A stretch of DNA of 64,000 nucleotides, from the NCBI RefSeq assembly GCF_015832195.1, contig NC_052046.1, forward strand, positions 45,704,473 through 45,768,472. The letters are read 5' to 3'. This stretch comes from Motacilla alba alba. Lineage: Eukaryota > Chordata > Aves > Passeriformes > Motacillidae. This document shows, piece by piece, positions 1 to 64,000 of the stretch; within the stretch, counting starts at the first letter, position 1, and every line of letters starts with the position of its first letter. The notes beneath the pieces were generated by a model that was not told the origin of the DNA, did not search any database, and was given only the letters and a program-made list of their open reading frames with translations. A program made the position numbers and the translations under genes.

Positions 1-144
1 ATTAACAAAATGGGCTCTGCTCAAGAAGGAACAAAATGCTCATAATGCAAACAGGGGATAAGTTTTCCTAAGATACAAAAAAAATCTTTTCTGAGCCCAA
101 GTGTTCCAGCTGATTGCAATCTTGTATTAAACAGCTTTACATGA

Positions 145-1162
145 TGTGTTGGGCTTTTGTGGCAAATTTTTTTTTGCAGGGGGACTAGAGAGGTGGATTC
201 TGTGAGAAGTTACCAGAAGCTTCCCCTGTGTCCAAGACAGACCCATCACTGGCCAAGGTCAAGCCCATCAGCGATGGTGGCAGTGCCTCTGGAACAATGT
301 ACTTAAGAAGGGGGAAAAAACCTGAGCAGCAGCAATCACAGCCAGAGAACGAAAGCGTGAGTGAGTGCACATGACAGCAAGAGCCTTGCAGACACCAAAG
401 TCAGTGAGAAGGAGGGGCTGGAGTGCTCCAGGGGCTGGAGCAGATGTTTCCCTGCAGCCCCCAGTACAGACCATGGTGAAGCAGCTATGCCCCTGCAGCC
501 TGTGCGTGGTTCCACAGTGGAGCAGAGATGCACCTGCAGCCCATGGAGGACCTCACTCTGGAGAAGGTAAATGTGCCTGAAGGAGACCGTGACCCTGTGG
601 GAAACCTGTGCTAGAGCAGGCTCTTGGCAGGACCTGTGAAAAGAGGATCCTGAAGGAAGGGATTTGTGCTGTGGAAGGGGTTCACACTGGAGAAATTAGT
701 AAAGAACTGCAGCCTGTGGGAGGGGTTCACTCATGGAAGACTGTCTCCTGTGGGAGTAACCCCATACTGGAGCAAGAGGAGACTGTGAGGAATCCTTCCC
801 CTGGTGAGGGAAGAGCAGCAGAGACAACGTGTGATGAACTGACTACAACCCCCATTGCCTACCCCCTGTATCAAGGTAGAGAAAATCATGAGTGAAGCTG
901 AATCTGGAAGGAAGGGAAGGTTGGGGAGAAGGTGTTCTAAGATTTGGTTTGTACTTCTCATTATCCTCTGATTTGATTGGAAATAAAATTAACTGATTTC
1001 TCCAACTTCAGCCTATTATGCCTCAATGGTAATTGGTGAGTGATCCCTCCCTGTCCTCACCTCAATCCACAAGCCTTTGGCTGTATTGTCTCTACCCTGT
1101 CCAGCCAAGGAGCAGAGGGATAAAGTGGGCACCTGGTGACTAACCAGGGCCAACCCACCACA
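145..1162 (+). mobile_element. Solo LTR, ERVL-like avian family
   Basis: This is a solo long terminal repeat, a non-coding promoter and polyadenylation unit left by an old endogenous retrovirus. It starts TGTGTTGGG and ends CCCACCACA, a near-perfect inverted pair with the TG...CA ends of LTRs. The interior has the repeated 'GGAGCAGG...CCCATGGAGGACC' style blocks and the 3' part (AATAAA at 982-987, then the GTGAGTGATC...CAACCCACCACA end) that I recognise from a common avian ERVL-like LTR. No internal retroviral sequence follows. I could not find a clean target duplication: the flanks read CATGA and TAGAT. A related, more damaged copy lies antisense at 52311-52747. Family assignment is by eye. 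Confidence 0.75.
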
Positions 1163-4100
1163 TAGATGACAAAATAATGCTAAAACAGACAACTTAGTAT
1201 TATTTTAAATAAGCTAATCAGCTGCTTGACAGCAGCAGGTAGCTCAGAGAACTAAATAACAATGGCATTTTAAATTTATAAAATTATTAATGTTCCAGAG
1301 GGTCTCAAAATACTTGGAGAGGATTTTGTTCGTTACAGGAGCTCCAAGGAAACCTCAGATACCCTTCATAATTAGCAACAAAGAAAACAGATCATAAGGA
1401 ATTTCTGTGTATTTTGTAAATATTGGCATGTTTAGTTCTAAATAGCTTTAGTTGCACAGCTGTAAATTTAGTAAACTCATCATAATCATGAAATACATAA
1501 TGAATAAAACCACTTAATTAGTATATCTCCCTCAGAAATTATTTACCTAATGAGATGTAATTGCAGTGAATGCTGTTTAATTGGAACACAATTAGCATAT
1601 GTTCCAGACCGTGGTACTTACTCTTTACCAAGAACATTCTGTGGTGGTTAACCAGGTGTTAAAATCACTGCAAAATTTTAACTTTCCACTAGCTGATAAC
1701 ACAAGTCACCAAAAAAGACAGTTTTTGTGAACAGAATGTGATTTCTGTTCTTGCATTTCTATTCAATTATAGTATTTTCTGTCAGTTTTTTCCCTAATTC
1801 TAAAATCAGAGACTTAAAAACTGAATGCTAGGAAGTATTTGTAATTTCTTCCTTTTGGGCAAACGCTCTAAATTCCTACAGGCAATTACAGAACTTATTC
1901 ACACAGTCATAAAAATTGTACATGTAAATGCAACACGGGTCCCAAGTCTTCACAGACGATTATTCTCAAAATATCTTATAACCACAAGAAGCCACTTAAT
2001 CAGGACTCTAGGATATCTAATTAGATCTCCCAATTACCAAAATAAAAATGTACCCCAAACCAGCTGTAAATCTGAGGGGAAGAAAAGAAAAAAATTGGCA
2101 GGCATGTTGCCTTACCCTCTCTGTGCCTGCAGCTGCTCTATGATTAGCTGACAGCTGAGCAGTGACACTGTTCACTTAGAGGACTGTGATGAAGAAGACA
2201 AGGTGATGGTGTCACCAGTTCACGCAGTAAGGGGACAGAGGCGAACCAGGCAAACACAATCCTGAACTAACAGGGCACTCACTAACAGCTGGAGGTGACA
2301 TATTTTCTCGTGAACTTGTAGTAGTTTAAGGACACACTGCCTCCAGAATGCATTTTGAATTAATGTTTATTCATTTAGAGACAGAATCTTAGCCCATTTC
2401 TATGTTTTTACCAGCAGAATAAACATTCAAGAAACTGCACTGCAGGAACTGCTGAGATTAATCCACTTGCCCATTCTCTTCATTACACTACATCGTGATC
2501 TCAAAATAGTTTTCCAAAAGCTAAATGGAGCTGTCAGAGCTCAAATGACCCTTATGTAGCACTGGGACCCATATGGCTGTGTCTGTGAAACCACTGCACT
2601 ACAAGCAGTCATTGGGGCCTCTCAAAGCTAAATCCTTACTCACATTGTCATGGCACTGGAATTCACTAGGTGTCTGTCTGGGACAAACCAGGATGCTCTG
2701 AGAATCACTGAGGTGCATATAGACCACTATGACACTTCAGCTCATTATTGAACAGCGACAACAAATAAGACAACATGGAAAAACCTTGACATACAAAATC
2801 TAACTTCATCAAGCTATATCTTTGACAAGGACCATCAAGGGCAAAGCTTGGCATATTGCCTGATAGACCCCACACAGGGCTATTTCACAGCTGGAGCAGA
2901 CAGTACATCTGTGAGGACACAGAAACAGAGCCACCCCTGTTGCCCTCGTCTCACAAAGTTCTTCTTTCACTGTTCAAAAATAAGGACAATGGGTCCATGG
3001 GATGTCAGCATCATACTTTCCGTGCTCCTCAGCAGCCTCACACCCTATCCACTTCCTGAACAAACACATGAAGTTCACACACATGGCACATTCTGCTTGC
3101 AGTTTCACTTGGTGTTTGTCCATCTCCATCATCCAAGGTCCACAGACAGTACTAGTGAGTATGCAGGCAACCAGTCTCATTGAGACAGCTTCTTGGGGCC
3201 AAGGGCCAGCTTGCGCTGTACCTTCTAGATAAAAGCAGACAGACAGGGAGGAAAGAAGGCACAGGCTTGGCACTGCCTGTGCTTGCATTGGGAATGTCTA
3301 TCATCCATTTTGTAATCACCACCACATGCCAGGAAAAGGGCCAGATTTCCTAATCTAATTTGCAGCTGAAGCAGAAGTCCCCCATCCTTGTCCAGGGACA
3401 TCTTCAAAGCGCTCACATAGCAGTCAAGTGAAACTGCTGTAACAAATATGTCTGTAGGAAGGAGACAAAAGTTCCCTTTATCCTCAGAATAATTTGGATA
3501 ATGTTCTGTTCTGGATCAGGATGTTCTGAATGCACATGGTGATTGCTCACTGTATCTAGGACTGGCCTTTTCACAGAGGGAATTATGCACTTCACTCATA
3601 AAAGAGAAGCAACAATATACTTAATTGATGTAAAGCTGTGAGTTTACAAAGTGCAATGGTAAATGCAGCACTGGTTTAATGGCAAGGCATACTCCACTAT
3701 TTACTATATAGAAAACAGTCAGACAAAACTCTCAGTGAGAGCTCACAGGCTCATATGTGAGAAAAGACCAAACCAGCGGTTACTGCATCTATATTTAAAC
3801 ATTTCAAAATGCCAGATCTCACATGACTTCAGCCCTACAAAAATGAAAACTGAGGATTGACTCATGATGTTAAAAGCCCTCCTGAGCCCATTGGGATTGC
3901 TCTGTGTCACCCAGGAAAAACAACTGCCTGGACAGATAGCCTTCAGATGGTTGCTTTAGGGTCCAAACTGGACTACATACTAAGACAGGAGACACTCTTT
4001 TCTGCCTATTGTGATTTCCACATGATAGCAGGACTCTAGAGTATCTTCTTTGCTCACAGTCCCTGCAAATGGAAAAATAAAATTTAATTCTGTCATGCAA

Positions 4101-5139
4101 ATGAGGAGATAAATATTCTTTTGGCACAGATTAGGTATGTATCACTTTTATATATGTTTTGCCTCTTGACAAGGTGCTCTGGGGGCCAATACAAACTGCC
4201 ATGCCTTCGATACACAAAGGATTTTATTCTTACAGTTCCAGTGCAGTCTTAAGATGGCACTCTTAAGCCATCTTCCCCAGGCATGTCAGGTTCAGCTGAC
4301 CTCCAAACAAGCACTTCTTCTGTGGGAGCACTGGGATAGGTTCCCATATCCTCCTACTATTGCTACAACGTGCTGGTAAATTTGTGGCATATCTCAGCCT
4401 GGCCCACACAGATAGGCCAGAAGCAGGCAGTTTAGGTTAAAGCAAGACATACTTTGCCAAGGTCCCTGGGGACAGATATTAGCTATTTACCTATTAATGT
4501 GACACGTGCCATAGGGTGTAACTGGAGTAACATTCAGAGTATGGGTATAAATAAAGCACATTCTACTGAGCTGGCCCTTTGGGTTGACCTCACAGATCAG
4601 CATGAATGTAGATGTTAAAGCTGCAAATCGAAAGATTTTCAGCATCCCTTAAGCCTTGAAGCCCTTAGCAACCACATCATCCAACAGATCTTACAGGTAC
4701 TTTATTTTCAGGCAATCTAAATTATGTGTGTTAAGTAGATAGCTTTTACTAGCAGCTGATAACATTGAACAGGTGAAAACCGTTATGTAAAAGCCCATCA
4801 AAGCACAGAAGAGGCATGATAAAAAGGTAGTAAACATGTATTTGAACGATTACTATTGTTCTCTGTCTTTTGTGCAGTTTTAAGTACCCACAGCAATTAC
4901 ACAAAATACTAATGAATTTAGCTCTTTTATATCATGATGGTTCATGTCTCTGGGATCTCTGCCTTTCCTTCTCCAGTGACAACCTCCACAGAAATTACTT
5001 TAGGTATCCTTTCTGATTTGACTATGCCACAAAAAGCGTGTCAGAAATCTCAGACTGGGAAAAATTTCAGAAGTGTTTATATTTCTGGACTCGCAGCTTT
5101 CCAAGAATGCTTGGGAGCACTATTCCCAGAGAATGAGGG

Positions 5140-5162
5140 GAAAAAAAAAAAAAAAAACACCA

Positions 5163-5194
<32 letters not shown>

Positions 5195-5240
5195 AACCCA
5201 CAGAAAATAAACAAATAAAAAACCCACAAAAAACAGTAAA
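5140..5240. repeat. A-rich low-complexity tract with (CAAAA)n
   Basis: A pure A run of about 17 is followed by CACCAAAA and at least four AAAAC units, then further A-rich sequence. It could be a decayed poly(A) tail, but no retroposon body is recognisable on its 5' side. I call it simple sequence. Confidence 0.8.
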
Positions 5241-7242
5241 AAAAAAGATGGGGAGAAAGAGAACGAGTGCATTATACAACACTCATAATCTCATCCTACT
5301 GTGCTGTCTGCTTGCTTATCAGCAGCAAGTTTGCCAAGCAAGAAAAGTGCACATTAAAAAAACCTTGCTCAAATAACAACCTGATTTCAAGTTTCAGCTC
5401 TCAAGGGCAAGGAAACTGACAGTATTAACAGAGTAAGAGGCACACACAGCCATTTTCAACTTGGAGATATTTGTAGTCCACAGGATAGCAACAGGATTGG
5501 CAAAGTTCTACAAAGGAAAAAAAAAAAAAACCTCCACTGATTTGGTACAAATTTCCCAATATTATTTGCTTTAATAAGACTGTAGCAGTACATCTGACGA
5601 AGTACATTTTCTATCAATGACTTTCCTGAAGAGAAAGTAACATAAGCCACTTGAAGCAGGCAGAAATATTGGAAAACTTTGTGTTACGTGCAGAAGATTT
5701 TGTTAGCTCCTCAATATATAAGTAAAATCCTGAGCACAACACTGAGTTTCTCTGCCATGAATTTTTCCATTCTTCTTACAGGAATACTGATGCTTACAGA
5801 ATTGCCAGCCTTCTTAGCATTTGACATACATGACTGAATCTCTTGACAGGAGGCAAGGTGCTAGAACAAAAATGCTAGAAATGCTTACTCACCGAGTATC
5901 AGAAAACATTGATATTACACATTGCAGTATTCCAGAAGTCCATTTAAAACTGTTTATCATGAATTCAGGAAGATGTTCTGTGTTTTTAGGACTAGGTAAT
6001 GAGATTTCATCCTTCAAAGCTATGATGTGGATTTGGGTTTCTAATAAAATTAAAAATAGACAGAAATTTGCTTCATTTCAGTCTAAGACCTCAGCTGTGT
6101 GAATCTGATGTGCTCTGGAGTACATTCTGTGTTTAAATTCAAAACAATTCTGTATTTAAGGCATAACAAAGGCTTAGTAAAAGAAGACTGCAATATACTG
6201 TGTTCTTACTAAAATAGCATGATAGACAAGCAGAATTTAAAAAGAAAAAAAACAGGGTTACTGCATTTATATTATGTTACTTACTGTTTTCTCCTCAATA
6301 TGTAGAAAAACAGTTTTAACTAGAAGCCTCCAAAAACAAGAGAGTTGTGTAAGCCATGTCTACTTGACACCAAGCATAGACAACATTGAGTGAAAACCAC
6401 ACCGGCTTCAGAGGCCAATACAGGAGAGCTGTTGTAGCATATTTTATTCCATAAGATGCAGGAGCCATTAGCTTGGGCACAGTGCCATGGTAACGCATTA
6501 ATAGGAACAAGGTTTTATATGCAAGACGTTATATGCTTTCAGGAACAAGGCACTATACCCAAATAGTGCTGTGCTGCACTTTGTGATCCTCATGCATATT
6601 TGAAATCTTCATACCTTTATACACAACAAAGAAAAAAAAAACAAGGTAGGCTTCGGACCGTTCACTGGATGTTTTCATTAGAAAATACTGTGTTGGAATA
6701 GATGGAACAGTGTTTCACAAAGATGCAAATGTACATTACCCTGAGGAAAAGATGCCCTCATTTTCCAGCTCCATCTAAGATTTTGTTCTCTTGTGGATTC
6801 AGTAAAAAAACTGTTGCAAAGAAAAGACAAATCATTTTGGGAGATAAGATGCACTTAAAATTTAAAGTGAGCAGGAGGGGCAGTCAGCTACCTGCTGAGC
6901 CATCTGAGTTCAAAGACAAAATCCAGTACTCACCAAGGCTTTCTTCACAAAGCAGCACTGATCCCTCAGCATGCTTATTCTTAAATAAAACCTAGTAGCA
7001 ACAAGGATCTCAGCTTCCAACAGAAATGGAAGTGATATCAAGCAAAAGGAGTTCTAATAAGGGGCCATGAATCTTGTAATTTTTGTTAGAAGTGCATTAG
7101 CAAATGGAGGCTTACACAAAAGCTGTATGAAGGAACATTCTCTTGTGCCTTCTGTGCTGTATCTGTCCTAAGACACTGATGTAAGCGTAATTTGCTTTTT
7201 ATGACTCTATAGCTTGCTGTCTTTACAGTTCAATAAAAGTAA

Positions 7243-7328
7243 ATGTGTTATATATATGTTCATATACATACCTATGTACACATATATATTTATAAACTGA
7301 TGTATCTATGTACACACATATATTAAAA
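7243..7328. repeat. TA/CA-rich low-complexity tract
   Basis: Imperfect alternation of TATATA, CATATA and GTACACA motifs, with 'CTATGTACACA' occurring twice. It is consistent with a decayed dinucleotide microsatellite. Confidence 0.6.
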
Positions 7329-8659
7329 GATTTAATATATGAACGCAGTCTTGAAGATAGAAAACTTCATGCCCTGTAGGCATGCACATAGAATGTAACT
7401 CTTCATAGGAATATACTATTCAGCTGATGAAGTTTTCAAATTTCAAGTCTGTGGACCTCTGTATAAAAGGACCTCTATATAAAATATATGTGCAATTTGA
7501 AAAAATATTCCAGTCTCTTATTTTAATTAAATGTAATTTGGAGGTAAAATCCTTGCATAAGCAAAAGAAAAAGATTATAATATGTCTCTCACTCTTTATA
7601 TAGTAGATTCAAAACTCATGGAAACTACACATACTTGTCTCCTTTTTTAAATCAGATGTGAAGTATTTTTCATTACTTGTATAGCAGGATAAAAATTTCC
7701 AAAATTTATATCAATTATGGGTGCCTAGAAGGTCTAAGATACAGTCCCAAAGAAGAAATGGATTTTCAATATGCAAAGTTTTTGATTGCTGTTATAACAT
7801 TGTTTTGAAAAGCTAGAAATAGAAATTTTGAAATTATTATTTTGTTCTGTCAGAAAGCAGAACAACCTGCAGGTCTTTTAGAGGACATTCAGAGCTCTCG
7901 TCTCCTAAGTATCTTCATGGGAGCCAAAGTATCTGCTGCTAGTCACAGAGATGGAATATGCTCCCATTAATAACTCACATTAGTGTAGAACTGCCATAAG
8001 TAATCTTCTGTTTCTCATACAGAATATACAATATAGGAAAGTATTAGATAGTGTATGTAGATTTCAGTGGTTGACCAGAAATTTATGATACAGTTTTGTT
8101 TCATAATTCATTCAAACTGTTACCAGTAAATAGGCTGATTACTCTCCCATTCTTTTTCTCAGTTAATGTTTAACACAATCCTACAGAATAAGCATTGTCG
8201 TTCCATAGGCTGGTGGTTTCTGATGAATGAGCATTGTATTAACTCACCCGGTGTGCAAACAGTTCTTCAACTGGCAAGAACACAACATGCCCTAGAGCCA
8301 AGACAGGAATTTGAACCCTATTTAGGTTTGAATCTAACCCTTCAAAGAGCTGAGATTCATCTCTGCTGAGAGCAGAGTGGGAGTTTTCACTGTCTCCATG
8401 TAGCCACTTTCATTGCTGCAGAGGTAAATTCTCAGCTGGCTGTCATGAGACCAGAGGACTCCAGTGGAAGACTGCGTGATTTCAAGAACAAAGGATGCCA
8501 ATCATTCGGTACCTCAGCTGATCAATAAGGCTGCTGCATATCCTTAAAAACAATGTAGACTAAAATACCATAGGAAATTTATAATCAAATTACTTCTTCC
8601 CATGGACATGTATATCTGAAAGCAGCCTATCTGAAATAACCCAGTTTGTAACATCACAT

Positions 8660-9275
8660 CACCATGCTCCCGCTGGAACACAGGCCAACATTGTGCCCTT
8701 GTGAAAAAGAAGGCTAGTGGAATCCTGGGCTGCATGAAGAGAAGAGGTGCCAGCAGGTTGTGGGGCAGGTAATCCTGACCCTCCATTCAGCACCAGTGAA
8801 GCCACACTTGGAGTCCTGTGCCCAGCTGTGAGATTACTAGTACAAGAGGGACATGGACCTACTGGAGAGAGTACAGTAAACAGTCACTAAGATGATGAAA
8901 GGACTGGAATTATCTCTCCTTTGAAGAAAGACTGAGAGACTGAGGTTGTTCAGGCCGTAGAAGAAAAGGCTCAGAGGAATCTCCTGATATTGTACACACT
9001 CCTGAAGGGAAGTCACAAACAAGACATAGCCTCTTTCCAGTGGTTCCCCATGACAGAACCAGAGGCAACAGGCCCAAATTGAAAGACTGGAGATTCCATT
9101 TGAACAGTGGAAAATGCTTTCTTACTGGAAAGGTGACCAAGCTCTGGCAAAGATTGCCCAGAGATGTGGTGGAATTGCCATCCTTGAGAGACGTGGTCTT
9201 GGGCAGTATGCTCTAGGTCTCCCTACTGGAACAGGAAAGCTGAACCCAACCTCAGCCCCACCATGATTTTGTTCA
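8660..9275 (+). mobile_element. CR1 LINE, 3' fragment
   Basis: Degraded 3' part of a chicken repeat 1 (CR1) non-LTR retrotransposon: the end of the reverse-transcriptase frame plus 3' UTR. Recognisable CR1 milestones occur in order: 'AATCCTGGGCTGCATGAAGAG', 'GACATGGACCTACTGGAGAG', 'GATGATGAAAGGACTGGA', 'GTTGTTCAGGCCGTAGAAG', and 'TTGCCCAGAGATGTGGTGGA'. All frames are broken, and the terminal ATTCTATG-type tail is lost or mutated. The 5' edge is approximate, as expected of 5'-truncated LINE copies. Confidence 0.85.
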
Positions 9276-9765
9276 GGGAAAGTAGCAAAAGTAACCACGT
9301 GAGAAGTTTCAGTTGAGGAAAAAAATCAGAAGTAAATCTTAGGATCATTAAAAGTAGCATCACACTTGTCAGAGTTCTCAATATGCTGACTGGAAATAGG
9401 CAAAAAATTGCAATAATATTTTACCAGAAATGGCAATATATATGGAGATAAAATTTTTATCAGGTTCTATTTCTCATACTAAGAGAAAAAGTAGAACTAG
9501 AGCATGTCATATAGGTGAGTAGAAAAGTGCTTCCTCAGTACTATTCATCATGCTGTTCTGTATGTTCTGTACCATGCTTCTGAACTATGTTCACAAACTG
9601 TATGTAAGTAAGGTCATACAGTTTCTAATGACCTATCAAGATTATCAATGACCATTCAGACCCAAATCAAAAATGATTCTTGAAATAAAAAAAAAGAAAG
9701 ATACAGGAGCTGTACTTTTTCATTTGGCATTGCCACATGTTTCTGAATATTAGCTGTCTTAAAAG
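9276..9765. other. Short single-copy spacer
   Basis: AT-rich sequence between the CR1 fragment and the long solo LTR. No open frame or repeat was recognised beyond an A run near 9688. Confidence 0.5.
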
Positions 9766-9770
9766 AATGG
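9766..9770. repeat. 5-bp target duplication, left copy (AATGG)
   Basis: AATGG directly precedes the TG start of the LTR at 9771 and is repeated exactly at 11229-11233. A 5-bp duplication is usual for ERVL-type integrases. Confidence 0.85.
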
Positions 9771-10144
9771 TGTCATGGTTTGAAAGGAAGTGAGTTTTTG
9801 GGAGGTGGTGGTCAAACCAATAGGTGCTCCGATGTGAATATTGGCATCTGGTTTGGCCACTGAGGATATGGATATGCCTCTGAGAACACAGGGGTTAAAA
9901 GCAAGGAACTCCCAGGGGAACACTCTCTCTTGGTTCCAGTGGATGGAGAGGTCAGACCTCCCCTGCCCAGCTTCGGGCTGGGGGGGGGGCAGGAGAAGCC
10001 ACGAGGCTGGAGGGAGGTAGGCCAGAGCCTTGGGCAGAGAAGGGAGGTGAAGGCCCCTGGCCCCTGCAGGACAAGAGTGAGTTCCCTACACAGGTGGAAG
10101 GGTGGAAGAACTCTGAGAGGCATCGGGCAGCCCCCCTTTCCCAG

Positions 10145-10175
<31 letters not shown>

Positions 10176-11228
10176 TGCCAATTTGATAGCACTGGCCTGG
10201 CCGAGAAGGGGGAGCGGCAAGGAAAGTGCCTGGCAGGGCCAGCATGGGAGTTCTGGACAGGCAGAGACTGTGATTTTAACCCTTCTATGGGATGATGGAA
10301 ACCTTGCAAATGCTGATCCTCCGGGAGCTGAATGAGAAGAGAGATAGGCATGAAATAGGAGGAAATGGGCAAGTGTGATGCAAAGTTGTGCAAGTGAAGA
10401 ATGACCGAGAGAAGTTGAGAAGAATTCTAGGTGGGAGGAGATGATGGAGTCACCTTTGGCTGGACTTTTCTTGTATGGCCATGGACAGAACCATTTTTCC
10501 TGTAATACAGAGACTGCATTTTAGGGGGAGGCGATGGCTTGGTGTCAAAGGAGAGGAGCGAAGGAGTGATGTGAGCAGAGATGACGGGTGAGGAGGGTGG
10601 TGGTGCCCTCGATCTTCAGTGGAGAGGAAGAGCTTTGCTCTCGAGACCCCTCGGCCCTAGGGGGTGAAATTTGGGGGGGAACTAGTGTCCCAAAAAGTGA
10701 GAGACTGTCATTTTTCTCCTGGAACTGGGCAAAGCATCCTTGAAAAGAAAACCCTAAAAGCAGCTCTGGTCCATGTGCAGTGGTGAGAGCACTGGACATG
10801 GAAGGAAGAAGTCACGAAGGTGGTGCTGAGTGACGTGGAAACACAACTGGACTCGGCTGTGTTTCCAGGGGAAGCCTGTGGCGCAAGAGGGACTCCTCTC
10901 TCCTTGATGAAATGAGAGGTGATTGTCTGAAGGGTGGAGATGGACTGAGAGCTGATTATCTGAAGGGTGATGATTGGGTAAAAAATCTAGGGGCTGATTT
11001 TATGTTGTGGGAAATTGAGTGGGGGGAGGAGAAATGTTTTTGAAAGGTTTCCATTTTGCTCTGTGTGTTCATTTTATCATAGTTCTATGATAATAAAGTT
11101 TTTTTTCCCTCCTTTGTTTACAAGTAGAGGCCTGCTTTGCTCTGTTTCTGATCGCATCTCACAGCAAATACTAGGGAGAATATGTTTTCATGGGGGCACG
11201 GGCATTGCGCCAGCGCCAAACCATGACA
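9771..11228 (+). mobile_element. Long solo LTR (1,458 bp) with 5-bp duplications
   Basis: A complete solo LTR with unusually long inverted ends. It begins TGTCATGGTTTG and ends CAAACCATGACA, a perfect 12-bp inverted repeat with TG...CA termini. It is flanked by perfect AATGG duplications. A polyadenylation signal AATAAA sits at 11092-11097, about 130 bp before the right end, which sets the plus orientation. The interior is purine-rich (G-rich on this strand) and contains a G10 run (9980-9989) and a (GA)13 microsatellite (10149-10174). The 5-bp duplication and long LTR favour a class III/ERVL origin. There is no internal retroviral sequence, so the provirus has been reduced by LTR-LTR recombination. 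A 193-codon antisense open frame inside it is only the GA repeat and base composition. Confidence 0.88.
10149..10174. repeat. (GA)13 microsatellite inside the LTR
   Basis: Thirteen uninterrupted GA units lie within the long LTR. They are likely polymorphic in length, and they create the Leu-Ser repeats seen in spurious antisense frames. Confidence 0.97.
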
Positions 11229-11233
11229 AATGG
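11229..11233. repeat. 5-bp target duplication, right copy (AATGG)
   Basis: Exact copy of 9766-9770, immediately after the CA end of the long LTR. Confidence 0.85.
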
Positions 11234-13689
11234 CTATCTTGATACATTTTTTGGTGGCTAAGAAAACCTTCAGGACAAATCATTTCAATTAAACAAATTA
11301 ATAAGAACCTCAGGATATTCAAAAGACAAAATACCCATAAATCTGTACTTGTTGATTGCAAAACATAAAAATGGTCTGTTGTCAACAATCTCATGACAAT
11401 GTTATTACCTAGTAGCCTTCAAGAGACAGAAATTTAACCAAAATGTAAGAGATGTAAAGGAAACTGCAACTTGTTGTTTCCTTTCTAATAATTCAGCATT
11501 CTCAAATATCTTTCCTGCCAGTCTGTATGCACCATACTGCTTTATACCACAAAAATGATAAATGAACAAAGTCAACCTCTGACTTTTTGATCTGTCTCTT
11601 AGGATAAGCACATAGGCTGCTTTGGACAATAAGGTCATAATTCACTTGGAGTTTTCAAACTCTTTCTGGAATTCAAACACAAGTGAAATTATGATGCCAA
11701 GAGGTTAAATTCCAGCTCTGTTTAGATAAGTCTGGATATCTCCAAAACAGCATCTGTTAAAATATTATAAGATACATAAATTACAGCACTGCTAGAAAGA
11801 ATCCATGAAAGAAAATCAGGAAGCTGTAAAGATAAAGTATGAAAAATGGAAAAAGAGAATATGGAAGTAAACCCCAACAGATTAAAAGAAAAAAAAAAAA
11901 AAGAGAGAGAAAGAGAGAAGACATTTATAAATAATGGACTGACATTAGTAAGGAAAACAGGGGGGCCACTTTCACTGTGCATTAGCTAATTCCTAATCTA
12001 GTATCTCAAAGAAGGCTGATACTGGAGAGAAAATCGGGCTCTGCAAACCAAACACTCAACTAGTTCTCCTGTATACTGTACTAACATTTGGTCCAAGAGA
12101 TGCAGGACTGCAGTCCATAATCTAATTTTGCATCAGATTCCAAAAGGTATTCTACCTGATTTCCACAGTCATTCTCACAGAGTGCATGGTATCTGTTCAG
12201 TATTAATGATCAAGGGAGCAAACAGTCTTTCACCAATGAACAAAAGGTTTCCTTTCTTCTGTTTAGGTCAGTGCTGGAGACAAAACAGTTCACTGGCTGA
12301 CTGAATTACAGCTAAGGACAGATTCTTGTAAAACAGACCAGTCAAATACAAAGCTATGCCTAGTTTTCACCCATGTTATGTAAGCTTCCAGAGGCACTCA
12401 AGTCCTCATCTTGACTTACAGGAAGGAGAAAATCCAATGAGACCACAAACATTTTGTCACGTTTTCATAGTGCCTTTAGAAACAGAAGAACTGACAGCTC
12501 TTTGGTGTACAATCTTTGTGTGCTGTCCTGGCTTCCATTTCATTCATTCATTCATTCACATGTGAACAGGATTAAAATATGTTGTATTCTTTATGTTAGT
12601 CAACTGTCACAAATTTTTACTAGATTTCTTCTACAAACTACAAGCTTTCTCTTTCTCTTTCTCCAGAAAGATTCATATTCCCAGCAAGTACTTCTGAGTG
12701 CGTGCCACAGACATTTCTTGCTGCTGATTTGAGGACAGTGGAATGTCAGTATTTGGGTGGTCCCCTTGCCAATGCAGTTTCCTTACAATCTCTGGGTGGT
12801 CAACTCAGTGCCAGATTTCTCACCTGTGGTGAAAATACTGATTTGCTCCAGAGAAACAGATGATACAGTAAGTCATATAAAGGATGCCACTGGGAACAAT
12901 TTTTCTAAAAACTGAGATCCCATAAAATTATTTTTCTTAACACGCAAATCTCCTAGGCATACCTCCAAGATGATTTTCCACTGCTTTTCTAAGTACCTTT
13001 TTTCCACTTACTAACAGCAGCAACACCAAAATTAATTTTCTGCCCCAGAGAGAAACCCAGTACAGTTGCATTTCCCTCATAGTGGAGGACTTAAAAAAAT
13101 CCCCAAACTCTAGTGTGCAAACCTGGCCTCAGCAAATGGGTTGGTGGTATATGGTCTCCCCCTGCCGGGCCCAGCAAGAGATGATTATTAGCACAGCTGC
13201 TGAGCTGGTTTTCCTTATGAAAACCAGCTGGTTTTTCTCCTCCAGTTGGGTTTATTTCTCCTTAAACCTAAGATAATTGGACACTAGTACTACCTTTAAC
13301 TTATATCAAGTTCCCAGAATCCAGAAGGCATATTTGGGCAGTGTTGAGTTTCAGTGGTCACAGACTCTTTATGCAGTTTGCCATAGTGGGCAAAGCCCTT
13401 CAGTGGTCTTTATAGTGCTTAAGACAAATATGATTTTTAAGGCTCTTACACTATGGAGAAGCAGCATATGTGTTCCTAGTCTCATGGTGAGATATGCAGA
13501 TAGCCCTCATACCATGGCCAGTGAAGTACCCCAGATAAAATTTTCCTAGTGCTGGAATAAGCTGGTTTACTACTTTGTGGAAATCTGTCAGTCTGAAGGT
13601 TGTGGGGACACCAGTAGTAAAGTACAGCACAAGAAAACTTAGAACTTGTAGGGGATGACTAGGACAGGGAACATTTCAACAACCTAGAC
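11234..13689. other. AT-rich single-copy DNA, no gene seen
   Basis: No supported gene. Holds a purine-rich low-complexity patch (poly-A followed by GAGAGA/AAGAGAG, about 11887-11920) and a short ATTC repeat near 12540-12555. Open frames are short and unconvincing. Confidence 0.55.
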
Positions 13690-15150
13690 ATACACAAGTC
13701 CTTAGGAAGTGACAGCAAGCACCAAGTGGTACTGAGGGAAGTGGACAATGTCACTCCCTCAGTCATCACAGCAATTAGAGTGTTACTAATCACTGAAAGA
13801 AAGAAAGCTATTATCATTCCTATTTACAAGAAGAGGAAGAAGGAGGATCTGGAGAACTACATGCTGATCAGCTTTGCTGTTTCTTCTGGGAAGATGATGG
13901 ACTAGACAGACTAAACAGATAAAAGACAAGAAGGTTATTTTGGAGCAGGTAGCATGGATTAATGAAGGTGAATCATTAGTGAACTACCTTATAGCCTTCT
14001 ATGATGAGATGAGCAGCCTAGTGCATGGAGAGAGAGGAGAATGAGAGAGGTTGCTTTATCTTAACTTTAACAGAGTGTCCCACACACACCTTCTGAGACA
14101 ATCTAATGAAATACAGACTAAGTAAGTGGCAAACAAGGTGGACTGAGAACTGACAGACTGACATGCTCAGAGAGATGTGATAAGTGTCACAAAAAGCCGC
14201 TGAAGGCCAGCTGTCCACACTGTACTCCAGGCATTGATTCTGGGACCAACACTGCTTAAAATCATCATTAATGACAGGACTGAATGCACCCTCAGAGAGT
14301 TTTCATGGGATAGAAAACTACAAGAAATAATTAATGTTCCTGAGTCCTGCCATTCAGAAGGACTTTACAAGCTGGAGAAAAGGGTAAACCTCATGAAATG
14401 CAGCAAAGGGAAATTTAAGATCCGGTCCCTGAGAAGAAATAACTGCAGACACAGTATGTGCTGGTGGCTGCCCAGCTGAAAAGTAGCTTTGTGAAGAAGG
14501 ATCTCAGTCCTAGATAACAAGCTGAAAATGAGCAGTGCATCTTTATGGCAAAGATGGGCAGTAATTTCCTGGCCCACACTAGGAAAAGCTTTGCCAGCAG
14601 GTCAAGCAAATTGTCCCTCCTTTTTTCACAGAGCTGGTGAGATACTTCCATAGTTCTGGGTGGAGATCTGAGCACCCCAGTACAAGAGATGTGGAAATAC
14701 TAGAGAGAGTCCACTGCAGGACCACAAAAACCTCAAAAGACTGGGGTATCTTTCACAGAACACTGGGCTGAAGGAGCTGGGTCTTCTATAGCATGATGAA
14801 GACAAAGCTCAGAAAGATCTTGCACATTTGTAAAAATACTGGATAGAAGGATATAAGCATGATAAAGCCAAAATCTTCTAAGCAGTGTCCTGTGACAGGA
14901 TGAGGAGCAATGAGAACAATCCAAAACACAGGAAATTCCCAATAGCTGTAACAACCCCCACTTTTTTATTACAGAGGTGATCAAACACAGTCACAGGTTG
15001 CCCAGAGATGATGTGGAATTTCCATCCTTGATGATATTCCATACTCAGCTAGAGATGGCTGGAGCAACCTGTCTCAGTTGGCCTTTTCCTCATGCTGGAG
15101 GATTGTCATAGACAGTTTCCAGAGGTGCCTTCCAACATCAGTGCCTCTGC
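13690..15150 (+). mobile_element. CR1 LINE, degraded reverse-transcriptase region to 3' end
   Basis: Old CR1 copy. The reverse-transcriptase region is recognisable from 'TTTACAAGAAGAGGAAGAAG' followed by 'GGAGAACTACATGCTGATCAG' (the conserved block before the finger/palm motifs). After it come the 'AGCAGGTAGCATGGATTAATGAAGG' area, 'GGGACCAACACTGCTTAAAATC', and the 3' UTR block ending near 'AGGTTGCCCAGAGATGATG' and 'AGGTGCCTTCCAACATCAG'. All reading frames are interrupted by stops and small deletions. It is more diverged than the copies at 17.3 and 44.4 kb, so probably an older insertion. The left edge is uncertain by about 100 bp. Confidence 0.8.
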
Positions 15151-17329
15151 ATTTTACTGTTTTACACTTCTTTCCTCTATAAAGGATAGGACTCAGAGCA
15201 CACTCAAATCAGGTGACAAGAAAAAAAGTAGGGAGCTGAGGACAAAGAAAGTGTCAGGATACATCCTGCATTACCAAACCCTTACACAAAATAGCGTCAG
15301 GCTGGACACTCACAAGCAGAAAAGGTTCAGCTAGGCTAGAAATTCTCCACCTTCTTCTAAGTCTAGCTTTAAAGTGACATGGTAAACAAATATGAAAATA
15401 CACTATTTTTATCCAGTTGAACAGCTCAAAGTTATTTTCACATGTGAATAAATATTTTTTTTCACACTGCATAACAGATCCAGATTATCTGCTTTCCTTA
15501 TGGTTACAAGGTCACTGTTATCATTGAAAATATGTGTGAAAGTGTATCTAAAAGGCTTCCCTGTCCAAGCAGGACTTTTTACACATTCTTCTCTCTAAAG
15601 GCTAAGCCCTTTCCCTTTCAAAAGCAAAATCCTGTTATAGAATAATGCAAGGATACAGAGATTAATAATTAGTCCCAAAACTTAGAAAAATATCAGGTGC
15701 ACATTTTTCAACATTTCTGCAAGTCCAAAATTATAGTCAGCTTTTCCTTGCTAATAGTTAGATTCTACATGAGACCTTTCTTGTAGTTTTATGCCTAATT
15801 CAGTACAGGGCTAAAAAACATGAAAAAGACTAAATTGAAAGGAGTATTTGCTAAGGGTTGGTGGTCAGCATGGAAGAGACAGGATCTCTGTATCTCTGAA
15901 TTGTTCTGAGAGCATGAAAAGAGATCTCTGTCCTCCAGCTGAGAGGAAATATTAAGAAGCTCAGAAAATAATTTCTTGTCAGTGTTAGGTAAGATGCAGA
16001 TATGTTTCTAGGATCACGCAGACTTGAGGAATTAAAGACAGTTCATGCTGATATAAGACAGGCAAAAAGAGTACATGGATTTTTCTAGCAGACAAGAGCC
16101 AGATCTAGCATTATTTTTTCTCTATTTTTTCTGTTTTGGAATGATAGTATATTTCTGAGTGACCCTTCATGAATTGTAAGTGACACCTATTTCAAGTTAT
16201 GCTGTAGATATAATTTTCTTAAATCATCATAGTTTAAGAGGTTCTTCACTGTCTTAAGTCTTTCACACACAGAAGCAATTCTATTCTATATGTGCATAAA
16301 AAATTACACAACACATGAACATTCACAGGATAGTGCCTAAGCTGGTAGAAGGCTTCCTGAGACATCTTGACTTGGATATTTCCCTGCAGCTCTAGCACGT
16401 GTTTTATTGCAGAAAAAACCTACTAAATTTAGAAGCTATACTGGGAGCAATTTTCTTCAACAATCTGCTTTGTAAAAAACAAAAATGAAGTATGATTTTG
16501 TACTTGACTCATTATCAGCACTCAGTCTGGTTAGGAAAGCAGTGAAGAACTAAACTTTTCTGTTATTAAGACTAACTTGAAAATACCTATATATACACAC
16601 AACTATTTACTGGAAAAAGCTTATTGAGACAGAGCAGATAAACATATTTTGGATAAACAAAGTATTCAAGACATAACCAACATCCCAGTAGAGCACAGCT
16701 CTTCACAATAAATTGATCTTTACACAAATTCACCTCAAGTGCCAAAAGCAATATCCACCTTTACTTTAACATATTTCTGTATCCTTCAATGAAGCTATAT
16801 TCCCTTTTTGGCATGAACTTCAAATCTATTCTTAATACACCAGGAGAAAGTTCTGCAAAAACTCCCACACCTGACATTTAGGCTACAGTTTAAATGTAAA
16901 TCTATTCCCACTTCTCTAGACTGTGTATAAGCAAGGAATTATTTAATCTCCTCTCACATTCGTTGCTTTCCTAAGCCTACTTCACACCAACTATTACATT
17001 ACACACAAAATCTTCTTACAGCATATTCATAATACACCAAATAATAAACACAATTCAAAACATCTGTTTATGCAACAGCTGATCCATACCAGACACTTAT
17101 TCCTATCTACTTCCCCATAAAGGTCTAGGACTCTCCCTAGAGCTGGAGATAATAACTGTGATCCCAAAGCACTACCACAGGTTTTATCTGCAGTCCTGAA
17201 GGACTCTGTACCTTGGATACTCACTTTGCAGATCACAACTCCTGTCTAAGCAGTGTTGGAGGAGGGCATGGTTGATTGTTTTTCTATTCTCTTTTACATC
17301 TTTGGAGGCAGCTGCTTACTGACTTGCCT
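15151..17329. other. AT-rich single-copy DNA, no gene seen
   Basis: No gene, RNA or repeat recognised. It separates two CR1 copies in the same orientation. Confidence 0.55.
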
Positions 17330-18271
17330 AACAGAAAATTCCATACAGCTTGCAATGACACAGAATTATGCAGGAAGATCAAGCAGATGAGAACCTCTAT
17401 AGATACATAAGAGCAACCAGATATTCACAAGTCCTGGTCCTCATGGGGAACTTCCAACACCCCAATAGCTGGTGGAGGGAAAATACAGCAGGGCATAAGT
17501 AAACCAGGAAGTCTCTGGAATGCACTGATGATAATTTTCATCTCCAAGTGATAGAGGAGCCAACAAGGAAAGATGCTGTGCTGGACCTTTTCCCCACCAA
17601 CAAGGAAGAGGTTGGTCTGGTATGTGAAGCCCAAATACAGCCTCAGCTGCAGTGATCATTTACCTTTGGAATTCAAGATGCTTAGGGCAGCAAGGAAGGC
17701 ACACAGCAAGCTCACTACCCTTGAGCTCAGGAAAGCAGATGTTGGCCTCTTCAGGGATCTGCCTGGTAAACTACCATGAGATAATTCTCTTCTCCTAGGG
17801 AGAAGAGGGGCCTAAGAGAGCCAGTTAGTATTCAAGGACCACCTCCTCCATGCTCAACAGTCATGCATCCTGAAAACAGAAAGCCAAGCAAAAACTCTGG
17901 GAGGCCCGGATAGATGAACGAGAAGATCCTGGAAAATCTCAAATGAAAAAAGGAAGAACACAGAGGGTGGAAGAAAGGACAGGTAACCTGGCAGGAGTAT
18001 AGAGGAATTGCCTGAGGAGCCAGGGATCAGCTTAGTTAAATCTGGCCACAGACATCAAAGGCAACAAGAAAACCTTTTACAGATATATCCATGATAAAAG
18101 CAAGACCAGGGGAAATGTGGACCTCTCCAGAGGAAAATGGGAGACTTGGTTATCCAGGATTTGGATAAGACTGCAGTACTCAAAGACTTTTCTTTCCTCA
18201 GTACTAGCGAGTACTCAATGTCATGACCCATCAGTAAGGAAGGTGATGTTTGTTATAAATTCTCATCAGGC
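17330..18271 (+). mobile_element. CR1 LINE, 5' portion (end of endonuclease, linker), interrupted
   Basis: Left half of a long CR1 copy whose right half resumes at 18837. Conserved blocks include the end of the endonuclease domain ('GGGGAACTTCCAACACCCCA', 'TGCTGTGCTGGACCTTTTCC', 'CAACAAGGAAGAGGTTGG') and the linker before the reverse transcriptase ('TTCAAGGACCACCTCCTCCA', 'AGAGGGTGGAAGAAAGGACAG', 'CAACAAGAAAACCTTTTACAG'). The frame is closed by many stops. The last ~35 bp before the LTR ('...AATTCTCATCAGGC') do not match CR1 well, so some sequence may have been added at the junction. Confidence 0.85.
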
Positions 18272-18836
18272 TGTTATGGGACACCAGTCCATTTGATAAA
18301 GAACGCTTACACTTTTATTATATAGTCATCTTAAATTTGGCAAGTAGTCCTCTATTTACTCTCAGAAGTGCTGGTCATCAAGCCCTTAACATTTACAACA
18401 CATTTCCACAATCTTCCAATTCCTGCAACAAAGTCCAATACAGAGAAAGGGGTAGAATATGATAGGTGCACTTTGCCCAGACAAAGCAAGGTAGGAGAGG
18501 AATAAAGACATAAAAGAGATAAAGAGAAGAAAAAAGTTTACCAGTCTGTAGCTCCATGTTGATCCCATTGCACAGACAGTCTGGATCTGGGATAGCTAGA
18601 CAAAGAGAAAAAGAGGGAAAAGGAGTGGAGGCAGGACCAAGTTTTTATAGCTAGCCTGCTGTATGCCTCTTATGGAAACTAAATTTTTTGTGTCAGTTCG
18701 TTCATCCATGAGCATCTAGACCTCTACGAGGTGAGTCAGGATGGGCATCTCTAGGTGGAAAGGGAAGTTGGCTTAGAACAGAGCTGTCCCATCTCCGCAG
18801 GATCTTTCTTCCCATCACAACTTTTCTTTCATAACA
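18272..18836 (-). mobile_element. Solo LTR (565 bp), antisense, nested in CR1
   Basis: Read on the minus strand, this block starts TGTTATGAAAG and ends GTCCCATAACA, giving LTR-style TG...CA ends with a 7-bp inverted repeat TGTTATG/CATAACA. The minus strand also shows a TATA-like CTATAAAAA about 190 bp from the start and an AATAAA-type signal about 55 bp before the end, the order expected of U3-R-U5. CR1 sequence continues on both sides, so the LTR is younger than the CR1. Flanks show only a displaced TCAG on each side, so the duplication size, and with it the retroviral class, is unsettled. I do not recognise the family. Confidence 0.75.
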
Positions 18837-20312
18837 GTCAGAATGTCTGAGATGTGCCTGGCTCTCACATCTAGCCACACCAAGCTGCAGAAGGCAAAGG
18901 TTGAACTGGGCAAATTAAGAGAGCAGATCTGATTCAAAACTTCATTGAAGAGGTCTGAAGGAGCAAAAGTGCATGGGACTTCACAAGAAGAATTCATGAA
19001 TCCTGATGGAACTGCCAGAAGAACTGTCTAAGCCACCATAATCATATTTGTGAAGTAGCGACAGTCTGGTGAGGGTATCACAGTCTGGAAAAGAAGAAAC
19101 ATAAACCCCCATTTTTAAACAGGGAACAAAAAGACTCAGGTAACTACAGGCCAGCCAGGCTCCTTTCTGTGCCAAGCAAGACCAAGGTGTAGATCCTCCT
19201 GGAAACTATGCTAAAGCCTATGGAAAATAAGGAGTGGCAGTTAACACGGCTTCACTAAGGGCAAATTGTGCCTGACAAATTTGGTGGCTTTCTATGACAG
19301 TGTTACAGCATTGCTGGACAAGGGAAGAGTGACTGACCTTTGTAAAGCATTTGACACTGATCCCCACATCTTTGTCTCTAAAAGGGATTTGAGAGATTGA
19401 CCACTCAGTGAATTGGCTGGATGGTTATGCACAAGGACCTCATTGTGCAAGAGGAGACCAGTGGTGAGTGCTGTCCCCAGGGACTGGCCCTGAGACCACC
19501 ACTGTTTAACAGAGACATGGTAAGCAGGACCAAGGGCACCCTCAGCAAGTTTGCTGGTGACGCCAGGCTTAGTGGGGAGGGGATGTCATCCAGAGGGACC
19601 TGGACAGGCTGGAAAGGTGAGGTTGTGTGAATGTCAGGAAGTTCAACAAGGCCAAGTGCAAGGTCCTGTACCTGGGTCAGGGTAATTCCAAACACAAATA
19701 CAGTCTGGGTGGAGAAGAAATTGGGAGCAGCGCTGAGGAGAAGGACTTAGGGGTATTGAAAAGAAATGTGACCAGCAGGTCAGGGGAGGGATTCTTCCTC
19801 TCTTCTCCTCCTTCATGAGATCTCACTTGGACAACTACATCCAGCTCTGGAGTCGCCAGCATAAGAAGGATGTGACCATGTTGGGGTGAGTCCACAGGAG
19901 GCCACAAAGATGATCAGAGGGGTGGAGTACCTCTCCTATGAACATGGGCTGAGACACTTGGAGTTGTTCAGCCTGGGAAGAGAAGGCTCTGGGAAGATCT
20001 CACAACAGCATTGAAGAATTCAAAGGGGGCCTACAAAAGAGCCAGAGAGAGGCTAGCTTTATACAATGGCATGTAATGACAGAACAAGGTGGAATGGATT
20101 TAAACTGACAGAGGATAGGTTTTAGATTAGGTATTATGAAGAAATTATTTACTTTGATGTTGGTAAAACACTGGAACAGGTTGCTGAGAGATTTTGTGAA
20201 TACTGCTTTCTTGGAAGTGTTCAAAGCCAGGTTGGATCGTATTTTGAGCATTGGGATTAGATGATTATTAAGGTCCCTTCCAATCCAAACCATTCTATGA
20301 TTCTGAGATTCT
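18837..20312 (+). mobile_element. CR1 LINE, 3' portion (reverse transcriptase, 3' UTR, tail)
   Basis: Right half of the interrupted CR1. In order: 'AAACATAAACCCCCATTTTT', 'AACTACAGGCCAGCCAGG' (start of the reverse-transcriptase core), 'TGCCTGACAAATTTGGTGGC', 'CACCCTCAGCAAGTTTGCTG', and the conserved peptide RKFNKAKCKVLYLGQGN near 19636-19690. The 3' UTR block ends in 'AAGGTCCCTTCCAATCCAAA' and the CR1 tail 'CATTCTATGATTCTGAGATTC'. A deletion removes the segment between 'GAAAAGAAATGTGACC' and 'AGCAGGTCAGG'. The intact-looking 3' end shows that this is the genuine terminus of the element. It cannot encode protein. Confidence 0.92.
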
Positions 20313-23300
20313 AATATACAGCCAGATTAGCCCTGTTTGTGAATTCTGAAAACATTCCCATTCATGTTTTTTCATCTGCTGTCATGTAAACTTATAATAA
20401 GAACGGGGGTATTTTATAAATTATAACACTAATTCTATTTACATTCTGATCTATAACTTACCTAAATTGTAATCTGGAAGGAGTAAAAAAACAAAAATCG
20501 GGATGTATTAACTAAAATAAAGCACATTTAAGGTATGACATGTCCTGTCTAAATGGCAAGAAAATGTAAAAACTGGATAAGCTATTATACCAAATTATTT
20601 TGTCAGTATTTGTTGTAGCATACACATCACCACCATCAAATGCAAGGAAATATAAATTGGAACAGAGATTGTCTCTAGCTTGATAACTCTCAGGGGTGTG
20701 TGTGACCTTTTAAATCACAATGACTGAAAACATTATAGGCTCAGGTCCATGCACTTTGTTCTTTGAATAATTCTAGAGGTAAAAATCCTGCTCATTAAAT
20801 GAAGAGCACCTTACAAAGAGTAAGTATTATGTTTTGGAGCATCCTGGTTACAACTTCTGTGATTCTTTCAATGGTATTCGTAATACTTCTGAAATGAGCA
20901 TAACTTCCTTGGTCTGCCTGCTATAACAAAATGGGGAGATTTCAGGCAAAAAAATGTTGCTGTTAATACAGTGAAATCATCTTCTCACTGGACAGCAGAA
21001 TTTGAGCTACAAAGAAAGCCTTTGTTTCACTTCTAACAGTAAAATACTTATTCAGAAAGCAGGTGAGGTATTCTCTCATTCTTCAAAAGGATGTTAGGAC
21101 CTAAAGCAATCATACTGCAAGCGTGCAATCAGTGCCTCAGCATCTTACAGTAAATAAGAGTCATAGGAAGAAGCCAAGGGCAAGTCTTGAGAAACATACT
21201 TAGAAAATGTTGATGTCTCTATCTAGAATTCCCCAAGGTGCTAACAGTACATGCTATTTAAAGCAAAATGAGAAAACAAGACTGCAGTGTTCTCCATCTG
21301 TTTTGGATATGCAGCTGTGAAACTGGTGCAGGCTGGGGGTTCACATGAACAAGCTGAATATGAAACAGAAGATTTAAGAGCACAGGATGGATGTTAGGTG
21401 GGTGTGCCAGGTCAGCAGCTCCAGCTGGCAGCTCAGCCTGCTGATACTGCCCCAACAGCTCGCACCTCAGCCTCCAAGCAACACCGGCCTGGTGATCCAC
21501 AGAGTCATAGCAAATGGAGCAAAGCCAGCATCCTGTTCCAGAGCTGACTTATGGGTCATTCATCTGTCTCTCATCTGGAGCTGTTCAGAGGAGGGTGGGC
21601 ACTGTAACTAACCCACTCAGAGCTGCATGCCTCATGCACCGCAGCCAAAGTTTATCTGAAACTAAAAATGGCTCAAATTGCTGGCTCCAGATAGTGGCAA
21701 AAGCCAGACAAACACTCAAAAATACATATAAAGATATTCAGAACCACTGGCATGTACATATCAACACAATAAAAGGGTTCTGAAAACATCTCCATGTGAA
21801 CAAACCTGATTCAAGCACATTATTTAAGAAAGGTGTGAGAGGATGATCAAAGAATATTCTAACATCAGACAACCAGAAAACACACCAGTTAGGTAGAACA
21901 GAACTAGTTATAATCTCAAAGTTCTGAAAATTAGAAGGACTTGGGAAGGGATGAAATGCAAAAAGAAGGCCAAAGTGGGAAAAAAAACCCCAAAACCTAT
22001 AATGACAGATATGCCTGCCTTTTTGTCTCCTTTATGTACTTAAATATAGTTAATCAATTACAGTTATACTCACTTTGGTGTTTAAGTAATATAACAAGGC
22101 CTTAATGCAACTGTGACTCTCAAACCTTTACATCATCATGTTAAATAGCTTCAGAATTGAATACAAATTTTCTCACTCAGAAAAATGATTTTGAATGTAA
22201 TTGGGATTTCCTAGTCTGACCACGCACATGCAGCTGGCAATGGTGTGAGTTAGGAATCGTTGACAGCTTTTCATTGCAAGGATGGCCTTGCAATGGCTTA
22301 CTGTCAGTTTCTACCAAATGTTAATTTTTCAATGGTATCTAGAAAGAAATGAGGAAGTATGCATATCCTCATATAAACAAGTATTTTGTCTTTTCCCAAC
22401 ACTCTAATACACCCACCCTATGAATGTAAAAGAACCTCATAAGCTCCCATTTTTGGCTGAAGGAGAGGTTGTTTTCGAGACTATGTTCATCCTCATTATC
22501 CATAAGATAGATTACTGAACACCGTCGTTTTATATTTATGAAACTCCAGCATGTGCTTGAAACAAGGAATTTACATGCCCCACACCAAAATCTGCTTTGT
22601 TGCTATTCTTTGCCAACTCTGTCAACTTACAGGTGTCTGCTGCTGCAGAGCTGAAGTTTCTGGCATAACATACAATGCAGCCAACATAGATACATTATTC
22701 TTTTATTATGCAGTACATCAACAATGTTATATTAACTTTCAAAAGTGTCCTAAATGCACTACTTGACCTGGAGTCACAAAAAAATATTTTGAAGGAGCCT
22801 ATTTTTGTATTTGGTAAGCTGCAACAGAGCTCCAAAATACACTTAGGCACAGGCAAATTAACACATTACAGACTGCTTCAATGCACCTCTGTAATAACTA
22901 CTTCTTTGCCTACTCCAGCCACCTGGATCTTTGTCATACCAGGCACAACCAGACAGCATACGCTGCACTTAACCTAATTCTCTGCCTCCTATCTGCACAG
23001 CTAAATACAGAGGACTTGGGTAGACCTGCTGCTGCCACCTCTACATTCGTGAGAAAGATCAAGGTGGATGAGACCACAGTCTCTCTCAGAAGAAAAGCTG
23101 CCTTTCACATTCTCCTCAGCAGCATCAGAAGCCGGAAGACCAGTTTCTGAGCTCTCAGCTGGCCATTTGTCCCAGATACTTGTTTTGATACAGCTTTTTT
23201 GTTGTTTGGTCTTCATTCTTGGTTTGGCCAGATTCACATTGACATTGCTGAGAAGCCTATAAACAGTCCAGAAAGGTCAAAGTGGAATAGAAGAGAGAAC

Positions 23301-26300
23301 AGGACAAATATATGGCTGCAGCCCATCAAGGGAGCAAAGCTATACTGAGTGCCCTGAGTGCTGCTTGTAGAGGAGAGAAAGACAAAAGAAGGCAATGGTA
23401 TTTCTACTCTTCCCCTGCCACTTAATGCCATTATAATTTTTCAAACCAGTCGCCCCCTTGTGCAGGTATTAATGCTGTTCATATTCAGTAAGTAAATGTC
23501 CAGCAGAGAAAAGTGAGTCAGTACAAGGTGACTCATGTGAGCAATGTCTGCAGCCCCAGCAGGTTCCATGAAATAGTCAGGCTTTTATGATATTAATGTG
23601 ATTATTCGTCAGATGAAACCTAAACTGAAACTGGTTTGAAATTTGATACAGCAGTCCCTCAGCATGTGTCTGTCAGATTTAGAGAAATATTAGAACAGCA
23701 AGGGTCATTAAAAACTGCCAACACCTTTGCATTCCCAAATAAATATCTTTTAAGAACCTCTTTCATCACAACACATGTTTAAAAGGTACATAGATTTACA
23801 GTACATTTTAAAAGCCTCAAAAGATATTTTCTCTTTACAAAAAAACCCTCAATTCTTATAACCCCTCAATTCTTGTAAGTAGTTTGTTTTGTTAATGTAA
23901 TGTATTCCCATAGCAGAAGGAATACTTTGCCAAGGCAAACATGCTCATGATTACATTATCCATAAACCTGAAAGGAACATTCTGCTTAAGATCAAGATTC
24001 AGACCTGCACAAAGCTACTCCAGCTGCACAGATAATTACAAGCTGTGCAAAATTTGTGCATGGTAGCTGTCAGAGGACTTACACCAGCAGGAATGCACAT
24101 GGGCATACATTTCTGTTAGGGCTTACATGGGCATTCTCTCTACAGAGCATTAAGTTCTTAATGCAACACTTTAGAAATAACAAAAGAAAAACTGCTACTT
24201 CTTATCCTATTAAATCCTTTTCCACACTGCTATTATCATTACATCATTCTTTTATGCTCCACTGATACTTTTTCAATTCCAAAACACATTAGAAGATTAA
24301 TACAAACTCTGCCCAAAAAAATCACATATCCCCAAAACATTTCAGGAAAAGCCAAAAAATAAATACTATCAAAAGATGGCAAAAATCAAGAAGGAAGAGT
24401 ACAATTTTCCAAACAAACTACTTGCTGACTTACAACTGCACAGAGATTAATAAAAGTTTTGCAAAAAAAAAAAAAATATGGGGATGTTCTGGCCACAGAA
24501 AGGACTTTGAAAACCACTAGGATAAAAAATGTATCCAACAGTGGTAAACTGGCTGTTTTCTTTATTGGATCAGACCAAAGGCACCACAGTATCTGTAGCA
24601 CTGGTTGACTTCTGATAGAACCTCTTTGCCTTCATGTCCTTTTGCAGCACCAAGCTACAAAAGTTTGCAAGCTCTGCCATGCGTTTATCTCAGTACCTGA
24701 GCACAGCTTAGGTCACTCGATCCGAGTTGATCTCATCACCATCAGGCAACACTCACTTCACACACTCCTGACAGCAAATTCGTCCAACCTGCTCCAAGAG
24801 CCATCTGGAGGGATTTTTGTAAATTGCATGCCTGTTCATGTGGCAGAACAACAAGGAATAAACAAGTCTTCATTTTTTTGCTGGATTTCTTTCAAATAAT
24901 TTGAAGTGCACTTACTCACATCATAAATAATAATGCCAAAACAATCTAACTACTTAACGACAGTCTGTGAACACTTTTAGCAACCAATCTCTCTAACTAT
25001 ATTCATTAAATTATTTGTAGGTGTGTCAGAGGTTTTGCTCTTCTGGGACAGAAGGCAGGTTTTCCATTAAGTCATTATTTGTTTTGAGGTTCTGTAAAAT
25101 TCCATTTTATAACTGTAACCTTTCATAGTCTTCAATACAGACTGTATAGACTACAGCTGCAGTTTACTCATATTGATTGTTACATGCAGGGGGAAGGCTG
25201 AAATCAGGATGCTCTCTATAGCTTCACTATTGAAGATACAGGAAGAGGGGACAAAAGAGCAACTGCGATTTTAAAACTTCCCTACTACCATATATTGGAT
25301 GGAATCAAGAACTACCACAGCACCTCAGAAATCATATTCCATCATATTCTGGTTTGTGCTATATAGGAAAGCAAAGCTACACCTAAAAAAACCTTGCACC
25401 TCTTTGTGCCCATTTTCCTAGCCAAATTGTCTGAAGTAATTCCGTTCATGGCCTGCTGGGGAGGGGGGGACAATAAATTAATTTGTTTAAGGTTTCTTGT
25501 GTTAGTGAAGAGAAGCAGTTCTTAATGGAAAGATTCCTTGGTGACTGCTTCCCTTCTTTTTCATAGATGAACAACCCCTGTGCCCAAACAATACTCCAGC
25601 AACTGCAAGTCTTGTATGTAGGAAAATGGTATTAGGAGAGTATTTAAATACTGTTAAATTCTGGGGGCAATTTGGCAGCTAGACAATGAAAAGGAGAGTG
25701 ATCAAATTAGTCCTCCAGAGAAAAATATCCCACAGGAGATAGCAATGCTGAAATCCCCCTTCTAGTTAACAGGGAAGCATGCTGGAGTTCCAAATTCATC
25801 AAAACCAGGAAACTCTGGTCAGCACACAAGTTTTTCTTCAGTAACAGCAGTGGAAAGAAGAAACTTCAGTTTCATAAAGATGCTGCAGAAACATAATCCT
25901 ATTTCAGTTTTGTAGCAATTCAAAAGGCAGAGTTATCTTTCTGAAAGTTTAGTTCTATACTGTGCAGGATCTTCTTTAATGGTGATGCTGCTTCATCTGT
26001 CATCCAAATAAGCCAACATTCTGTTCTGCAAGAGTACTGTTATGACTGCTATGTATAGGATATTCTTCCATGTTCTTCCAAATTCTTCCTTCCTCTGCTG
26101 TTTTGGTACTGTGTTACATCAGCCACTGTCTTTCTTTGCCCTCTCTCGGGGCCTTTCCTTCTTGTAGTTGCCTGCAATTTGTTCACTACTTAAAAATCTG
26201 ACACTTTTTGGACTTCTACAATCCTTTTCAGGAAAAAGAAACCTGTTATATTCAGTTTATAGGAAGATGATACTTATTCAAAGCTATTTTCAGCAGTAAA

Positions 26301-29300
26301 GTATATTTCTTTTTATACTTTCATGATCTTGCATTGAAGAGAGATCTCTGAGACGGCTCTGTATTCTAAATCAATCAAAACCAAACTTTTGCTGGCCTGA
26401 TCAGCTACTTCACTGAAAATCTATTAAGGCCACTTACTCCTACTTATGTATCATCACAATCACAGCACACCATTGTGTCATTAGCAGCATAAATTTCAAG
26501 GAGCATAAGTTCACAAATACCAGCAGCAGGTCTATTCCAGTGGCTACCAAGAGAGTCCTAGAGATGCTTTTGATGATGAATCTGGCCAGAAACCTCAGGA
26601 TTCTACAGTTATTTTGTAGAAAGTCTTGAGAGCTGTTTCTAGGAGGTTACTGAATTTCCAGTCACAGAGGGAATATCACTGCCTTGAAAAATCATTAACA
26701 GCTGCAGTCAGAACTTTCCTTCTTGAACCAATGCTATTTCAGACACTCAAACCCCTTCATATTTTCTGCTGCATTTCGCAAGTTCACATTCTAATGCACT
26801 ATAACATCTGCTTTGGAAACATGTGAAGATAACCCATATGAAAGCACTCTAAGTAGATAATTTTAAAGAAAGACTATTTTTAAAATAGTCCAGATGGGGA
26901 ATAATGAGTAAGTTTTTTCTTTAAGTTCATCTCAAGCTCAGAGGCTCCCAGGCTTCAAAGTCACACATCTTGCCTGAAAGATAGGGGGAGGGATATTTAT
27001 AATTGCCTTCCAGCTCCTCTTACTTACACATTCACTGATATTGGAGGTGGGTTTTTTTTCATGTTTGGTAGAGTGGTTGATTCAGCATCTCTCCTTGATA
27101 TGACCACAGTTGCAAGAATGGGTATCAGACTCTGTGCTCTCCAGTCATGCAGTAAATGTGGTCAGTAAGCACAGAGATGCATTGGAAGAGAATACAGAGT
27201 ATGGTGAGAAAGAGAAGGGTAGAAACAAGGAAATGCTAACTTAGTTTCGCAACAGAGTGTGCATCAAAAAGAGTTGGGAGGTTATTGGGAATACTGGGTT
27301 GGGACTGGTGTAAGAAAACTGGGATAGTAGAGTTCTGTGCCTGACTGACAAATATTTTCTTTGTTCTCAAGTCACAGATTCTCAAATTTTTCCATACACA
27401 AAGTCAATGAAGACTCAGTTTTCCCTCTGATTTCATATTGAACTTCAGTTGCATTTTGCATTAAAATTCAATGGTGAATGAGTAATTTCAAAGTAAGGAC
27501 ACAGATAGAACAAAATCTCTTTGATGAGCTAGTCAACATAGTGCCTCAAGAGTCAAGTTATAGAAAATGTGAAATTTCACACAATACTGCAAAACGTCTT
27601 TCCTCTTTTTTAATTTCAAGATTACAAGAAAGATTACAAATTTGCAAAATTTGATGAGAAAAGTGAAAGAAAACTTATCTGCCTTATGCATTTATACAGC
27701 AATACGTCATTGCTGTATAAATGCATAAGGCACATAACCTTTCCCATTCCATCATCACCCCCCCTGAAAATACAGTTATTTTAAAAGTAAGTTGCTGGCT
27801 ATTTTCATCACCTTTTTTCAGAGGAAACTATGTAAACTGAAAAAATAGAACAGATAATAATGTTCCTTTGAGATTTTCAAATGACACCATTACAGCATTT
27901 TTAATATGCAAATTGGACATGATCATTTGTTCTGACCAGGAATTCCATAGACATAATGACTCTTACAATGTCCTTCTCTGCAAGAAGTGAAGAGAAGGGC
28001 ATATATGTGAAGAATGGATTGATGAGCCTTCTCTATTTTATAATAAACTGTCAAAACACTTGAAACTATTGCCCATCAAAAACAAGGACAAAGAAGTATT
28101 TTCTTCTTCTATCCAGTATACTGCATTAAATCTTCCAGAGCTGGAGTTCATTTCCCCATACCAGACCTCATGGTGCTGTGCTTTTCATCGGTAGCTAGAA
28201 AGGTCTTGATAACACACCAGTGGTTTGGCTACTCAACCTCATAAGATGGTAAAATGGTAAAAGCATACTTAGGATTCACAGATGGATCTTTGTGTTTGCA
28301 GTGGAAAACCTGCTGGGCAAAATTCAGCCACTTCATTTTCTTAGTCATTGCAGTAATCATCACTCAGTACTAAATTCCAAAAACATCCCGAATTGGACTG
28401 TGAAGGTGCGATTCTTCATATAATGTTTCTATTGTCACAGCATGATGAGGAAACCACTGTGAATTATAATTATTCTTATATTACAATTAAGGAGTAATCA
28501 TAAAAATGTATTATCCACACTAGTATGAGGCTTTTTGAGGAGAAATAATAAGCTTGTCTCCTTGTGCTTCATTCAGAGATAAGTATTCCTCTGAATAATT
28601 TTAATTTTAAAGTTTAGTTTTATTGATTGCATTTATTGTAGAACAGTTGCATTTGTCAGAATTATGCTCTACATCGGATATTATCATAAAACTTAAAGGG
28701 CTAAATTATTTTACACTGCTCAAGTACCATGCCTTTTTAAGGCTCCCAGTAAAGCTATTTATCAAAAGAAATCTAGTTCATAACTACAGGTTCAGAAAAG
28801 GAAAACATTTAATGTCATTCAAAACCTGCATTACACACATATCCTTATTGGAAAAAAGTGCTCAATCACGTAATTTATCAGCAAAGGGACAAGAGTTTTC
28901 AGTGCTGTTGCTGATGTAATTGGGAATTTCACAAATTTGTTCAATGCTTGCAATTTTGCCCTACAGGTAGTTCTTCTACAATGATGTATTCTGTATCAAA
29001 AGTAGCTGTGGTTTGACATATATTTGTATGATCAGTAAATGCTCTCCACACAATTACCATACTAAACCTTGTTCTAGAAAACGATATCTAGAAAAACCAG
29101 GACGTATGAACTTGTTTTTCCAACATATATAGAAAGATTATTATGAACACCAACAAGAGAAAGTCATAGTTCATAATGAAGATTACACTAGAAACCTGGA
29201 TTTCACTCACCAGACATACTACTTTTCAGTGCAAAGGAAAAGTTAGAGTATTTCAAAGAACAAAATAAAAATGTGGTACTCATTCTAAAATATATATTAA

Positions 29301-31364
29301 ATGCCTTAAGTTATCATTACCCTTTGTATCTCTTGGCTTACACTCATCTGACCTTTATCCTTCTAGAAACAAGCACCTAAAGGCAAAGACCAAATCCATG
29401 TCTCTTGTGGCAGACCTTAAAGAAATTACTAAAATTAATAATTAGATATAGTCAAATATTAAATATCCCTTGAGGTATCTTCATGGTCTATAATTTTACT
29501 GCCCAAGTCTACATTAATTCAGTGATCTCAGCATTAAAGTAGTATTGAGATATTAGTCTAAAGGTAGTCAAAGGTTGCCACACATCAGTAGACAACTCGA
29601 GGCAACCTTCAGTAAGATTTTTTTCTATCTACCAAGATATCATAGCAATAAAAAAATTCCTAACAATAAGGCAAAAACATATCATTAGCTACCAGACAGA
29701 TGTTGGTTTACAGTCATTATTACAACTCTCTTTCCAAAATCAGCTAAAATGTGTTCAGAAGCACAAGCAGAGTTTCACTGATAAAAATTCTAAGAGATCT
29801 GGTAGAATGCCATTCACAGGTGTTTTCGTTGTTCTTTACCCATTCATGACTCCTGTTTTCACCACTTTAAATCCTAAATATTCATGACAGGCACAGCAGG
29901 CCCATCCATACACTAATCTGTTCACTCACTGCACTGAGTTACAGTCTCTAAAGATAAACCAGATATTTCTCTGCTACTGGTCTAATATAGTGAGCTAAAG
30001 AAACCTTTTAGGAAACTCCCAAGTTCTCTTCCCCATTTCGGGATGTCTTTTCCTTTTGCCCAGTCCCTTCATGGTACAACCTTGTGTCTTAGTAGAAGAC
30101 ACACTACAGTTCTCCATGCTTTTTAGATAATAAGTTTTCATATGCCTATTGGCATGGAAAAATTATCTCATGTCACAATCACAGAGGTAAATGACATGCC
30201 AAAATAAAGGACTTTTGGGATGGGATTATTTTCCTGGATGATTTTTTCAGTCATGATGGTATGGCTTCTCCTCTTGCTGAAGAAGCCAGTAGTTTCTCAC
30301 TCATCTGTTCCTCCAACTCTAAGAATTATGTCCTTCACTTATGCACACAAAGAGAGTTTTATTCTCTCTCAAACCCTTATGTCTTATTCCCCCTACACTG
30401 TCATGGGTCTTTCCAGTTCCTAAAGCCCGAATACCACAGCTACAAAACCCTAGTGAAAATGTGGTGCAGATTTCAGCCCAGGAAAGGTAGTGATGAACAG
30501 CCTGGGGATAGGAATTGAACACCACCCTGGACAGCATTTTACCCCACAGAAGCACATACCCCTCACATGACAAACTGGAAGGGAACAAGTGCCTTAGCCT
30601 CCTTGCTTCCAATATCCAGCCCATAGATTCTTTATGAGTGTTCCTAGCCACATTACCAGTCTCTGTAAATTCAGACATTGAGAGAAACAAGCCACAGGAG
30701 AGCACAGATTTGCAATTCTACATCATCTCATCCAGTATAGGGAATGGGGGTGCTATTATGTATACAGACAACAAATGCAGTTTCAGTTGGTATTCACAGG
30801 GATTTATGAGATTTATGATGAAAAGAGGAAAGTGCTTAAGCCTCTGAAAGTTGATTAGGATGTTTTCCTCTCTGTCTAAATCACATTGCTCACCATCAGA
30901 TGCTAAAACAGCAGATGGAAAGGCAACCAGAATGTGAAGTTTACCTAGGAAAAAATATCATGCTGTGTTGCCCTGATTTTTTAAGGTTTTCTAAGCCTTC
31001 TGATATTTACATTCTTGTAACGAACTTTCTCACACACTTTCTTTAAATAACTCATTGTTTTGAATTCCTTTATGGAGGAGGAGAAATTTGATGGACTGTT
31101 GGTTTGTCCAGTGCCATTGGAGAGGTGGCACTGTCACCCTCCAATTCACTGTCACTTTTAGAAAACTATAGATGTTGGAGTCAAAAAATTAATGTTCCCC
31201 TTTTTTCTTCACCTTGAGAACAGCGGTGTGCATGTCGTTCATTTCGTGTCCTATAGTGACAATGCTGTGTACACTATACCATCTTGAAAACTGTCTTGTA
31301 CATCCATGCAGCAAGAGCATAACTGACTCTGGAGGATGCAAACCTTAGACCCAAGCCTGGATCC
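20313..31364. other. Eleven kb of AT-rich DNA, no gene seen
   Basis: No supported host exon or transposon. Notable contents are a GC-richer patch at about 21290-21660, a near-perfect hairpin at 27675-27737 (separate entry), and two copies of a CCTCAATTCTT motif near 23850-23875. Open frames stay below about 130 codons. The flanking repeats do not show whether this is an intron or intergenic DNA. Confidence 0.5.
27675..27737. other. Near-perfect 29-bp inverted repeat (hairpin)
   Basis: The left arm (27675-27703) and right arm (27709-27737) are reverse complements except for one position, around a 5-nt spacer ACGTC. The inner 23-24 bp pair without a mismatch. The arms contain CCTTATGCATTTATACAGC and its complement. 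The length would suit a short-hairpin RNA precursor, but a fold-back duplication made during DNA repair, or a tiny palindromic mobile element, is equally possible. No promoter or target-site duplication is evident. Confidence 0.9.
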
Positions 31365-31700
31365 ATGATGTGTTGAATGTTTTTTGGGCCCTTCACTACA
31401 AGAAAATATTGAGGTGCTGAAACAAGTCCGGACAAATACAACAGAGTTAGTAAAGGATCTGGAGCACAAGTCCTATTAGGACCAGCTGAGGGAGTTAAGG
31501 GGTGTTTATTCTGGAGAAAAGGAGACTCAGAGACCTTACCCCTCTCTACAACTATCTGAAAGGAAGTTATAGTGACATGTGGGTCATTCTCTTTTCCTCA
31601 GTCACAAGTGACAGGATGTGAGAAAACAGCCTCAAGTTCCACCAGGGATGTTTAGACTGGGTATTTTTTTCTTGGAAAGGATTGGCAAGCATCTGATGCT
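31365..31700 (+). mobile_element. CR1 LINE, short 3' UTR fragment
   Basis: CR1 3' region truncated at both ends. Matching blocks are 'TTTTGGGCCCTTCACTACAAG', 'GGATCTGGAGCACAAGTCC', 'CTCTACAACTATCTGAAAGG', 'GAAAACAGCCTCAAGTTCCACC' and 'GGATTGGCAAGCAT'. The 'clear CTCTACAACTA' version points to a CR1 subfamily different from the copies at 18.8 and 44.4 kb. It has no tail. Confidence 0.85.
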
Positions 31701-33739
31701 CAAAGACCAGTAAGGAAGAAAAGGCTTCTTTCTTGGAGTCCATCTGGTTTCTAGATGTCTAAAAAGATTAAATATGCACAAGCAAAAGAGAGGCAATCCT
31801 TTTCTTACAGTAATGGGAGATAGAGAGCGTGCTGAACTCTTTCTGACACAAGAAAGTGCCTGTGATCCCCACACAAGTAGTCCCTTCTCATATGGAGTTC
31901 TTCCTCATGCAACACCTTATCATTTTCAGGCCTCTCATATCTGATAGTGCCTAGGAAACAAAGCAGTATCTTAACAATCAAGAATCCAAACAGCTTTTGG
32001 AAGACAGGTGGATCTTGACCAAAACCCCACATGAAAGCATCCATGGGATCTGCAGAAGTTCTTATGTAACCAAATACATTGCTAAGCTCTACAGAAGCAG
32101 GGAAATTTGAACAATCAATGAATCAGTAGGAAAACTGGGTATGTAACAGATGATGCATACAAATTTCTGATTATTACTAAGAAAAAGAACTACCACTTAT
32201 TTTTACATTTAAACTTCAATGGCTGAGATTCTACTGGTTCACAGGCGCCTCTTAACTTCCAGCCTCATCTTAGGTTTCATAGACATTAATAAGTAAGTCA
32301 CTGCCACCCAAAAGCAAGAGTAAATACAAAACAGAAATTTAAAATAATTTCATGTTTTATTTAATGTTACTTTTAAAGACATTTTAGGGTACTATATCAA
32401 TTGTATTCACCATCAACTGCTGGGGTTCGATCCCAGCTCAACATAAAAACACTACACCATTGATGTTACAACAAAGGGACTTAGCTTACTAAAATCAGAA
32501 TCAGTGAAAGTTTTGCTATCGAAGCTGTTAGATGCATGTATAATTACACACTGGTAGCACTGTATTCACCATCATATAAAGGATTCTTTCAGTAGGGAGA
32601 ATTTCTCGCTTTCCAAATTGTAAGACTAAAACTTCAGTATACATAGGCCCAAGGAAAGAGAGTGTTTAGAGAATAAATGCAACTGAAAAATATGTTAGGA
32701 TGTTTTGTCTTTGGCAATGAAAAATCCCAGAATCAATGAGATCAAAGGCAGCCTAAATAAATGTCACCCCCTATACGACATTGTATCTACAGAGTGGTGT
32801 CAAAATGTAGAGCCTTCCAACAGAATATTTTTTACCTGCTATATATACTTCTGTAGCACACCTGCGCACCTAAAGAAGACAACCAGTTTATTTTACAGAG
32901 ATCCCACAGTATACTTGAAAGAGTGTTGTTCTTTAGTATTTCTCCACAGCTTTAGAGCCTAGAAGGTAACAGTCAATCTCCGAGACAGACACCTGCCTCT
33001 CAGGCATATGCATGCTGGCAACTTTCTCCTTACACCTGCCCAAACAAAAGGGAATTACTTTTCATGCAGAGAGACAGCCAGATTGTACAGCATTTTCCAA
33101 AGGCCCTTAAAGGACTTCTGATTTACGGGAAGATGTAATCAACCCAAGAGTAAAGCAGACTCCACAGTTCATGCATCTTTCCTACTTTGTATCTAGCTGA
33201 AGCAGCAAATGTTGTCACTACCTTCTCCAGTAGACTCACTTTTTCTTGGAAGACATGGAGAGAAACAAGGCAGATTTCTGCAGACTAAATATACACGCAA
33301 CTTTTAAGCACAGTAAAGCTAAAGCTAATTCAAGAGTTCTAAAGAATACAGCTGCTTGTTTACAATTATAATGTTTTACGATCATTAAAATTCAAGTACC
33401 TTTGGAGCAGACCAGCATTCTTTGCAGTTGCAAAAAGTAAGAAACACATAGTAGAGAAAATTAAACTGATCCATAGACATGTACCAATACATCTATTCTG
33501 TATGCAAAATCGTTTTTGAGATATTTAGACCCCTCCTTGAAAAGAAAGTAATTGCCTTTCAATCCCCAAAGATTAATCATTTTGGAAAGTGAGCACAAGA
33601 AAATATCAGCTGAAATCCACGTTGAGCAAGAACATTAACTCTAGATATTAGAAATGTTAATGCCATTGGGAACTTTGCTAAAGTTAGTGCTTCCAGGTGC
33701 ACAGATCTTCTCATGGCTCTTTTTCACAGTTTCCTCTTC
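31701..33739. other. AT-rich single-copy DNA left of the provirus
   Basis: No supported gene. It contains a lone tRNA B-box-like palindrome at 32419-32437. Its last six bases (33740-33745 onward) form the target site of the provirus. Confidence 0.5.
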
Positions 33740-33745
33740 CACAAT
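33740..33745. repeat. 6-bp target duplication, left copy (CACAAT)
   Basis: CACAAT directly precedes the 5' LTR and is repeated exactly at 38395-38400, directly after the 3' LTR. Six bp is the size made by class II (alpha/betaretrovirus-like, ERVK) integrases. Confidence 0.95.
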
Positions 33746-34198
33746 TGTCGGAACCCAGGATTCTCCTCTGGGTGTCCTGGATGGCCAGAGCCGCTGGCAG
33801 GGGGCTCTGAGACCCTGGCATGCAGCCAAAGACACACGTGGGGTTTTGATCTTAGCCCGTGGAGCAAATTACCAACTCTGTATGAAGAATTACAAGCCAC
33901 ACACACAAAAGTTTAAATAGTATAGTAGAAGTAGTCACGAAGTAAAGGGTAGGATTTCTGAGTGCTGTACAGGGGGGTTTTAAGCCTTGTACGCAGGGGT
34001 CCAGGTTTTGTACATGGGGGTCAGGAGTTCTAAGATGGAGGGACTTGGGTGTGCCCTGTCCTCTTTCTTTCTCCTTCCTAACCTCCATGTCTTTGGTGGT
34101 GTTGGCACTCACAGATTGGTTTAGAGTAGAAAGTCACCATTCAATATAGATAGTAGGTATTGGAGAAAAAGTATAAACATGTAGTACGTAATATATGA

Positions 34199-34206
34199 TA
34201 TAAAAG
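34199..34206 (+). promoter_or_regulatory. LTR TATA box
   Basis: TATAAAAG lies about 100 bp upstream of the LTR's AATAAA. It is conserved at 38173-38180 in the 3' LTR and at 53237-53244 in the related solo LTR, which supports function. Confidence 0.8.
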
Positions 34207-34301
34207 ATGGCACCAGCCCCTGGGAAGGCAGAGAGTGCCTTTGTCTGAGCTGCTGAACGGGCCACAGCAGTTCAGGGAGAAGAATCTTGTAGATAACCAA
34301 C

Positions 34302-34307
34302 AATAAA
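34302..34307 (+). terminator. LTR polyadenylation signal AATAAA
   Basis: AATAAA in the context AACAATAAACAACCTTGAG. The same signal is at 38276-38281 in the 3' LTR, where it would end proviral transcripts, and at 53338-53343 in the solo LTR. Confidence 0.8.
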
Positions 34308-34422
34308 CAACCTTGAGAACAGACAACAGAAGACTACTGAGTCTTTCTTCGAAGGCACGGGTTGGAGGAGGGACTTTTCCATCTTTCGGGGTCATCCCAA
34401 TCCGGGGGTGAAACCCCACATC

Positions 34423-34440
34423 TGGCGTCCCTGGGTCGGC
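34423..34440 (+). other. Primer-binding site, tRNA-Asn type
   Basis: TGGCGTCCCTGGGTCGGC begins two bases after the LTR end, the normal position for a retroviral primer-binding site. It matches the complement of the 3' end of vertebrate tRNA-Asn(GTT) at 17 of 18 positions; the single difference is the C at position 15. Minus-strand DNA synthesis would have been primed here. The tRNA sequence is from general knowledge; no database was searched. Confidence 0.85.
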
Positions 34441-34713
34441 ACGACTGAAGCAAAGATATAAAACCATCAGACGACCTCCAAACCCAATCTGGGAAGAAGG
34501 CACACTCCGAAGTTCCAGAGAGAGAGAGCAGAGAGCCCGGAACAAAAACATCACCAAGACAAAATCGCCTCGAGAGCAGCCCGGAGAGGAAGAAAACCAG
34601 AAATGTACGTCTGGAATTCCTCGCCTGAAAAACTGCTGGACAGGGACCAGGACCATCTCCGGACCGACCTTGCGTTGATTCAGCTCTTGGTGAGAACAGT
34701 CAAAACTAAGAAC

Positions 34714-34881
34714 ATGGGGAAAGCATATTCCCAGGAACAACTCAGGGAGATTAATGGACATCTTTATCATTTAGCAACAGGGAAAGAAAACAAGGCCTTG
34801 AAACTTTTGGTTCCAGAGAGAGTAATGCGGGAGGAAATTTCGCGGAGTGCCGCGGGGGTACCTTTTATCAGCAGGCAGTAG
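34714..34881 (+). pseudogene. Possible truncated gag start (56 codons)
   Basis: An ATG 290 bp after the primer-binding site opens a 56-codon frame beginning MGKAYS, which fits the MGxxxS myristoylation signal of many retroviral matrix proteins; a longer in-frame start exists at 34603 but lacks that signal. Position and signal are the reasons to suspect gag. The rest (with a basic/helical LREINGHLYHL stretch) does not let me assign a family. The frame ends at TAG 34879-34881. It soon meets another stop, and then stays open through a segment ending RYHLQDLQGAQAHLFQLRE at about 35087. If this is gag, only its first part survives, with a stop. No capsid major homology region was found downstream. 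Confidence 0.45.
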
Positions 34882-35049
34882 AAATGACTCCCAGTCGGGG
34901 GGAGGATACCTCCTTGCCATCCGCAAGAGAGGGAATTGTCTAGCCATCCGCAGACAGGGTTTACTGTTATGAAATTAGGAGGAACAGAACTGACTCTCAC
35001 CAAAAGGTGTGGGGGGGATCGTTATCACCTTCAGGACTTACAGGGTGCC

Positions 35050-35835
35050 CAGGCGCACCTCTTCCAGTTGCGGGAAAGCGCGGCTTGAAGGACTGGGATT
35101 TTGCCTTCTTTGTGGCTTGTTCCCCAGAACTGCAGCCCGTGACAGAGGCGACGGCAGGATGGGGGGCAGAGAGATTGCAGGACGGGAGAAGGAGCTGCTT
35201 TTCGGCGGCTGGCACAGAACCCATGCCGAGGTGGCACCGGTCAGCCGGCAGCCCGGGGGACCCGCACAGGCGGCGGCGGGGGTTGCGGAGGCTGGCGGGG
35301 GGGCCACAGCGGCAGGGGGGGCGCAGCGGCGGCGGCAGCTGCGGCCACGGCGGCGGCGGCGCGCGCATGCGCAGTGCCGGCGGCAGGAGAGGCAGCAGCG
35401 GCGGGAAGCACGGACGCGGCGATTGCGCGTTCCCAGGGTGCCGTGACGCGCTCCATGCTGAGAGCCCGCGCGGCCGCGGACACGGCCGCCCGACAGGCGG
35501 GGGGGCCGCTCTCGCACTGCAGCAGCACCGCTGGCAGGACTGAGCTCATGAGACTGAGCACAGAACCGCGGATGATGCTCGTCTCGGAGCGGCAGCGCCA
35601 GTGCGCGCGCGCGTGTCGGTGGAGCGAAACCCTACCTGGTCGGGGAGGGGCAGCTCGCATGTTGTAGACGCGAAACAGGCACAGACGGGACAAGAATCGC
35701 GCGCTCGGTTGTGGACGTTGGCACGGAGCCAGGGGAGGCGGATCCCAGTGCAGAGCAGGCACAGGCAGAGACAGGACAAGGTCAGGGCGGAGATGTCCTT
35801 CAAGGCACCGCTCTGTCAGAGTTGCTAGGCAACCA
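35050..35835 (+). other. CpG-rich block inside the provirus
   Basis: Roughly 780 bp of strongly GC- and CpG-rich DNA in an otherwise AT-rich window, dense in CGG/GGC triplets between 35265 and 35420. It includes a perfect NRF-1-type palindrome CGCGCATGCGCA (35362-35373) and an RFX X-box-like palindrome GTTGCTAGGCAAC (35821-35833). Overlapping frames on both strands stay open through it only because the base composition removes stops; none shows a domain I recognise. It could be a decayed proline/alanine-rich gag segment or captured host promoter/first-exon DNA. CpGs have survived with little decay, consistent with a recent insertion or with protection from methylation. Confidence 0.75.
35362..35373. 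promoter_or_regulatory. NRF-1-type palindrome
   Basis: CGCGCATGCGCA fits the YGCGCAYGCGCR consensus of NRF-1 at every position. Such sites are typical of CpG-island promoters of host genes. Here it lies inside the CpG-rich proviral core, far from the LTR TATA box. Binding is inferred only. Confidence 0.55.
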
Positions 35836-36064
35836 CAGTAGCCAAAATTCCAGGCAGGTTTTTGGGGAAAAACAGGTCTGGAAACTTTTCCAAGGGCAGG
35901 ATGAGAAGCTTCTGAGAATTTTCACAGTGTTTTATCCAGTTTTTCAACAGGGTCAACTCCAGAAAAAAAAAAAGCAGCAAATGTTATATGGGGCAATTGG
36001 TTCAGTTCTTCCACAGGCAGGTTCCACAGAAGTGATGGCAACAGCATTTGCCAGAGGACCATGA
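35711..36064 (+). pseudogene. Unassigned open frame at end of CpG block (117 codons)
   Basis: An open frame rich in Gln/Gly/Glu at first (QAQAETGQGQGGD), then ordinary amino acid use (GEKQVWKLFQGQDEKLLRIF, a KKKKQQ basic patch, then GAIGSVLPQAG). Immediately after its stop, a second frame stays open with an acidic stretch EDHDSDAEDMDNAISAELYV ending near 36134. The two together look like one coding region broken by a frameshift. I do not recognise the protein; it may be a gag piece or part of the captured core. No catalytic or zinc-knuckle motif is visible. Confidence 0.35.
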
Positions 36065-36134
36065 TTCAGATGCAGAAGACATGGACAATGCCATAAGTGC
36101 AGAGCTCTATGTTGCAGTCAAACAAAGTTTTTAA

Positions 36135-37325
36135 GGGTTGAATTTCCAAATAGGTATTTTCATATCAGTCATTTCTTGGGATTTTATTGTTTTTCTACTG
36201 TGAAAAATGCTTCCTAGGGAAACAAAACATCATGTAAAGAGTCTGTGGGGCCATCAGCTGATTTCCCAATGGTTCAGAGTTCTAGGAATTGTTGGTATTG
36301 AGTTTGTGACCTTTGTTATTTTTAATTTTTATAAGTAATAATGATAAATAATGATGGTTGTTGATGTTATATGAATGCTTTAAAAAGATTGTTTTGTGAT
36401 AAGAATTATTGTTAAGGTATTGTATTGTTAAGGTATTGTTAAGGTATTGTATTTACAGCCGGCTTTCATGTCTTTGTGTGATAATCTTTTATCTCTTTTG
36501 TGATCATCTGCAAGACACATGTCTTTTCAGGATCCTGTCTTTTGATTTCTTAACTACTCACATGTTTTTTGAGTTTTTCTATCCAGATTGCCAGTCTCAT
36601 GGTTTTTTTCAGTCATTATTACAGAGGTACTTCAGCAGAGAATTCAGTTGTAACATTAAGTTCTTAGGTTTTTGAGTTTCAATATTGTATTAGGTAATGA
36701 GTCTTTCATGCAGCTGCACTTCTTTCACTCTCAGTGTCCAGATCCAGGTTCACAATCCTGACTGTGATGAAGTTCATATCTCTGAAGAAGAGGTTTGTTG
36801 TATTTGAAGAATCCCTATCATGTTATCTCATGGTGTGAAAGATTTCTAATCCTAAGGTTTCTTATTCATAACTGTTGTTTTTAAGAGTTTTGTTTTAGAA
36901 TGTGTTAAATGATACTCACCAATTAGAGTTCGAGCTGTGGCCAAGCTTTAGCTCTACTTGGTGGAGTGATTGACAATCAACCCAGAAATTTTCTGCATCA
37001 AAAAGTATTCAAGTCCTTTTGACTTGGCAATTTGACCATATATGACAGCTGAGCTGGTTTTCAAAGGGAGCTTGGAGAAACATGAATCCGGACATGATTT
37101 CTTCAATCTTCTGTTGTTTTAAGGTTCATCAGCTGTTGCAGACTCTGGGATGATAGTCCAATGTTGTAGTGCTTGATAATTGTGTGATTTCACACGTGTT
37201 ATTTATAGTCTGTATTATTTGGTTGATTTCTAATTACTGTTGTATTGCATTTCTCTATGCAATTTTGCAAAACAGAACAGATCAAGGTTTCATTTTCACA
37301 TCAAGACCTATTCTTCATTTTTGGG
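36135..37325 (+). other. T-rich non-coding core of the provirus, origin unknown
   Basis: About 1.2 kb with plus-strand T excess and no long frame, unlike retroviral pol or env sequence. It includes an imperfect tandem repeat of GTTAAGGTATT (36411-36452, three units). Its look is that of a 3' UTR or intron. It might be the far part of a captured transcript or an extremely decayed viral region, but the identical LTRs argue that it was already in this state when the copy was made. Confidence 0.55.
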
Positions 37326-37330
37326 ATTTT

Positions 37331-37445
37331 GAGAGGATCCTCCAGTCCCTGCGGGGACGTGGATTTGTTTGTGTTTTAACAGGCACAAAGTGCAGGTGGA
37401 TTTCAGTGAAGAATGTGAAACTGTATCAAGTGCAAGAAAACGCTG
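37331..37445 (+). pseudogene. Integrase C-terminal-like remnant
   Basis: Within an open frame (37169-37570), residues about 57-92 contain LRGRGFVCVLTGTKCRWISV followed by a basic KNVKLYQ stretch. The Gly-Arg-Gly-Phe-x-Cys-Val, then Trp-Ile, spacing resembles the end of the DNA-binding domain of class II (betaretrovirus-like) integrases. The residues before and after show no integrase features: the zinc-binding and catalytic core domains are absent. The position, 275 bp before the polypurine tract, would fit a provirus that lost nearly all of pol and all of env by internal deletion. Assignment is by eye on a short stretch. Confidence 0.45.
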
Positions 37446-37703
37446 AGCATTCAACAAGCAGAGAAGAAGACACACAGATGTGGACTGCACAGAAATTCCA
37501 AACCTTCTGCTTCACCAGTCCACAGAAGATTGCAGACTTTGGGTTTCTGCATGGGTGTGGGAATCAGTGATATTGTAGAAAATTTGTTAGATGATAGTTT
37601 TACATTTTGATAAGGCTTGTAATTCTTCTGCTCATTCAGCCATGCATTCTTCAGTGCATGTGGCAGGCCATGAATAAGGCTGCCAAAGATGTGCTTTTGG
37701 TGC

Positions 37704-37719
37704 AAAGAGAAGGGGGAGA
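37704..37719 (+). other. Polypurine tract
   Basis: AAAGAGAAGGGGGAGA directly abuts the TG of the 3' LTR, the position and composition of the primer for retroviral plus-strand synthesis. Confidence 0.92.
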
Positions 37720-38394
37720 TGTCGGAACCCAGGATTCTCCTCTGGGTGTCCTGGATGGCCAGAGCCGCTGGCAGGGGGCTCTGAGACCCTGGCATGCAGC
37801 CAAAGACACACGTGGGGTTTTGATCTTAGCCCGTGGAGCAAATTACCAACTCTGTATGAAGAATTACAAGCCACACACACAAAAGTTTAAATAGTATAGT
37901 AGAAGTAGTCACGAAGTAAAGGGTAGGATTTCTGAGTGCTGTACAGGGGGGTTTTAAGCCTTGTACGCAGGGGTCCAGGTTTTGTACATGGGGGTCAGGA
38001 GTTCTAAGATGGAGGGACTTGGGTGTGCCCTGTCCTCTTTCTTTCTCCTTCCTAACCTCCATGTCTTTGGTGGTGTTGGCACTCACAGATTGGTTTAGAG
38101 TAGAAAGTCACCATTCAATATAGATAGTAGGTATTGGAGAAAAAGTATAAACATGTAGTACGTAATATATGATATAAAAGATGGCACCAGCCCCTGGGAA
38201 GGCAGAGAGTGCCTTTGTCTGAGCTGCTGAACGGGCCACAGCAGTTCAGGGAGAAGAATCTTGTAGATAACCAACAATAAACAACCTTGAGAACAGACAA
38301 CAGAAGACTACTGAGTCTTTCTTCGAAGGCACGGGTTGGAGGAGGGACTTTTCCATCTTTCGGGGTCATCCCAATCCGGGGGTGAAACCCCACA
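37720..38394 (+). mobile_element. 3' LTR of the provirus
   Basis: 675 bp, TGTCGG...CCCCACA, equal in length to the 5' LTR and without a difference that I can see by direct comparison; overlapping frames in both LTRs also translate identically. TATA box at 38173-38180 and AATAAA at 38276-38281. The perfect match implies insertion too recent for the two copies to have diverged, or gene conversion between them. Confidence 0.96.
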
Positions 38395-38400
38395 CACAAT
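38395..38400. repeat. 6-bp target duplication, right copy (CACAAT)
   Basis: Exact repeat of 33740-33745, immediately after the 3' LTR; it confirms that both proviral ends are intact and not recombined. Confidence 0.95.
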
Positions 38401-40743
38401 GATAGGGAAATCCTTCACAGGATTTCTATATCACTGTGAATATACATGGAGATGGATAAAACACAGGAGTACACAGGCCATACTTCAATGACCTAACATT
38501 TAACAAAACAAAACTGAGCACAGGATTTATAGCATCTATGTTCTATATTGCAGGGCTTGGACCTAAGAAATAAATGCATTCACACACACTAAAAAAAAAA
38601 AAAAAACAGAAAAAGCAGCAGCATATCATAGTGATTTTCACTCCCATACAAAACCAGGAAGACTGTCCAACATACAGGGAGCTGACCTAAAGCCAGTCCT
38701 GGCAGCAAACACAGGACTGGACCACCATCCCTGCAACAGGGAAGCAAAATTTACCAGCTTGCATACACACTATCCTTTCTTTCTATAATAATAGTTTCTT
38801 GATATAAGGATTTGCAGCAAGAAGTTCCTTCACTTCTGCCTAAAGATGAGGCACTACAGTGAATCCAGATTTTGTGTCTCTAAGACACATATTTTCTAGG
38901 TGGTTATGGTTACCTTTCAGTTGCAGATTGCAATTCTGTAAGTTCACAGCTGGAAGGTCTAAAAGCAAATGAGTCAATAGAAAACCTGCAATTCACTGCA
39001 AGCAGTGAAATGAATGGACAAAGCATATAAAGGCCAAACTCAAAAGAACCACTTTGCTGTACAGTTTAGGTACTAGTGGTGATGTCTCTAGGGACAAGAT
39101 CTCGGAATTTTACAAAAGCAGGCAGTTGAGCGTTTAACTTCCTTCATTTAAGGGAGGAAAAGCTAATCTTGAACCAATGTAAGAAGTTTCAGGATCTTGC
39201 TTAAAGCTGCTTCAACAGTTTGGCTACTGCACTTAAATGCACGCCAAGCTTCACTTCATTGTTGCTTCAGTCTTTTACAATTCTTGAATGCAAAAACATA
39301 TCTAACCAGAAATTATGCTATGCCAATTCATAGCCTTTAATTTGTTTCTTAACCTCTCCCCAAGTCAAAATACAAAGACACAAGTCTGCTAGGTAGGTGG
39401 TAAAATACCTCTAATAAACAATTTTACCCCTCCCCCCCCTTTTAGAACCTGACACTTTGTTGTTTAATTTGATGCCCTTAGGGTTCTTTATTATGTGAAA
39501 TAGGGAGTATTCGCATCTTTTATATTAACTCATTATTGACTGGCCTCTATCTCCCTACCAGCTTTTCACTTTCTTCATGTACACTTCATGTACACAAAGA
39601 TGTAGCTTTTCATTTCTTCATGTACACAAACACTGCCTTTGTTCATCATTGTTGATTTTATTTTTGAGTTGGTCAAATGCTCCCTTTTGTCTCAACTGCA
39701 GCTTTCATGATACGGAATCATAACGAAATTATACATTGACATGGTGGGTTTTTGTAGTGCTCTCAACAAGTAGAGAAAAAATATTCTATTTTAGTTTTTT
39801 TTAAACACTACTAAACAACATACAAAGATACTTAATATAATTTCAGGACCAAAAGTCATCACTCAGAAAATAGAAGGAAAAAAGCATTCAGAAGGTAAAT
39901 GTCGTACTTAATATAAGATTAATTATCAAGATGTGCAATATGTCTGAAGAGACATTACATTCAGTAGGCCAAAATGTCTTATTCAAACTAGCTTTGCAAG
40001 TGGAATTTATGCATTGTAATATCCAGCTCATAGATGGCTAGTGCCCAGTTTCTTTTATGTTCCTTTTATGTCATAAATAGGTAGAATTTATAGCGTAAAA
40101 CATTATCTATGGGAGTCAATCTTCTCCTTAAATGTGTTGGATGTGCCAAGAAAGAGACTGTAATAAAGAAATTTCACAGCTCTAGCCATAGACAAGAGAG
40201 AGGTATTGTCTTCTGTTTGGGATTAATGGCTGAAAATCTATGTGTCTGGGACAAGTTGTATGGTCTCTTTCCTCTCTCAGGAATACACTGCTGTAAAATG
40301 TTGTGGATAGCTAAGGCATATTAAAATTCAAAAAGAAATTGGACAAATATATTCAGAGAAAAGTTGAAGTGAAGGCAAAAAGCCAAAACTCATACTTCAG
40401 AGAAAGTCTACACTGGAAAAATATACTGAGGAAGTATCACTACATTTCTCCCTGACTTTCTTTAATGTTTTCACAAGTATTGACCACCTTCAGAGGCAGG
40501 ATACACTCAATAACAGGCTATTCCAATACTTGAAACTATAAATGTATCCTGAAAAGTTTTATGGGCTTCTTGGCTGAAGAAATGGCACTAGAAAAGAAAA
40601 ATCCCAAGGAAGATGGAGAAAAGATGACCTTACACGCTCAACTCTTAGATGTGATCAGGATACCTATGCAATTTGTTTAGAAATGTTTAATGATTGCAGT
40701 TTCCAAAAAAAAAATGGGCAAGATCAGAGCATAGAAGACACTC
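38401..40743. other. AT-rich single-copy DNA, no gene seen
   Basis: No supported gene. Contains an A17 run (about 38590-38606), a C8 run near 39432, and an imperfect local duplication of CTTTTCAnTTTCTTCATGTACAC (39561-39630). Confidence 0.5.
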
Positions 40744-41335
40744 TGTGTTGGTTTCAGATGGCATAATTTTCTTCACAATGACTGGTATGGGGCTGTTTTG
40801 GATCTGTGCTGAACACAGAGCTGATAATGGAGAGATGCTTTTGTTATTGCTGAGCAGGGCTGGCACAGAGCCAAGGCCTCTTCTGCTTTTTGCACTGCCA
40901 GCCACGATAGCAAAGAAGTTGGGGGTGCATGGGAGGCTGGGAGGAGACACAGCCAGGACAGGTGACCCAAACTGACCAAAGGGATACTCCAGACCATATG
41001 GCATCATGCTCAGTACATAAAGTAGGGGCAAGAAGGCAGAAGTGGGGAATATTTGGAGTTTGTCTTCCCAAGTAATCCTTACTTATGATGGAGCCCTTCT
41101 CTCCTGGAGATGGCCAAACACCTGCCTGCCCACAGGAAGCACTGAATTAATTCCTTGGTTTCCTTTGCTTAAGTGTGCAGCTTTATTTTTATCTCTGTTA
41201 AACTAAACTGTCTTTATCTCAACCAATGAGTTTTCCAGATTTTACCCTTCTGATTATCTCCCCCATCCTGCAGGTGAGGAAGTGAGCAAGCAGTTCATGC
41301 TAATTGGTTCATAAGTGGTTAAACCATAACCTGAC
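40744..41335 (+). mobile_element. Decayed avian LTR (ERVL-like family)
   Basis: Recognisable by eye as a common avian LTR: 'TGTGTTGGTTTCAGATGGCATAATTTTC' at the left, 'CTGGTATGGGGCTGTTTTGGAT' after it, 'GACCCAAACTGACCAAAGGGATACTCC' in the middle, a TATA-like GTACATAAAGT near 41017, 'TTTATCTCAACCAATGAGTTTT' and 'CTCCCCCATCCTGCAGGTGAGG' towards the right, and a GTGGTTAAACCATAAC end. The internal order is complete but shortened. Ends are uncertain and no target duplication is visible. It is older than the provirus at 33.7 kb. Confidence 0.65.
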
Positions 41336-44300
41336 ATAACCTGAAGAGCTGCCATAATATTCGAAGAAAACATATATAGGAATGGAGACCAGAAAGCTGT
41401 CATTGGAATCTCAAATGGTCTATTTGAAAATAAAGCAAGCAAACCAAGTCTGGTTCACATTTAAGTCAGACATTTCAAGACACTGAGGTCAAACTGGTTT
41501 TATTCATTTTTTTCAAAAAATAATGAGTCATGTACATGTACGAATCTGGACTTGTGAAATATCCTTTCAGAAAAACAGGCACAACTCAGAGATCAGAAAA
41601 GGTTTTTTTTTTCTGTTACTGTTCTTTTCTGTTCAATGTTTCCTAGGCATCTGGAATTCACACTAATTTGCTTTAACACCTGCAGAAGTTGTTTAATTAG
41701 CTATCTAAAAGCACTGAGGTATTGAGTCTCTTATTTGAAATCTCCCCCAGTGCAACTTGCTGGCTGCAGACTAATTAGTATGTATGTCAGCACATCAGCA
41801 GCATGGATGAGGAGGGCTCACTGACCCGAGTTGCAAGCCAGCATCACCATACATATGTGTCCAGAGAAACAAAGCTCAGATCACCTACCCCTCATAAAAT
41901 CAACACCCTTTTGTCTCTGCCTGCAAATAGTCTGCCTATTCCATAAGGCAGAGAGAACAGGTAACAAGCATCTTATTCTTGCTCATTTTGCACTTCTGAC
42001 AACACACAGGAGTAAACACAATTCATTAGTGAGCCAGAACTATCTCAACAGAAAACAGGCAGAGCCAATGCAGTTCTCTCCCTGACAAATTCCCTCTGTG
42101 GGAAAGACAAACCTCATATATTCCCTGTCTCCTATTGAATCTGGTCCCCAAAGAAGTTGTGGAACACTGGGTTGAATTTATAGTCTCCTAGATAAATTAT
42201 AATGAATATTGTGTTGTACTAGTAACAACTTGCAGAGTTGTGTAAATTACTGTGACTTTTACAGCCTTATTTTTTATAGTTCAGTGTCAAGACTAGTAAC
42301 AATATAGTATATCACTAGAAATAGAAAAACTATAATTAAAATTTGCTGGTGACTAATTGTCCACAGATGCAGCTATGTTGCACATGAAGGTACTATTAGC
42401 TCCATCAAAGATTGCATTGCTCCACCTAGATGTAACAAAAACACTGTCTTTCCCTCTCTTTACAAATGCATGTAAGATATGTCCATCACCAGTTCTCAAA
42501 ACAAAATCCTCAAAAAGGACCTTTGTCTTTGTGCCTTTAACCCATATTTGAAAGACAACATCAGGATGTCATTTCAAATGGCCAGATAATAGCTCTCAGT
42601 CGGAAGTCAGAGAGTCATTTACTCTCTTCAACCTTTGTTTTTTTATCCTTGTCCACACAAAAATACTTATCCTAAAGTCAAATTTTTCCACATGTGTGGT
42701 GACACCAGTGAAAATTTGACTATCTTTGCAAGGATGTCAGGAAGCCAGAAAGATTACATCTTCCTCACACTTATCCAGCAATTCTCACTTTCAGTGAGAA
42801 AGTATAGCAAGCACAAGTATGTCTCCAGCATTATACTCTTTGTAAAATATCTCAGCTTCTTTTTCCTCCTTTCTAGCCCCTAAAAATTTTGGTTTCTGTA
42901 TTTTTGCCCATCGTTCGCCAATAAGGACAAGTATGAAAGACATCCTGCTCATTTCAAACAGCTGAGGGCACAACAGCTAAGACTGTTCCATGTGCCAAAT
43001 GAAAATTAGAATTTTTCTTTTATGCAATATGCTTTAAAAAAGGTCTTCATTCAGGAATTAGCTCCAAGGAGCTACAAAAATATTAAGAATCTAGCTTGAC
43101 TTAGCACATTTTTTCCTTTTGAATATTGGCTTTATTACTGCAGCTGGCAACTGAGGCACTTTTCATTTATATGTGGTTTGACCCCATCTTGCATCAGGCA
43201 AACTAGTGATCTAGAACAAATTCTGACAGGCAAGACATAATCTCAAGATGTACAGTATATTACATTATTACTCCCTGAGGCACAAAAGGAAAAAGGCTAA
43301 GTGACACATTCTTTCACACTGCCAAATGAAAGCAAAAACATTCACAATTATGGAACTACCAAAGAAATCTGCGCTTTAGATCTACTCAGAAGTTCCTAGA
43401 GATCTTTGGAAAATAAAATTGTCTATTTCTTTTTTAAGCATAAGGGTTTCTGAGGTAGAACTACTCTGACATTTAAAACTTCAAAAGAGAAAGGCATTTG
43501 TTTCCTTTTAAGTGCAATTTACCCCTGGCTTAGGAAATACACATTTAGTTGGATCAGGACCTGCACATGGATGCCACAGTCAGTTCTCCTCAATGGAAAG
43601 CAGAGTTCACTAGTTTTTCCAGATCTCTGAAGGAAAAAAACAGTGAAAGAACTTTCATCTTAAATATGGGAAGTAAGAACAGATTGGGCTAAAGAAAATA
43701 ACCAAAGCGATTGAAATTTAAAAAGTCAAGTAAATAAGGTAGAAAATTACCCAGATGCAGTCCCTATGATTGACCTTGCATTGAAATATTTTACAAGGGA
43801 TTAAGATTTCAATCTAACCTGAACACTAGCACTACTTCACCAGTCATCATCTAGTCAAATAGTGACTGAGGCTCTAAGAAGCAGGCAGCTATTCATAATG
43901 GCAACGTGTACAGACAGACAGACATTATCACCCTCTTGCACTCCACACTGTACAAATGTATGAAGAGAGACAGGCCCTGCTAACATGGAGTTAAGTCCAA
44001 ACCACTATGGCTGGAGATGGTGCACAAAAAGGATGGTGCAAATTACTCAAAATCCCATAGAAAACAAAACAAGAATATTAGGTCAATTCTAGTTTACCCA
44101 GCCATGTGCCCTGATCTATCAGACAATAGTGCCTCTGTCCCAACTCTTCTCAGATGAAAGTTTTCACTTTCTTCAAAAAAAAAAAAAAAAAACAAGGAAC
44201 CAGGAAGCTGATATAATTCTTCCCCCTCCTCTTCTGCTATCATCCAAAAGGTAATTCACTTAATGACCAGAAACAGTGACGATGAATATACAAAACAAAA

Positions 44301-44394
44301 AATTAGTCTTAAAGGAATTCACAGCCTATGAGTAGCCCAACTATGCACAGCGAATCTGGCATTATGAAAACATTGTCAACTAAAAACAAGCTTG
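41336..44394. other. AT-rich single-copy DNA, no gene seen
   Basis: No gene or recognisable mobile element. It contains an A18-19 run at about 44176-44193, just left of the next CR1. Confidence 0.5.
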
Positions 44395-45188
44395 TCCAAG
44401 TGGTGTACAGAGGTACTTGCACAAACTCAAGAACTGGACCCATGGGAACCTCATGAACCTCAAGACCAAGTGCAAGATGCTGCACTTGGTCACAGTACCC
44501 CTGGTATCAAAAATTCTGGGGCAGAGCAGGCCGGGGGAGAAGGACTTAGGGGCTGGACATGAGCCAGCCATGGGCACTCCCAGCCCAGAAAGCCAAACGT
44601 GTCCTGGGCTGCATCCAAAGCAGCGTGGGCAGCGGGGGAAGGAGGGCATTCTGCCCCTCTGTTCTGCTCTGGTGAGAGCCCACCTGGAACCCTGGATACA
44701 GCTCTGGAGTCCCAGCACAGGGAAGACATGGACCTGTTGGAAAGAGTCCAGAGGAGGCCACAAAAATGATCATAGTAACAGAGCAGCTTTTCTATGAGGA
44801 CAGGCTGAGAGAATTGGGATTGTTCACTCTTGAAAAGAAAAAGCTTCAGGATTATCTAATTGCAGCCTTCCAGCACCTGAAAGGTGAACAGAGATGAAGA
44901 GACTGTTTACAAGAACATGTAGTAACAGGACAAGGAGCAATGGCTTCCAACAGAATGAGAGTAGTTTTAGATTAGGTACTAGTAAAAAATTCTTTACTGT
45001 GAGGGTGGTGAGGCACTGGAACAGGTTGCACAAAAATGCCGTGGATGCCCTGGCAGTGTTCAAGGCCAGGCTGGATGGAACTCTGAGCAGCCTTGTTTAG
45101 TGAGAAGTGTTTTTGTCCACGGCCGGGTGGTTGAAACCATATAGTCTTAAATGTCCCTTCCAACCAACTCCATTTTATGATTCTATGA
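44395..45188 (+). mobile_element. CR1 LINE, 3' fragment with intact tail
   Basis: 5'-truncated CR1 starting within the reverse-transcriptase frame. It shows 'AACCTCATGAACCTCAAGACC', 'AGTGCAAGATGCTGCACTTGG', 'GAAGGACTTAGGGGCTGGAC', 'GTGTCCTGGGCTGCATCCAAAG', 'GACATGGACCTGTTGGAAAG', the 3' UTR hallmark 'TTTACTGTGAGGGTGGTGAGG', and 'TGTCCCTTCCAACCAACTCC' ending in the tail TTTTATGATTCTATGA. Similarity to the standard CR1 3' end is higher than for the copy at 13.7 kb. It is dead as a coding unit. Confidence 0.92.
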
Positions 45189-45865
45189 AATCTTTTCATG
45201 AACAACTAGAGAACAGATGAAAAATAGGCTATAATTTTTCATCTTGACATTGCTTTACCAATCGTCTCATGAGTCTTAATGCTCCTATCTCACTCCAGTA
45301 TTTGTAGTTTTTACAGAAATAGGAAATTACATGGGCTTATATAAGATGTATTATTTATTGTCTACACCTCGGGCAAAAGCAGCAGTATGGTGCCAAAAGA
45401 GTCTCAAGCACTTTAAATCCTGGAAGCTCCCCTCTTGGCCCATCTTCTGACCTCTTCTGCACTGGCTCTGTGTGGTGAAGATGTTGGAGGAAGCAAGCAG
45501 GGTAAAAACCATATATTTTAGTGCTGGCAATAGCAAAACATTTTTTTTAACCTCCTAGTTCATTGTACAATGGAAACAATGTAGTTACTAGAACAAGAAG
45601 GCGCAAAGAGGGGCAGGTAAAATTTGTGACAATTCAGATGGGCAACAGGCTTAAATTGCTCTGGACTTGTACTCTTAGCTGTACAAGCACAACTGAGGTA
45701 GCTGGCACACAACATGGGGCACATGAACTGTTGGTTTCGGCTAAAATCAAATTTCAAAGCTATACCTCTAGAGTGTGTGGTTTTCTCTAAGGAACACAGA
45801 AAATCTAAGTCAAACAGAATGGCCATCTCAGAAACTAGATATCAGCTCATTAGAGCTTTTTTTAC

Positions 45866-45935
45866 AGAACAAAAACAAAACAAACAAAAAACCCCAACCA
45901 AAACCAAACCAACAATCAAACAAAAACCACAATCC
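45866..45935. repeat. A/C-rich (CAAA)n-like tract
   Basis: Imperfect CAAAA/CCAAA units, similar in style to 5140-5240 and 54190-54250. Simple sequence only. Confidence 0.8.
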
Positions 45936-48801
45936 CCAAACGTCTCTTACTTTCTTTTGTATGATTGTCCCACTTCAAAGACTTATCAGTGCTAGTCTAA
46001 GCACTAAGTTACACACTGAGAAGATCAGTGAAATATGAAGATGGCAGATCCGCAGAGAAATGAGGGTTAATGTAACACAAACTGGGATGTTTTGGAAAAT
46101 ACCTGGAAGAAACCTTTATGACTGTAGGACTTAAAATTAGGAAGTAAATAAAATGCTTACAACTGCTTACAACAAACTGAATTCTCAAGTGTGTCCCATT
46201 GTTTCCCAAATCTCATCTAATTCACTACTATGTGGAGATACCCAACATCTTTTGGAAGACTTGAGTGGGACAGTGTTTTAACTCTCTTTCAAGTATTTGT
46301 CATCGAGAACATTTAAAACACAAACAGCAGTTACTTTGTCATCAGTAGTATGAAAGGATGTGTGAGAAAGGCTAGGGTGAAAGCTTTTTTGGCTCCACTA
46401 ATGAAAACAAAGCACAGGAAGTTCTATGACTCTACCACTCCTTAAAAGTCACCATGCCATTTCCTGTGTTGGAACATTCTGTCAAAGTAATCATGCACAT
46501 CAGTCCTTGCCTGAGTTCCTAACATTTCAGACTAATATTTCTCAAAAATGGCTCATACCCCTACATTTGACAGGAGGATCACAAGCCATGTTAGGCTCAC
46601 TGAATAAATGTGAGAGTGATTTCTAAGGTGACTGTGTTCTGAGTGAGTATTCCTTTCTCTCTGGGAGAAGACACTGTTGGATATTACAGATGCACCTTAA
46701 AATCTCATCAGTTTGAGTAGGACCAGGTTAATGTTACAAATAATCACCCCTCAACACAATTACCCAACACCTTCTTACTTTCTTTTGCATAATTGTCATT
46801 CTTAAAAGATTAATTTCATTTTTGTATTAATTGGATATCTTGCAATTTCTCATGAAACACCAGATTTTCCTAAGTTGGAAAAAAAAAAGAGGAGCAGTTT
46901 ACAGAAAAAAATATATATATGTATATATAATTAATAAAAAATCTAAGCTCACATTCTGAATTCAGCTTATGCATAAGTACAGAAGACACATTCAAATCTT
47001 AATAAGACAGTCTATTACTTATGCTTATCTTAGAGTTTCTATTTCAACAGGATTTCAAGTGATTTTAAATGTGTCACCATATGTTAGACCATTACATGAT
47101 GTAAAAAAATACCAGCAATGAAACAAAAAGTTACTTCTGAGTTTGGTCTCCTGATTGTCAGCAAAAAGACTTTCTTCACAGAAGTAAAATAGGGGTATGA
47201 AAAATATAATGCAGTCAAACTCTCATTTTTATAGCAAGAATAATGCTGACATTTCTGATAGAAGAGTCATGATAACATTCCCAAGATACTTATATAACTG
47301 AATTGTTTATTAACTATCTACCATTTATTAACTATCTATCTATCTATCCTAACCACTTATTTCCATTTTACAAATACTCAGCTTAAAGGCACAAACTAAT
47401 TAGAGAATTTAGGTGATGGTTATCTCTTGTTTGTAAAGGATGCAAAATTTTCTGTAGAGGAAAACCAGGATGTGAACTGAAATTACCTTGTGTCAGTGGA
47501 GGCTGACTCTACTTCTGATGTTAACAACATACAGCCTTACAAACATAAACAGTCCAGAGGCAAGAAAACAATCATCGGGGCATCAAATCTATTTAGCACA
47601 ATAAACCAATAAACATAATTCTTACCATTATGCATTGGAAGCCAGGTGGACTGCTGCAACAGCTTAACTAACCGAAGGAAACAATAACAAAAGAACATTT
47701 GCAGAATTCTAGTGTATACTGCTCACAGAATTGGATCACAAAACCAAGGCAGTTCATTACAGTGGGTTCAGTACAAACAAATAACCATAGTCCATGGAGC
47801 CCTCAAAGTAACATGTCAGAGGGATGAGACCAGCTTTTGTCTAACAAAGAATTTCTGTCTCAGGATGGTAGGAGTATAGCTGAAATACTGATAAACAAAT
47901 GTTACTCCAACTTCCGTAACACTAAAGCTTGTCTAATTATTTTGTTCATTTCCACCTTGAGATTGCACTATGTATGAGCAATCAGGAATCAGCTCTGCTT
48001 CCTGTGTATTAATTAATTTTCAGGAAATACTACGAACAAATTTTCATGTCAGAACCATACAGTAAACGTGAGCTTTAATGTTTTATTCATCACCTTTGCC
48101 TAGTGCTTTCACTTGTGTCTGTAGAAAAGCACCTGTCAAGGTCTATCATACAGATAGGAAGAATATTCCCTCAATTATGGAACTCTTTCATTTCTGCCAG
48201 CATAAAAAGGGAATAAATTTATTCCCAGATTAGAAAATGCAGTTGCTATTAGTCTTCCTGGAATATCTCAGTCACAATCTCTTTTCTTATTATCACTGGA
48301 CTTCATTTACAGAAATGTGCTTTCAGAAAGTTGCTGTCAAAACAATGATAACCCAGGCAGATACCGGGTGACCTTAGAAAGAGAGCAAGATGCAGTACAG
48401 CTCCTCTACAGCATGATGCCGAAATGTTCAAAATATAACAAAATACACTGAGAAAGGATGTTAAAATTACTTGAGAGCACTTTGCAACCTTCTGGTTCTC
48501 TGTTATTCACCAGGGATTAACAAGGACTTCCATAACAGCCCTTGTTCTCAAATTAGTACCACCAAGCTGCTCTAACTGCTGGTTTTTAGATCAGAGTCTG
48601 CTCATTACATACATTCCCAACTCCCAACCCCACCCCTGGCTCATCCCAAATACTACTAGATGGGATACCTGCATAAACTACCTTACAAGGACATTTTTCA
48701 ATCTGACACAGGCTTCTGCATGCTGCCCTGAGCCTTCCAATCACTACATTCAAGCCCAGAGGAATTTACTCTTTTCTTTTCCTGCTTTTTTAGTGGCTAC
48801 A

Positions 48802-48863
48802 TCTCAGAACAGATAGCCAAAAACAACTCACCTCTCAGAACAGATAGCCAAAAACAACTCACC
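48802..48863. repeat. Perfect tandem duplication, 2 x 31 bp
   Basis: A 31-bp unit starting TCTCAGAACAGATAGCC and ending CAACTCACC is repeated head to tail without a mismatch. The lack of divergence suggests a recent slippage or end-joining event. Confidence 0.95.
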
Positions 48864-49230
48864 TCTATCAGAGTGGCAAATTTTATCACTGACACTACAT
48901 CACCAGTGGTAGTACACAGGTTGAGAATTGAAGTATTGACTAACTATTCCCTCTAAAGCTCAGGTATCTCGGGAAACAGTGTAGAGAAGCCTACGCAAAT
49001 ATATTTTTTACATCTAGCTAACCAAAATCTTTCAATATTCTGGCCAGTATCTTTAAAATACTCCCAACTAATTCCAATTATATAAACACAAATTAGCAGT
49101 GAAGCAAGTAATATTACGTTACACACCTGGATTTCATAGTAATACCTGATACTTTGGTTGATAAGGATATAACAATGTTCACAATAAAGCAGCCTAAGAA
49201 TAAATATAGAAAATAATCCATAAATAACAA

Positions 49231-49250
49231 TAAATAAATAAATAAATAAA
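49231..49250. repeat. (TAAA)5 microsatellite
   Basis: Five exact TAAA units within a wider A/T-rich stretch. Confidence 0.95.
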
Positions 49251-50645
49251 CATGTAAAATTAAAATAAATATAAACACACTTTCATGTGTGTTTAAGAGT
49301 CCTATTTAAAAGAGCTATTTGCTCTTTTCTGGAAAAAGCAGCATTAGCTGTAATAGGCAAAAAGCTGTAACCTTACTAACAATCTTGTTATTGCAAGTAA
49401 CTAACTTCTAACTTTCACTTAGAAGCAAGACAAACATCTTATAAGCTACTTCTGCCTTCTCTCTGATCTTATTTCTCTGTGAGGCGCTAGTGTTATTAGG
49501 GTGTTGGGTTAATACATTTTCATGTATTAGCAGAGCTACATTCTGACTATCTTCTAAAGAACTTTTCTAAGCTCAAATCACTTTTTTACCTGTAAGTGCC
49601 CATTTTTTGTGACACTTTTACAGATGTAGCTTCATAAAAGCTGGCAACAAGATATGAAGGAAGAATATAGCCTATTTTACCACAGAAGCACTCTGCTGTA
49701 TCTAAATATAAAACTCATGAATCAGCTAATAGCTAGATATCAAAATTACCTGAAAGGACCTACAAGGATAAGAAAAAGTATTTTATATATTAAAATATAT
49801 ACTGAACCCAAAGGCTGCCTAGAGAAAAACCAACTCCTGAAATTATCAGTCAGTGATAAAAGCTTACCAGAAATATTTCCACTTTAAAATAATTTTAATC
49901 AGTTTATACGAAACAGTTTCCTATAAGGGAGTAAGGCTTACTACAATCCAAGTTCCTCAATTCAGAGCACACTTAAAAGAATGGCAAGCAATGGTGGAAG
50001 TCTGGGGAAAGAAAAGGAAGTCTGGTGTCTTTAAGTTTTGACTATGAACTCTTGAAACCACTAGAGCACAGACAAAGTCACGGCTTTTCAAAAATGAGAT
50101 AGAAATGAGCAACAACATGGAAACTTTCACATTCCAGAAAGACAGAAAATAGATCTGTGGCTTTCTGACTTACTTTTTTCATGGGAGAGAAGCCAGAACT
50201 TTAAGCAATCCTTCTTCAGGTCAGCATACAGAGGCACTGCCTTTTAGGACTCCCCTCTTTCCCAGATTGCCAGGCATCTCAAAGCGACATTGTATTTCCC
50301 GAGGAATTCAGTGCCCTTATAATGCTTTCAGAAGTCCAAGAAAAATTAAAAGTGACTGTTCCCAGATTAATTTTCCACTTCCCATCTCTCATCCATATCT
50401 TTCTCTGTGAAAACAAAAATAAACTCAGCTGGAGGTGAACAATAACGTCTCTATCAGAGGGGTCAAAAGTGCCAAAGCTAAACCAGTGTGTTGTTTAGGT
50501 TGGTTGTTTGTTTTTATTTTTTTTCGGCAGCTTGCATTTAGTCAATCTGAAGTAGAAATCTAAGGAAGAAAATGCAAACAACATATTATATTTGCAGTTC
50601 ATTAGCAGCTTATTAAAAAATATGTTCCTTCATCACAGTCAGACA

Positions 50646-50689
50646 GTACTTCTAATACATTCACTTTGTACTTCTAATACATTCACTTT
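50646..50689. repeat. Perfect tandem duplication, 2 x 22 bp
   Basis: The unit GTACTTCTAATACATTCACT plus TT is repeated head to tail without a mismatch. A further partial TTCTAGTACT follows. Confidence 0.93.
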
Positions 50690-51097
50690 GTTCTAGTACT
50701 ATTACAAAGCTGAGGACACTTGAGTCGACACTTTTCCAGCTAAGGCACTCATATCCCAGACGTACTGAGCAATATGGTGGGAATATCACTCCATTTACAT
50801 TTTTGCTAATTCTGATGCATGCTTAATTCTGTCATGTTGACTTTCCATACATTATTAATTTAAGGATTAAACTCTGCTCCCATAAATGCTCATCGAAGGC
50901 TGATCTTTGTGTGTGATAAAATCAAGCAAGCATCTAACCTAGACTGTGAGAAAAGAATAATCTACTAAAGCACAGTCATATTCCAAGATGACTTGCATAT
51001 TCCAATGAGAAAAAGGAAGTACAGTCTCGTACCATTTCAGATGGGCAATCACAAGCTACAGGTATGAAACGGAATTGTTCCCAGCAAATAACACAAA

Positions 51098-52310
51098 ATC
51101 ATAGTCTGGGTAGCATTAGGAGGGACCTTAATACTTCATTTAGTCCAACCCTCATGCCAAAGGTAAGAACATCTTTCACCAGATCAAGCTGCTCAAAGCC
51201 TCATCTAACTTGATCTTAAAAGATTTCTAGGGATGGGGGCATCTACTTCCATGGGCAACCTGTTTCAGTGTCTCACCAACCTTACCATAAAATGTCTTCC
51301 TTATATCCAATCTAAATCCACCCTCTTTCAATTTCAGAAAGCCTTTCTCTGTCTTTCTGCTAACTCATCTCCTTCATATATTGAAAAACTACCATAAGTT
51401 CTCTCTGCAGCGTTTTCTATTCCAGGCTTGAACAACCCCAGCTCTTCCTCACAGGAGAGATGCTCCAGCTCTCTGATTCTTTTTGTGGCTGTCAACTGGA
51501 CCCACTCCGAACAGGTCCATGTCTTTCTCGTACTAGGGACTCCAGAATTGGACACAGTACTCCAGGGAAGGTCACACAAGAGCAGAAGGCAAGAATCACC
51601 CCCTGGACCTGCTGACCATGCTCACTTTGATGCAGCCCAGGATATTATTAACTTTCTATACTACCAGTGCAAATTGACAACTTACACCTAATTTTTCATC
51701 TACCAATATGGCCAAGTCTTTCTCTGAGGGCTGACATCAATCCACTCACCTCCCAGTGAATACTGATATTGGTCACTGCCCTAAACCAGGTACAGGACCT
51801 TGCAATTGGCATTCTCTCCATCTCTATCTACAAACTTTCTGAGGGTGTACTCACTCCCACTGTCTATGTTGATATGAAGATACTGAACAGTATTGGTCCC
51901 AGTATGGACTCTTGAAGGACAGCATTCAGTATTTTTTTCTATTTGGACATTGAGCTTTTGGATCAGCAATTACATCTGCTAGTTCCCTCAGGACTCCAGA
52001 ATCCATCTCATTCTGTCCCATATGTTTAGGTTTTTAGATAGTCTTGAGCCTGATCTCTTAAATCCGACTACATTCCTCTGACTCCTCCCTTGACATGCAG
52101 GAACTTGATAGCAGCAGGAAGGGAATTATCAGTGAAAACTCAGGCAATGCAGTTCTTGAACACGTCAGTGTCTCCATGTCAGTTGGGTTGTATGGAGTGG
52201 TGTCTTTCTTTTCTGACTAATGTACCTGTGGAAGCCCTTAGTATTTCTCACACACTTTGTAAAATTAATCTCCAGATAAAGCTAAGGGCCTTAGCTTTCC
52301 TGATCCCAGA
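51098..52310 (-). mobile_element. CR1 LINE, antisense, with 3' end
   Basis: Antisense CR1. On the plus strand its 3' end is at the left: 'AAAATCATAGTCTGGGTAGC', 'AGGAGGGACCTTAATAC', 'CCATGGGCAACCTGTTTCAGTG'. Going right it passes 'AACAACCCCAGCTCTTCCTC', 'GGACCCACTCCGAACAGG', 'GATGCAGCCCAGGATATTA' and 'GTACAGGACCTTGCAATTGG' (the KAKCKVLHL-type motif region, antisense). Beyond 51950 come more degraded reverse-transcriptase linker sequence and a block matching the GATCAGGAAAGCTAAGGCCC segment. Internal deletions shorten it. It ends abruptly at an antisense LTR piece. Confidence 0.85.
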
Positions 52311-52747
52311 CATCCACCTGCTCTGGCACAGGGCTCCTCCAAGGGCTGCAGGTGGATCTCTACATCCCCATGGACCTCCGTGGGCTGCAGGGGCACAGCT
52401 GCTTCACCATGGTATGCACCAGGGGCTGCAGGGGAATCCCAGCTCCAGTGCCTGAAGCACCTTCTGCCTCTCCTTCACTGACCATGGTGTCTGTCTCTCA
52501 CTCTGCTCTTCTCTGGCCACAATTACAACTGTACAAAGATGTCTTTTTCTTCTTTAAGAAGTTATCAAAGGGGTGCTACCATCACTTCTAACTAGCCCAG
52601 TCTTGGCCAGTGGCACATCCATCTTCGAACTGCCTGGGATGGCTCTGCTGAAAACAAGGAAGCTTCTAGCAACTTCTCACAGAAGCCACCCCTGTAGGAC
52701 CCCGACAAACAGCCCCACTACCAAAACTTGGCATGCAACCCAATACA
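52311..52747 (-). mobile_element. ERVL-like LTR, antisense, 5' part only
   Basis: On the minus strand it starts TGTATTGGGTTGCATGCCAAG (at 52747) and runs through 'GGGGTGGCTTCTGTGAGAAG', 'GCTAGAAGCTTCC' and 'CCATGGTCAGTGAAGGAGAGGC', then the GCAGCCC-type repeats, stopping at 'GCCAGAGCAGGTGGATG'. These blocks parallel 145-580, so it is the same LTR family. The last 55-60% of the LTR is missing, and CR1 sequence follows directly in the same orientation. Confidence 0.78.
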
Positions 52748-52838
52748 AGGGCCAAACTATACCTACAAGTTTTTACTACCTTTTCTTTCTTTTTTTAAAT
52801 AACAAAACAGTTAGAACAATGTACATTTTGAAAGAGGT

Positions 52839-52844
52839 ATTCCT
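52839..52844. repeat. 6-bp target duplication, left copy (ATTCCT)
   Basis: ATTCCT immediately precedes the solo LTR and recurs at 53419-53424 after it. Confidence 0.85.
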
Positions 52845-53418
52845 TGTCGGAACCCAGGACACCCCTCTGGGTGCCCTGGATGGCCTGAGCCCCTGACAGA
52901 GGGCACTGAGACCCTGGTATGCAGCCAAAGATACGTGCGATTTTGATCTTAGCCCATGGAGCAAATTACCAACTCTCTATGAAGAATTACAAGTCACAAA
53001 AATTTAAGTAGCATAATAGTAATTGTCACAGGGTGAAAAGGGGAATTTTGGGGATTTTAGAATGGAGGTTTGAAGTCCCAAGATGAAGGGATTTGGGCAT
53101 GACCTGTCCTTCTTCCTAGCCTCCATGATTTGGGTGATGTTGGCACTTTTAGATTGGTTTAGAATAGAAGCTGACTGTCTAACATAGGTGATAGGTAATG
53201 GAACAGAATTGTAAATATAGTACACATAGTTATTAGTATAAAAGATAGCACCAGCCTCGTGGGAGAGTAGTGTGCCTTTGGCTGACCTGCTGAACAGATC
53301 ATGGCAGGCCAGACAGAAAATGTTTTAGACAACAATTAATAAACAACCTTGAGAACAACAGCCAAAGACTTCTGACTCCAGTCATTTCGACAGCTGTGTT
53401 GGAAAAAGGACTCCCAGA
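52845..53418 (+). mobile_element. Solo LTR (574 bp), same family as the 33.7-kb provirus
   Basis: Begins TGTCGGAACCCAGGA exactly as the provirus LTRs do and aligns along most of its length: 'GATTTTGATCTTAGCCC', 'GAGCAAATTACCAACTCT', 'ATTGGTTTAGA', the TATA box TATAAAAG (53237-53244), 'GCACCAGCC', and AATAAACAACCTTGAGAACA (signal at 53338-53343). It carries many substitutions and deletions relative to the provirus, including loss of G-rich U3 segments and a different right end (CTCCCAGA, not CCCCACA). A perfect 6-bp duplication ATTCCT flanks it. It is therefore a separate, older insertion that lost its interior by LTR-LTR recombination. Confidence 0.92.
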
Positions 53419-53424
53419 ATTCCT
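53419..53424. repeat. 6-bp target duplication, right copy (ATTCCT)
   Basis: Exact copy of 52839-52844; it fixes the right end of the solo LTR. Confidence 0.85.
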
Positions 53425-55035
53425 AAAAGATTTGGAATCACATATCAAGAGTCTTTAAAACAATTTACCCCTTGAAAGTAGTGTTCTCAAAATTATTTTT
53501 AATTGGATATTAAGATTCAAAAATATATACTTCTCTACTTCATTTTCATGTTTTCAGATCACTATCAGCCTAAAGCCTGAAATAAGATTCACACTGTGTA
53601 AAGGGTCTCATTGGGTTTATGATTACATGAGTAAGTCCTATGTTGTTGGTTTTGCTGTTCTAACAACAGCAATGTACAGACATGCACATATATGCAGCTG
53701 CTAGGAAAAAAAAACACTGAGAAAGCAGATGTTTTCCTCATAGACTGAAAAGGATATTTACAGGTGATGAAGCAGGGCAACTTGAAGTAAAAGCCTTCTC
53801 ATTAGTTTCCACAACTTATTACTACAACTATTTTAGAATTGCAATGCACTTTTTATTGTGCTTTCTATTCCAACATAGCTCCGCAGCTAACCAAAAGACA
53901 GCACTACTGGATTATTTTTTCCCCTAATCTGATTGATTTATTCAGCACCACATATGCTCATTATGCTCTTGCAAACAAACAGGTGCCTCTGACTATAAGA
54001 ATATTCAAGGACCTCATCTTGTGAGCTGTTTGGGTTAATTGAAGTGTTTATCCATGACATACACAGGATCACAGGAATGGTTCCTGCTTCAGTAAGTTTT
54101 TGACGCATGCATGGCACCAGTTTAAATGAAAACATATGTAAGGAGCTAGTGAATCAGATACAAGAATCCCACTAGCAGGGGGAAAATATTACAAAAAAGA
54201 ACCACAAAAAACAAAACAACCACCAAACAAACAAACAAACAAAAAACCCCAGCAAAATGAAAGAACCTGTGAGATTCAGAATACCCTTGGCAACATTTGG
54301 CATTCAGTCCCCATTGTGTATCTTAATGCCCCTCCAAACTGAAATGCAATTCACCTGAAGAGTGATTTTAAAAAACTGGTGTTTTCAGGCAATGCTAAGT
54401 GACTACAGCATTATTCAGTAGGGGCTTTTATAGTACTGTGCATAAATCCAAAGCATTTCTGAAAAAAAAGATTGCATTGTTATATAATTACAGCTAAGTG
54501 GTTGTTAAGCTATTTTGAGTTATTACTCACAGATTCTTCAATGACCCTTTTCCGCTAAAGGTTCTCATATAGTTCTAGAAATGTAATGATACACTGCAAC
54601 AATCCAGTACTTGTCTGAATCGTGAGATAACAAAGGTAGAATTTCTATTGTAAAGAGTTATGCAACCATCTATGTTTTTATGTCCCTGCAGTGACTACAT
54701 AATAGATGTGAAGATAAGTTTTTGCACATGCTATCTTCAAAATATGAAATGTGTATCATCTTCGTAGCCCTTACATTAATAATTTTTGAAAAAGATCCTC
54801 CAGAAACATCAAATTCATATAAACACGAGTGTATGTAATGAATTCTCAAGGGCAATCAATGCATGATGCACAAGGACACCAGCAAGACTTTTTTCCTGAA
54901 CTAACACACGGCAGCTCCTAAGACTGTATTCAGCTAATTAGAAGCTAAAACTCTGGAAAAAGGTAATCTCAACCACGCTGAAGTGACGAATGCTGTTTTG
55001 CAAACCAGAAGCAGTGTGCATCAGAGAAGAAGCCA
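53425..55035. other. AT-rich single-copy DNA, no gene seen
   Basis: No supported gene. An A/C-rich (CAAA)n tract lies at 54190-54250. The right end leads into the CpG island. Confidence 0.5.
54190..54250. repeat. (CAAA)n-rich tract
   Basis: CAAAAAACAAAACAACC followed by at least four CAAA units and a short A run. Simple sequence. Confidence 0.85.
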
Positions 55036-55330
55036 TTTAAAAGCCCGCAGCACCTCTCTTTTGTTACAACTTTTGCCATTAGCATGCAGCCGCTGTCACG
55101 CCGAAGGGCAGAGCCGCGCCGCCCGCGGCCGAGCCCAACAGCGGTCCCAGGCTGCCCCCGCGTGGCCGCGCCCGGGCAGCACACGTACGGAGACCGGCTC
55201 GGGAATTTCATCCGCCGCTCCACGGCAAGAGGATCCCGCCCCTGGAAGACAGCGCGCTGCTGGTAACAAAGAGGCAAGGGCGCTTGGCCGTGGATACCTG
55301 GGTGGGGCATTTTTCACGGCACCCGCCTAC
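55036..55330. promoter_or_regulatory. Isolated CpG island, possible promoter/first exon
   Basis: From 55083 to about 55265 I count roughly 25 CpG dinucleotides, with GCCGCGCCGCCCGCGGCCG and CCCCGCGTGGCCGCGCCCGG at its heart. It stands alone in an AT-rich region and is not part of a transposon I recognise. A TATA-like TTTAAAAG is at 55036-55043, about 45 bp before the island. A plausible splice donor GCTG|GTAACA occurs at about 55262. Frames on both strands are open across it, one of 152 codons on the plus strand (54983-55441), but without a recognisable domain. It is the best candidate in this window for a host transcription start; direction and product are unknown. Confidence 0.6.
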
Positions 55331-57089
55331 AAAGCCCGTATCATTTCAGTTACAGAACGCACACTAGAATCAGAATGTTTTTCATTGGAAAACAGTATTT
55401 CTCACTACTGCAATGATTTTTCACATATTTTAATATTTTAATATGCCCTGGTGTAGCCAGACAGGACATGAGGAATTTTTACAAGTGATCAGGAAAGGCT
55501 GAATGGATCCCACAGAAATCAGTGTAAATTACAAAGGCAAATGTCTGTTAAGAGCATTTGAAAAACACTTCAATGAAATACACATTAAAATTATACTTAC
55601 TGCAATACTCAGTATCTGGACCGGAAATCATGTTCAGTAATCCATATTTAATTTCTTCTCAGCATCCTATTATCCTGTTATCTGTCTTGAGATTCACTTT
55701 CTTCCTTTCCGTTACACTTCATAATTATTAAATTTGTGATTGTCATAGTCTTTCTCACTCTATTTTGTCCAGTTATTAATTGTTCCATTTACAAAGGATC
55801 AAATTCTTAAAATTCCATTTTTTAACCTCATTTTGTCACATCACTTTTGAAACACATCAGATGCAGTACATTTTGTAACGTTCTAGAAGTGTTAGATAAA
55901 CAACTAATAAAAAATTTCCTTGTGAAAGCCTAATTTAAGAGTTATTTTGTTTAAATCTATCCCAGTGTTTTACAAATGGGAGCTAAAAAATTTCAGACTG
56001 ATCACAGCAAGTCAAAAAAAAATGTAGTGCTAACCATCAGTAACTTATTTTGCTTAGGGAAACAAAAGAGGACAGATTTTAATGTCTGGCAACCACAAGT
56101 ACCTAGATTAGCCAGCCAACCACAGCAGGTCACTTCTTTCAGGACTGTGAAGACTGTTTTAAACATTTGTGCTCACAAAATACTGTCATTTTTCTATTCC
56201 CCAATCCTCCTCTATTACAATTTCAAAAGATAGAAAAATCTAGTTGACAAAGGATAATTTTTCCTGTTCGATTACATCACAGTACCAACTAAACAAATTC
56301 ACAAATCTTTGCAAGATTTACAATATTGGCAGGTATGTAACAGGTACAACTTTTCACTTTTTTTTTTACAAGTTTTCACTTTTTCTTACGAAGACACAAG
56401 AGGACTAAGATCCAACCAAAAGTTTGGGGACTGGAGCTTCAGAGCTCCTACAGAAGAGCTTTTTGTTTGTCTGTAAGCACTAGCAGACAATTTATTAATA
56501 CAATATCAAATTAATCTGCTTTTTCTGAGTTCACATGGGAATTAACAGTGGCTGACTAACATCTCAAGATAGCTACAATCCATGAGGGAATGCAAGGGGG
56601 TAAGGACACATTCTTCATGCATCTTTTAAAATTTATATCCTGTAAAACAAGAAACAATCATGCATCTTTCAATACAGAATATCCAGTCTGCTCATAACTG
56701 CATGAGAGCTCTAATTCTCCTTTGTTCCATTTCTTTGGATTCTCCTCTCTTTTTTTGTGCTTGCAATAAATGTGTTCCAGATTCTGATTGTTTCCAGACA
56801 TTGATTTATAATTAATTGTGGCTAACAATGAGCAGCTTAATATGGCTTTTCTCTCTGCCTCAAGACAGAAGATATGTCATAATTTCTAAACAAGCCTGTA
56901 AAGTCTCATTGCATTTAAATTTCAAAATTAAAGGATTTCAGATACAACCAACTCTTCTTCCTCACTTTTTTTTTTTTTTTTTTTAATTTCAGTTCTGTAA
57001 TTTTGACTGTTTGGGTTTTTTGCCTTATGGCTTTCTTTCCATCACTTTATTTTAACTCTTTGTAGAAGATGTTTATGCTGCTGCTAATG
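55331..57089. other. AT-rich single-copy DNA, no gene seen
   Basis: No supported gene. It contains a duplicated TTTTCACTTTTT motif near 56355-56390 and a T19-20 run at about 56965-56984. The stretch at 56780-56860 (TGATTTATAATTAATTGTGG) is ATTA-rich and could be a conserved non-coding element. Confidence 0.5.
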
Positions 57090-59115
57090 GAACCACAGAA
57101 CAATGCCGGAAGGGATCTTTAGTGACTCTCTAGTCCACATTTCTGCTCAGATGAGAGACAACTTTTAAGTCAGATAACATTGCTGAGTCTTGTCCAGTCA
57201 AGCTTTGAGCATCATATCCAGTCCCCACAGTCTCTCTAAGCAATCTTCTCCAGCACTTAACCTTTCTCACCATGAAATCTTTCTTAATATTCCTACTCAG
57301 AACTTCAGCTGCTGCAACATCAGCCCATTGAGTCTTACCCTTTCCCTCTGCACCTCCAGAAGCCTGAATTCTCTACAACCATCCCTTAAAAAGCTGCAGA
57401 GATAAAGCCCCCTCCAAACCATTCCCTCTTCAAGACAAAGCAACACAATTTCTCAGACTCTCTTTGAATATTGTGCGCTTCAGCAACTGCCTCAGTGGCT
57501 CACCACTAAGCTCTTTCCTGTTTCTTGAACTAATGAGCCAAGCTGCCCAAAGCACTCCAGGCAATACCTCGTAAATGCTGGATTTAGAGGATTAATGAAT
57601 TCACTCAATTAAACCACTCCTAATGTTGCACAGGGTGGGCTCAGCTTTCATGGCTGCAAAGGAAATCCTGCTGACTTTTCCTCAACTTTTTGTTCACCAG
57701 ACTTCTGAGATTCTGCTTTGCAGGAAAGCTTTGCAGCCAGTCAATCCCCCATGTACCTGTTGTATGAGACTGACCCCTCCCAAGGGCAGGGCTCAGCACC
57801 TTTTTTGAACTTCAAAAGGTCCCCATCAGTCCCTTCTTTCAACCTCTCATGCCTCTGAGTACCAGCCCTGACATCCAGCTTATCAATCATTCCCATTCCC
57901 AATTTTATGAAGCCTGTGAATGTCCTGAGGGTGTAATCCATCCCATCTTCTAGGCAGTTGATGAAGACAGTAAATGTTAGCAAAAACCCTGAGGAACACC
58001 ATGCCTAACCAGCCACTACTTGAACCCTTACCTTTTGAACCCGTAAGTCCAGCCAGTTTTCTGCCCACCTAGAATTCTACCAATCCAGTTATGTTTGTCC
58101 CCTTCAGATACAAAGAAGCTGTGTTCTGTTTTGTTCTCTCCACACCCACACTGGTAATGACATCATTGTATGAGGTAATCAGGTTGGTCAGGCACAATCT
58201 GAACAGGCAACTCTGTGCTTACTTTTCCTGATCACCATCTTCTGACGGGTCTAGAAATTATTTCCAGGAAGACTGGCTCGAGGATGTCCTGGAGACTTCA
58301 ATTAGGCTCGAAATCCCCCAAATCCATCTTATTTTTCTTCAGGCTAGCTGTGATGTGTGCTGCCTTCTAATCATAATTTAGGTCACCCTGGCATTGTAAC
58401 TGTTTGAATGTCACAGAGACAGGTTTCACAGCGACATCGACAAGTATCCTTAGCAGCACTGGATGCCTCATTCAGTCCCATGACCTTCTCCATAAGTCTA
58501 GATTATTTAAGAAGTCTTTTAACTCAAGCTTTCTTTGCCATAGTCCAAACTTGGCCTCTGTGTACACAGGCTTAGGAGACCTGATAGCAGAACTTACCAG
58601 TAAAGAAAGAGCCAAAAATGCCACTCAGCCCTTCCTATTTCCTGTTGTGTCACTAGGTTTACCACCTCATCTTTTCAGCAGGTCTGCATGTTCCTTAGAC
58701 TGCTCTTGCTGCTTAGGCAGCCCTAACAGCTCTTGCTGCCCTTCTCATATACCAGATTTCAGTTCCAGCTACACTGGGCTCTTCAACAGCACATGAGAAA
58801 TGACCCTTCCTCCCTTCCATCCTCCCTCCTATCCCTCCCTTCCACTGGTATAGAAGTGCCTTTTGCACTTGAGTTCAGTCAGACTTGCCCATCCAACCAT
58901 GGAGACCCCCTGACACATCCCCTCAGTCTGTGAACTTCAAAACATGCTGTTACCATGCCTGAAGGAGGCTGTTCTTGACAATCAAAAAACTTTCTTAGAC
59001 TTCTCCACAGCTATTTCTCATGGGATCTCATCTACAAGCTGATTCAAGAAGTTTAGGTCTGTTCTTTTAAAAACAAGGATCATTATCCTGCTACATTTCC
59101 TCTTTTCCAGCAACA
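57090..59115 (-). mobile_element. CR1 LINE, antisense, long and old
   Basis: About 2 kb of antisense CR1. On the plus strand the 3' end is at the left ('GGAACCACAGAACAATGCCGG'), followed by 'CTTAATATTCCTACTCAGAAC', 'CCAGCTTATCAATCATTCCC' and 'GAAGCCTGTGAATGTCCTGAGG', then 'CCTGAGGAACACCATGCCTAAC' and 'GGTTGGTCAGGCACAATCTG' (reverse-transcriptase region). Further right are 'CTTGAGTTCAGTCAGACTTGCC' and 'ATTTCTCATGGGATCTCATC', matching the linker seen sense-strand at 17.7-18.0 kb. It is strongly diverged, with no coding potential; the right edge fades out near 59.1 kb. A CT-rich patch (58800-58855) lies within it. Confidence 0.78.
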
Positions 59116-61299
59116 ACACATAGATAAACTCAGGAAACCACTTGCTTAACATACTGATGAAGAAGTGGTACTACTAATCATAACCAGTCTAAGCTGAAAC
59201 ATCTTACAAAGATAAATGTGCTGCTGTAAAGGTCTGGAAGAATTTCATAAATATTTTTTATTTCTCTCCATTAAAAAGGACACTCTTCTACTTGTGCAGA
59301 TGGTTTCTGTAACACACATGGCCTCTCTTTCAAGTGTGAAGATAATGATAGTAACAATGAGAGAGATGTGTAGCTCACCCAGGCCCTCAGACAGAACACC
59401 ATCCTTGACACACAAGTGCTTTAATGTCCAAGGAACCAATTTGTTTGACCTGGTTATCTCCAGAAAGGTCTGTGTTTACCCATATTCTTTCAAAGATGAC
59501 AAGTTTAATTACAGCATAACTCACACAAAAAGTCAGACATCACATACTATCGCCTCAGCAATATCAGATTCAGAACTTTTTCTTCTTTAAATTGAAAATC
59601 TGTCTGAAGAAAAACACTTATTATTTAAAAATGTCTACCCCTGCATCCTATGTTTAGCACTTAAAGCAGCCACCATATTTTATCCCAAATGCTGTTACTA
59701 TGAGATAGACGACTTGAGCTTCAAATACAGGAATATAATTCTACCCTCTTGCTGTTCCCATCTTCTTTTGCAAAACATTAGCCTAATCCTCATGTTAGTG
59801 TTCAACACATCTAGACCAGAGTGATAGTATTTTCCACATTTCTCCAAGCTAAGCATCACTGAATATAAGCATTCTAAATAAGCATTCTAACCACTGGATA
59901 CCATCCAATGGATCTTGTTTGGCCATGAAGCTGGAATTCCATTCTGTTTGTGCAGAAATAACAGAGGAAGACCCTAGGCTAGCTTATGACTTAAAGATAA
60001 GTGGAGTTTCCAGGGAGACCAAGATGAAATCAACAAGGTGCCTCTGAGCGGAAAGTGAACTGTACCATGACTCTCACTTACTTCACATCATCTGATTCAA
60101 AACTTGAATGCTGTCATGTCACAGCTGGAAAAGCAAATGCATGTTTTTTCTCTATTGTGAATAGAAACAGAAGTAATTTTGTGGATGTTGCTGTGCTGCT
60201 AAATGACAGAAAACTCCACAATATTAAGAATCAAATGAGGTTTTTCTAACTACAAAAAAGGCAGTAATGAACTGATTCATTCCACCAAGCATAAATCAAA
60301 CTGCTATATCTAACTAGGACCCAGACACAATTTATGGGATATAGCTTTAGGACCAAAAATTAAATCAAGTTAAATCCTTTTCCAGAAAATATTATGAATA
60401 TAAAAGAAATAATATTATTAAAAGTAGCAGTACAACTTGCAACTTAATCATTGAATGCATTCCAGGTATTGTGATGTTAGGTTTGTCACCATCAGAACCT
60501 CAGCTCTGTGCAAGAGTACATGTTATGGACAGGTGGATAAGCTCTGATGCAAATCAAGGCATTGAGCTTCCCTTGGCTTACCAACAAGTTATCTGACAGG
60601 GGGAAACCCTACCTAGCATGGAGCTAAACCATGAAGGCGCAACCATTCTCAGGGGCTTCACTTCCAGATTCCTACACCTGAGCACTTAGCAAAGTACCCA
60701 AAGAGAAAAAACAGAAATATACTAAGAGGATTTTTCCTATAACCTCTCCTTCTCCTTTTCTCTACAGGTACTTTCTTCCTGAAATTGTGCTTCTATCATT
60801 GCTATTCTATACATGGCACACACTGTAGTTTAGATCTTAACTCTAAGAATAAAACAGAAGCATAGGGATATAAAGCAGTATCTCCACTCTTCAAGGATAA
60901 ATGACCTTGTAAGAAGCTAAAGCCTGTGGGTCCAACCCAGATGCCTCAGAAAGTGCTAGCTGACAGTGTCTAAAATACTGATCACACCTCCTTAAACAGC
61001 ACTTAAAGACTGGCACTCTCACAGAAGTAAAATAAAGAACCCAAAGCAGATGCGTATTTAATTAATGAACTGACAGACCTGTTTTGCAAGAGGATACAAC
61101 TCTGGGGCTCTTCACAACTTTCTACAAAATACAAGTCACAAGCAAGGCACAATGCTCTCCTTCTCATCCATGACCCAAAAGGATGGGGATTTTCCACATA
61201 TAGTTTATATCTTTCAGACATTAGTATGATGTCTTATTAAGTTTCTAGAAAATTTATTACCTTCTCCACAATAACAGAATTTTTCACACTGACAAAATT
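59116..61299. other. AT-rich single-copy DNA, no gene seen
   Basis: No supported gene. A 13-bp ATAAGCATTCTAA unit occurs twice in tandem near 59865-59890. Open frames are short. Confidence 0.5.
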
Positions 61300-62237
61300 C
61301 CATAGGCCCACTTCTATATCTTCATAAATGTCTTGGACATAGGACTCAAAAGAATATTAAGTAAGTTTGCCAACAACACTAAATTGGGAAGAGCTGTCAA
61401 CTCCCTCAAGCACAGGGAGGGAGGCTCTGCAGACACTTTGATAAATCAGAGGGCTGGGCAATCAGCAACCCCAACCCTACGAAGTTTTACAAGGGCAAGT
61501 TCCATATTCTACACCTGGGATGGGCCAACCCTGGGTGTATGGACAGACCTCGGAAGGAGAGGCTGGAGCACAGTGCTGCACAAAGGGTCCTGGGGGTCCT
61601 GGTCAAGGATGAATTGAAAACAAATCAGCAGTGCCTCAGCAGCCAGGAGGGCCAACTGTGTCCTGGGGTGCATCAGGTACAGCATCACCAGCCAGGCAAG
61701 AGAGGGGATTGTCCTGCTCTACTCTGCAATGGGGAGGCCTCACCTCGAGTGCTGGGGACAGTTTTAAGGGCCATAATATGAAAAAGACATAAAGCTGCTG
61801 GAGAGCATCCAAAGCAGGGCCACAAGGATGATAAAGGGTCTGGAGGGGAAGCCGTATGAGGAGCAGCTGAGGTAACTTGGTCTGTTCAGCCTGGAGGAGA
61901 CTGAGGGGAGACCTCACTGAGGTCTTCAACATCCACAGAGGGCGAAACAGAGAAGCAGGGACCAATCTCTTCACTCTCATGACCAGTGACTGCTCCTGAC
62001 GATATGGCACGAAGCAGAGTCAGATAAGATTTAGGCTGGATATCAGTTAAAGGTCTTTCACCAAGAGAGTGGCTCAGCACTGGAAAAGTAGTCACAGCAC
62101 CAAGCCTATTTAGTTCAAGAAGCGTTTTGACAATGTTCTCAGGCACATGGGGTGATTATTGGGGTGTCCTGCAAAGCACCCCAAGTCCATGATCCTGATG
62201 GGTCCTTTCAAACCCAGGATATTCTATGATTCTGCTC
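61300..62237 (+). mobile_element. CR1 LINE, different subfamily, 3' end
   Basis: Sense CR1 whose blocks differ from the copies above: 'TAAGTAAGTTTGCCAACAACAC', 'GGGTCCTGGGGGTCCTGGTC', 'GTGTCCTGGGGTGCATCAGG', 'TGGGGAGGCCTCACCTCGAG', 'GATGATAAAGGGTCTGGAGG', 'GACTGAGGGGAGACCTCACTG' and 'TCACCAAGAGAGTGGCTCAGC'. It ends 'GATGGGTCCTTTCAAACCCAGG' with the tail ATATTCTATGATTCTG. The 'GGGGAGACCTCACTG' and 'AGTGGCTCAGCACTGG' wording fits an older CR1 subfamily. Reading frames are broken. Confidence 0.9.
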
Positions 62238-62543
62238 TGTGAAAATCTGACAGCTACCATGACAACAAAATAAAAATACCTGATTGTTTTGGAATACAAT
62301 TATTCTCAACTGTCTTCTCTGATACTGAAGTCTGCTGTAAGAGACTGACCGGTCCTTGACCTTCAACCAAACCAACACCAGAAATCCTTCACAAAAAAGG
62401 GGTCAGCAACTACAGCTCCAGCCTCAGTTTTTGTCCCTTTACTTTTCACATCCTAAGAGCATTCTCACCAGCAAGATTTTGTTTTGAGCCAGTTTAGCAA
62501 GACGAAATTAACAATGTTCACATCTACTCTGTGACATGTCCGA
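62238..62543. other. Short single-copy spacer
   Basis: Nothing recognised between the CR1 copy and the CR1 scrap. Confidence 0.45.
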
Positions 62544-62610
62544 ATCACAGAATCATCAAGATTGGAAATGATCTCCAAGACCATCATGTACAACAATCTT
62601 CATAGGTGTT
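62544..62610 (-). mobile_element. CR1 LINE scrap, antisense 3' end
   Basis: 'AATCACAGAATCATCAAGATTGG' followed by 'GATCTCCAAGACCATCATG' is the antisense of a CR1 tail plus the 'GATCTTnnAGGTC' block. Only about 65 bp remain. Confidence 0.7.
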
Positions 62611-64000
62611 GCTGGGTTTCCAACATACAGAACACCCCCCACTGGCCAATACTTACAGGTTTTATCCCTTGCATGCAGAATTGCTGGTTCTTTTTCACTT
62701 TTACCACAAGGAGAGAAGAGGTGGTCTCTTTCTTCTGGGATCTCTACATATTTTTTTCTCTTAAGATCTTCTGTTTCTCAGGACAATTTGCAGTCTTGAA
62801 GCCTCCCACTCAAATGGAGTATTTCTCAACTTTCCTATCACCAAAGAGTCATGGCCCTAACCCAGTTACTAACGCAGTGACTTCTCCTTAAATCATCACT
62901 CCCTCTTCAACTTCTACCTAAAAGACTGAATTTTAGTTCAGATTAAAGTTTTTTCTCCCACCTGTCAGCCCTGTAATTATCTAAATGTTGTGTGTAACCA
63001 CATCACAGTCCAATGAAAAACCACATTTCCTCTTCAAATCCCTGATGACAGGTAGGTGTAGGGCACATACCTAAGGCCAAAACTGGCAAGCAGCTGCACA
63101 ACACCATTAGCCTAGGTTTTGATTTTCCCCCAGTTCTTTCAAGCTCAGCTGTGAACCAGCTGGAGTACCTAGTTTCTCAAAAGGAAAGAAATTATTAACT
63201 GGAAATGACAATAAAACAACGTAAAATTTTGCCAGTTTACCAGACATTTCCTATCTGTTGAGAAGTAAAAGGAACTGTTGCAATGGTGGTTTTCCCCCCC
63301 AGTAACTGGAGCAGAAAATAAATCAAGACAGAACTTTCTATTTAAATCCATAGCAAACACAATCAAATAAAATATCAACACGCTGCTCCTGAGAGAAATG
63401 CCACAAAAATTGAGTGTGGTCCACAAAAATAAGTTCTAACACACAAGAAAACAGCAAACAGAAAGGTAAAAATAAAGACAATTGCAGCCTCAATCAGGAT
63501 GACTTGTCCAAACCTGCAATTGTCATGGGATTTTCAAGAACTCCATGGGTCCAATGTCAACAGCTTGGCACAAGAAGACTGGACAATTCAATACCCAAAA
63601 TAATGCAAATTTTCATACCTAGGAAGTGTTACTTAAAACTCAGTATCTGACATTTTAAAAACTGACAAATATTTCACACATGCAGTGTAGCTCTCAAGTT
63701 GTCTCTGATTAAGAGTGATGTAACAGTGGTATTATCTGGAAGATTAGCCACTAATTCCACCAGAGACCACTACAGCTTACAGTAATAATGCAGTCTTCCT
63801 GAAACAACAAGCCACATTAAAACTCCCTGCTGCTTCCAAACACACTCTCTACTGCATTCCTATCTCTGATACTGGAACAACTTCCTGACACATCAGGGAG
63901 TTTACAGAGATTAATGATAGATGCTGCCTAGCTCAATCATTCCATTAAGTAGACACAGATTATCCATTAGCTTATACTTAAGTCAGGTAAATTTCTACCT
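62611..64000. other. AT-rich single-copy DNA to window end, no gene seen
   Basis: No supported gene, RNA or mobile element. Short open frames only; a C8 run lies near 63294. Confidence 0.5.

Follow-up and report, generated by a model that had tools for sequence, protein, structure and literature searches.

A CpG-dense block within a young, non-autonomous endogenous retrovirus family of Motacilla alba alba

Short non-coding LTR elements occurring beside a longer form are known from the mouse, in which the ETn elements have the coding relatives MusD. The element described here is likewise a short LTR element lacking coding capacity, which has its LTRs and leader in common with a longer form and is presumably moved in trans. 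It differs from ETn/MusD in that its longer form has no capsid or reverse transcriptase (RT) core in the frames scanned and in that its filler is CpG-dense. It also resembles the avian class II (ERVK-type) endogenous retroviruses (ERVs) in its 6-bp duplications and in the RVP, RNase_H, rve, and Avian_gp85/TLV_coat domains of the long form, but no whole gag or pol gene was found in the copies examined, and an unexplained AT-rich segment occupies part of the interior. Work on coding-competent MusD relatives is cited in an excerpt of PMC2265474. Crocodilian ERVs are said to carry captured KIT-ligand or nectin3 (excerpt of PMC4299795), and the present element is similarly an ERV with sequence proposed to be host-derived. 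The crocodilian elements hold recognisable host open frames according to that excerpt, whereas the block described here has no conserved frame or named host gene and is adjoined by gag.

Architecture of the provirus and its family

The analyzed DNA was a stretch of 64,000 nucleotides of Motacilla alba alba (NC_052046.1, positions 45,704,473 to 45,768,472; hereafter, the window). Positions 33746-38394 constitute a 4.65-kb provirus with an internal part of only 3.3 kb (Table 1). As the two LTRs are identical over 675 bp and CACAAT stands on both flanks, the insertion is recent. Paired LTRs with TG...CA ends and the 6-bp target duplication are those of a class II-like ERV, and intact cis signals, absence of coding capacity, and recent insertion are those of a non-autonomous LTR element. 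The primer site TGGCGTCCCTGGGTCGGC looks complementary to tRNA-Asn; TGGCGTCCCTGGGTCGGC or TGGCGTCCCTGGGTGGGC was present in 18 of the 19 copies printed, and the remaining one carried a further change. No Pfam family scored above the cut-off in eight frames of the window provirus (two weak matches were taken as chance), and Rfam returned no family at gathering score. A solo LTR of the same family lies at 52845-53418 of the window, showing 71% identity to the window LTRs over 52844-53378; ATTCCT, noted by eye at 52839 and again at 53419, is its candidate 6-bp duplication.

Table 1. Features of the provirus, in window coordinates.
Feature	Position	Strand	Remarks
Target site duplication CACAAT, 5' copy	33740..33745	.	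Flanks the 5' LTR
5' LTR	33746..34420	+	675 bp, TGTCGG...CCCACA; AATAAA at 34302
Primer binding site TGGCGTCCCTGGGTCGGC	34423..34440	+	After the 5' LTR
Short gag-start-like frame	34714..34881	+	55 aa, MGxxxS; from position and look
Stretch from gag start to block	34882..35059	+	Site of a nested 1.4-kb insert in copy L029
CpG-dense block	35060..35835	+	Gag start on one side, capsid/nucleocapsid remnant on the other
Degenerate GGC trinucleotide array	35269..35361	+	Within the block
NRF-1 consensus CGCGCATGCGCA	35362..35373	+	Exact
RFX-type palindrome GTTGCTAGGCAAC	35821..35833	+	Exact
Gag capsid C-terminus/nucleocapsid start remnant	35843..36131	+	DNA match to about 36087
AT-rich, CpG-poor segment	36151..37350	+	No convincing match to the viral genes compared
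Integrase C-terminus remnant	37355..37480	+	45% aa identity to L020, E 4e-9
Env transmembrane tail remnant	37598..37717	+	56% aa identity to L020
Polypurine tract	37704..37719	+	By eye; precedes the 3' LTR
3' LTR	37720..38394	+	675 bp, identical to the 5' LTR
Target site duplication CACAAT, 3' copy	38395..38400	.	Flanks the 3' LTR

The genome (1.07 Gb, 618 contigs) was searched using the block as the query. All 40 scored places, which were the best 40 of 65 candidates and included the window, matched the block at 81-100% identity; each match covered at least 685 of the 786 bases, and 39 covered at least 785. The initial annotation was right in regarding the block as mobile. The 40 matches belong to one ERV family as far as copies were fetched. 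Twenty of the 39 other scored places were fetched as 10-kb pieces, and some further copies were obtained later. The window and all 20 fetched copies share the order LTR, leader, gag start, block, and AT-rich part. Identical 6-bp duplications were found in 16 of the 19 copies with called LTR ends (of 21), and the LTR pair was free of any difference in 8 of these 19.

The family exists in two forms, with 13 of the 20 fetched copies being short like the window element and seven being long. The long form is approximately 8.4 kb (8.35-8.53 kb in the six measured), and diverges from the short form after about window position 37427-37485; beyond this point come protease, an RT-thumb-like piece (below the cut-off), RNase H, integrase, and env. 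In the long copy L020, RVP, RNase_H, rve, Integrase_Zn, IN_DBD_C, TLV_coat, and Avian_gp85 scored above the curated cut-offs, while RVT_thumb (in L010) and GP41 stayed below the Pfam cut-offs. Neither capsid nor nucleocapsid was found in the scanned frames of L010 and L020, and no RT core was found in those of L010, L020, and the window; thus, the long form looks crippled too. The AT-rich part gave a tree of 27 rows (hypermutated copy L027 left out) in which the two forms were mixed, with seven changes of form compared with 7.8 for shuffled labels, as expected if they recombine. The L020 protease as the query gave 22 places, all scored, of which 20 matched at 92-100%, including a gag-bearing relative; the others were an 81-bp match and a 67% relative (L038). 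At least 50 distinct places were counted by eye (40 + 5 + 5 new), and the protease query added three more, including the gag-bearing relative and one fragment.

Contig C212 (5.3 Mb) held 11 of the 40 scored block places and C274 held three, and the two together held 14 of the 20 protease places. These contigs could be W-linked. The bird W chromosome is described as a refugium for ERVs in an excerpt of PMC8310711.

Several copies were individually rearranged or modified. L020 (G000:C212:1162108-1172107) is a long copy followed directly by another leader and gag start, the LTR being shared, i.e., a tandem of two elements. L030 (G000:C5:3574000-3579400) carries AT-rich parts in inverted orientation before its leader, and its block abuts an LTR end directly, resembling self-integration. 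L027 (G000:C600:98660-108659) showed strong plus-strand G-to-A hypermutation, with 107 G>A against 5 A>G relative to the window in the AT-rich part; the G>A changes were mostly before G or A, C>T changes were few, and the pattern looks like editing of minus-strand DNA. In that case, the difference between its LTRs (35 of 677) is not an age. A 1.4-kb length difference in L029 (494-1908) was considered as extra gag, and this was dropped because its TGT...ACA ends and a 5-bp GTTTA repeat (by eye) suggest a nested insert, which is probably a solo LTR of another type.

No match was confirmed in viral_contigs (85 stretches fitted a pattern in one search, none confirmed) or in phage records. A literature search, of limited coverage, on tRNA-Asn primed or host-capturing avian ERVs found no description of this element family.

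The CpG-dense block and its gag surroundings

As initially annotated, a CpG-island-like block lies inside a provirus; paired LTRs and CACAAT delimit the latter. The block (35050-35835) has a GC content of 0.70 and 86 CpGs at an observed/expected ratio (o/e) of 0.93, compared with an o/e of only 0.17 for the whole window. Elsewhere in the window, the top-ranking 786-bp stretch, at 54601, carries 38 CpGs. CpG islands are commonly defined by a length of >200 bp, a GC content of >0.5, and a CpG o/e of >0.6, and the block passes on all three counts. Its edges are sharp, with no CpG in 35835-36150 and seven in the 1570 bp at 36150-37719. The NRF-1 consensus and the RFX-type palindrome reported in the initial annotation are both exact. 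The full NRF-1 consensus occurred in 0.17% of 3000 dinucleotide shuffles of the block, its looser form in 0.8%, and GTTGCNNNGCAAC in 0.27%; as the motifs were picked after reading the sequence, these rates are not clean P values.

A gag remnant directly follows the block. The stretch from 35843 to about 36087 matched the capsid end and nucleocapsid start of L038 (on C15) at 68-75% DNA identity, with a DNA score of z 8.9 against shuffles, and the open frame of L038 carries Gag_p24, Gag_p24_C, and the zinc-knuckle zf-CCHC_5. On the 5' side, the gag-start-like frame has a myristoylation-type start and ends at the same exact offset ahead of the block in 17 of 21 copies. It had no family match in Pfam, viral_contigs, PDB and protein searches, or the L038 frames, and from its position and look we infer that it is the start of gag. 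With the capsid/nucleocapsid remnant on the 3' side and the gag-like start on the 5' side, the block would be situated inside gag, where the capsid should be.

L038, whose LTR is only weakly matched, has an 800-bp CpG-dense stretch of its own on the 5' side of the capsid gene (GC 0.73, o/e 0.86), separated from the capsid by about 1.4-1.6 kb. Further relatives, at C274:767539, C2:54935144, and C3:73545805, have capsids that match L038 at 60-62%. Alignment of the block with this stretch did not exceed shuffles (z 1.6 for the whole; 1.2 and 2.0 for the halves), nor did that of the L037 block (z 0.6). Protein frames of the block and L038 showed nothing clear, the best being 0.024 of 500 shuffles for one frame, and the gag start compared with the upstream part of L038 gave 0.21-0.44. 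The protease of the closer, gag-bearing relative at C212:3557041-3558890 shares 93% identity with the long-form protease. No CpG-dense DNA was present in the 601 bp read from it, starting 160 bp upstream of the capsid match; these 601 bp have a GC content of 0.45, one open 200-codon frame, and a block score of z 0.9-2.3.

The segment at 36151-37350 is 1.2 kb long, T-rich, and CpG-poor, and is present in the 20 copies between the nucleocapsid and integrase remnants. It had no match to pro-pol-env of L020 and no convincing match to the viral genes compared, and could be the true foreign cargo. A single captured host segment reaching from the block to 37.35 kb was also considered and dropped, as the stretch after the block matched gag.

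Coding signal, motif conservation, and CpG decay

In the window copy, the longest open runs over 35060-36150 were no longer than those of shuffles (P 0.60 on the plus strand and 0.37 on the minus strand). The capsid-frame run spans the whole block in three of 27 copies (L018, 425 codons; L023, 341; L036, 445), each run being longer than all of 120 shuffles, and covers at least 80% of the block (89-96%) in five more. In 18 of the 26 copies carrying the capsid peptide, the capsid frame closes far inside the block, and the gag-start frame differs from the long-run frame of L018 and L036. Open runs exceeded shuffles at 0.05 in five of 27 copies on the plus strand and in seven of 27 on the minus strand; since the minus strand shows a similar excess, long open runs are not in themselves a coding sign.

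No codon signal was detected in the block. Of the 668 pairwise gap events among 20 copies (L027 dropped as hypermutated), 225 were multiples of three, i.e., one third, and variable sites were even across codon phases (28/26/29). Pfam gave nothing above the cut-off in the eight window frames, two block-spanning L020 frames, or four more frames (from L012, L018, and L029), a sub-cutoff DAP_epimerase match (0.0073) being taken as chance. PDB and protein searches yielded nothing credible. No host coding frame or exon structure was found in the insert, this being a coding-only test that is blind to a non-coding promoter. The block is not a gene today.

The initial annotation had offered a gag segment as the alternative to host capture and had named, as the result that would count against capture, matches to ERV gag only together with an open frame in intact copies. 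The position of the block fits the gag alternative better than capture, and the scored matches lie in the ERV family as far as fetched, but the capsid frame is open through the full block in just the three copies, with a similar excess of open runs on the minus strand.

The NRF-1 consensus was found in 21 of 21 copies of the first comparison and in three of six further divergent copies. Over 25 other copies (L027 dropped; the rearranged or deleted blocks of L030, L031, and L032 not included), six of its 12 columns were variable, and 66% of 99 CpG-matched windows have as few. The RFX palindrome was unchanged in all 25, which places it in the lowest 3.9% of windows, and it is also present in L027. 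Several 15-21-base stretches of the block were unchanged over the 25 copies.

The CpGs of the block have decayed. With gaps counted, 62% of the CpG columns in the block and at its edge are variable, compared with 27% of other columns; by substitution alone, the shares are 56% and 22%. In the block of the old copy L029, CpG transitions amounted to 0.155 per site compared with 0.046 at other C/G sites (ratio of 3.4), and the corresponding ratios, from few CpGs, were 4.3 in leader/gag and 2.4 in the LTR. Between young copies, the CpG/other ratio stood at 2.3 for the block, 1.8 for the LTR, 2.6 for the leader, and 4.5 for the AT part. The CpG transition share was lowest in the block (0.033; leader, 0.061; LTR, 0.103; AT part, 0.150), where other C/G sites were also least changed. 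Decay is faster at CpGs than at other sites, a pattern like that of methylated DNA, and the block does not stand out as clearly protected. Judged from these indirect rates, the column variability and the L029 transitions would argue against an unmethylated state, and the low CpG transition share between young copies would argue for one. A deletion showing 3 bp of microhomology, which cuts into the RFX palindrome, leaves L031 without the block. L032 (G000:C3:96652000-96658000) is without most of it, the block start being joined to the env start through a deletion showing GGGG microhomology.

Origin of the block

We favor descent of the block from gag, and as a whole we regard this explanation as evenly poised between right and wrong. 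The window element is a young member of a class II-like, non-autonomous ERV family whose own LTRs, primer site, and polypurine tract serve its movement, the enzymes presumably coming from relatives in trans. The CpG-dense block would be a non-coding passenger in dead gag, flanked by the gag start and by the capsid/nucleocapsid junction, and most likely descends from a GC-rich, fast-changing gag spacer of the virus lineage that was kept when the capsid was deleted. The CpG density of L038 ahead of its capsid and the capsid frame open through the block in three of 27 copies support such a spacer. The lack of alignment with L038, the mostly closed capsid frame, the minus-strand runs, and the relative at C212:3557041, which shows no CpG-dense DNA in the 601 bp read, speak against it. 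Read-through RNA may instead have brought in a host CpG-island promoter, perhaps with the 1.2-kb AT-rich DNA, with the element then spreading this cargo and the NRF-1 and RFX sites being relics of the host promoter. The CpG-island composition with sharp edges against CpG-poor DNA, the rarity of both motifs in shuffles, the lack of a codon signal, and the close gag-bearing relative with no block in the 601 bp read agree with host capture, and ERV capture of host mRNAs is on record in crocodilians in the excerpt of PMC4299795. Nevertheless, the gag remnant 3' and the gag-like start 5' of the block, as well as the CpG-dense stretch in the same direction from the capsid in L038, weigh against the capture of a host promoter or first exon put forward in the initial annotation. 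No host locus was found among the best 40 of 65 or the best 40 of 96 candidates, which is weak counterevidence because the candidates were filled by family copies and a single-copy host source could be missed. We consider host capture unlikely, and its specific version, in which the capsid gene gave way to a CpG-island promoter of the host, bearing NRF-1 and RFX sites and accompanied by 1.2 kb of AT-rich host DNA, and the family carried it to dozens of recent sites, decidedly unlikely.

The filler might also have arisen inside the dead gag region with no single source, by replication slippage and template switching that expanded GGC-type repeats and GC-rich sequence. The degenerate GGC array, the two deletions ending in microhomology, and the divergent copies L029, L036, and L037, in which the block, at 81-83%, is less conserved than any other internal part (84-98%), are in line with de novo expansion; as most of the 776 bp is non-repetitive and several stretches are unchanged over 25 copies, such an origin seems highly improbable. 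Whatever its origin, the block could be kept as a working internal promoter, with NRF-1/RFX binding giving germline transcription and methylation protection. The presence of both motifs in 21 of 21 copies, the unchanged RFX palindrome, and the low CpG transition share between young copies (shared by other C/G sites) would suit this role, but conservation of the NRF-1 site does not exceed that of CpG-matched windows, 3.9% of windows vary as little as the RFX palindrome, the CpG columns and the CpG transitions of L029 show decay, and L031 has lost the block. Based on these substitution data, a retained promoter would be very improbable indeed, and for the same reasons the possibly unmethylated mobile promoter envisaged initially is not supported.

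The block is real and, for an element of a known kind, unusual. It is more likely filler of the virus lineage than a captured promoter, and the tests made here lend no support to the mobile-promoter idea. If host capture were true, the family would seed ready-made CpG islands across the genome. A young multi-copy element with a 750-bp CpG-dense block is a natural test of whether CpG density alone blocks methylation and starts transcription, and as the copies differ in age and one is without the block, the comparison is possible inside one genome. The family also serves as a warning that CpG islands predicted from composition in such genomes may be viral passengers.
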